Of a DNA stretch of 35,983 bases, positions 1-35,983 are shown piece after piece. The notes under the pieces were generated by a model. The model saw only the letters and a list, made by a program, of their open reading frames with translations. It was not told the DNA's origin and did no database searches. How positions within the stretch are numbered: position 1 is the first letter of the stretch; each line of letters begins with the position of its first letter. Source of the DNA: a virus; the IMG/VR virus record IMGVR_UViG_3300037493_001493, positions 1 through 35,983 of that record; one strand, 5' to 3'. Both the position numbers and the translations under genes were made by a program.

Positions 1-126
1 CGTAATGGAGTTTAAGCAACAAAAATTAATTTACGAAGGCTTGCTACAAAACGTAGGCACGTCAATTAAGCAATCTGATTTACCAACATTTGAAGAATAT
101 TATAAGGAAACCTATGGAAAATAAAA
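1..126. repeat. Terminal direct repeat, left copy
   Basis: These 126 bases are identical to the last 126 bases of the window. A coding frame enters at base 2 and stops at 124, exactly as in the right-hand copy. The simplest reading is an assembly of a circular or circularly permuted genome whose two ends overlap. A genuine short terminal repeat of the virion DNA is possible but less likely, because the repeat has no boundary signal and begins and ends inside genes. Confidence 0.9.
2..124 (+). CDS. 3' end of the small gene that starts at 35736
   Basis: This is the C-terminal 40 codons of the protein whose complete copy lies at 35736-35981. It appears here only because the genome ends overlap. 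The frame reads from base 2 and ends in TAA at 122-124. The visible part finishes in a Y-Y-K-E-T-Y-G-K tail. The next gene begins at 114, inside this one. Confidence 0.8.
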   Translation, partial: VMEFKQQKLIYEGLLQNVGTSIKQSDLPTFEEYYKETYGK

Positions 127-314
127 AGCAAACAGCAGTTGAGTGGTTAATTGAAATATACCTAACCACAGGAATAGACAGAAACGTACATTTTCACCAA
201 GCCAAAGCAATGGAAAAGGAGCAGATAATTGATGCTTACAAGCAATGTGAAAACTCGCATATTTCTTGGGAATGCGATGGCTCAGAAGAATACTACACCT
301 CAACCTACGAGTGA
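114..314 (+). CDS. Small conserved phage protein, KQTAxEW family
   Basis: This 66-aa soluble protein has an N-terminus (ENKKQTAVEWLIEIY) that matches the start of the preceding gene (35736-35981, GKKQTALEYFLMGIY). The two are therefore tandem paralogues. A central QAKAMEKEQIIDAY stretch is typical, from memory, of small proteins seen in many Bacteroidota phages. Its function is unknown. I chose the ATG at 114, which overlaps the upstream stop (ATGGAAAATAA), over a TTG at 90. It ends in TGA at 312-314, overlapping the helicase start. It looks translationally coupled within an early operon. Confidence 0.7.
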   Translation: MENKKQTAVEWLIEIYLTTGIDRNVHFHQAKAMEKEQIIDAYKQCENSHISWECDGSEEYYTSTYE

Positions 315-1792
315 TGATGCAACTAAGAGAATATCAAGAACGCTTCATCAACAACATCAGTGCGAAGCTGCGCATCCATCGCAAGGTGGTTGCTCAGCTC
401 GCAACAGGAGGCGGCAAGACAGTATGCTTCGCGGAGATTTGTGACCGCTACTGCGCTAAGTCAAGCCAAGATGTGTTGATACTCGTTCACCGCGAAGAAC
501 TGCTCACACAGGCATCTAAAGCGATTCGACTTCCAGTGCAAAAAGTAGTTGCAGGAATGAAGACCATACCGCCTGCCAGAGTATATGTCGCAATGGTGGA
601 GTCGGCTCACAAGCGGCTGCACCTATTTGAGAACATTGGGATGGTCATAGTTGACGAGTGCCACATCGGAAACTTCACCAAGGTCATTGACCACTTCAAG
701 GAGCAGTACATCATCGGCTTCACTGCCACACCACTTGCCGCCAAGAAGACCAATCCACTGCGCAACTACTTCGATGACATCGTGTGCGGCATCGACATCC
801 CCGAGCTCATAGAGGACGGCTTCCTTGCACCTGAGCAGACATACTCATCTTCATCCATTGTGGAGCGTGCTAAGCTTAAGATGAAAGCAGGCGACTTCGA
901 CCAAGCACAGATGGGAGCCATGTACAAAGAGCCCAAGTACATCGACACCACTCTCAAAGCCTACCAAAAGCATTCACTCGGGCGCAAGACAATAATCTTT
1001 AATTGCAATGTCGAGCACTCCCAAGCAGTCAATGCCGCCTTCGTTGTCGCAGGATTCAACTCACGCCATCTCGATGCAACCTCTGAGAACCGAGCCGAAA
1101 CATTAGAGTGGTTTGCCAACACTCCAGATGCCATCCTTAACAACATCGGCATCGCAACAACAGGCTTCGACCAACCAGACATCGAGACCGTAATAGTTAA
1201 CAAGGCAACAGCATCGATGCCCCTTTGGCTTCAGATGTGCGGCAGAGGTGCTCGTCCGCATCCAATCAAGCTCGCATTCACCATCATCGACCTTGGTGGT
1301 AACTGCCTCACGCACGGCTCATGGGCTGCCTCCCGAAATTGGGAGGATATCTTCCACAATCCCAAGAAGCCAGGCGCAGGAGTTGCTCCAGTAAAAGAAT
1401 GCCCTACATGTGCCGCTCTCCTGCACACCTCCAAGATGCAATGCTACTGCGGCCACATCTTCCCCAAGAAGATTGTCCTTGACCAAGGCATTGAGGACTT
1501 CATCCTTATGACCGACAGTGTTGACATCAAGAAGCTCATCGCAATGAACGAGCACCACAAAGAATACCGATCCCTATTCGTAGCCATTGAACATGTTGCT
1601 CTGCTTGCAAAGAAGAACATCAAGAAATTAAATGCGGACAACTACTTGCACATTGCCAAAAAGAATCACGAAATTGCGAGGCTCTGGTGTCGCGAAAAAA
1701 ACAGAAGATTTAACCGCTTCCACAAAGACCTAGCTGATGAGAAATTAAAAACAACCCTAAAAACAATATATAATGCTGATCTCCTCCTATAA
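314..1792 (+). CDS. Superfamily II DNA helicase, RadD/SSL2-like
   Basis: This 492-aa helicase has the expected ATP-dependent motor motifs. Walker A is ATGGGKT near residues 31-38, the Walker B box is DECH near 114, motif III is FTATP near 137, and motif VI is QMCGRGAR near 307-315. A C-terminal zinc ribbon (CPTC, then CYCG about 15 residues later, near 363-380) resembles RadD-type repair helicases. The likely role is unwinding or branch processing during phage replication and recombination. The ATG at 314 overlaps the preceding TGA (TGATG), which I prefer to an upstream in-frame start at 266. The gene overlaps the primase-helicase start by 20 nt, so the two are probably co-expressed. The helicase call is firm; the RadD assignment is by resemblance. 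Confidence 0.85.
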   Translation: MMQLREYQERFINNISAKLRIHRKVVAQLATGGGKTVCFAEICDRYCAKSSQDVLILVHREELLTQASKAIRLPVQKVVAGMKTIPPARVYVAMVESAHKRLHLFENIGMVIVDECHIGNFTKVIDHFKEQYIIGFTATPLAAKKTNPLRNYFDDIVCGIDIPELIEDGFLAPEQTYSSSSIVERAKLKMKAGDFDQAQMGAMYKEPKYIDTTLKAYQKHSLGRKTIIFNCNVEHSQAVNAAFVVAGFNSRHLDATSENRAETLEWFANTPDAILNNIGIATTGFDQPDIETVIVNKATASMPLWLQMCGRGARPHPIKLAFTIIDLGGNCLTHGSWAASRNWEDIFHNPKKPGAGVAPVKECPTCAALLHTSKMQCYCGHIFPKKIVLDQGIEDFILMTDSVDIKKLIAMNEHHKEYRSLFVAIEHVALLAKKNIKKLNADNYLHIAKKNHEIARLWCREKNRRFNRFHKDLADEKLKTTLKTIYNADLLL

Positions 1793-3905
1793 GAACATCC
1801 ATGATTCCCAAGACACCGACATCGAACTTGCAAGCTTCCTCGAAGGAGTGCAGTCAGGCAAATGGCAAGACATAGTTCTCGATGTGCGCAATGCACCAAC
1901 AAAAGAAATCAAAGACCTTAAGAAGAAAACCGCTCCACTGGTAACCATCAGCGGCTCATTCTCCGCTCGAAAAGATGATGCAATCCGACAGCACTCAGGT
2001 TTCATTGCCATCGACATCGATAACCTCGAAGATGCTCAAGCCACCAAGGAGCGCATAGGTGCTGACCACTATATATATGCTGCATTCTTATCCATCGGAG
2101 GCAACGGCTTATGCCTTATAGTAAAGATTGACGGCACTCGACACCTCGATGCCTTCAATGGCATTGCTGCATACCTTTACAATGAGTATCAACTTATCGT
2201 GGACCAGTCCGGTAAGAATGTTTCCCGTGCTCGATTCGTTTCTTACGATCCATTTATGCTGCTAAATACAAAATCAGCAACATTCAAGAAGTACCTTCCC
2301 AAAAAGAAAGAGCCAAAGCATCCAAAGGTAATGGTGATAAAAACCGACTTTGATGCAATGATCAAGCAGATGGATGAGAAAGGCATCAACCTATGCGAAG
2401 ACTACTCCGATTGGGTGCGCATCTGCTATGCCCTTGTGCAAGAGTTCCAAGAGCAAGGCCGCGACTACTTTCACACCTTATCCTCGCACAGCTCCAAATA
2501 CAACTCACTCGACTGCGATAGCCAGTTCACAGCCTGCCTTAAGAACCACAGCGAAACAAAAAGCAAGAAGTCAAGCATCGGCACAATATACTACCACGCC
2601 AAGCAGAACGGCATCGACATATACTCTGAGCACACAAAGTCAATTGCTCGATATGCAACATCGCAAAAGGCGGCAGGGCTGTCCAAAGAAGCCATCATTG
2701 AGACATTGGAAAAGCAAGGGGGATATAATCCTGAAGACTCCAAAGAAATAGTTGAGCAGATAGTAAGCAAGGATATCAAGTTCAAATCGGATTCCGTAAC
2801 TACCGACATAGCTGCATTTGTTAATACTTACGACCTTAAGAAGAATGTCATCACTCGCAAGATTGAACTTGATGGAAAAGCAATTGATGACTCCGACCTT
2901 AACTCAATCTTTCTTGACTCGAAAGCAGTGTTCAAAGAATCAACAAAGGATTTAATTACTTCGATTATATTCTCAAATCGGGTGCCGTCATACAATCCAT
3001 TGCATGAATTTTTTGAAGAGCAGCTGTTTGAATATGACAACGACAATTGGCCGAATATAAAGCTGCTTCTTAGCAGTGTTGTTTCCGACACTCAAGAAGC
3101 AGATTTCTTCATACTTCGATGGCTGCTTTCAGTTGTCGCATCTGCATACGGTCATAAGTCAGAGCTCGTACTTGTTTTCTGCGGCGAAAAGCAGGGCACT
3201 GGAAAGACTCACTGGTTCCGATACCTCCTTCCAAAGAAGCTGCGCTACCTTTATGCTGAGTCTAAGATGGATGCCGGCAAGGATGATGAAATTCTAATGT
3301 GTGGAAAGTTGCTTATCAATGATGACGAATACGGCGGAAAGTCCAAGAAGGAAGATAAGCGACTTAAGGAGCTCACATCAAAAGAGTTTATCAACGTGCG
3401 CGAGCCATACGGCAGAGTTTCAGTGGATCTAAAAAGGCTATCAGTATTTTGCGGAACATCAAACGAGACTCAGATACTTAGTGATGCAACGGGCAACAGA
3501 CGAATCATGCCAATCCATATCAATGAAATTGACCATGACTTTTATAACCAGTGCGACAAGGAAGGACTTTGGCGTGAGCTCTATTGCATGTTTCAAATGG
3601 GTGCTGAGTACACAATCTTAAAAGAAGATATTGATAGACTTAATGCAGCAACCGAGATGTATAAGATATCAACACCTGAGGATGATTTGATTCACAAGAA
3701 GCTCACACCTGGAAGATCAACATCATACGGCGAGTGGATGTCACTCACCGAAATTCAACAGTACTTAATGGCAGATACCAAGTTTAATTACCTCAACACT
3801 AATCGCATTGGGCAGATTCTCACATCGCTTGGATTTGAAAAGCAACGCAGAGTTTTAAACCTATCTAAGGTCATGATGTACTTTGTAAGCCGCAATCCTA
3901 CATAA
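1773..3905 (+). CDS. Primase-helicase (BT4734-like N-domain, PriCT, VirE/D5-type ATPase)
   Basis: This 710-aa protein shows three regions. Residues about 20-170 resemble the BT4734-like N-terminal domain, with TISGSFSARKDD and HSGFIAIDID. Residues about 195-290 look like a primase C-terminal (PriCT) domain, with DYSDWVRICYAL and GTIYYHAKQNGI. The C-terminal part is an AAA+ ATPase of the VirE/D5 kind, with Walker A GEKQGTGKTHW near 470, Walker B LLINDDE near 512 and a sensor-like FCGTSNE near 560. The family primes and unwinds DNA at phage and plasmid origins. The candidate origin region lies immediately downstream, which fits that role. No phage DNA polymerase was seen, so the host polymerase is probably recruited. 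Confidence 0.82.
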   Translation: MLISSYKNIHDSQDTDIELASFLEGVQSGKWQDIVLDVRNAPTKEIKDLKKKTAPLVTISGSFSARKDDAIRQHSGFIAIDIDNLEDAQATKERIGADHYIYAAFLSIGGNGLCLIVKIDGTRHLDAFNGIAAYLYNEYQLIVDQSGKNVSRARFVSYDPFMLLNTKSATFKKYLPKKKEPKHPKVMVIKTDFDAMIKQMDEKGINLCEDYSDWVRICYALVQEFQEQGRDYFHTLSSHSSKYNSLDCDSQFTACLKNHSETKSKKSSIGTIYYHAKQNGIDIYSEHTKSIARYATSQKAAGLSKEAIIETLEKQGGYNPEDSKEIVEQIVSKDIKFKSDSVTTDIAAFVNTYDLKKNVITRKIELDGKAIDDSDLNSIFLDSKAVFKESTKDLITSIIFSNRVPSYNPLHEFFEEQLFEYDNDNWPNIKLLLSSVVSDTQEADFFILRWLLSVVASAYGHKSELVLVFCGEKQGTGKTHWFRYLLPKKLRYLYAESKMDAGKDDEILMCGKLLINDDEYGGKSKKEDKRLKELTSKEFINVREPYGRVSVDLKRLSVFCGTSNETQILSDATGNRRIMPIHINEIDHDFYNQCDKEGLWRELYCMFQMGAEYTILKEDIDRLNAATEMYKISTPEDDLIHKKLTPGRSTSYGEWMSLTEIQQYLMADTKFNYLNTNRIGQILTSLGFEKQRRVLNLSKVMMYFVSRNPT

Positions 3906-3930
3906 TTGGACATGCACGGACATGCACTTT

Positions 3931-3938
3931 TATTTTTG
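3931..3938 (+). promoter_or_regulatory. Candidate Bacteroidota -7 element, TATTTTTG
   Basis: TATTTTTG fits the Bacteroidota consensus TAnnTTTG. It sits 3 nt after the tandem GGACATGCAC repeats, so a protein bound there would contact the upstream part of the promoter. It would drive the VRR-NUC gene and the short genes after it. No clear upstream TTG is present. Confidence 0.35.
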
Positions 3939-4020
3939 CCTGTCCATCCAAAACCTTTGATAATCTAAGTGCGCAGAGGACTTGGACAGGGGACATGCAC
4001 TTTATCTAATAATACTAATA

Positions 4021-4065
4021 ATATATACACACACACATATATGCACACACACACACACACATGTA
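4021..4065. repeat. Alternating purine-pyrimidine tract with (AC)n runs
   Basis: Forty-five consecutive bases alternate purine and pyrimidine without a break. The tract includes (AC)5 at 4027-4036 and about eight and a half CA units at 4044-4061, joined by ATATATGC. Such tracts can adopt Z-DNA under negative supercoiling and are prone to slippage. It lies between the two groups of short repeats in the candidate origin region. Confidence 0.85.
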
Positions 4066-4117
4066 GCAACCTCCAAAGTTGTGAATGTCGCATGTCCTGC
4101 CTGTCCGCCTGTCCAAA

Positions 4118-4441
4118 ATGAACGAAACAGCAACCCAAGCGAGAGCCTTCCAAAACCTTTGGAACGCACGCCCAGACCTACGTGGCCGCATATTTGCAAT
4201 TAATAACAACTCCATCAACGGCATCAAGGGAGCAATGAACAAAGCGATGGGAGTCATCGCAGGAGTTGCTGATATGTGCTACCTCAAGCCAGAAGGAAAG
4301 ACTTGTTGGATTGAATGGAAGACAGACACTGGCAAACAGTCACCGCAGCAAGTCAACTTTGAGAAGCTCTGCCGATCACTCGGGCATGAGTATCACATTG
4401 TAAGAAGTGAAGCAGAATTTTTAAACATCATCAACGCATGA
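4118..4441 (+). CDS. VRR-NUC domain nuclease
   Basis: This 107-aa protein has the compact VRR-NUC (PD-(D/E)XK superfamily) layout. The pattern is an N-terminal helix, then GVIAGVADMCYL with the catalytic Asp, then TCWIEWKTDTGKQSPQQ with the E-x-K core, and a final helix. Stand-alone VRR-NUC proteins of phages are proposed to cut branched DNA such as Holliday junctions. I chose the ATG at 4118 because the 11 upstream codons of the longer frame lie in the repeat region. Its 3' end overlaps the next ATG (ATGA at 4438-4441). Confidence 0.75.
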   Translation: MNETATQARAFQNLWNARPDLRGRIFAINNNSINGIKGAMNKAMGVIAGVADMCYLKPEGKTCWIEWKTDTGKQSPQQVNFEKLCRSLGHEYHIVRSEAEFLNIINA

Positions 4442-4692
4442 CGACAGAGGAAAAAATCATCAAGACCATGAACGAGTGGTATCCGATTGAGGGAAAGATT
4501 GTCGATGGCTGCGTGACATATCATTCAACACAGCGCACGCATGAGAGCTTTAGGCAGCACTTAGTTAATGCCAACCCCGAAAGCATTGTCTACATCTACT
4601 ACCTGAGCCGATGTGCTAAATGGATTAAGACATTAAAATTGCATAATCAAAAGTTAATTCCTATCTTTGCTGCCAATGGAACAAAAGATTGA
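4438..4692 (+). CDS. Small hypothetical protein
   Basis: This 84-aa soluble protein starts in an ATGA overlap with the nuclease gene, which suggests translational coupling. It has no motif I recognise. The composition is mixed, with a TEEKIIKTMNEWYP N-terminus and no membrane segment or cysteine cluster. It overlaps the following gene by 17 nt. A role alongside the replication genes is suggested only by position. Confidence 0.6.
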   Translation: MTTEEKIIKTMNEWYPIEGKIVDGCVTYHSTQRTHESFRQHLVNANPESIVYIYYLSRCAKWIKTLKLHNQKLIPIFAANGTKD

Positions 4693-4852
4693 AAGGCGAG
4701 GCGGAAAGCGCAAGGGAGCAGGCCCGAAGTTTATCTACGGCGAGGACACTTGCAACATAACTTTGCGCGTTCCAAAAAGCAAGAAGGATGAAATCAAGAA
4801 GATGATATACGCATTATTACATCAATTCAAAACTATCAACGATGGCTGCTAA
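4676..4852 (+). CDS. Small basic protein with RGGKRKGAGPK motif
   Basis: This 58-aa basic protein begins with a Lys/Arg/Gly-rich segment (RRGGKRKGAGPKF) followed by NITLRVPKSKKDEIKKMI. That pattern of a basic arm, a short beta strand and a helix is reminiscent of small ribbon-helix-helix DNA-binding proteins. I infer DNA binding but cannot confirm the fold. I chose the ATG at 4676 over the in-frame ATG at 4667; both lie inside the preceding gene. It overlaps the following gene by 11 nt. Confidence 0.55.
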   Translation: MEQKIERRGGKRKGAGPKFIYGEDTCNITLRVPKSKKDEIKKMIYALLHQFKTINDGC

Positions 4853-5141
4853 CAGATGGCGAAGTGGATACATGCGCATCCAAGATGACACCTTCACTGG
4901 GTACTTGACTCCAATCGGATCAGTGCAAGATGTTGAGGTGACATTTAAGGTTAAAGCCATGCAGAAGATAATGGAAGCATCGGAAAGCATCCAGATGGAA
5001 GTGCCGAATGAATATCTAATCGGATCACTTAAGCAGAATGATGACGGTTACTTCACTGCCGATGTTATCATCTATAACAAGGTTGTAAGATTGAAATTGA
5101 CAGAGGACGAAATCAAACGCAGCAAAACACTATCTTTGTAG
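4842..5141 (+). CDS. Hypothetical protein
   Basis: This 99-aa protein appears soluble and beta-rich, with alternating polar and hydrophobic runs such as DVEVTFKVKAM and YFTADVIIYNKVVRLKL. It has no motif I recognise. The annotated ATG overlaps the upstream gene. An internal ATG at 4872 is an alternative. It ends 2 nt before the methyltransferase start. Confidence 0.55.
   Translation: MAANRWRSGYMRIQDDTFTGYLTPIGSVQDVEVTFKVKAMQKIMEASESIQMEVPNEYLIGSLKQNDDGYFTADVIIYNKVVRLKLTEDEIKRSKTLSL
5131..5138 (+). promoter_or_regulatory. Candidate -7 element, TATCTTTG
   Basis: TATCTTTG fits TAnnTTTG and is identical to the elements at 21307 and 23538. It lies inside the last codons of the preceding gene, 5 nt before the methyltransferase ATG at 5144. 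A transcript from it would be nearly leaderless. The position inside a gene makes chance more likely than for the intergenic examples. Confidence 0.35.
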
Positions 5142-5143
5142 GG

Positions 5144-6334
5144 ATGAGAGCCGAGATAGTTAAGATTAGCGATGTTAAGGTAAATCCTAATAACCCGAGA
5201 CTTATCAAGGATGATAAGTTTGCAAAGCTTGTGCAGTCAATTAAAGACTTGCCTCAGATGCTTGCCATTCGTCCTATCGTAGTCAATACAGATATGGTTG
5301 TGCTTGGTGGCAATATGCGCCTTAAGGCTTGCAAAGAGGCAGGACTTAAAGAAGTACCTATCATCATTGCAGACAACCTTACAGAGGAGCAACAACGTGA
5401 ATTCTTAATCAAAGATAATGTAAGCGGTGGCGAGTGGGATTGGCAGATGCTTGCTAATGATTGGGATACTGAGCAGCTTAATGATTGGGGATTGGACATT
5501 CCAAACTTTGAGCCCGAGCAAGTGCTCGAAGCCGTTGAGGATGATTATGAAGTTCCTGATGGCGGCATTGAAACCGACATTGTACTTGGAGACCTATTTG
5601 AGATAGGGGAGCATCGTTTGCTTTGTGGAGATTCGACGGATAGTGATGCAGTGGCAAGGTTGATGGATGGAAGTAAGGCGGATATGGTGTTTACTGACCC
5701 GCCTTATAGAATGGAAGCACAAGGAGGAAGTAACCAACCAATAGGAAGGGCAGCAGCTAAACTTGGTAAAGCTATTGAACATTTATGCGAGTTTGACCCT
5801 GTTGCTTTTCTTAATACTTTGCCAATTGTATTTGAAAGCAAAAAAATGAACTCATATATCTTTTGCAATAAAGATTTAGTTCCCGACTATCTTAATTGGG
5901 CTATTGAAAGCGGTTATAGTTTTAATATACTATTTTGGAAGAAACCAAATGCTATCCCACTTGGTGAGCAACACAGACCCGACACAGAATATTTATTATT
6001 CTTTAGAAAATCGGCAATTTGGAACAATGGTTTGAAAGATGTAAATTATTCAAAGTGCTTGGAATTTGGAAGAGATAACTCTACACCACATCCAACTATG
6101 AAACCTATCGAATTAATATCTAATGAGATAAAGATTAGTTCAAACAAAAACGGAATAGTATTTGATTTTTTCTTAGGTTCAGGTTCAACAATGGTAGCAT
6201 CACACCAACTCAACCGCAAATGCTACGGAATGGAACTCGATCCGAAGTACTGCCAAGTGATTGTTGATAGGATGCTTAAACTTGACCCATCGCTTAAAGT
6301 TAAGCGAAACGGAATTGAATACATAACCTCGTAA
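5144..6334 (+). CDS. ParB-like domain fused to a beta-class DNA methyltransferase
   Basis: Residues 1 to about 110 form a ParB/sulfiredoxin-like domain, with NPNNPR, VVLGGNMRLKACKEAG and the following KDN motif. Residues about 145-396 form a SAM-dependent amino-methyltransferase. The catalytic DPPY box is near 185 and the SAM-binding FxGxGS (FDFFLGSGST) is near 340. That order, motif IV before motif I, marks the beta class that makes N6-methyladenine or N4-methylcytosine. The family is common in phages and may protect DNA from restriction. No cognate endonuclease is beside it. The central recognition segment (about 5780-6190) is visibly more AT-rich than both ends, which suggests domain exchange. 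Confidence 0.85.
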   Translation: MRAEIVKISDVKVNPNNPRLIKDDKFAKLVQSIKDLPQMLAIRPIVVNTDMVVLGGNMRLKACKEAGLKEVPIIIADNLTEEQQREFLIKDNVSGGEWDWQMLANDWDTEQLNDWGLDIPNFEPEQVLEAVEDDYEVPDGGIETDIVLGDLFEIGEHRLLCGDSTDSDAVARLMDGSKADMVFTDPPYRMEAQGGSNQPIGRAAAKLGKAIEHLCEFDPVAFLNTLPIVFESKKMNSYIFCNKDLVPDYLNWAIESGYSFNILFWKKPNAIPLGEQHRPDTEYLLFFRKSAIWNNGLKDVNYSKCLEFGRDNSTPHPTMKPIELISNEIKISSNKNGIVFDFFLGSGSTMVASHQLNRKCYGMELDPKYCQVIVDRMLKLDPSLKVKRNGIEYITS

Positions 6335-6347
6335 AAGCTCGTAAAAA

Positions 6348-6647
6348 ATGAGAGAAGGTAGGAACGGCGGCAAACTAAAAACGGGAGGCGACAACGGTGG
6401 CGGTCGACCCCGCAAGCTTCCTGCATTGGATAAGCTGATGGCAGACGTGTTGGGCGAGGAGAAGGACGGCATTACGGCAGGCGAGGCGATATTGAAAGCA
6501 CTGAGGGCAAAGGCTACCAAGGGCGATGTGAGGGCTGCTGAGGTTTTGCTTGACAGAGCATACGGCAAGCCTAAGCAAACCACCGACACCAACATTACAA
6601 GCACTGAGCCATTGGTGATCATTCGCACCGAGCCAAAGAGTGAATGA
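6348..6647 (+). CDS. Terminase small subunit, putative
   Basis: This 99-aa protein lies immediately upstream of the large terminase and overlaps it by 4 nt. It has a Gly/Arg-rich N-terminus (GGDNGGGRPRK), then a helical region ending in GDVRAAEVLLDRAYGKPKQ. From memory, that ending is typical of small-terminase-like packaging proteins. Small terminases recognise the packaging site and form a ring beside the large subunit. The call rests mainly on position and the AAEVLLDRAYGKPKQ signature. Confidence 0.65.
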   Translation: MREGRNGGKLKTGGDNGGGRPRKLPALDKLMADVLGEEKDGITAGEAILKALRAKATKGDVRAAEVLLDRAYGKPKQTTDTNITSTEPLVIIRTEPKSE

Positions 6648-7921
6648 GCTACACGCTAACCGAGACACAGACAGTTGCATTTGACCAGGCGATAAACGGG
6701 GAGAAGCGTGTGATTGTGTTTGGAGGAAGTATTCGTGGTGGTAAGACCTATTGGTTACTCATTACACTATCACACCTTGCTCTTGCTTTCTCAGGCAGCC
6801 GATGGGCTATCATTCGCAAGAGCTTGCCAGACCTAAAGCGCACCACCTTCCCGAGCTTTACAGCACTCTTGACCGATGGGCTCAATGCTTACATTAAGAG
6901 TTGGAACAGAGACACCAATGTGGTGACATTCACCAACGGCAGTGAGCTTATCTTCATGGCTGAAAGCTTTGACGATGACAAGGACCTCAACAGGTTTCGT
7001 GGGCTAGAGATTAACGGCGCAGGCTTGGACGAGGTCAACGAGCTGCAGGAGCTCACCTTCTACAAGGTGCAGGAGCGCATCGGCAGTTGGAACAAAGCAC
7101 ATGGCAAGCCGCCCATCGTTTGCCTCGCCACTTGCAACCCTGCGAACAACTGGGTGAAGTCAGTGATCTACGACCGCTATCGCGACAAGACACTCCCTGA
7201 ACGATGGAGCTACATCCCGAGTAAGATAACTGACAACCCACACATCCCACTCGAATACCTTGAGAGCTTGAAGGAGTTGCCGCCTGTCCAGTACCAAAGG
7301 TTCGTGGAGGGCGATTGGGATATACTTGATGACGTTGCTAATCCGTTCTTGTACGAGTGGCAAGACGAGAAGCACATTGATGACAGTGTTGTACTCAACC
7401 GCAACATCCCCATCTTCATCTCAGTCGATTTCAACATCAACCCACTATGCGCACTGGTCATCCAACAGCTGCCGAGGGGCTGCGTGGTGGTGGATGAGAT
7501 TAAGATTGAGAAGGGCAGCGTTGATGCGTTCTGTGACCACATCGAGCGCATGGGTATCCCAATGGGTCTATTACGTATCACAGGCGATGCAATGGGCAAA
7601 GGTGGCACTGTGCAACAGCGCGACAACTCAAGCGCCTACACGCAGATTAAACGGCGGCTGCATCTCAGCGATAGCCAGATCATCATCCCTGCGAATCCGA
7701 CCCACTACAACAGCCGCATCGATTGCAATGGCGCACTCCGCAAGTTGGACATCAGAGCCAACTCGGTCAAGTGTAAGGGCTTCGTGTTCGATGCTAAGCA
7801 GGTGCAGTGCGACAGCAACGGCAGCATCATCAAGAGCAACAGAAGAATCTTATCAGAGCGTGCTGACTTCTTGGATTGTTTTCGTTACTTTGTCAACGCA
7901 ATACTTAAGAGATACCTATGA
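6644..7921 (+). CDS. terL: Terminase large subunit
   Basis: This 425-aa packaging motor has an N-terminal ATPase and a C-terminal RNase-H-like nuclease. Walker A is GGSIRGGKT near residues 27-35 and the Walker B/coupling region is GAGLDEVNEL near 126-135. A C-motif-like LATCNPA lies near 166. Nuclease acidic residues are visible in ISVDFN near 261, ITGDAM near 313 and ADFLDCFRYF near 408. It belongs to the Terminase_6-like group by appearance. Its 3' end overlaps the next ATG (ATGA at 7918). Packaging type cannot be read from the protein alone, but the overlapping ends of the assembly allow headful packaging. Confidence 0.92.
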   Translation: MSYTLTETQTVAFDQAINGEKRVIVFGGSIRGGKTYWLLITLSHLALAFSGSRWAIIRKSLPDLKRTTFPSFTALLTDGLNAYIKSWNRDTNVVTFTNGSELIFMAESFDDDKDLNRFRGLEINGAGLDEVNELQELTFYKVQERIGSWNKAHGKPPIVCLATCNPANNWVKSVIYDRYRDKTLPERWSYIPSKITDNPHIPLEYLESLKELPPVQYQRFVEGDWDILDDVANPFLYEWQDEKHIDDSVVLNRNIPIFISVDFNINPLCALVIQQLPRGCVVVDEIKIEKGSVDAFCDHIERMGIPMGLLRITGDAMGKGGTVQQRDNSSAYTQIKRRLHLSDSQIIIPANPTHYNSRIDCNGALRKLDIRANSVKCKGFVFDAKQVQCDSNGSIIKSNRRILSERADFLDCFRYFVNAILKRYL

Positions 7922-8244
7922 GCGTATGTTCACCATGTTATGATGCAGGCAGTTATGTCAACGCTTGCCTAACAGAATTCAGCTTCGGCATTGTCGAAGC
8001 AGAGACCGAGTTCACCGTTTGGCTGCAACACAATGCCACGCAGAAGATAATGCAGTTCACTGCAACGAGTGATGTCGATGGCTACCTCACCATTGAAGGC
8101 ATTCAAATAGATCCACTTCAAGGCTACACGATATGGGTGACAATAGATGGCGTTCAGCAAGACATCACAGTAGATGGAGATATCTACAAGTGCTTATCAT
8201 TCTCGGCTGTTTCAATTGGGCAAAGTCCTGTGGTAATTCCATGA
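7918..8244 (+). CDS. Hypothetical protein, probable virion component
   Basis: This 108-aa beta-rich protein starts MSVCSPCYDAGSY, with two cysteines near the N-terminus. Similar short Cys motifs open several structural proteins of this genome. The rest reads as a small beta-sandwich (FTVWLQHNA, YLTIEGIQI, YTIWVTIDG). It is coupled by ATGA overlaps to the terminase gene before it and the zinc protein after it. A virion role is inferred from location only. Confidence 0.55.
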   Translation: MSVCSPCYDAGSYVNACLTEFSFGIVEAETEFTVWLQHNATQKIMQFTATSDVDGYLTIEGIQIDPLQGYTIWVTIDGVQQDITVDGDIYKCLSFSAVSIGQSPVVIP

Positions 8245-8441
8245 GCAAGCTACGCGCAATCATTGAGGGATGGTGGTACATGCTTAGGGGTAAGAACAAC
8301 GAGCTCAGCAAGAGCCGCTCTGCCATCTGCGCTTTGTGCCAACATAAGGACAAGCGGCTTAACTCCTGCAAGGAGTGCGGCTGCTTCTTGCCTGCGAAGA
8401 CCAGAGTTGAGGATGCGGAGTGCCCATTTGGATACTGGTGA
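8241..8441 (+). CDS. Small zinc-ribbon protein
   Basis: This 66-aa protein has a basic N-terminus and a cysteine-rich C-terminal half. The cysteines fall as CxxC (CALC), then CxxCxC (CKECGC), then a final C in AECPFGYW. The spacing suggests one or two zinc sites of the rubredoxin or zinc-ribbon kind, and the CGCFLPAKTRVEDAECP segment resembles small conserved Bacteroidota phage proteins. Its biological role is unknown. It starts in an ATGA overlap at 8241. Confidence 0.65.
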   Translation: MSKLRAIIEGWWYMLRGKNNELSKSRSAICALCQHKDKRLNSCKECGCFLPAKTRVEDAECPFGYW

Positions 8442-8442
8442 C

Positions 8443-8700
8443 ATGGCAGGCTTCATCCATGTGCAGACGAAGCTTATCCAGTTCATGGATACAGAGGACG
8501 AGCAGCTCAAGGACTTGACAGCAGAGGAGTTGGGATATACCGACATCATCATCAATGTGGATCAAATCAACTATGTCTTCCATGATAGATTGGACACCAT
8601 CATCATGATGCAGAACGGCAGTACACTATACATCAAAGAATCAATACATGAAGTACATAACAGGATTAAAAGGTCGGGTGCGCTCTTTATGGGGCAGTAA
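8443..8700 (+). CDS. Hypothetical protein
   Basis: This 85-aa protein appears soluble. I placed the start at the ATG at 8443, two bases after the previous stop, because the upstream part of the longer frame is a shadow of the zinc-ribbon gene. It has an acidic centre (DTEDEQLKDLTAEELG) and a beta-like end (TIIMMQNGSTLYIKESI). It overlaps the next gene by 53 nt. I do not recognise it. Confidence 0.55.
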   Translation: MAGFIHVQTKLIQFMDTEDEQLKDLTAEELGYTDIIINVDQINYVFHDRLDTIIMMQNGSTLYIKESIHEVHNRIKRSGALFMGQ

Positions 8701-9274
8701 GAAGACCACGCACAACCTCGTTGAGGTATTTACCCACGAGGGTCACACGTACTACCGGTTCCCGAAGGAGGTCAACCTACCACTGGAAAGGTTCTCCATG
8801 TCGATGAGTCTGCTCGAGCGGTTGAGCTCGGGTGTCAGCGGCGGCGAGATGGAGCTGATACTTGGAGAGATGGAGAAGGCATTGGGTGCAGGGCTAAGCA
8901 ATCCAAAGAACGCGGCATTGATTGGCGCATACATCCATGTTATACGCGAGCGGCAAGATACGGTGATCCATCGTGACATCTTGCTTAACATTGCGGCGAC
9001 TTGGATCATCAGAGACGATGAGAATCCCGACATCGTGAACAGCGACATCCACAATTACAAGCTTGAGTTATTCGAGCAGCTGAGCAAGGGAGGTGCGAAA
9101 GATTTTTTCTCCGGCTTGGGTATCGATCCGCTGATGCCCTTGTTAACTATGTCTCCAGAAGACTTTCAGACATTATGGGAGTACAACCTGGTACAGCAAA
9201 GAAATCTCAAAGAGTCCTTGTTCCGTCTGAGTTCTCACCGAGACAACGGGCGCAAAAAGCAGGCGACTACATGA
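8648..9274 (+). CDS. Probable tail assembly chaperone (G-like)
   Basis: This 208-aa mostly helical, soluble protein is encoded two positions before the tape measure gene, where siphoviruses place their tail assembly chaperones. There is no sequence motif to prove the role. A perfect -1 slippery heptamer (TTTTTTC) lies in frame at 9103-9109. The -1 frame is open from 9067 to the stop at 9390, so a 247-aa fusion (154 plus 93 residues) is possible, like the lambda G-GT pair. The zero-frame C-terminus also looks like normal protein, so frameshifting is a proposal. Confidence 0.55.
   Translation: MKYITGLKGRVRSLWGSKKTTHNLVEVFTHEGHTYYRFPKEVNLPLERFSMSMSLLERLSSGVSGGEMELILGEMEKALGAGLSNPKNAALIGAYIHVIRERQDTVIHRDILLNIAATWIIRDDENPDIVNSDIHNYKLELFEQLSKGGAKDFFSGLGIDPLMPLLTMSPEDFQTLWEYNLVQQRNLKESLFRLSSHRDNGRKKQATT
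9103..9109 (+). other. Candidate -1 ribosomal frameshift site, T TTT TTC
   Basis: In the frame of the gene starting at 8648, the heptamer reads T-TTT-TTC (X-XXY-YYZ form), with Phe-Phe decoded at the slip site. After a -1 slip translation would continue from CTC at 9109 to TAA at 9388-9390. No strong downstream stem-loop was found by eye. A short imperfect hairpin around 9118-9129 is the best I can see. Confidence 0.45.
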
Positions 9275-9390
9275 GGGAGCAGGTGATGATATTGAGCGGC
9301 GGCAGCGTTGTTGAGTATAATGAGATGATGAGTGGTGATGTTGACTTTTATTTGCGTAAATTTGAGGCGAACATCAAAGCTCAGAAGTAA
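9271..9390 (+). CDS. Small protein or C-terminal (T-like) frameshift extension
   Basis: The frame ending at 9390 can be used in two ways. It can start at ATG 9271, which overlaps the upstream stop as ATGA, giving a 39-aa peptide and matching the coupling used elsewhere in this genome. Or it can be entered by -1 frameshift at 9103-9109, adding 93 residues to the chaperone. A further in-frame ATG lies at 9175. The stop overlaps the tape measure ATG (TAATG). Position before the tape measure supports a T-like tail chaperone role; sequence alone does not decide. Confidence 0.5.
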   Translation: MREQVMILSGGSVVEYNEMMSGDVDFYLRKFEANIKAQK

Positions 9391-11639
9391 TGGCAACAGC
9401 TACTATTCAAGTCGCTTATGAAGCGGAAACATCCAGTCTCAAGGCAACAGTCAACGAGATTAACCAAATCAATGACAAGGTAGTAGAGGGTGCTCAGGAG
9501 TCCGCTAAGAAAGTCAAAGGCTTCTTCGCCAACATTGCTAATTCGTTTACATCTGCATTCAGCGGAGGCGAGGTAAAGAAGACACTCGATAACCAAGCGA
9601 AGGCAATCGACAACCTGGGCAAGTCAGGCAAGACATTGACTGGTCAGCTCCGAGGATTGAAGCAGGAGCTCGCTGCACTTGAGGCGGCAGGGCAAGAAGG
9701 TACTGATGCATTCAATAAGCTGCTCATCTCGGCGGCAAAGCTCGAGGACCAAATTGGCGATACAAGAGACCGAGTTCGAATCCTTGCATCGGACACATTT
9801 AAGTTCGATGCGGCGGTAGGTGCAACACAGGCACTTGCTTCAGGTTTCGAGGTTGCTCAAGGTGCAGCTGCATTGTTTGGCAGCGAGAGTGAGGACTTGC
9901 AAAAGTCACTACTTAAGGTGCAAGCAGCCATCGCCGTTGCCAATGGAGTACAGCAGATCGCTGCATTGGTGACTGAGCAAAGCGCAGTTAAGACGGCGGT
10001 GCTCACTGCGGCGCAAGCAACATACGCAACGGTAGTCGGCACATCGACAGGAGCATTGAAAGTTTTCCGCTTGGCATTGGCAGCGACAGGAGTTGGCGCA
10101 CTTGTCATCGGCTTAGTTGCATTGTATGAGAACTTTGACAAGGTGAAGCAGTTTGCTTATAACGCCATCCCGGGTCTTGAGTCATTTGCCAATGGAGTGA
10201 GCAAGGTAGTGGATTCAGCTAAGAAGCTTATCGGCATCGAAGACCCAAAGAAGACAGAGGATAAGGTTGCTAAGTTGATTGCAGCTGAGACAAGAAGAGT
10301 GCAAGCGCAAGAGGCATTTATCACAAGGAGAATAAATTTACTTAAAGCAGATAACCAAAGTACGGCAGCACTAGAGATTCAGCGAGAGCAGATACTACTT
10401 GACTTCGCCAATAAGAAAGTGGCAGCAGTTAAGCAAGCAAGTGCGGCAGCAGCAGCGGCAGGCATCGACACTAGTAAGGTATTATTCGACCTTAGTCAAG
10501 AGATACTCGATCGCGAGAATGCTATTCAGGTGTTAAGGATTCAGAACGCAAGGACCGCAACAAAACAAATTGAAACACTTGAGACAATTGCATTCAAGGG
10601 CACGGTGAGCCGCAAGGAAGAAGAGTTGAAATTGAATACGACTGTATCAACTTCATACCGTGACCAGTTGCAAAAAGACAATGCTTTGCGTGTCGCACAG
10701 CTTGAGCTTGAAAAGTCAATCAACGGCGAAAGCTTAGAGAATACAAAAGCATTAATTAAGGCGAGAGCAACGCTTGAACGCGATGCGCTTGGATTAACAG
10801 AAGCCGATTCATTGAAGCGTCAGAAGATTACTGAGGATGCGGAGAAGGCTATTACAGCAGCAACCAAAACAGAGACAGATAAGCGAATTGATTTGGCTGT
10901 TCAGTATGCAAGTGCTGTTGTTGATGCCTTTGCTGCAATTAATGAATTGAGCAAAGTTAATTCTGAGAACAGGATTGCTGAGATTGAAGCAACAAGCTCC
11001 GCAGAACTTAATGCAATAAATTCAAGCACTGACCTTGAGCGCGACAAAGCAAGGCAACGAATAGCACTGGAGAAGAGGACAGCACAAGGGATTGCAAATG
11101 AGAAGACCAAACAAGCAAGACAAGACAAAGCACTATCATTGTTTGAAGTGGCGATTAATACTGCATCATCAATTGTAAAAACTGGAGCTCAGCTTGGTTA
11201 TCCTGCCGCGATTCCATTTCAGATTCTTGCAGCTGCTATCGGAGGAATTCAATTAGCAGCAATTGCAGCCAAGCCATTGCCTAAGTTCGAGAAGGGTGGA
11301 TTGATTGGCGGTAAGTTGCACAGCCAAGGCGGTACAATGATTGAAGCTGAGCAAGGTGAGTACATGGTAAACAGAAGACAGACGGCAAGACATCGCCGCG
11401 AGCTCGATGCGATGAACACCTCCACTGAAGCATTCCGCAGAATGATTGACGAGAAGTATGTGCGCCCTGCGCTGATGAGTTATTCGGCAGGAAGACGAAG
11501 CAAGGAAGGTGTGACTGTTAACGCATCGCTAAACAGCAAGAGCATGGAGAAGGAGATGAGAGGCATGCGCAAAGACCTCAAAGCACGCAATGTTATAGTT
11601 AACATTAACCAACAAGATTCAAGATACTCATGGCAGTAG
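9390..11639 (+). CDS. Tape measure protein
   Basis: This 749-aa protein is long, Ala/Lys/Glu-rich and helical throughout, which is typical of tape measures. A hydrophobic segment at about residues 227-247 (TGVGALVIGLVALY) and another at about 600-630 could insert in the host membrane. A Gly-rich GGLIGGKLHSQGG near 640 precedes a basic EYMVNRRQTARHRREL stretch often seen near tape measure C-termini. The family sets tail length and guides DNA into the cell. At roughly 0.15 nm per residue it predicts a tail of about 110 nm. It starts by TAATG coupling and overlaps the next gene by 10 nt. Confidence 0.82.
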   Translation: MATATIQVAYEAETSSLKATVNEINQINDKVVEGAQESAKKVKGFFANIANSFTSAFSGGEVKKTLDNQAKAIDNLGKSGKTLTGQLRGLKQELAALEAAGQEGTDAFNKLLISAAKLEDQIGDTRDRVRILASDTFKFDAAVGATQALASGFEVAQGAAALFGSESEDLQKSLLKVQAAIAVANGVQQIAALVTEQSAVKTAVLTAAQATYATVVGTSTGALKVFRLALAATGVGALVIGLVALYENFDKVKQFAYNAIPGLESFANGVSKVVDSAKKLIGIEDPKKTEDKVAKLIAAETRRVQAQEAFITRRINLLKADNQSTAALEIQREQILLDFANKKVAAVKQASAAAAAAGIDTSKVLFDLSQEILDRENAIQVLRIQNARTATKQIETLETIAFKGTVSRKEEELKLNTTVSTSYRDQLQKDNALRVAQLELEKSINGESLENTKALIKARATLERDALGLTEADSLKRQKITEDAEKAITAATKTETDKRIDLAVQYASAVVDAFAAINELSKVNSENRIAEIEATSSAELNAINSSTDLERDKARQRIALEKRTAQGIANEKTKQARQDKALSLFEVAINTASSIVKTGAQLGYPAAIPFQILAAAIGGIQLAAIAAKPLPKFEKGGLIGGKLHSQGGTMIEAEQGEYMVNRRQTARHRRELDAMNTSTEAFRRMIDEKYVRPALMSYSAGRRSKEGVTVNASLNSKSMEKEMRGMRKDLKARNVIVNINQQDSRYSWQ

Positions 11640-13660
11640 ATATCAAGTTCCTTATCGATGGAGCTGACAGAGGGCAGCCTACCAATGCAGAAGAGTTTGG
11701 TGTAAACATATCGCTTGATGCAACAATCAATGCGAGAATTGTTTCTTTCGACAATGACTTGCTATTTGTGGGCGGAGTCTACCAGTACATCTTTGACAAT
11801 CTTGTTGAGACTGGCGGCTGTTCACTTATCGATGTTGAGGTTCAGTATCAATGTGCCGGAACATGGAAGCGATTGGCTAATGGTTACATCATAGTAAGTG
11901 AGTGCAGCTTCGACTTGGATAAGTGCCAGGTGAAGACTAAGATTTACGATGACAGCTTTAGCACCAAGATAAACAACAACAAGAGCATCCCATTCTACTC
12001 TAACTCGGACATCACCAAGAACTTGCAGACGGCAGTGCCGCCAACAGTTTACGATGTTTCATTCTTTAATCCTGCCACTGGAGACTTCGATGTTGTTAAC
12101 CTTGTTGGGTGCATCAAGATTTATGATGCGCTTCAGTTCCTTGTAAGCTGCATGAGCGACAACTTTGTCGACTTTGAAAGCGACTACTTCAGCGGACAGA
12201 TCAACAGCGATGGATACGGCAAAACGCTGATGATGACCAACGGCTTGGCGATAAGAACACCAAACCAAGCACCAACTCAGATGACCTTTGATAAGTTGTA
12301 TGAGGCATTGAACAAGAAGATAAGATTAGGGATGGTTATTCAGCGACAGGCAAATGGACGGCCTTTGCTACGGATTGAGAACTATGACTACTTTCAACAG
12401 CTTGGCGCAAGCTGCAACCTTTACGATCAGCCAAGCATCAAGATGGCATTTGACAAGACTCAGCTATATGCAGCTGTGAACTTTGGCTCTGAGCCGTTCT
12501 TGTATCCTGCGGAGTGCGATGGTGGCAATGGAGGTTGCACGTTTCCACAGATTGCCTTTCGAGGTTTCAGAGATGAGACCTTTGGTATACTTGGAGAGTG
12601 TAACACAGGCAATGTGATGGACTTAAAAAGCGGCGATGTCGTATTCGATACCAATGTGATTGATGATATCTACCGATTCAATAATGACCAGTACGACTTG
12701 GGAATGGTGCTTGTTGATTGCAATTTCTATGGACCAAGTGAATTGATTTTTGCCGATGACCAGGATCCATTGGGATATGGTGGGCATGTTTACAATGCCG
12801 ACTACATTAATGAGCAAGTATCTCAGAACTGGCTTGGTGGTTTTCCGAATAGCTTGTTTCAATATTTGTCAGTCGGCTTCAATCCATTCGACACGATTGT
12901 TATTGCTAATTCGAATTTTGAAAATCCATCAATCCCATTTCCTTTTTGGCAGATTGATTTTGGAAGTAATTTGGATTATAGCACATACAATGGAACATAT
13001 ATTCCATTTGGCAATCAGTTCTATGATCCGAATAATTTATTTGATGGTCAGACATATCAAGTACCATATACTGGATTATACAATGTAAAAGGAAGTATTG
13101 CACTTGAAAAGATTTTATTAGGTGCAGCTAACACAACACCAAGAAGATTTCAAGTTATTGTTAGAAGATTTGATTCATCAGCTGCATTGCTTCAATCAAC
13201 TTATGGGGCATTTTCACCATTCGCACTTGGTTCAGAAGATTCATATTGTGATTTTGATGTTCAAGTGGCTTGCAATGCAACGGACTTAATTCGCATTGAC
13301 ATTGTCGGAAACTTCACTACATATATTGCAGCAACATTAGGACAAGGCCTACTTAATGTATCAACATTAGACGGCCAAACAAGAGCAACCAATGTCTACA
13401 TTCAGGGCACTCCATTTGAGCCAACTGCATTGGTTGATGTTGACCCTAACTCAGTGCGCCGCTTAGACTACTCCTTCGACCGACCACTGCGCATGGAGGA
13501 GATTGAGGCAATACTCGACAACACATCGCGGCCGATTAAGTTCGGGCAGTTCGATGATCCACTGCGAGTGATTGAGGGATACATCAACAAGGTAGACATT
13601 AAGAGCATCATCAAGCAGGATGCTTCCATACAACTTAAATCAAACAAGATACTTCGATGA
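11630..13660 (+). CDS. Distal tail protein with inserted beta domain
   Basis: This 676-aa protein directly follows the tape measure, where distal tail and tail-associated proteins are encoded. The N-terminal 200 residues (VNISLDATINARIV, GTWKRLANGYIIVSE, VKTKIYDDSF) look like a tail-tip scaffold of beta strands. The C-terminus (FDRPLRMEEIEAIL) also looks conserved. Residues about 420-590, encoded by an unusually AT-rich stretch (12890-13400), resemble a jelly-roll binding module (FDGQTYQVPYTGLYNVKGSI). It may contact the host surface. Function is inferred from position and composition. Confidence 0.6.
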   Translation: MAVDIKFLIDGADRGQPTNAEEFGVNISLDATINARIVSFDNDLLFVGGVYQYIFDNLVETGGCSLIDVEVQYQCAGTWKRLANGYIIVSECSFDLDKCQVKTKIYDDSFSTKINNNKSIPFYSNSDITKNLQTAVPPTVYDVSFFNPATGDFDVVNLVGCIKIYDALQFLVSCMSDNFVDFESDYFSGQINSDGYGKTLMMTNGLAIRTPNQAPTQMTFDKLYEALNKKIRLGMVIQRQANGRPLLRIENYDYFQQLGASCNLYDQPSIKMAFDKTQLYAAVNFGSEPFLYPAECDGGNGGCTFPQIAFRGFRDETFGILGECNTGNVMDLKSGDVVFDTNVIDDIYRFNNDQYDLGMVLVDCNFYGPSELIFADDQDPLGYGGHVYNADYINEQVSQNWLGGFPNSLFQYLSVGFNPFDTIVIANSNFENPSIPFPFWQIDFGSNLDYSTYNGTYIPFGNQFYDPNNLFDGQTYQVPYTGLYNVKGSIALEKILLGAANTTPRRFQVIVRRFDSSAALLQSTYGAFSPFALGSEDSYCDFDVQVACNATDLIRIDIVGNFTTYIAATLGQGLLNVSTLDGQTRATNVYIQGTPFEPTALVDVDPNSVRRLDYSFDRPLRMEEIEAILDNTSRPIKFGQFDDPLRVIEGYINKVDIKSIIKQDASIQLKSNKILR

Positions 13661-15306
13661 GCTTTACTTCCATACCGAATCAGCCTATTATCTTCACAAG
13701 CAACACGGTTGTTGACTGCCCAGATTGCGGCGGCGATTACAAGCAGCTGCTCGACTTCAATGATCAGGTGTTCTTCCAAGTGGAGTCAACACCTTGCGAC
13801 CTATCGGTGCTGTTTAAGTACGACACGATTGAATCTGCTTGGGGCGTTCCTGTGGACGGGCAAGTGTGCTCAACCACATTAGATGTCGCAGGGCTTTACT
13901 GCCAACTGCTTCGCACCAACTTCATCTATCAGCTGTATCAAGTGACATTTACCATCTTGACATTGGAAGAGGGAAGCTTGACCGTTGGGCTTAATGGCTC
14001 AAGCAGTTATGTCCTAACCTTGCCTGGCACTTACACGCTGTACTTCGCCAATCCAACGATGACCAATGACAGCGTGACATTGTGCTTTGGGAGTGACAGC
14101 TTCAAGGGTTGCCTGAGCACAAGCGGCATCTTTGTCTACGGCCTTGCATCAGAGAATCAGATGAAGGTGGGGATAGTTGATGCGGTGACATTGGAGACGG
14201 TTGATTTGATTTCTCCGCTGTTCACTGTTAAGGATAACAAGATTACCACTGCATTTGACTTGACCGACCTTGCTCTTGGTGAGGGTTGCTATCGATTGGC
14301 GATGACCGACTTCTGCACCAACACTTGCGGACAGAACTATGTTTATAACGGCATCTTCAGAGATGCCAATGGAGTAAGTGGATGGACCACAAGCGGAACT
14401 GGTACAGGCACAGTTACCTTAAGCGAAGGAGAAGCGGAGTTTGACCTACCAACAGCAAGCGATTCAGCAACTATCACGCAGAACATAAGCAATGACTTAT
14501 GCGATGGATTGCAGTACTATGTTAGCGTGTTCATCGAGAGCCGCACAAACGTGCGCATCTTCGCAGTTATCGGAGGTAACCAAGTGCAAATAACTGGCAC
14601 CGGATATCAAACGGTTCTTATCACTGCCGATGGCAATAACCCACTTGAAATCAAAGTAACAGAGTTTGGCGGTGCTCCTGCCGCTGCCATCATCAAGCTT
14701 GTGGAGATTAGCATTGAGAACGATTCCATCCAGTGGGATATGTACTCCGATGTGCTTGCCATTGGCGATTACAATGACGAGTGTAAGTATTTCTACGTTG
14801 AAGGCTGCAACGCAGAGGACCAGTTCAACCTTGCCTTTGGCGGCAGTAGCTTCTTGCCAGGTATCCGATTGGAGGGGCGCAAGTTCCGAGCTCAGTATCA
14901 GACAGAGGTGAACAACTTCCGCTTTGCTTCCGGCAAGTATCAGACGACCTATGTGGATCGCGAGAAGAAGTGGACATTCGCCTTCGGAAGATTGCCTGAG
15001 TATGTCCTTGACTTCTTAAGCACCATCTTCTACTATGACAATTGCTATGTGAACGGCGACTTGTACTATGCCATCGATGGCGAGTTTCCAGATATCGAGT
15101 ACAACGATGCCGATGAACTTGGCGCATTGAACATCGACCTAGCACTTAAGTCATCTAAGGTGCGTAAGACCATTTGCAGCAACACCGATGCTGACTGCTT
15201 GCCGAGTATTTTGGATAACAGCGATGAGCCGTTTTTGTTGTCGCAAGATTTACAAAGATTAACAACTGAGAATTCTGTTAACTTATATCAAGAAATAATT
15301 TTGTAA
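13657..15306 (+). CDS. Tail protein with carbohydrate-binding-like domain
   Basis: This 549-aa protein starts in an ATGA overlap with the preceding tail gene. Near the N-terminus it has a CPDCGG motif. Residues about 228-350 read like a jelly-roll carbohydrate-binding module, opening with YNGIFRDANGVSGWTTSG and continuing with TITQNISN and LQYYVSVFIES. The remaining C-terminal 200 residues contain many aromatic and acidic residues. A tail-tip or adsorption role is likely from position. It ends beside the promoter of the tail tube gene. Confidence 0.6.
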   Translation: MSFTSIPNQPIIFTSNTVVDCPDCGGDYKQLLDFNDQVFFQVESTPCDLSVLFKYDTIESAWGVPVDGQVCSTTLDVAGLYCQLLRTNFIYQLYQVTFTILTLEEGSLTVGLNGSSSYVLTLPGTYTLYFANPTMTNDSVTLCFGSDSFKGCLSTSGIFVYGLASENQMKVGIVDAVTLETVDLISPLFTVKDNKITTAFDLTDLALGEGCYRLAMTDFCTNTCGQNYVYNGIFRDANGVSGWTTSGTGTGTVTLSEGEAEFDLPTASDSATITQNISNDLCDGLQYYVSVFIESRTNVRIFAVIGGNQVQITGTGYQTVLITADGNNPLEIKVTEFGGAPAAAIIKLVEISIENDSIQWDMYSDVLAIGDYNDECKYFYVEGCNAEDQFNLAFGGSSFLPGIRLEGRKFRAQYQTEVNNFRFASGKYQTTYVDREKKWTFAFGRLPEYVLDFLSTIFYYDNCYVNGDLYYAIDGEFPDIEYNDADELGALNIDLALKSSKVRKTICSNTDADCLPSILDNSDEPFLLSQDLQRLTTENSVNLYQEIIL

Positions 15307-15311
15307 CTTTG
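15304..15311 (+). promoter_or_regulatory. Promoter -7 element, TAACTTTG
   Basis: TAACTTTG is an exact match to TAnnTTTG. It overlaps the stop codon of the upstream tail gene and lies 76 nt before the ATG at 15388. No TTG is found at the ideal spacing upstream. An own promoter fits a high-copy virion protein. The leader (15318-15387) is A/C-rich near the start codon with no Shine-Dalgarno sequence. Confidence 0.55.
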
Positions 15312-15387
15312 CTGAACATAGAGACCAAGTAGGTGTATTGCCGCGACCTATCCAACAGCGAAACAACAATACAAACTCTTATTACAA

Positions 15388-15927
15388 ATGGCCTGTGTAT
15401 CATATTGCGACACATCCTTGCTTGAGCACGACTTAGTGATCTGCAACGAATATAAACTCGGCGGAGTTTCCGCCATCATCGTAGGAGCTTGCGGAACAGA
15501 ACTTGTTGATCCTTCAGATTCAGTTGAGGTTGATGCCTTACTTGCATCTGGTGAAGCAAGACTAATCAGCGACATTCGCTTTGCACTTCCTGCGGGCTCA
15601 CCTATTACTGTTGATTCACCAATCGGTTGTGGTACTTCAATCCGTATCAACGAAGATCGCACAGCGACTTTGTACGATGCTAACGTGACTGATGGCAACA
15701 ACACATTCTGGAACGATGTAAACAACCGCCGTATCTCTTGGATACTTGCGTACATGTGTGACAGCGGAAAGGTGATTTATGTCACTGCTCCTGTTGGAAT
15801 CACGACATCTGCAAACTTCATCTTGCCTGAGCAGAACAATGAGCTTCAGCGTTATGAGGTGACTTTCTCTTGGAGAAACAAAAACATTCCTGCACAATAC
15901 GATGCTCCTGCTGGAGTCTTCAGTTAA
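15388..15927 (+). CDS. Probable major tail tube protein
   Basis: This 179-aa protein starts MACVSYCDTSLLEHDLV and is beta-rich with few charged runs. It ends in YEVTFSWRNKNIPAQYDAPAGVF, an ending that reminds me of tail tube proteins of Bacteroidota phages. It is one of the few genes with its own upstream promoter and leader, as expected for an abundant structural protein. It lies just after the tail tip genes. No diagnostic motif settles it, so another major virion protein is possible. Its stop overlaps the next start (TAATG at 15925-15929). Confidence 0.55.
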   Translation: MACVSYCDTSLLEHDLVICNEYKLGGVSAIIVGACGTELVDPSDSVEVDALLASGEARLISDIRFALPAGSPITVDSPIGCGTSIRINEDRTATLYDANVTDGNNTFWNDVNNRRISWILAYMCDSGKVIYVTAPVGITTSANFILPEQNNELQRYEVTFSWRNKNIPAQYDAPAGVFS

Positions 15928-16880
15928 TGACGGAGGAATCGACATCTACCAATCAGAGCATCACTCCTTCAACAGGGGTGGTGCTTCTTGCGTTCGGCAA
16001 AGTGCAATACTATTGGGCTGCATTCAACCTTGCATTCAGCATAAGGAAGCACAATCCAAAAATAAAAATATCAGTGCTGTTCGATGATCCGATTAAGGGC
16101 TTATCACAATGCCCTGACTTTATGAAGTACATCAACCACATTGGGCACATTGCGGCCGATGATATCACTACCAACAAGAAGCTTGATCCCGGCAAGGTGA
16201 AAGTGAATTTATATAAATACTTGCCATACGATTGCAACCTCTACCTCGATGTAGATGCGATTGCACTCAAAGACATTCAGCCTATGATTGACGAACTAAG
16301 TCAGTCGGGCAAAGATTACATCAGCCATACAGTTGGTTATCATACCATCGACAAGGGGCGCGACTTCAAGGAGATGCAGTGGGCATGGGCAGATAGGATG
16401 TGGGAGCACTTCAACTTGCTGCCAAGCTACGTGATGCCTGCCATCAACAGCTCGATGCAGTGGATTGTAAAAGGCTCTCAGACGGAGGCAATATATCGCA
16501 CTGCAAAAGACTTGTACTTCAACAACCCGATTGCCATCAAAGACCTACGCATGAAGTGGGGAGGTGGGCAGCCAGATGAGTTATACATGAATGTAGCACT
16601 TGCGATTCATGGCATTGATCCTGCGCTGAAGGCTTACACTAGAAACGACACAAGCGAAGGCGGCATGATTCACTTTGCGATGACAAGGGGGTTAAACTTC
16701 CAAGACATCGTAAGCAACTACTACTTGCAAAGCTACTATGGCGGCGCAGGCTTCACTCCAAGATTTTACATTGATTGGCTTGATAGGATGTTAGCAAACG
16801 ACTTCAAGGCAGTTGGTTCAAGACATATCTACCTAATTAGCAGAATAGCACAAAACAAGTACGCAGATGGAAAACGATAA
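15927..16880 (+). CDS. Glycosyltransferase, GT-A fold with DxD motif
   Basis: This 317-aa enzyme begins with GVVLLAFGKVQYYWAAFNLA, typical of a nucleotide-sugar-binding first strand and helix. The metal-binding DxD is LYLDVDAIAL near residues 105-112. A later WGGGQPDELYMNVAL segment near 215-225 resembles the acceptor or second catalytic region of GT8-like enzymes. I chose the ATG at 15927, overlapping the upstream stop. It would transfer a sugar from an activated donor in the cytoplasm. Lying between tail and head genes, it may decorate the virion or alter host surface sugars. The substrate is unknown. Confidence 0.72.
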   Translation: MTEESTSTNQSITPSTGVVLLAFGKVQYYWAAFNLAFSIRKHNPKIKISVLFDDPIKGLSQCPDFMKYINHIGHIAADDITTNKKLDPGKVKVNLYKYLPYDCNLYLDVDAIALKDIQPMIDELSQSGKDYISHTVGYHTIDKGRDFKEMQWAWADRMWEHFNLLPSYVMPAINSSMQWIVKGSQTEAIYRTAKDLYFNNPIAIKDLRMKWGGGQPDELYMNVALAIHGIDPALKAYTRNDTSEGGMIHFAMTRGLNFQDIVSNYYLQSYYGGAGFTPRFYIDWLDRMLANDFKAVGSRHIYLISRIAQNKYADGKR

Positions 16881-17439
16881 GCCAAAGAGAGGCAGACCAA
16901 AAAAAGAAATTGTAACCACTGAGACATTCACCGAGGTGGCCCGACATGATTGGAACTCCGAGAATGAGTGCGGCCTATTCATGTCAAGCCTTATCAAGAT
17001 GAGCAAGTACATAACGGTACTTGAGATTGGAGTATTCGAAGGGGAGACATCGCAGCACCTTATCAAGGCATTGCCAAAGGGTGGGCAGTATATTGGCATT
17101 GACATCAACGACTATCGCACAGATGCCACCAAGTTATACATGGCTGAGGGTGGAAAGTCGATTGACTTCATCCTGGGCAATTCATTGGATGAATTGGATA
17201 AGCTGCCTAAGAATCACTTTGACCTTATCTTCATTGATGGAGATCATAGCTTCGGACATGTGCTGCAAGAGTTTAAGCTGGTTGAGAAGTTGGTAAGCCG
17301 TGGCGGTGTGATTATATTACATGACACTATTCACTTGGACGGTCCTCGTAAGCTTGTCGAATACGCAGCAACTTATAATTATAATAACGTAACGCTCAAC
17401 ACCACTGAAGGTAGAGGGCTCTCAATACTACACCGATGA
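16867..17439 (+). CDS. Class I SAM-dependent methyltransferase
   Basis: This 190-aa enzyme shows the Rossmann-fold order. Motif I is VLEIGVFEGETSQHL near residues 51-65, then YIGIDIND near 76, FDLIFIDGDHS near 117 and GGVIILHDT near 142. These match the Methyltransf_24-like group. The N-terminus is basic with KPKRGRPKK, an AT-hook-like segment. It overlaps the glycosyltransferase by 14 nt, so the two are probably translated together. It may methylate a sugar or protein rather than DNA, since no DPPY-type box is present. The substrate is unknown. Confidence 0.75.
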   Translation: MENDKPKRGRPKKEIVTTETFTEVARHDWNSENECGLFMSSLIKMSKYITVLEIGVFEGETSQHLIKALPKGGQYIGIDINDYRTDATKLYMAEGGKSIDFILGNSLDELDKLPKNHFDLIFIDGDHSFGHVLQEFKLVEKLVSRGGVIILHDTIHLDGPRKLVEYAATYNYNNVTLNTTEGRGLSILHR

Positions 17440-17510
17440 AACCAAACTACTGTCGCACTAAGAATTGTGGATCTAACATAATGGAAAGACCCAATGGCAC
17501 TAAGCTCTGA
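17436..17510 (+). CDS. Possible 24-residue micro-ORF before the portal gene
   Basis: The frame starts in an ATGA overlap with the methyltransferase stop and ends in TGA at 17508-17510, overlapping the portal ATG at 17494. It encodes a short peptide with CRTKNCGSN. The double coupling matches this genome's habit and fills an otherwise 54-nt gap. It is too short for confidence and may only serve to carry ribosomes to the portal start. Confidence 0.3.
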   Translation: MKPNYCRTKNCGSNIMERPNGTKL

Positions 17511-19401
17511 GGACATTAACAAAATCGTGAACCGGTTCGCCGCCAAGCGAAAGAATTGGGAGCAGATGGCAAACTCATCTCCAATCAATCCTATCACTAA
17601 GCAGCGAGCATCGACTCAGTATCCAGAATATTGGAGCGGTTACAACTTTGCCGCTAAGATGTATGACAGCATCTTGCCGCATAGCCGCTCCGATGTTTAT
17701 CCTGAGCACTTGCTTTCGGTGCGTGCTCCAAACCAAACGGATGCACAAGCGTTGTATATCAAGGCTAACTACAAGGCAACAACCTTAAGTGTGTTTGAGG
17801 ACTTCAGAGCAACCATCAGCAGAGCATTCGCCGATCAGAACTGGAGCATCAGATACTCGGCTGAGATAGACTCGAGATTTGGCGAAGAGACATTTCAGCG
17901 GTATGTGAACACTGAGATTGAGAAGTTCGGCTCCTTGGAGATGTTCGTTAAGAATATGCTTCCAACGCTGAAGCTTGTTGATGCCAATGGTATAATCGCC
18001 ATTTATCCCGATGACATCGAGTACTTGGATGACGAAGAGTTTGAGGAGCCTGTAATGGGCAACGAGCTACTTCGCCCAATGCCGACCTACTACAACTGCA
18101 AGAACATTGTAGGGCAGAAGTTCGGTGAGTATTACTTGGTAATCAGCGACGACCATAGCTACGTGAAGAACGGCAGCAAGATGGAAGAGAGCGGCATTGT
18201 GCTGTACCTTTACGACTCTGATGCCATCTATAAGATTGAGCAGACAGGTAAGAAGGGTGACATGACATTCGGTGAGCCAGTGCTTTACTTTCAGCACAAC
18301 CTTGGCTATGTGCCTTGCATCAAGCTGATGGGATCACCTCAACTTATTGCTGATGAGATTGCATTCCAATCGCCATTCATCACAGCCGTTCCACTATTGG
18401 ACCAGGTTGTGCTCGATGAGTCATACTTGCAGATGAGCAAGGCAACAAGTGCGTTCCCATTTATGGTTGCACTTGGCGAGATATGCGAGTTCATTGACCG
18501 CGAAGGTAACAAATGTAATGACGGGCAGATATTCGATCCGATCAATGGAGGCTATCGCGGCTGTTCTTCATGCGGAGGCAGCGGAGTAAAGAGCCGATTC
18601 AGTCCAACGGGTATGCTCTTGATAAAGCCAAAGACATCACTAAGCGAAGGAGACAGCGGACTCAGCGGCGAGTACCTTAAGTTCGTAAGTCCTCCGATGG
18701 ATACGCTGAAGTTCTTGCGCGATGAGATTGAGCAGCAGATGGCTAAGGCAAGACGCATCCTGCATCTTCCATCGAGCGATGAAAGTGGAACTATCGGAGA
18801 GGCATCGACTGCAACAGGAAGCTTGAATAAGCTCCGCGCATTGTACGCATTCGTGAAGCCAATCTCTGACCAGTTGTTCACCATCTATGAGTTCTGCTTG
18901 GTGACAATGGGGCGCATGAGATATGGCGATTTGTTTGGCGGTGTCAACTTAGTTTATCCGACATCATTCGATATCAGTACACCAAGCGACTACCTTGCTA
19001 TCATCAGCGAAGGAGTGAAGGCAGGAGTGCCGCCTGCGGTAACATACAGCAACGTGTATAACTACATCAGAGCAATCAACTACACAGACGAAGAGAGCAG
19101 TGCTCTATTCGAGCTGATTGTTAATGCTGACGAGTTGCTACTTATGAGCAACGCTGATGTGCTTGCTAGACTTGCAAGTGGCACGGTTGAGAAGTGGCAA
19201 GATGTTCTGCACAATTCAGCACCTCAACTGGTGATGGAGCTGATGCGTGACTACATCGCAACAGAGGAAGCACCGAAGTTCTTTGACCTACCGATGAGCC
19301 AACAGATTGCAGCACTCAGAGCGAAGGCAGCGGAGAAGATTGCAGTTACACTGGATCCAATTGCACAAGCACAACAGACTCTACTAAATGGCATCGTTTG
19401 A
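17494..19401 (+). CDS. Portal protein
   Basis: This 635-aa protein precedes the MuF-like minor head gene and has portal-like size and mixed composition. The region around residues 425-470 (EQQMAKARRILHLP, ASTATGSLNKLRALYAFV) resembles the stem-helix region of portals. It has an unusual cysteine-rich insert at about residues 330-365, with CEF, then KCND, then CSSCGGSGVK, similar to the CxxCxGxG of DnaJ-type zinc sites. The portal forms the dodecameric DNA channel at one capsid vertex. It overlaps the minor head gene by 14 nt. The call rests on position, size and the helical stem-like part. Confidence 0.72.
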   Translation: MALSSEDINKIVNRFAAKRKNWEQMANSSPINPITKQRASTQYPEYWSGYNFAAKMYDSILPHSRSDVYPEHLLSVRAPNQTDAQALYIKANYKATTLSVFEDFRATISRAFADQNWSIRYSAEIDSRFGEETFQRYVNTEIEKFGSLEMFVKNMLPTLKLVDANGIIAIYPDDIEYLDDEEFEEPVMGNELLRPMPTYYNCKNIVGQKFGEYYLVISDDHSYVKNGSKMEESGIVLYLYDSDAIYKIEQTGKKGDMTFGEPVLYFQHNLGYVPCIKLMGSPQLIADEIAFQSPFITAVPLLDQVVLDESYLQMSKATSAFPFMVALGEICEFIDREGNKCNDGQIFDPINGGYRGCSSCGGSGVKSRFSPTGMLLIKPKTSLSEGDSGLSGEYLKFVSPPMDTLKFLRDEIEQQMAKARRILHLPSSDESGTIGEASTATGSLNKLRALYAFVKPISDQLFTIYEFCLVTMGRMRYGDLFGGVNLVYPTSFDISTPSDYLAIISEGVKAGVPPAVTYSNVYNYIRAINYTDEESSALFELIVNADELLLMSNADVLARLASGTVEKWQDVLHNSAPQLVMELMRDYIATEEAPKFFDLPMSQQIAALRAKAAEKIAVTLDPIAQAQQTLLNGIV

Positions 19402-20338
19402 TGAACTTGTTAAGCGTAAGATTAAGCTGCTCGAGACTGTGCCGGAGAGTATTGTTACGGCGGCAGAAAAGGCACAGCGAGATGCGTGGCGCAAACTTGC
19501 TCCGCTTCTCGCAGAGATGGATGTTGATGCAACAGGCAACATCAGACAGACCGAGGATAACATACGAAGAATTGGACTGATAACAGAGGAGCTCAACAAG
19601 GTGCTTGCAGGCGGCGAATATAAAGACGCTGTTCAATCCTTCTTGAGCTCCATCGATGAAGGTGTGCAGCTCACCGATGACATTGCCAAGAAGATTGACA
19701 GCAACTTCCAACCCGACAATGTTCAGAAGCAGCTCCTTGCAATATCCAAGCAGAATGCAATCAATGCCTTCTTTGGCTCGGGGCTGCGCGACAATGTAAC
19801 CGTTCCATTCCTTGAGCAGCTCACAGCAAATGTTGCCGCCCGTGCTCCACTTAACCAAGCAGTGAAGGCATTGCAAGGAGTGATTGAGGGAACAGAGACA
19901 ACAGACGGCAGGCTACTTGCCAACGTGCGCACAACTGCCAACACTGCTCAAGCCATTGCCGACAGAAGCTATGCGGCGGCGGTGAATGAGGAACTCGGCA
20001 TTGAATACTTCCAATACCTGGGCGGCGAGATACCTACCACAAGACCGTTCTGCGAACATCGCGAAGGTGCTATTTTCCATCGTAAGGAGATTGAGGCTTG
20101 GGGCGATGGCGAGAACAGCGCAGGCATCAACGACATTCGCAATGGCACATGGGATGGGCGCATCGATGGCACTGACTCACGCAGCATCTTCACCTTTGTT
20201 GGTGGTTGGAACTGCCGCCACTTTCTTGTTCCAGTGATATCTCAGCGTGTGCCTGCCACAGTTAAAGCAAGAGCAGAAGCTGAGGGGTATGCAACACCAC
20301 CAAGACCAAGAGGCGGAGCTCAGGCACTTACGGCTTGA
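19388..20338 (+). CDS. Minor head protein, MuF/SPP1 gp7-like
   Basis: This 316-aa protein is helical for the first 220 residues. It ends with the signature of the MuF family: YFQYLGGEIPTTRPFCEHREG followed by FTFVGGWNCRHFLVPV. Two cysteines and the histidines in those segments are typical of this fold. The family binds the portal and is packed in small numbers in the head, where some members are ejected with DNA. It follows the portal with a 14-nt overlap. No fused toxin domain is present. Confidence 0.8.
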   Translation: MASFDELVKRKIKLLETVPESIVTAAEKAQRDAWRKLAPLLAEMDVDATGNIRQTEDNIRRIGLITEELNKVLAGGEYKDAVQSFLSSIDEGVQLTDDIAKKIDSNFQPDNVQKQLLAISKQNAINAFFGSGLRDNVTVPFLEQLTANVAARAPLNQAVKALQGVIEGTETTDGRLLANVRTTANTAQAIADRSYAAAVNEELGIEYFQYLGGEIPTTRPFCEHREGAIFHRKEIEAWGDGENSAGINDIRNGTWDGRIDGTDSRSIFTFVGGWNCRHFLVPVISQRVPATVKARAEAEGYATPPRPRGGAQALTA

Positions 20339-20365
20339 AGGTTGTATATACGAATGTTTTTATCG

Positions 20366-20393
20366 GGTATAAGTAGTTATGTGCTATTATACC
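20366..20393. terminator. Weak inverted repeat between convergent genes
   Basis: GGTATAA at 20366-20372 pairs with TTATACC at 20387-20393 around a 14-nt loop. It lies between the minor head gene (+) and the end of the minus-strand cassette and overlaps the latter's stop codon. Neither side has a good T-run, so it is at best a weak or factor-dependent terminator. Confidence 0.3.
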
Positions 20394-20689
20394 AACGTGG
20401 GTAGTTCGCACCAATAGGTCACTTCTTCAATCTTAGTTCCTTTTTCCGTAAGCCAAAAAAATTGACCTTTATCTCTAAAATCTAAACCATCTTCAAGGTC
20501 GTTCATTTCGCAAACGTGCCATCCTCTAACATCATATTGCATTTTATCAATTCCACTTACTAAAACATACTTTCCGTATTCGGGCAAGTCTGCGTAAGTT
20601 TCAATTTTTTTTGGCTGAGAAATAACAGCACATAACATCGGTTTGGCTAAATTGCCGTTTTGTTCTTCGTTTGAAAGTTTATCTTTCAT
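20387..20689 (-). CDS. Hypothetical protein, DUF551-like ending, minus-strand cassette
   Basis: This 100-aa protein is the second gene of a minus-strand pair and starts in an ATGA overlap with the membrane-protein gene. It contains aromatic and charged segments (PEYGKYVLVSGIDKM, KGQFFWLTEKGTK) and ends in EEVTYWCELPTL. That ending resembles the terminal VTHWMPLP pattern of DUF551-type small proteins often carried by phages. Its function is unknown. The region is more AT-rich than the flanking structural genes, which suggests separate acquisition. Confidence 0.6.
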   Translation of the reverse strand: MKDKLSNEEQNGNLAKPMLCAVISQPKKIETYADLPEYGKYVLVSGIDKMQYDVRGWHVCEMNDLEDGLDFRDKGQFFWLTEKGTKIEEVTYWCELPTLV

Positions 20690-21216
20690 AGCTTCCCCAA
20701 TAGTTGTGATTCGATAGATTTAAGCTCCGAGTTTAAAAATTCAAACTTGTTAGCCATTTCATTGCAAAGATTAACTGCTTGGTTAGCTTTAATAATTGCC
20801 TCATGTTTATCCATATCTCTTTGAGTCTGCAAGTTATATACTCTTTGTGAGTATTCCTTTTTTGTTTTCTCCAATTCAATTATTTTAGAATCAAGCAATC
20901 TTATTTTTTCATCTCTTTCATTTATTTTATGAAGAGAAGATTTATATTTTATTTCCAATTCAATTAATTTAGAATTGCTTAAATCAAGATTTGATTTTTT
21001 AAGTTTATTAAATTTTAAATCTTGATCATTAATTTGATTTTTAAAATCAACATTCTTATTTTTTAAAATTTGATTTTCTTTTTTTAATTTGTCAAGTGCT
21101 GATGCACAATCTTTAATTATAATATTTAAAGATTTATTTTTATCAGTGTAATCTATTAAGATTATCAAAAATATAATTGAGATTATTAAAAGCATTACAA
21201 TTATTGCTGTTTCCAT
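20686..21216 (-). CDS. Single-pass membrane protein with long coiled coil
   Basis: This 176-aa protein has an N-terminal membrane helix (residues about 4-24, AIIVMLLIISIIFLIILI). A Lys/Glu/Leu/Ile-rich coiled coil follows for most of the remainder, with heptad-like KLKKENQILKNKN and KIRLLDSKIIELEKTK. I set the start at 21216 rather than the longer frame to 21294. The minus-strand promoter element (21238-21245) lies between the two, so the longer start would be untranscribed. Candidate roles are superinfection exclusion, surface or spanin-like function. The gene is strongly AT-rich and opposes all its neighbours. Confidence 0.65.
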   Translation of the reverse strand: METAIIVMLLIISIIFLIILIDYTDKNKSLNIIIKDCASALDKLKKENQILKNKNVDFKNQINDQDLKFNKLKKSNLDLSNSKLIELEIKYKSSLHKINERDEKIRLLDSKIIELEKTKKEYSQRVYNLQTQRDMDKHEAIIKANQAVNLCNEMANKFEFLNSELKSIESQLLGKL

Positions 21217-21237
21217 GTTTAGGGGTTTTAGTTTCCG

Positions 21238-21245
21238 CAAATCTA
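21238..21245 (-). promoter_or_regulatory. Minus-strand promoter, TTG-N19-TAGATTTG
   Basis: On the minus strand TAGATTTG occupies 21245-21238 and TTG occupies 21267-21265, with a 19-nt spacer. This is the best full match to the Bacteroidota promoter in the window. It would start transcription about 15 nt before the ATG at 21216 and drive the two-gene minus-strand cassette. Confidence 0.65.
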
Positions 21246-21253
21246 AAACATTA

Positions 21254-21300
21254 TTTTGATTAAGCAATGCACATTGTAAATATATTTTACGCAATCAAAA
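21254..21300. promoter_or_regulatory. Cluster of inverted repeats between divergent promoters
   Basis: Three dyads lie between the minus-strand and plus-strand promoters. TTTTGATT (21254-21261) is inverted as AATCAAAA (21293-21300). CAATG-CA-CATTG spans 21265-21276. GTAAA-n5-TTTAC spans 21276-21290. They overlap the upstream parts of both promoters, so they are candidate operators that could switch the two directions. No adjacent repressor gene is recognised. Confidence 0.5.
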
Positions 21301-21306
21301 GTTTAC

Positions 21307-21314
21307 TATCTTTG
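21307..21314 (+). promoter_or_regulatory. Promoter -7 element, TATCTTTG
   Basis: TATCTTTG matches TAnnTTTG and lies 4 nt before the ATG at 21319. Transcripts would be nearly leaderless for that start, or have about 15 nt of leader for the in-frame ATG at 21334. It would drive the small gene and the scaffold gene. No TTG is present at the normal spacing. Confidence 0.5.
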
Positions 21315-21318
21315 CTTC

Positions 21319-21540
21319 ATGACTTATTACATCATGAGCGATGGCACTATTAAGCGTGCCGCTGATGTACTCGCTAAAGAACTTATTAAGCGAGGGGCAA
21401 GGGAATTGAAACTAATACCAATAACAATAGACTATGGCAATCAAACAGGAGGAAGCACTGGAGCTGATCAAGTTCCTCAACCTCGAAGAAGCAGCGGATC
21501 TCGAAGCCGCAAAAGAAAAGTTCCAAGAAAATTGGATTAA
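21319..21540 (+). CDS. Small hypothetical protein before the scaffold
   Basis: This frame of 73 codons begins with a protein-like segment (DGTIKRAADVLAKELIKRG). Its last 36 codons overlap the scaffold gene by 107 nt and read as Arg/Ser-rich, as shadow frames do. The start may be at 21319 or 21334. The small N-terminal half may be real, with the tail tolerated because of the overlap. Alternatively the frame may mainly be a leader for the scaffold. Confidence 0.4.
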   Translation: MTYYIMSDGTIKRAADVLAKELIKRGARELKLIPITIDYGNQTGGSTGADQVPQPRRSSGSRSRKRKVPRKLD

Positions 21541-22255
21541 GCAAGAAGAAGTTAGCGGCAAGATTGGAAAGCTTACGGGCACAATCGCCAACGCTACACG
21601 CAAGGCATTTGAGCCGTTCGGCATTGTGCTAACTGACGAAGACTTCAAGGGGCAGAAGGTTGAGGAAGTTATCCGCAACGCATCGGAGAAAGCAAAGAGC
21701 GAGTTCGAGAAGCAGCGCGAAGATTGGGAGAAGCGTGCATCTGGCAACGGCAGTGAGGCACTGCTGCAAGAGTGGGAGAAAAAGTACAAGACACTTGAGC
21801 GCAAGAGCAACGAGCTTGACTCCGCAAGGCAAGATGTGATGAATCAGTTCGAGCAGTACAAGGTGCAAGTTGCAACAGACATCAAAACGAGCAAGATCAA
21901 CAGCTCATTTGAAAAGGAGCTCAGCGCATTAAAGCTTGACCCAAGTGTTAACGAGTACACTATTCGTGGCTTTAAGTCGGCAGTCACAGATAAGTATGCA
22001 ATCGACCTTGAAGAAGATGGCGCATTTGTAGTGAAGGATAAGTCAACAGGCGAGCGGCTTAAGAGCAAGGAGAAAGCAGGCTCATTCCTATCAATGAGCG
22101 ATGTGCTAATAAGAGAGGCAACAGAGGCAGGCATCATCCAAAAGAATCCACATGCAGGGAGCAAATTCCCGGCACGCAATCCATTGATACCTCAACTCGA
22201 AGCAGCATCAGAGAAAAAACTTAAGGGAATTAATCCGAGGTTCTACCAAAAATAG
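21434..22255 (+). CDS. Capsid scaffolding protein
   Basis: This 273-aa protein is highly charged and helical, with a long coiled coil at about residues 10-150 (EEALELIKFLNLEEA, EQYKVQVATDIKTSK). It lies directly upstream of the major capsid gene, the standard position for a scaffold in tailed phages. It has a weakly conserved C-terminus (KNPHAGSKFPARNPLIPQ). No protease motif was seen here or beside it, so the scaffold may leave intact. It ends at the terminator that precedes the capsid gene. Confidence 0.75.
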   Translation: MAIKQEEALELIKFLNLEEAADLEAAKEKFQENWIKQEEVSGKIGKLTGTIANATRKAFEPFGIVLTDEDFKGQKVEEVIRNASEKAKSEFEKQREDWEKRASGNGSEALLQEWEKKYKTLERKSNELDSARQDVMNQFEQYKVQVATDIKTSKINSSFEKELSALKLDPSVNEYTIRGFKSAVTDKYAIDLEEDGAFVVKDKSTGERLKSKEKAGSFLSMSDVLIREATEAGIIQKNPHAGSKFPARNPLIPQLEAASEKKLKGINPRFYQK

Positions 22256-22263
22256 TATATTTG
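22256..22263 (+). promoter_or_regulatory. TATATTTG element before the capsid terminator
   Basis: TATATTTG fits TAnnTTTG and begins right after the scaffold stop codon. A transcript from it would run about 50 nt into the terminator at 22289-22321. It has no good TTG upstream and may be a chance match or the start of a very short RNA. Confidence 0.3.
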
Positions 22264-22288
22264 CATTGGGGATTTTAATTGTTTTTAG

Positions 22289-22321
22289 AGCCGCGCTTGT
22301 TATGAGTGCGGCTTTTTTTTT
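22289..22321 (+). terminator. Rho-independent terminator upstream of the major capsid gene
   Basis: AGCCGC (22289-22294) pairs with GCGGCT (22308-22313) and is followed by an unbroken run of T to 22321. It ends the scaffold transcript. A promoter -7 element starts 9 nt after the stem. Confidence 0.8.
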
Positions 22322-22322
22322 A

Positions 22323-22330
22323 TACCTTTG
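22323..22330 (+). promoter_or_regulatory. Major capsid promoter, TACCTTTG
   Basis: TACCTTTG matches TAnnTTTG and begins 9 nt after the terminator stem. A TTG at 22297-22299, inside the hairpin loop, lies 23 nt upstream. It gives a leader of about 100 nt before the capsid ATG at 22439. The arrangement is repeated at 23509-23545. Confidence 0.65.
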
Positions 22331-22438
22331 TCTTTCTCTATGGTAGTCGGCAGGACTTCAGCTGCAAAAACGTAGGCATCAATGCAACAGCCTTCAGAAT
22401 AAGTTGCAATAAATTCTACATTACAAACGACTATTATC

Positions 22439-23482
22439 ATGTCTATTTCAAGAATACTTTCCGAATGCCCTAATGTGCAAATGTCACTGGGCGAATTATT
22501 TTTAGAAGTTGGTCAACGCGAGCAGCTTCCTTTCCTTGAATTCTTATTGTCTCCTGAGAACTCGAAGTTAATCCGCACAGAGGTTGCTCCAGGTAACGGG
22601 AAACTTAAGACGGTTGAAGCTCGTTGGATTCAGCGTTTGCCTGAGACGGAAGTTGAAGAAGGTGCAAACATCTTGACTTGTACTTCTGAGAACACGTATG
22701 GCGATTCAACTGCAACATACACTGTTGAAACTACCGACACTTACACTGCATCTCAGATTATCAATGCAGCGGAAATCGCTCGTCATTGCCAAGAGAACAG
22801 CCGTTACGTGCTTGAGTCAATCATGCGCTTGATGGATGTATTAGATCGCAAGATTGCATCTGCCGCAGCTGTTCAAGCTGTTGCTGCAATTGGTAACTGG
22901 GGAACTGAGGTTGAAGGTTTCTACACAGTTACTTCTGATTGCTTAGAGATTGAAACAATGGCAGGCACTAACGAGCCGAACGCATTTGCTATCGCTGACA
23001 TTCAGCAAGCAACACGCATGGCTAACTACCCAGGTGCACCAATCGCATTCGGTGGAGCAGCGATGCAGCGTTACGCAAACGCAATGGCAGCAGGATGCTG
23101 CACTCAGTACGGCATTGACTTACTTGCAATCACTCAGCAGAACGGTTTCGGCTTTGCTTATGATGCTCGTTTGGCAGCTGCTCAATCTTCACAGAACAAG
23201 GCGTTGGTAACAACAGCAGGAGCAATCCAGTGGTTGTCATTCAACTTAGCTGAGTGGAACACTGGCATCACTCCAACAGCAGGAAGCAACTACTCTAAGA
23301 CGTTGGTGTTCACACCGGCAGGAGTTCCAGTTGACTTGACTATGAAGGATGATTGCGGTAACTTGTCAATCGTAATGACTACGACTGGAGTAATTGCAAC
23401 ATTGCCGACTGATATCTATGAGGCTTCTGATAAGTATGCAGGTGTTAACTACGTTAACTGTGTGTCTATCGTAAACCCATAA
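22439..23482 (+). CDS. Major capsid protein
   Basis: This 347-aa protein lies between scaffold and neck genes. It is flanked by terminators and has its own promoter and a leader of about 100 nt, as expected for the most abundant virion protein. It is rich in Ala, Thr and Asn, with few basic clusters. A central helix-rich part (CQENSRYVLESIMRLMDVLD) could be the HK97-fold spine helix. The segments NEPNAFAIADIQQATRMANY and AMQRYANAMAAGCC resemble those of other Bacteroidota phage capsid proteins. I infer the HK97 fold; it is not proved by motif. Confidence 0.78.
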   Translation: MSISRILSECPNVQMSLGELFLEVGQREQLPFLEFLLSPENSKLIRTEVAPGNGKLKTVEARWIQRLPETEVEEGANILTCTSENTYGDSTATYTVETTDTYTASQIINAAEIARHCQENSRYVLESIMRLMDVLDRKIASAAAVQAVAAIGNWGTEVEGFYTVTSDCLEIETMAGTNEPNAFAIADIQQATRMANYPGAPIAFGGAAMQRYANAMAAGCCTQYGIDLLAITQQNGFGFAYDARLAAAQSSQNKALVTTAGAIQWLSFNLAEWNTGITPTAGSNYSKTLVFTPAGVPVDLTMKDDCGNLSIVMTTTGVIATLPTDIYEASDKYAGVNYVNCVSIVNP

Positions 23483-23508
23483 TCGGATAAGTGCAACAAT
23501 GAAAATAG

Positions 23509-23534
23509 GGAGAGGTGCAAGCCTCTCCTTTTTT
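23509..23534 (+). terminator. Rho-independent terminator after the major capsid gene
   Basis: GGAGAGG (23509-23515) pairs with CCTCTCC (23522-23528) around a 6-nt loop, followed by six T. It ends the capsid transcript 27 nt after the stop codon. The next promoter element starts 9 nt after the stem. Confidence 0.85.
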
Positions 23535-23537
23535 ATT

Positions 23538-23545
23538 TATCTTTG
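23538..23545 (+). promoter_or_regulatory. Promoter -7 element, TATCTTTG
   Basis: TATCTTTG matches TAnnTTTG and is followed by TC, as is the capsid promoter. It sits 9 nt downstream of the terminator stem and 16 nt upstream of the ATG at 23562. It would drive the long structural operon that follows. Confidence 0.6.
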
Positions 23546-23561
23546 TCAAAATTAAAACTCA

Positions 23562-24599
23562 ATGTGCTACGATTCTCTTCTTGGCCTTCAAGGGTGTGAT
23601 AGGCCAGAACCTACAACAGGGCTCTATATCGATGACCTTGGCATCAATCAAACTTTACTAGGGCAGCTAATTACCGACCAGTACAACAGCGGAGTTGAGC
23701 TGTTTGAAGCAAAGAGGGCATTCGCTTGGCGCAAGATGTCGACTGATGTACTAAGCCGCTTGAGTCCGATGATGAAAGCGGATACGGTTGTTGAGTCTAA
23801 GCGCATCGGTCAAGTGGTAACCAACGCAAGCAATGTGGATTTGGCAGTTGGTGCAGGGAAGTACACGGGTATAAGAGTTACAATCGACCCGAACACATCA
23901 AGCTTTTTGAACTTCTACCTATCTAGTTTCAAGATTGACATCTACACGATGGCAGTTCCGGTGGAAATCTTTGTCTACGACATGAGCACCTTGAAGCTTA
24001 TTGATTCCTTCTTCTACCAATCTGAAGCGGTTGAGCAGTTTATTGGCAAGACATTCAAGGCTAATCGCCGCAAGATGGATTTGGCATTTGTCTATGAGTC
24101 GCTTTACGACACCACTAAGATGATTCCTAAGAAGGGCAGCTGCACTGATTGCGGAGGACACTTAAGAGCGGTGCACGTTTGCCCATTTGTAGATGCCATC
24201 GGAATTGAGTTGACGGTGAGCGGCACTGATGTTGTTAGTTCCAAGTCAAAGAAGTACACGCAAGGGATGTCGTTGGTGTACAATGTCAACTGCGATCGTG
24301 AAGCTTGGCTATGCAGCATAGGTGGATTGATGGCGATGCCATTGGCTTATGCAACAGCGGTAGAGATATATAACTACGGCTTAACAATCAGCCCGAATCA
24401 GCGAGTGAATACAACTGTCAGCGTGAACACTGGCTTTGCAACATCAGATCCCAACGATGGTATGATTGCAGGGCGAGACATTGCAGCTACAAGATACAAC
24501 GAAGAGCTCACGGCGATGTTGCAGAACATGCGACTGCCAGATGACAACACTTGCTTTGATTGCCGCAAGAACATGAAGTATGTCACTGCACTTCCATAA
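23562..24599 (+). CDS. Virion structural protein, possible neck or head-tail connector
   Basis: This 345-aa protein is the first gene of the operon after the capsid gene. It starts MCYDSLLGLQGC. The beta-rich middle part contains FLNFYLSSFKIDIYTMAVPV. It carries CTDCGGHLRAVHVC near residues 197-210 and CFDC near the C-terminus, so metal-binding cysteine pairs are possible. Related proteins are, from memory, common beside Bacteroidota phage capsids without a proven function. Its stop overlaps the next start (TAATG). Confidence 0.55.
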   Translation: MCYDSLLGLQGCDRPEPTTGLYIDDLGINQTLLGQLITDQYNSGVELFEAKRAFAWRKMSTDVLSRLSPMMKADTVVESKRIGQVVTNASNVDLAVGAGKYTGIRVTIDPNTSSFLNFYLSSFKIDIYTMAVPVEIFVYDMSTLKLIDSFFYQSEAVEQFIGKTFKANRRKMDLAFVYESLYDTTKMIPKKGSCTDCGGHLRAVHVCPFVDAIGIELTVSGTDVVSSKSKKYTQGMSLVYNVNCDREAWLCSIGGLMAMPLAYATAVEIYNYGLTISPNQRVNTTVSVNTGFATSDPNDGMIAGRDIAATRYNEELTAMLQNMRLPDDNTCFDCRKNMKYVTALP

Positions 24600-25060
24600 T
24601 GGCAACGCCCAAGGAGATAAGTGGAAGGATTGATGCGCTGTTCTCAGAGTGGAGCGGAGGCTTTACTCCTTTGTCTGCCGCTGTTTTGGATATGCGCCGA
24701 GAAATGTTTATCAGAATCTTTGGCACAGGCACAAGCGGCGGAACTAATTCGGCAGGGCAAACATTACCAACCAAGCCATACACTCCTGCATACGCTGCAT
24801 TGAAGGCAAAGAACGGCAGACCACCTTTGGAGCTTACAGGATTCCTCAAGAGGTCATTTGCAACAGATCAAGGCTCAGTTTTTAGCGAAGGCTTTGGAGT
24901 TGCAATTTACATTCAAGCAGATGAAGCAGGCAAGGCCGCAGGATTGCAAAAGCTATATGGCCCAATATTCCAACCTACAAAAGAAGAGCAAGCAGAAATG
25001 CTTCAACTTCATGCTGACTTATTAGTTGAGCAAATCTCAAACCAGATTTCAAAACCATGA
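24599..25060 (+). CDS. Tail completion/neck protein, virion morphogenesis-like
   Basis: This 153-aa protein has a central segment KPYTPAYAALKAKNGRPPLELTGFLKRSF. This resembles the 'K..GR.PL..TG.L..SF' pattern of Mu gpG, Phage_tail_S and HK97 gp10-type neck or tail-completion proteins. The N-terminal helix and the C-terminal acidic helix (TKEEQAEMLQLHADLL) are consistent with that family. It begins in a TAATG overlap and ends in an ATGA overlap. It probably closes the tail tube or joins head and tail. Confidence 0.65.
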   Translation: MATPKEISGRIDALFSEWSGGFTPLSAAVLDMRREMFIRIFGTGTSGGTNSAGQTLPTKPYTPAYAALKAKNGRPPLELTGFLKRSFATDQGSVFSEGFGVAIYIQADEAGKAAGLQKLYGPIFQPTKEEQAEMLQLHADLLVEQISNQISKP

Positions 25061-27735
25061 ACTTACTTAAGACCATAATCGAAAGGCTCAACCAACGTGT
25101 TGAGGTCGCCAATATATTCGACAAGCAATTCAATCTCTGCGAGCTTAACGCGAACGGAAACGACAAAGCTTGGGTGCATTACATCGGCAATGGTCAAGCG
25201 GAGGTTGTTACCAACTTCGATGCAAAGAACGGCACTCTGTTCTGGGCAAAGCGTGGCAAGGTAGGTGTTGCAAAGACTGATGCTTATCGAATGAGCGGCT
25301 GCAAGCAGTTGTATGTCACAACCTTTCCGCTGACTGCTTATGCCATCGTGCGCAAGAGTCACCTCCCTTGCGATGCGGAGGATGCACAGGATTGGCTTGC
25401 TTCAAGAGTCTACAAGCTGACTAGCGGAACGGATCCACTATTCAAGCAGAGCATTGGAGTAATCAACTATGAGGTTGTACCAAGTGGATATGCAAACGAG
25501 ATTAAGACCTTAACAGCAAACTATGAGTGGGCATGTGTATCTGTGGACATGGATGTGCTAGTAATCACAAGCTCAGAAGACGGCTGCTATGACACTTGCC
25601 AAACGGGTGACATTCCGCTTCCCGACTTGCAGCCATGTGTGCCATGCCTTACTGAGGTTGCTGTTGATGGTGTTACTATCACAGGAAACGGAACGGCGGC
25701 TGATCCATTGGTGGCAGTTGGCGGTGAAGGCGGAGCGATAGCAGTGGAAGATGAAGGAGTTGAGGTGACACCGATTGCAACGACATTAAACTTTACAGGC
25801 GAAGGAGTAACAGCATCACTGACATCACCTGGAGTCGTTGAGGTAAATGTGCCAGGTGGAAGCGGAGCAGTTGGAACATTGCAGGAGGTTACTGACTTAG
25901 GCAACAGCACAACGAATGACATTGACTTCATTGCAAATGCAGGGCTAAGCTTTGACAATGGTGCTTTCTTCCGCAAGGGTACAACTGATGCAGGCAACGG
26001 CGGAGCAAAAGGCACTGCGCAGATATGCTCAATTAGCTATGAACTTAAGTGGGAAGCAGGACGGTTGTACTACATGCAGCAAGATGGCTTCACCATTCGT
26101 GATGTGACTCACAACTTTACATTTGTACCTCAACCGACAGATGATTCAACTAAGGGCTTTGTTGTAGGTTCTCGATGGAGTTTAGACGATGGCACTGTTT
26201 ACCTTTGTAGTGATGACACAATCGGCGCAGCTGTTTGGTCAGTGGTTTCTGTTGGCGGTGTGACAAGTGTGAGCGCAACGCTGCCGATATCTTCAAGCGG
26301 CGGAGCTACTCCAGACATAAGCATCACTCAGGCATCAACCTCAGTGGATGGCTACCTATCAAGCACCGATTGGAACACTTTCGATGGCAAGTTTAATGTG
26401 CCAACAGGCACGAATGCTGACTACTTGGATGGCACTGGAACACCGACATTGTTCCCCACTTTACCAACAGGAACTGTCACATCGGTCGACCTATCAATGC
26501 CTGCTGCGTTCTCTGTTAGTGGTAACCCAGTAACAACAAGCGGAACATTGGCGGTGACAGCGGCAGGAGTTGCAACGCAATACATCAGAGGTGATGGTCA
26601 GCTTGCAAACTTTCCGACATCAACTGGAGGCGGCGCATCGGTTAGCTACTACCTCAACGGCTCAGTGAGTCAAGGTACTTTTGGAGGTGTCGCAATGAAG
26701 GAGATTAACAAAGTGCCAGTCATTGGAGCAGGTACTGATTTCACTATCAATGCTGATGGCTACATTCAGTCATTCATAACTGATGCAAATGACCCAAATC
26801 AGTTGGCAATTCCTGCGGGCAATTGGAACTTTGAAACATACTTTAGCGCATCAAGCAGCGGAGGGAGTCCAAAATTCTACATTGAGCTTTATAAGTGGGA
26901 TGGCGCAACATTGACATTGATTGCATCTAACTCAGCAACACCCGAAAATATTACTGGAGGCACTGCGATTGATTTATACCTAACTGCATTAGCAGTACCA
27001 CAGACAACACTTGCAGCAACAGATAGACTTGCAGTGCGATTTTATGTGATACATAGTGGGCGCACAATTACGATGCACACAGAGGACAATCACTTGAGTC
27101 AGATAATTACAACTTTCTCCACTGGCTTGACATCGCTCAATGGACTCACTGCCCAAACTCAACTCCTTGCAGTTGATACAACAGGCACTGATTTCGCTAT
27201 AAGCTCAACAAGTGAAACTCATACTTTCAACCTACCAACGGCAAGTGCTGCCAACAGAGGTGCATTAAGCACAGCTGATTGGACGGCATTCGATGCTAAG
27301 CAAGCGGCACTAGTAAGCGGCACGAACATTAAGACAATCAACAACACATCGATTCTTGGAAGCGGCAATCTTGCCACACCATTCGAGCTTGTTGTGGCGG
27401 CATCGGATGAGAGCACTGCGCTAACTGCTGGAACGGCGAAGATAACTTTCCGTATGCCGAGAGCGGTGACACTAACAGCGGTAAGAGCATCACTTACAAC
27501 TGCTCAGGCAAGTGGAAGCATTTTTACTGTTGACATCAACGAAGGCGGCACAAGTATCTTAAGCACTAAACTGACAATCGACAATACCGAAAAGACAAGC
27601 ACAACGGCTGCCACTCCTCCAGTGATAAGTGATACTGCTCTTGCTGATGATGCAGAGATTACAATTGACATTGACCAGATAGGCAATGGTACTGCAAAAG
27701 GATTGAAAGTAATGTTAATCGGTAACTACGCATGA
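25057..27735 (+). CDS. Large tail fibre or adsorption protein
   Basis: This 892-aa protein has a distinct N-terminal domain of about 190 residues that probably attaches to the virion. A CxxC-type linker follows (YDTCQTGDIPLPDLQPCVPCL). A long Thr/Ser/Gly-rich beta region then runs to the end. Two copies of a fibre motif appear, YLSSTDWNTFDGKF (near residue 432) and ALSTADWTAFDAKQ (near 735). These are typical, from memory, of Bacteroidota phage fibres. The last 120 residues (VTLTAVRASLTTAQASG) may be a receptor-binding tip. No chaperone gene or peptidase domain was recognised. Confidence 0.65.
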   Translation: MNLLKTIIERLNQRVEVANIFDKQFNLCELNANGNDKAWVHYIGNGQAEVVTNFDAKNGTLFWAKRGKVGVAKTDAYRMSGCKQLYVTTFPLTAYAIVRKSHLPCDAEDAQDWLASRVYKLTSGTDPLFKQSIGVINYEVVPSGYANEIKTLTANYEWACVSVDMDVLVITSSEDGCYDTCQTGDIPLPDLQPCVPCLTEVAVDGVTITGNGTAADPLVAVGGEGGAIAVEDEGVEVTPIATTLNFTGEGVTASLTSPGVVEVNVPGGSGAVGTLQEVTDLGNSTTNDIDFIANAGLSFDNGAFFRKGTTDAGNGGAKGTAQICSISYELKWEAGRLYYMQQDGFTIRDVTHNFTFVPQPTDDSTKGFVVGSRWSLDDGTVYLCSDDTIGAAVWSVVSVGGVTSVSATLPISSSGGATPDISITQASTSVDGYLSSTDWNTFDGKFNVPTGTNADYLDGTGTPTLFPTLPTGTVTSVDLSMPAAFSVSGNPVTTSGTLAVTAAGVATQYIRGDGQLANFPTSTGGGASVSYYLNGSVSQGTFGGVAMKEINKVPVIGAGTDFTINADGYIQSFITDANDPNQLAIPAGNWNFETYFSASSSGGSPKFYIELYKWDGATLTLIASNSATPENITGGTAIDLYLTALAVPQTTLAATDRLAVRFYVIHSGRTITMHTEDNHLSQIITTFSTGLTSLNGLTAQTQLLAVDTTGTDFAISSTSETHTFNLPTASAANRGALSTADWTAFDAKQAALVSGTNIKTINNTSILGSGNLATPFELVVAASDESTALTAGTAKITFRMPRAVTLTAVRASLTTAQASGSIFTVDINEGGTSILSTKLTIDNTEKTSTTAATPPVISDTALADDAEITIDIDQIGNGTAKGLKVMLIGNYA

Positions 27736-28517
27736 GTTTCTTAGTCAACCCTTATTCATATCCTACGGGCTGCGATGCGGATGCAGTAGCATTCTTAGCT
27801 GCGGCAGGCATTACCGATGCAACTATCACATCTGCCATCTGCACATTGGTAACATCAATGAAGGCAGATGGTACGTGGACTAAGTGTAATGCTATTTATC
27901 CGATGGTAGGAGGAACGGCAACAACGCATAAGTTCAACCTTAAAAACCCATTGGATACAAACGCGGCATTTAGATTGTCATTCATTGGCGGATTAACACA
28001 TAGTGCTAATGGAATAACTGGAAATGCAATTAACGCATATTGCAATACATTTCTTGCTAATACCACAGTAGCAATAAATTCAAATCACATATCAACTTAT
28101 TCAAGAACATCAATAAATGAAAACTCCGTTGATATTGGTACTTATGGACAAACACCTCCTAATACTTGGGGTATTCATCACAGCGCAAGAGGTTTTGGAT
28201 TAGGGATGTTATTTAGAAATCAAAATACGACATTTGCCACAGCTGCCAATGCTGACGGAAGGGGATTTTATTTAAGCACAAGAACTGCGTCAAACTTTTC
28301 AGCAATGTATAAAAATGGAATTCAAACAAGTACTCTAATAGTTGCTCCAGTTGCTATGCTAAATGAAAATTTTAACATTTTAGCAATTAACGGAACATTT
28401 TTCTCATCAAGAAATTTAGCTTTTGCAACCATTGGAAGTGGATTAAACTCAACAGAAGCAGCGGCACTTTACACGGCAGTACAAGCATTTCAAACCACCT
28501 TATCCCGTCAAGTCTAA
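27732..28517 (+). CDS. Tail-associated structural protein
   Basis: This 261-aa protein begins in an ATGA overlap with the fibre gene. The N-terminus (AVAFLAAAGITDATITSA) and the C-terminus (SGLNSTEAAALYTAVQAFQT) match patterns I know from fibre-adjacent proteins of Flavobacterium-like phages. The middle is Asn/Ser/Thr-rich, beta-like and clearly AT-rich, as expected for a rapidly exchanged surface domain. It may be a lectin-like tip. The precise role is unknown. Confidence 0.55.
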   Translation: MSFLVNPYSYPTGCDADAVAFLAAAGITDATITSAICTLVTSMKADGTWTKCNAIYPMVGGTATTHKFNLKNPLDTNAAFRLSFIGGLTHSANGITGNAINAYCNTFLANTTVAINSNHISTYSRTSINENSVDIGTYGQTPPNTWGIHHSARGFGLGMLFRNQNTTFATAANADGRGFYLSTRTASNFSAMYKNGIQTSTLIVAPVAMLNENFNILAINGTFFSSRNLAFATIGSGLNSTEAAALYTAVQAFQTTLSRQV

Positions 28518-28726
28518 TGCAAGTACATCAACTCACATACGAAGAGGCTCAGAGCCTTGTTGGCATCCAGTTCATGCCAGATAATTATTTCAACCCCATC
28601 ATGGATGCTGACGGCAATCACATCATCAGCATCGAAGAAGTTGAGCAGTGCTCAATTGATTGGGTGAAAGCACTACCTTTGATAACTTACAAACCAATAA
28701 CACCACCCGACTTATGGCAGGAGTAA
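28517..28726 (+). CDS. Small hypothetical protein
   Basis: This 69-aa protein starts in a TAATG overlap and overlaps the next gene by 13 nt. It is acidic and soluble, with YFNPIMDADGNHIISIEEVEQ, a metal-binding-like acidic loop that is not a full EF hand. It lies between two fibre-region genes and may be a fibre assembly factor. Confidence 0.55.
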   Translation: MQVHQLTYEEAQSLVGIQFMPDNYFNPIMDADGNHIISIEEVEQCSIDWVKALPLITYKPITPPDLWQE

Positions 28727-29214
28727 AAATTACCGACTTAGGAACATTGACCACAGCGGTTGATGCAGACTTATTATACATCGTTGATGTCAGCGACACA
28801 TCGCAATCACCGCAAGGTACATCCAAGCAGATTGAACTTGGTAATATTGTAAAGAGTGCAACATGGACACCGACATTTACAGTTCAATCAGGAAGTTTTG
28901 TTGTTGCTGCTATTGGCGGAATATCTTCGTATAATAAAACGGGCAATTTTGTTCAGTTCTTTTTTAAATTAAGAATAGCATTTGACACTGATAGCATTGC
29001 AGAATTTAGCATGACGTTGCCATTTAGCTCAACTTTAACATTCTATGATTCAATTGCTATTTGTAATTTAATAGAACCACAAACTACTGGAGGCGCGGTC
29101 ATAAAAAATACTAACAACGGCAATGGAGACAAAATAGAGTTTCAATTTGAAACAGAAAATTCATCAAGTGACACCTATGAATTTAATGTCATTGCTAATT
29201 ATCTTATCATCTAA
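28714..29214 (+). CDS. Tail fibre or spike-like protein
   Basis: This 166-aa protein begins with KITDLGTLTTAVDADLLYIVD, the DL-x-x-L..DLLYIVD pattern found at the N-terminus of many phage fibre and spike proteins that dock to the virion. The remaining 120 residues are beta-rich and encoded by AT-rich DNA, like other receptor-binding tips in this genome. I placed the start at ATG 28714, inside the previous gene's end. It is coupled to the lysozyme gene by TAATG. Confidence 0.6.
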   Translation: MAGVKITDLGTLTTAVDADLLYIVDVSDTSQSPQGTSKQIELGNIVKSATWTPTFTVQSGSFVVAAIGGISSYNKTGNFVQFFFKLRIAFDTDSIAEFSMTLPFSSTLTFYDSIAICNLIEPQTTGGAVIKNTNNGNGDKIEFQFETENSSSDTYEFNVIANYLII

Positions 29215-29669
29215 TGAAGACCTCTGACAACGGCATCCGACTCATACAAGAGTTCGAGGGCTTGCGGCTGACCAGTTACCTCTGTTCGGCAGGAGTGCCG
29301 ACCATCGGCTACGGCGCAACGTACTACGCGGACGGCAGCAAGGTGAAGCTTGGGCAGACCATAACAAAGGAGCAAGCAACGCAGCTGCTCAAGGACCATC
29401 TCAAGGAGTTTGAGGGCAGCGTAACAGGACTGCTTAACACAACCAAAGTCAACGCTAACCAGTTCGATGCCCTTGTAAGTTTTTGCTTCAACCTGGGCGC
29501 AGCAAACCTTGCCAAGTCGCAGTTGCTTAGGTTTGTAAAAGCCAACCCTAACGACCCCAAGATTGCAGCGGAGTTCGCCAAGTGGAACAGAGCAGGCGGC
29601 GTGGTTGTCACGGGGCTTGTAAGAAGGCGCAAGAAAGAGGCGCAACTATACTTCACTCCCATAGTATAA
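29214..29669 (+). CDS. Endolysin, GH24 (T4-type) lysozyme
   Basis: This 151-aa muramidase cuts peptidoglycan between N-acetylmuramic acid and N-acetylglucosamine. The catalytic region is FEGLRLTSYLCSAGVPTIGYG. Glu15, then Cys24 and Thr30, hold the spacing of T4 Glu11-Asp20-Thr26, so the usual Asp is Cys. The family signature continues with FDALVSFCFNLG near residues 83-94 and the C-terminal RRRKKEAQLY. No signal peptide or anchor is present, so export must depend on a holin; the candidate is at 29805. It begins by TAATG coupling. Confidence 0.88.
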   Translation: MKTSDNGIRLIQEFEGLRLTSYLCSAGVPTIGYGATYYADGSKVKLGQTITKEQATQLLKDHLKEFEGSVTGLLNTTKVNANQFDALVSFCFNLGAANLAKSQLLRFVKANPNDPKIAAEFAKWNRAGGVVVTGLVRRRKKEAQLYFTPIV

Positions 29670-29830
29670 TGAAACAGCTCTATGAAATCTATCTATTAAA
29701 ACATAAATCAGCAGCCTTTGTCAAGATTGAAGAGATGGATTTAACATTTGAGCAGTTCGTTGAGAAAATGCAATCATCTTATTCATTTAACTATATGTGG
29801 GGCTATGACACCAAGAAAGCAAGTAAGTAA
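29669..29830 (+). CDS. Small hypothetical protein in the lysis region
   Basis: This 53-aa protein starts in a TAATG overlap with the lysozyme stop. It is soluble and aromatic-rich, with LYEIYLLKHKSAAFVKIEEM and FNYMWGYDTKK. No motif is recognised. It overlaps the holin candidate by 26 nt, so it probably belongs to the same lysis transcript. Confidence 0.5.
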   Translation: MKQLYEIYLLKHKSAAFVKIEEMDLTFEQFVEKMQSSYSFNYMWGYDTKKASK

Positions 29831-30008
29831 GCTAAGGCAACTTCTTGACATAATCATCAAGCATTGGAGACCGACAATGGGCAGTTTGGTCATTCTGTCG
29901 AGCGTGTTTGGTCTAATATTTAACCAGATAAATACCGAAACACTTGCAGCAATTGTTGCCGCAATGGTGGCGGCAGGTTACATTCCTAAATCAAGCAGCA
30001 ATGGATGA
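29805..30008 (+). CDS. Holin candidate
   Basis: This 67-aa protein has a basic amphipathic N-terminus (RKQVSKLRQLLDIIIKHWR). Two hydrophobic segments follow, at about residues 25-40 (GSLVILSSVFGLIF) and 46-60 (LAAIVAAMVAAGYI). The size, two hydrophobic segments and position one gene after the endolysin fit a class II holin. Holins open the inner membrane to release lysozyme. The alternative is a small accessory membrane protein. I chose the ATG at 29805 within the preceding gene's end. Confidence 0.6.
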   Translation: MTPRKQVSKLRQLLDIIIKHWRPTMGSLVILSSVFGLIFNQINTETLAAIVAAMVAAGYIPKSSSNG

Positions 30009-30396
30009 CTTTAAAGACTCAATAGTTACTACGATAGACAAAGAATGTGTGATTGGCATTGGCTGCAAGTTGCACACTCATCATAAGATTGTTGAAAAAG
30101 TAATGCAACCTAAAGACACTTTCACTATCTTTGGCACAAATTCAATTACGATGTACGCAAGCGATACCATTCAACCGAGCACATCTGCATTCCTGCAAAG
30201 TCCAAAGCCAGAGACTAAGATAATCATCAAGCCTCGCACTGAGTTCACCGAGTATCAGCCGACAATGGATGCACCAATCATGGGCATGTTGCTAACCTTT
30301 ACAATCTACCTCACAGCGCAATGGGCATGGAGTTCAATGTCGGAGTGGTCCAAACTATTTAGCGAACTCAAGCAATGTCTTCGCTTTTCATCTTAG
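30001..30396 (+). CDS. Small membrane protein in the lysis region
   Basis: This 131-aa protein has a soluble N-terminal 95 residues and a single hydrophobic segment near residues 97-115 (APIMGMLLTFTIYLTAQWAW). A short polar C-terminus follows. It overlaps the holin candidate by 8 nt and the PAS-HisKA gene by 22 nt. It may be a second holin, an antiholin or a spanin part, but no signature decides. Confidence 0.5.
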   Translation: MDDFKDSIVTTIDKECVIGIGCKLHTHHKIVEKVMQPKDTFTIFGTNSITMYASDTIQPSTSAFLQSPKPETKIIIKPRTEFTEYQPTMDAPIMGMLLTFTIYLTAQWAWSSMSEWSKLFSELKQCLRFSS

Positions 30397-30941
30397 AAAA
30401 CTCGATTGACCTCTTCTATGTGGTGACTGATGAAAGCGGCTTAATTGTGTCAAGCAATGAGCTGTTCAGAAATTATTCAAGCCATATACAGCCGAATAAT
30501 ATTAGTGATATTATAAGCATCGAAGGTGACAAAGATGACTTCATAAAAGCAATTCAGTTGGCTCGTAAGCATACACCTGAGCCATCGCGTGTATATGCTC
30601 GCACTCGGTTAAAAAATACCATCGACAGATACAATATCTGGAACTGCTTCGCAATCGAAGACACCTTGCACTTTGTCGGGATCCAGTTAGTCGATGTCAC
30701 CTCAATCAACTCGCATGACTATGAGCGGCAGAAGTTGCTGCTTGAAGAGTTTAGGTTTATGCTCAGCCATGAGATCCGGCAACCACTGACAAACATCGCA
30801 GGGCTTGTGCAATTGATGTTAAACCATCCGATGTCAAACAATGAGGAGAAGCGCGATCTACTTAAGATGATTCATACATCGGTCACAAAGCTCGATGATT
30901 CCATCAAGGTACTTATTAAGAAAGCAGCTCGCGAGTTATGA
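30375..30941 (+). CDS. PAS domain plus histidine-kinase dimerisation domain, no ATPase
   Basis: This 188-aa protein looks like a sensor kinase cut off before its catalytic part. Residues about 5-110 form a PAS-like domain (FYVVTDESGLIVSSNELFRN). Residues about 118-180 form a HisKA/DHp domain whose H box FRFMLSHEIRQPLTNIAGL puts the conserved His at residue 132. It then stops at the end of the second dimerisation helix. N, G1, F and G2 boxes of an ATPase are absent, and no receiver gene is nearby. It could bind host sensor kinases or relay signals. It overlaps both neighbours, so it is an intact part of the operon. Confidence 0.75.
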   Translation: MSSLFILENSIDLFYVVTDESGLIVSSNELFRNYSSHIQPNNISDIISIEGDKDDFIKAIQLARKHTPEPSRVYARTRLKNTIDRYNIWNCFAIEDTLHFVGIQLVDVTSINSHDYERQKLLLEEFRFMLSHEIRQPLTNIAGLVQLMLNHPMSNNEEKRDLLKMIHTSVTKLDDSIKVLIKKAAREL

Positions 30942-31117
30942 CAGAGCAGGAGGCGGACAAGAGACTGGTTAAGGTTGCCGCTTGGTATGTGATAGAGCGT
31001 GGTATGCCTGTTTGTGTGGCATTGCAAATCCTTAAAGCCGAGCTCAATGATAAGCGACTATTTTGGGAGTCATCGCGTGAACTAATTAAACTTATTCAAG
31101 ATGGAGTCTTCATATAA
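30938..31117 (+). CDS. Small hypothetical protein
   Basis: This 59-aa soluble helical protein is encoded directly after the PAS-HisKA gene. It starts in an ATGA overlap at 30938 and overlaps the next gene by 17 nt. Sequence features are TEQEADKRLVKVAAWYVIERG and a helix LQILKAELNDKRLFWE. No motif is recognised. Tight coupling suggests a partner or accessory of the PAS-HisKA protein, but that is inference from position. Confidence 0.6.
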   Translation: MTEQEADKRLVKVAAWYVIERGMPVCVALQILKAELNDKRLFWESSRELIKLIQDGVFI

Positions 31118-31745
31118 GATCATCAGCATTGCCACAATCATTGTGCTTGTGTTATTACTGCTAAAAACTTGCGGCGAAAACGCGGCCAATGATTACCGCC
31201 TTAAGCACACGATTTATGAGGACTCGATACTTATCGCCTCGCAGCGCAAAGTAATCGCACAGAGCGGCTCTGATGCGGCAAAACAAGCACAGCAGATTGC
31301 GGAGCTCGAGGTGAAAGTAAAGAACGCATCGGAGGTTGTCAAGATTGAGACTCGCACAATCATCAAAACGCAAATCAAGTTAGGCGATACGGTGATGATT
31401 GACAAGAAGCCATACATCCAACTGCCAAAGCCATTCCTTAAGCAAACCGAATGGTACACAATCGTCGGCATGATTAACCGACTCGGGTGGTTGCAACTTG
31501 ACAGCATAGTCATCCCTGCTAAGTTTACCTATGCCGTTGGCGATACCATGCGCACTGGCTTTGTCAACCGACTCCTAAAGAAGAAGGACACTGTTGTCCG
31601 CCTCAGAGTCGACAATCCTAATGTGGCCATAGTGGGGCTTGAAAATATCTATATCAAGCAAGATAAAAAGTGGCATCAAACAACCGCCTTTAAGGTGGGA
31701 GTCGGTGTGCTGATTGGGGTGGTGGCAGTCAAGGCAGTAAAATAA
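31101..31745 (+). CDS. Membrane-anchored protein, spanin-like candidate
   Basis: This 214-aa protein has an N-terminal membrane helix (ISIATIIVLVLLLLKTCG, residues about 8-25), with a Cys at the end of it. A heptad-like helix follows (AAKQAQQIAELEVKVKNAS). A periplasm-like beta-rich domain and a second hydrophobic segment at the C-terminus (VGVGVLIGVVAVKAV) complete it. The N-terminal anchor plus coiled coil is similar to an inner-membrane spanin, and the gene closes the lysis region. The C-terminal hydrophobic end is unusual for a spanin, so another membrane role remains open. Confidence 0.55.
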   Translation: MESSYKIISIATIIVLVLLLLKTCGENAANDYRLKHTIYEDSILIASQRKVIAQSGSDAAKQAQQIAELEVKVKNASEVVKIETRTIIKTQIKLGDTVMIDKKPYIQLPKPFLKQTEWYTIVGMINRLGWLQLDSIVIPAKFTYAVGDTMRTGFVNRLLKKKDTVVRLRVDNPNVAIVGLENIYIKQDKKWHQTTAFKVGVGVLIGVVAVKAVK

Positions 31746-31753
31746 TACCTTTG
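31746..31753 (+). promoter_or_regulatory. Candidate -7 element, TACCTTTG
   Basis: TACCTTTG matches TAnnTTTG and begins one base after the stop of the spanin-like gene. It is the first of two such elements in the 125-nt gap before the early gene at 31871. No TTG lies at the ideal spacing. Confidence 0.4.
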
Positions 31754-31801
31754 ATTATGAGCGAGTTAGGATAATTGCGTGTAAATAGTTTTGAAAGGTG
31801 G

Positions 31802-31830
31802 TGTATATTCAAAATAAAGATATACATTTG
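31802..31830 (+). promoter_or_regulatory. Promoter TACATTTG overlapped by a 7-bp dyad
   Basis: TACATTTG at 31823-31830 matches TAnnTTTG. TGTATAT (31802-31808) is perfectly inverted as ATATACA (31820-31826) around an 11-nt spacer. The right arm covers half of the -7 element. A dimeric repressor bound to the dyad would block the promoter. It would drive the early operon from 31871. Four AATCAT-like copies (31837-31872) follow in the leader. Confidence 0.55.
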
Positions 31831-31870
31831 CTCATCAATCATTCAATCATAAATCATTTAATCTTTAATC

Positions 31871-32158
31871 ATGAACACATTCTTCAAATCACACGACAGC
31901 ACGCAGTTTTTTAACTACGACCATCTATCTGGCATCATGCTTACAATTGTGCAAGACGGTTGCCATCAAGGTCTCTTCCAAAGATGTGACAAAAACTCAC
32001 TTATCCTTGTTCGCCAATTCTCGAAGGAGATGCAGCAAGGGCTTGATGAATCGGTTCGCACTTATCATCCATCGGATGTTAACGAGTTCTTTAGAATGTA
32101 TCAGAAAACGCTGCACAATACACAAGTATCATTTAAACAATTAATAAATCAATTCTAA
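31871..32158 (+). CDS. Hypothetical early protein
   Basis: This 95-aa protein is the first gene of the early operon, with its own promoter and an A/T-rich leader of about 35 nt. It is rich in His, Gln and Phe and has two Cys residues (VQDGCHQGLFQRCDKNSL). It has no membrane segment and no motif I recognise. First-gene position after a regulated promoter is typical of host-takeover proteins, but nothing in the sequence shows that. Confidence 0.6.
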   Translation: MNTFFKSHDSTQFFNYDHLSGIMLTIVQDGCHQGLFQRCDKNSLILVRQFSKEMQQGLDESVRTYHPSDVNEFFRMYQKTLHNTQVSFKQLINQF

Positions 32159-32166
32159 TTTACACT

Positions 32167-32787
32167 ATGGGCTTAAAAGCACCTTCAGGGAATAACACCT
32201 CCCGCCAAATCGCTCCAGAAGGAGCATTCGTGGCAAGATGTTACCAAATCGTTGACCTTGGAACAACGATGCAAACTGGTCAATTTCCAGGCAAAAAACG
32301 CAAAGTGCAATTCATCTTTGAACTGCCGACTGAAACGCATGTCTTCGAGGAAGGCGGCGATGAGAAGCCGTTCTATGCTCGCAGCATCTACAACCTTAGC
32401 ATGAATGAGAAGGCAGTGCTCCGCAGAGACATCGAATCTTGGGCAGGCAAGAAGATGAGCAACGATATCGCAGGCAACTTCGATGTCTTCACGCTGCTTG
32501 GCAAGCCTTGTATGGTGAACTTGACACATGTTACTAAGGGCGATATGACCTATGCCAACATCATTGGAATCTCTCCAGTGCCAAAAGGATTGGTTTGTCC
32601 TCCTGCATTTAACACTGCGCTTTGCTACAACACCGAAGAGCATAATGATGAGGTATTCTCTCAGCTGCCCGAGTTCATTCAAGACAAAATCAAGATGAGT
32701 GACGAGTGGATTGCAAGAGTGTCAAAGCCAGTAAGTGCTCCTGCTTCAGTTGAGGCGGAGGTTGAAGATGACGGCTTCCCGTTCTAA
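32167..32787 (+). CDS. Single-stranded DNA-binding-like protein with acidic tail
   Basis: This 206-aa protein looks like an OB-fold ssDNA-binding protein. The N-terminal half has beta strands (AFVARCYQIVDLGTTM, KRKVQFIFELPTE) and the C-terminus ends EVEDDGFPF. That acidic tip with a terminal Pro-Phe matches the SSB tail that recruits partner proteins. It lies in the same early operon as the exonuclease and near the circular neighbour helicase and primase. The SSB call is based on tail and layout; the OB fold is inferred. It begins 8 nt after the preceding stop. Confidence 0.68.
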   Translation: MGLKAPSGNNTSRQIAPEGAFVARCYQIVDLGTTMQTGQFPGKKRKVQFIFELPTETHVFEEGGDEKPFYARSIYNLSMNEKAVLRRDIESWAGKKMSNDIAGNFDVFTLLGKPCMVNLTHVTKGDMTYANIIGISPVPKGLVCPPAFNTALCYNTEEHNDEVFSQLPEFIQDKIKMSDEWIARVSKPVSAPASVEAEVEDDGFPF

Positions 32788-32794
32788 AATAACA

Positions 32795-32817
32795 AGGGCC
32801 GGTGGTAAGCCGGCCCT
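32795..32817 (+). promoter_or_regulatory. GC-rich stem-loop between early genes
   Basis: AGGGCCGG (32795-32802) pairs with CCGGCCCT (32810-32817) around a 7-nt loop. It lies in the 61-nt gap after the SSB-like gene. No T-run follows, so it is not a standard terminator. It may protect or attenuate the mRNA, so that the SSB-like protein is made in excess over downstream genes. Confidence 0.5.
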
Positions 32818-32848
32818 AATTAAAAACAAATCAAAAAAATAATACACT

Positions 32849-33505
32849 ATGAACGCAGCTAATATAGAAAACATTTCCGAGTTTTACAAGTCACTGAACT
32901 CCACTGAGGTGCTTCGTGCTCAGAGCATGATGCAATCTGCACCACAAGCCATCGAAGACAAGCTCACCTACGACATGAGCGCAGCTTCAATCAAAGCGGC
33001 AAACGATGCTATCAAGCACATTGAGACAAATCGCAAGATGGTAACTACTCCGCTTGATGCCTACAAGAAATCAGTCATGGATGTCGAGCGCGATGCCATC
33101 GCTCCGCTTAAGGCTTACATAGAGCAGCGCAAGGCAATGATGATAGACTACTCCAACGAGCTCGAGCGCAAGAAGGCAGAGGCAGATGCTAAGATTGCAC
33201 AGGAGGCAGCCAATGCGCTAATAACTGCAATTGCAACTGACGTATCAGCAATCATGGCTAAATTCACAGAAGACACCACAACCACCACGCTTCAATTCGA
33301 CCATACCAAGAACATTCGCATTAGCAAAAAAGCGGAGATAGTTGGCGAGGTAGATTGGGCAACACTGCTCTGGACACTTATGCAAGCAGAGATGTTTGAT
33401 GTGGCCGAGTTACTCCGCAAGCTTCCAAAGGCGATGGAGATCACAAACATGAGCGAGATAAAAGGCATTGAAATTATCGAAGTTAAAAACCAAGTAATAC
33501 GATGA
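32849..33505 (+). CDS. Coiled-coil protein, DUF1351-like, recombination-associated
   Basis: This 218-aa protein has a strongly helical middle (residues about 45-130) containing IKHIETNRKMVTTPLDAYKK and AIAPLKAYIEQRKAMMIDYS. It also has a C-terminal domain that ends in a beta-like IKGIEIIEVKNQVI. This layout resembles DUF1351 and similar phage proteins encoded near SSB and recombination nucleases. The role is not established. It overlaps the following gene by ATGA. Confidence 0.6.
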   Translation: MNAANIENISEFYKSLNSTEVLRAQSMMQSAPQAIEDKLTYDMSAASIKAANDAIKHIETNRKMVTTPLDAYKKSVMDVERDAIAPLKAYIEQRKAMMIDYSNELERKKAEADAKIAQEAANALITAIATDVSAIMAKFTEDTTTTTLQFDHTKNIRISKKAEIVGEVDWATLLWTLMQAEMFDVAELLRKLPKAMEITNMSEIKGIEIIEVKNQVIR

Positions 33506-33738
33506 ATCCACTTGACAACATAGGCGCAGAGTTCGCCAATTTCAACCGCTACCTGGATGCAATCATTGATCCACGCGAATGCGATGATCAGAGCTTAACG
33601 GGCAAGGTAAAAGAAGCAATCGTGCAAGCCTACTCAAATGGCTATCATGACGGGCAGCAGGACATGTTCAAGCGGCTGCCAAAGCCATCATCACAAGGAG
33701 GCGAAGAAGGAGGGCGCGAGTATTATGACTCGCTGTAA
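33502..33738 (+). CDS. Small hypothetical protein
   Basis: This 78-aa protein starts in an ATGA overlap. It has an acidic soluble sequence with AIVQAYSNGYHDGQQDMF, a YxxGYxDGQ-like pattern common in short phage proteins. The end is Gly/Glu-rich (SSQGGEEGGREYYD). Function is unknown. It overlaps the HNH gene by 14 nt. Confidence 0.55.
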   Translation: MNPLDNIGAEFANFNRYLDAIIDPRECDDQSLTGKVKEAIVQAYSNGYHDGQQDMFKRLPKPSSQGGEEGGREYYDSL

Positions 33739-34330
33739 ATGGACACTGCAAGAGACTGAGTTGCTCATTGAATACTATCCGCATCGGTCGACTAAAGAGG
33801 TGGCATTCATAACTGGCAAGACAATCAACCAGTGCTACAATAAAGCCTTCGCGCTGCAACTGCATAAGACTCCCGAGTATCTTGCGACAGAAGCAAGCGG
33901 CAGGCTCAAGCACTCCCGAGTAGAGTCGCAGTTCCCGAAAGGTCACACCCCTTGGAACAAAGGCATGAAAGGCATTGCATTTGGAGGGCATGAGACAAGA
34001 TTCAAGAAGGGTTCAGTGCCACCCAATCACAAGGAAGTTGGCTCAGAGCGCATCGATGAAGATGGCTACACCTACATCAAGATTGCAGAGCACACACGAT
34101 GGGTCCTCAAGCATCGGCACATCTACGAACAGCATCATGGTAAGCTCGAGCCGCACATGATAGTGATATTTCGAGATAAAAACATCTCAAACTTCGAGAT
34201 AGAGAATCTGGAAGCAATCACCAAGGTGGAAAACATGCAGCGCAATACGATTACTAAATACCCTCAACCAATTCAACAAGCAGTTAAAACCCTAAACAAA
34301 TTATGGCACGCAATAAAATCGAAGACCTAA
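33725..34330 (+). CDS. HNH endonuclease with SANT/Myb-like and NUMOD3-like parts
   Basis: This 201-aa protein has three visible parts. Residues 1-45 resemble a Myb/SANT-like helix-turn-helix (WTLQETELLIEYYP, KTINQCYNKAFAL). Residues about 65-100 carry PKGHTPWNKGMKG, the pattern of a NUMOD3 DNA-binding element. Residues about 125-175 form an HNH core (WVLKHRHIYEQHHGKLEPH, then DKNISNFEIENLEA). Free-standing versions are typical homing endonucleases. No intron is evident around it. It could also be a phage nuclease for packaging or host DNA degradation. It overlaps both neighbours. Confidence 0.8.
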   Translation: MTRCKWTLQETELLIEYYPHRSTKEVAFITGKTINQCYNKAFALQLHKTPEYLATEASGRLKHSRVESQFPKGHTPWNKGMKGIAFGGHETRFKKGSVPPNHKEVGSERIDEDGYTYIKIAEHTRWVLKHRHIYEQHHGKLEPHMIVIFRDKNISNFEIENLEAITKVENMQRNTITKYPQPIQQAVKTLNKLWHAIKSKT

Positions 34331-34518
34331 GAGATCACCTATTCGAAATCATCGAGATGTTAAAAGAAAACGACATGGAGCTTGATAAAGCAAAAGCAAT
34401 CGCAGACATCGCCCAGGTGATTGTCAACTCAGCAAAGGTTGAGGTAGACTTCATAAAGGTGGTACATGGCAACGGTAGTGGATTCATTCCATTGGACAAA
34501 AGAGCACTTGAGTCATGA
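34303..34518 (+). CDS. Small hypothetical protein
   Basis: This 71-aa helical acidic protein (NKIEDLRDHLFEIIEMLKEN, KAKAIADIAQVIVNSAKVEV) overlaps the HNH gene by 28 nt. It ends in an ATGA overlap with the next. The pattern resembles short phage proteins with similar AxxIAdvAQvIvnsAKvEvdf helices found near HNH or regulatory genes. No role can be assigned. Confidence 0.6.
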   Translation: MARNKIEDLRDHLFEIIEMLKENDMELDKAKAIADIAQVIVNSAKVEVDFIKVVHGNGSGFIPLDKRALES

Positions 34519-34715
34519 GCATAAAAATCAAAGTATACGACATTGAAGAAGAAAAAATATATTTTGAAGGATCAATGCCATCATTACCATCAAAAGGAGA
34601 ATGTATTGGATTTTGGTATGAAGATGAATGGATAATTAGGACAGTTGTTACATTAGTTTACGAATTTGATGAAGATAATAACTTCCTTCTTGTCGAAATA
34701 AATATTGAGTCATGA
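34515..34715 (+). CDS. Small hypothetical protein
   Basis: This 66-aa acidic protein begins in an ATGA overlap and ends in another. It looks like a small beta barrel (KIKVYDIEEEKIYF, CIGFWYEDEWIIRTVVTLVYEF, FLLVEINIE). Its DNA is more AT-rich than both neighbours, so it may be a recent insertion. Function is unknown. Confidence 0.55.
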   Translation: MSIKIKVYDIEEEKIYFEGSMPSLPSKGECIGFWYEDEWIIRTVVTLVYEFDEDNNFLLVEINIES

Positions 34716-35275
34716 GCCGCGACATTTACAATTCAATCGAAGCCATCAACGCATCAAGCATAAAACGGCACTACACTGGCAGCATCCAATACGCTGCCGG
34801 TGCTCTCGAAAGGGGAGCGGAGTTTCATCGCAACCTACTTGAGACAGAGCCAAAGGACATGCCGCCCAATGCCCGAGTGGTCTACGATGCAATCATGAAC
34901 CACCCAACGCTCCGCTTGATATTCGAGAAGGCTGCGAAGGAGATCACCTTCATCAAGGAGGTTGAGATTGATGGGCGCAAGGTGGCAGCAAAGGGCATCC
35001 TTGACTTGCACTGCCAAGAGTTTGAAATCAATGCAGATATCAAGACAACTTCCTGCACCAACCTCCGCGCCTTCGCCGCTGACATGACTAAGCACTACAA
35101 CCACATACAAGCAGTTTGGTATTCGTATCTCACTGGCTTTCCGCCAACAAACTTCTACTATATAGGAGTGCCCAACAAGTTCAAAGGCGAACTATTTATC
35201 CACCGACATACACCCTCAGAAATTGAAGAAGCAGAAACCCTCATCCGATCCTTTCTGGTCCACAGAGGGCTTTGA
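34712..35275 (+). CDS. RecE-like PD-(D/E)XK exonuclease (DUF3799-like)
   Basis: This 187-aa protein shows the phage exonuclease VIII-like motif series. These are GAEFHRNLLE near residues 34-43, then KGILDLH with the catalytic Asp near 92, NADIKTT with the Asp-x-Lys core near 107, and HIQAVWYSYL near 130. Such enzymes resect dsDNA 5' ends for single-strand annealing recombination. The SSB-like protein in the same operon would coat the product. A canonical annealase was not recognised. It starts by ATGA coupling. Confidence 0.78.
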   Translation: MSRDIYNSIEAINASSIKRHYTGSIQYAAGALERGAEFHRNLLETEPKDMPPNARVVYDAIMNHPTLRLIFEKAAKEITFIKEVEIDGRKVAAKGILDLHCQEFEINADIKTTSCTNLRAFAADMTKHYNHIQAVWYSYLTGFPPTNFYYIGVPNKFKGELFIHRHTPSEIEEAETLIRSFLVHRGL

Positions 35276-35297
35276 AAATTACAGCTTCACCAATGTG

Positions 35298-35627
35298 ATG
35301 TATTACTTCCTGCATCGCAACTTCATATATATAGAGACAAACTTCAAGCATCTTAAGATGATGTATAACCACATCGATGATGCAACAGTATTCATAAGCC
35401 TTGCTGAAGATACTAAGTATGTCGAGATTGTTTGGAGCAGACCTGGAAGAATTAAAACTAATTACAAATCCCCAAATATTTATGACATCGACTTCCTTGA
35501 AAAAAGTACAGCAGCTCTGCAAAGATGGAGCGAAAGAGTACCGACAATCGCAAGAGCCCTACGCTCTGGCAATGGCACTGGTCTACGAACACATCGCAAT
35601 ATTCTGCGAAGCCGAGCTGCCGAATGA
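35298..35627 (+). CDS. Hypothetical protein, C-terminus possibly altered by frameshift
   Basis: The frame can start at ATG 35298, which lies 22 nt after the exonuclease stop, or at TTG 35223, which overlaps it. The first 70 residues from 35298 look real (HRNFIYIETNFKHLKMMYNH, TKYVEIVWSRPGR). After the A6 run at 35500-35505 the protein turns Arg-rich and resembles a shadow frame. The neighbouring frame (35482-35739) carries a good protein from that point. A deletion or slip of one A there would join the two. It may be a real pair, a frameshift gene or an assembly error. Confidence 0.5.
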   Translation: MYYFLHRNFIYIETNFKHLKMMYNHIDDATVFISLAEDTKYVEIVWSRPGRIKTNYKSPNIYDIDFLEKSTAALQRWSERVPTIARALRSGNGTGLRTHRNILRSRAAE

Positions 35628-35739
35628 AAAGCAGATGCTAATAGACATCTGCAATGAGTGCGTTCAGGACATGATACAAGGTAACATCGCCCTCGGAAAG
35701 CCCGTGGGTGAGCAATTATATAAAAAGAAGTACCTATGA
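35482..35739 (+). CDS. Hypothetical helical protein overlapping the previous gene
   Basis: This 85-aa protein is helical, with QEPYALAMALVYEHIAIFCEAEL and LIDICNECVQDMIQGNIALG, and ends LYKKKYL. The start is uncertain: ATG 35482 overlaps the previous gene by 146 nt, while ATG 35572 overlaps by 56 nt. If the A6 run at 35500-35505 has one extra A, this would instead be the C-terminus of the preceding gene. The next gene starts in an ATGA overlap at 35736. Confidence 0.55.
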   Translation: MTSTSLKKVQQLCKDGAKEYRQSQEPYALAMALVYEHIAIFCEAELPNEKQMLIDICNECVQDMIQGNIALGKPVGEQLYKKKYL

Positions 35740-35981
35740 GCGGCAAAAAGCAAACAGCGTTAGAGTATTTTCTAATGGGGATATATGATTTGAAGATTAT
35801 TAAACTTGAGTACAACGATAAGATAAATCAATTAAGCGATTTATATCACGATGCCATCGTAATGGAGTTTAAGCAACAAAAATTAATTTACGAAGGCTTG
35901 CTACAAAACGTAGGCACGTCAATTAAGCAATCTGATTTACCAACATTTGAAGAATATTATAAGGAAACCTATGGAAAATAA
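35736..35981 (+). CDS. Small conserved phage protein, KQTAxEW family
   Basis: This 81-aa protein is complete here and repeats as a 3' end at 2-124. It is paralogous to the gene at 114-314: both open with KKQTA(L/V)E and both have an aromatic YY-x-x-TY tail (FEEYYKETYG here). It starts in an ATGA overlap. On the circular genome its stop region contains the start of the paralogue, so the two lie in one coupled run. Function is unknown. Confidence 0.7.
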   Translation: MSGKKQTALEYFLMGIYDLKIIKLEYNDKINQLSDLYHDAIVMEFKQQKLIYEGLLQNVGTSIKQSDLPTFEEYYKETYGK

Positions 35982-35983
35982 AA
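35858..35983. repeat. Terminal direct repeat, right copy
   Basis: These bases are identical to 1-126. They include the last 40 codons of the preceding gene and the first bases of its paralogue. Joining the ends gives an unbroken gene order, which supports circular closure. Confidence 0.9.

Follow-up and report, generated by a model that had tools for sequence, protein, structure and literature searches.

What would a phage do with half a histidine kinase? The window analysed here, that is, the whole stretch of 35,983 nucleotides from IMG/VR virus record IMGVR_UViG_3300037493_001493, encodes beside a phage lysozyme a 188-residue protein that joins a sensor part to the dimerisation hairpin (DHp) of a histidine kinase and then stops. 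The gene (PAS-DHp) and its parts are as follows.

30375-30941, plus strand: PAS-DHp protein, 188 aa, without an ATP-binding (CA) domain; ATG at 30375, stop codon ending at 30941.
30393-30695, plus strand: predicted PAS-fold sensor domain, residues 7-107 (AlphaFold and VIA-align Z 13.1; pN/pS 0.15).
30696-30749, plus strand: PAS C-terminal D-V-T-S-I motif end and signalling-helix linker, residues 108-125 (from sequence; pN/pS 0.10).
30750-30794, plus strand: H-box FRFMLSHEIRQPLTN, with F128 (H-4), H132, E133 (H+1) and Q136 (H+4) invariant in 125/125 distinct proteins (pN/pS 0.047).
30768-30770, plus strand: codon of His132, the predicted phosphoacceptor (Pfam HisKA, sequence and conservation).
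30840-30938, plus strand: predicted DHp helix 2, residues 156-188, where the protein ends (AlphaFold models).

HisKA (PF00512) is the sole Pfam family in the protein, matching residues 129-176 (E=1e-9, 38.7 bits against a cut-off of 26.9). The same family was matched by 12/12 divergent relatives and lay above cut-off in 23 of 24 records of related phages. In NCBIfam, residues 16-181 align with the PAS-DHp part of PhoR/PnpS-type kinases, with scores far below the whole-protein cut-offs, as expected for a protein in which the CA domain is missing. No PAS family was matched in Pfam at E<=10, and the PAS assignment comes from structural modelling instead. The AlphaFold model has a PAS fold at residues 11-107 (pLDDT about 75-89) followed by two long helices, 113-149 and 156-187, for which confidence was modest in both models, the second, deeper one being no higher. 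The PAS fold aligned with ARNT PAS-B (4xt2_D; VIA-align Z 13.1, rmsd 2.2, 96 residues), the protein aligned with the EL346 histidine kinase over 151 residues (VIA-align Z 11.8), and LOV-histidine kinases were the top whole-chain Foldseek matches. The product of 30375-30941 is a soluble sensor, PAS-folded according to the models, plus a complete HisKA DHp hairpin and nothing else; we place it with high confidence in the HisKA DHp family by profile, and not among the histidine kinases. The first-pass annotation had read the protein as a PAS-like part and a DHp with a conserved H-box at His132, devoid of any ATP-binding box. This agrees with the HisKA profile, the modelled fold, the occurrence of H132 in all 125 distinct proteins and the absence of HATPase_c from protein and window; of the two profile matches it had named, HisKA was obtained and PAS was not.

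Relatives were gathered from IMG/VR scans and pooled with loci found via a downstream gene, giving 243 loci (some contigs were fetched twice). The protein is 186 or 188 residues long, ending just after the DHp, in 242 of these, and the distinct full-length proteins number 125, with a minimum pairwise identity of 52%. The remaining locus, L201, holds the only broken copy seen, cut down to a 94-aa ORF (1409-1693) that begins inside the gene. A later pattern scan added 106 further loci, in which the protein, if uncut by a contig end, stops about 57 residues past the His and never has a CA domain; H-box conservation in these loci is not independent evidence, because the pattern required the H-box. 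The dN/dS of the PAS-DHp gene, relatives versus the window gene, is about 0.10, that of the lysozyme gene 0.09, and the constraint on PAS-DHp is similar to that on the lysozyme. Within the gene, pN/pS is lowest in the H-box (0.047, versus 0.15 in PAS and 0.25 in DHp helix 2), and the 15-residue segments of lowest entropy fall in residues 122-137.

Carrier-only sampling was avoided by searching with the product of a different gene, 31871-32158. This search gave 66 new loci, four of which begin too near the match to include the PAS-DHp site; the gene is present in 62/62 testable sister loci, in one case as the broken 94-residue fragment of L201. PAS-DHp distances follow those of six neighbours (r 0.83-0.92), and of the seven families it is PAS-DHp whose maximum distance (0.48) is lowest. 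Since the correlation is no stronger with lysis genes (r 0.83-0.91) than with genes downstream of the cassette (0.83-0.92), this co-variation shows only vertical descent. PAS-DHp is a core gene of its phage lineage, vertically inherited.

The gene lies in the following cassette.

29214-29669, plus strand: endolysin, GH24-type phage lysozyme (Pfam Phage_lysozyme E=3.4e-42; PHROG endolysin E=9.5e-57).
29805-30008, plus strand: holin-like small protein, 67 aa, with two hydrophobic segments (two hydropathy peaks; 185/185 loci tested; no family match).
30001-30396, plus strand: 131-aa protein with a hydrophobic C-terminal segment (163/185 loci; 22-nt overlap with the PAS-DHp gene).
30938-31117, plus strand: 59-aa helical protein (g59) of an undescribed family (ATGA overlap with the PAS-DHp stop; 156/158 loci).
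31101-31745, plus strand: 214-aa protein with N- and C-terminal TM segments (TM peaks), weakly Rz/spanin-like (PHROG Rz-like spanin E=0.014; Pfam DUF6549 E=0.0004, below cut-off).
31786-31793, plus strand: TAnnTTTG, a candidate -7 box of a Bacteroidota promoter for the transcription unit that follows (motif; consensus from PMC9723704).

The identity of the lysozyme is certain; the holin-like and spanin labels are putative, coming from hydropathy and from a weak PHROG match (E=0.014), respectively. The order lysozyme, holin-like protein, 131-aa protein (or a diverged equivalent), PAS-DHp, g59 and Rz-like protein is constant in the collected loci. The 22-nt overlap with the upstream gene at 30001-30396 recurs in most loci tested, and the 4-nt ATGA overlap with g59 in 139/139 distinct loci tested. 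The g59 family (52-73 aa, helical, motif D.RLvKvaa.Yv.Er.MP..VA..iL) is translationally coupled to the PAS-DHp gene, and g59 of the window gave no significant Pfam, PHROG or PDB match. L345 (1268 bases), the most divergent member seen, lacks g59, and its PAS-DHp gene runs straight into the Rz-like gene with an overlap; the pairing with g59 is therefore not obligatory. The position in the cassette speaks for late expression and would fit lysis control, proving neither; it may be a matter of late timing only.

Could the gene simply be a decaying or truncated histidine kinase? Cellular relatives do carry the CA domain. That origin is ruled out by the same short form in all relatives, a dN/dS of about 0.10, core-gene status and coupling on both sides, and we regard its probability as negligible. 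The first-pass annotation had likewise rejected a broken kinase, citing coupling at both ends, and had raised the prospect of homologues that always carry HATPase; the uniform length in 242/243 loci and the two overlaps bear it out, and no IMG/VR homologue checked has a CA domain. The company of lysozyme and holin-like genes, which it had suggested looking for in other phages, recurs throughout the IMG/VR loci as a fixed gene order.

Transcription differs among clades. In clades II and III, TAnnTTTG lies 12-15 nt ahead of the PAS-DHp start codon in 36/36 distinct regions, and random 25-nt stretches drawn from such loci contain it in about 2% of cases; in the clade of the window it occurs near the start in 0/97 distinct upstream regions. 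Loci L071, L080, L161, L181 and L208 and their kin carry it directly upstream of the gene. In flavobacteria this motif serves the housekeeping sigma factor as its -7 box and occupies -12 to -5 relative to the start of transcription (PMC9723704); at the observed spacing the PAS-DHp mRNAs of clades II and III would be nearly leaderless. Of the complete Bacteroidota promoter pattern, TTTG plus TAnnTTTG, the window holds no exact copy, and only the -7 box was followed. From this motif and a BT4734-like primase-helicase at 1773-3905, the hosts are probably Bacteroidota.

Elsewhere in the window, several features stand apart from the cassette. A ParB_N domain is fused to an N6/N4 DNA methyltransferase at 5144-6334, just ahead of the terminase genes, and 15870-17439, between tail-side genes and the portal candidate, holds an ORF without Pfam match that looks by eye like a glycosyltransferase, together with a methyltransferase. 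On the minus strand, two overlapping ORFs (100 and 202 aa; 20387-21294) lie amid plus-strand head genes, the longer one with a hydrophobic stretch and coiled-coil-like sequence. The PHROG matched by a 71-aa ORF at 34303-34518 (E=1.8e-14) bears the label 'RNA polymerase beta subunit', which is doubtful for so small a protein. ORFs near both record ends (90-314 and 35736-35981) share an N-terminal KKQTA[VL]E motif and are possibly paralogues.

The chemistry of the H-box is informative about function. F128, H132, E133, R135, Q136 and P137 are invariant in 125/125 distinct proteins, down to 52% identity, and the phosphoacceptor His with its adjacent acidic residue (H132-E133) is thus present in every one. 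At H+4, all 125 have Gln and not Thr or Asn. Thr or Asn at this position is the phosphatase residue, typical of HisKA but not universal. In ten sampled cellular HisKA proteins, nine among the best plasmid matches plus one E. coli PhoR, the H-4 residue is A, S or D, the H+4 residue is T, N, S or A, and the chain runs on for at least 197 residues past the His; the corresponding values in PAS-DHp are F, Q and 57. By helix geometry, H-4 and H+4 should share a helix face with His132. HisKA kinases require the acidic residue at H+1 to act as kinases, though not as phosphatases; the reverse holds for the H+4 Thr/Asn, which phosphatase activity requires and kinase activity does not. When the H+4 Asn of CrdS was changed to Gln, no measurable phosphatase was left and kinase activity fell by about 40% (PMC3510030). 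As PAS-DHp lacks this canonical residue, it is predicted to be unable to dephosphorylate response regulators. By analogy with these kinases, the family resembles a DHp that can be phosphorylated, has no phosphatase activity and bears an altered docking face.

No phosphoryl donor was found in the phages themselves. HATPase_c was absent (E<=1) from the protein, from the whole window and from 24 related phage records, each of which has exactly one HisKA match, and Response_reg had no match at E<=1 in the same 25 records; controls were positive in these scans, and some of the phage records may be incomplete. With no CA domain in the protein and none found in trans in these 25 records, PAS-DHp is neither an orthodox histidine kinase nor part of a split kinase or phage two-component system. 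If His132 is phosphorylated, both the CA domain and the receiver would therefore be supplied by the host.

Beyond this lineage, scans of 50,697 phage records and 84,980 prokaryote genomes gave no relatives, and neither did a GTDB scan for a host homologue with family peptides. The H-box pattern F-[ILM]-L-S-H-E-[LI]-R-Q-P, written for TCN serine codons, matches 94 of the fetched loci; it had no match in the 84,980 genomes, but serines encoded by AGY escape it and that collection offered no positive control, so this absence is no more than a lead. Named cultured phages gave only chance-level matches to PAS-DHp (E of about 0.4-0.8), none related by the capsid-candidate or Rz-like protein, and only about 22% identity in TerL. 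Defence-system models had no match, no known cofactor site was assigned to the PAS part, and the open-licence literature yielded no account of a PAS-DHp protein from a phage that lacks the CA domain.

Among known systems, the HisKA-type PAS sensor kinases (PhoR, PnpS, LOV-HK; PDB 4gcz, 8a7h, 4r3a) share the PAS fold, D-[IV]-T linker, DHp hairpin and SHE[IL]R.P H-box with its His and H+1 Glu; unlike them, PAS-DHp is a soluble protein of 188 aa with no CA/ATPase domain, has F at H-4 and Q at H+4, has no linked response regulator and is found only in phage records. The histidine phosphotransferases Spo0B and ChpT also have a DHp-type helical hairpin with a His and no autokinase activity; ChpT has a degenerate CA-like C-terminal domain, whereas PAS-DHp ends after the DHp and has PAS in front. 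The antikinases Sda, KipI, FixT and Osp are small trans-acting modulators of sensor kinases, the role proposed here for PAS-DHp, but their folds are unrelated or receiver-like and none is a PAS-DHp with a phosphoacceptor His. The nearest functional precedent is VqmA of vibriophage VP882, a phage-encoded PAS sensor bearing on when the cell is lysed; it is, however, a PAS-HTH transcription factor of a temperate phage, without DHp, acting via the antirepressor gene qtip (PMC8284805). Short phage proteins labelled 'PAS domain' or 'histidine kinase' in BFVD (A0A6J5KZZ3, 169 aa; A0A8D9CBR8, 165 aa; A0A6J5RGP7, 169 aa) have a similar length and a PAS-like fold, at 14-16% identity.

We tentatively favour a dimeric, PAS-gated and phosphatase-dead phosphoacceptor working in trans, to which a host kinase would pass phosphate late in infection and which would serve as a sink or relay; this reading is quite possible, if short of probable. 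Made together with the lysis genes, PAS-DHp would encounter a sensor kinase of the host, forming a DHp heterodimer with it or docking its ATP-bound CA domain, and would be phosphorylated on His132. Without the H+4 Thr/Asn it would leave the phosphate of response regulators in place, and, as the PAS input allows, it could rewire one host two-component pathway in the last phase of infection, be it an envelope or stress response or lysis timing. The first-pass annotation had a lone DHp dimerising with, titrating or being phosphorylated by host kinases: dependence on a host kinase, if the protein is phosphorylated, is upheld by the lack of a phage HATPase, and the emphasis shifts from titration to acceptor because H132 and E133 are invariant and Gln replaces the T/N phosphatase residue. 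On the whole its observation stands more firmly than it had claimed, and its interpretation is upheld in part. Against the acceptor, the bulky F128, at a position small or polar in the sampled kinases, might get in the way of a CA domain or response regulator; the reasoning on H+4 carries data from full-length kinases over to a lone DHp; the drift of DHp helix 2 fits poorly with strict heterodimerisation with one host kinase; and the cassette position may reflect nothing but late timing.

The odd H-box face can also be read as a specialised docking surface. The hairpin would then pair with or cap a host kinase and block it as a non-phosphorylated decoy, its binding modulated by PAS and its catalytic residues important just for docking; a lone DHp, with F128 and Q136 invariant and atypical on the same helix face as H132, would suit this, and antikinases are known, for example Sda and KipI, which inhibit KinA (PMC12471899). 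A pure decoy would not require both H132 and E133, yet both are kept in 125/125 proteins and helix 2 varies, and we consider it unlikely. Similarly low is the likelihood that a PAS-DHp dimer binds one of the lysis proteins encoded nearby (the holin-like, 131-aa membrane, 59-aa or Rz-like one) and frees it on a cytoplasmic signal, with or without phosphorylation. Gene order is kept, ATGA coupling to g59 holds in 139/139 loci and PAS-DHp overlaps the Rz-like gene directly in L345, but distances co-vary no more strongly with lysis genes than with downstream genes, and PAS-DHp has its own promoter motif in clades II and III. Phosphate might instead come from a host receiver domain and not a kinase CA domain, since dimeric DHp-type phosphotransferases without kinase activity exist in ChpT and Spo0B (PMC3433190); the invariant H+1 Glu, the residue needed for phosphorylation by ATP/CA (PMC3510030), and the degenerate CA-like domain retained by ChpT and absent here make such a relay very unlikely.

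The acceptor reading could be carried further, to a lysis sensor with a borrowed kinase in a whole uncultured phage lineage, probably of Bacteroidota: a host kinase would charge the re-tooled, phosphatase-dead PAS-DHp, whose phosphorylation state would gate the lysis cassette. We hold this extension to be distinctly unlikely; if it is true, the phage reads host two-component signalling to time lysis. The protein bears on whether a cytoplasmic sensor can set lysis timing in phages of Gram-negative hosts, and His132 offers a one-residue test of whether phages plug into host two-component signalling. Its carriers are a widespread, uncultured group of viruses that keep half a signalling enzyme in the gene cluster for bursting the cell, and never the ATP-using part. 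A lineage-wide gene, constrained like lysozyme and equivalent to precisely half a histidine kinase, would clearly exemplify phage dependence on, or hijacking of, host phosphorelay chemistry.
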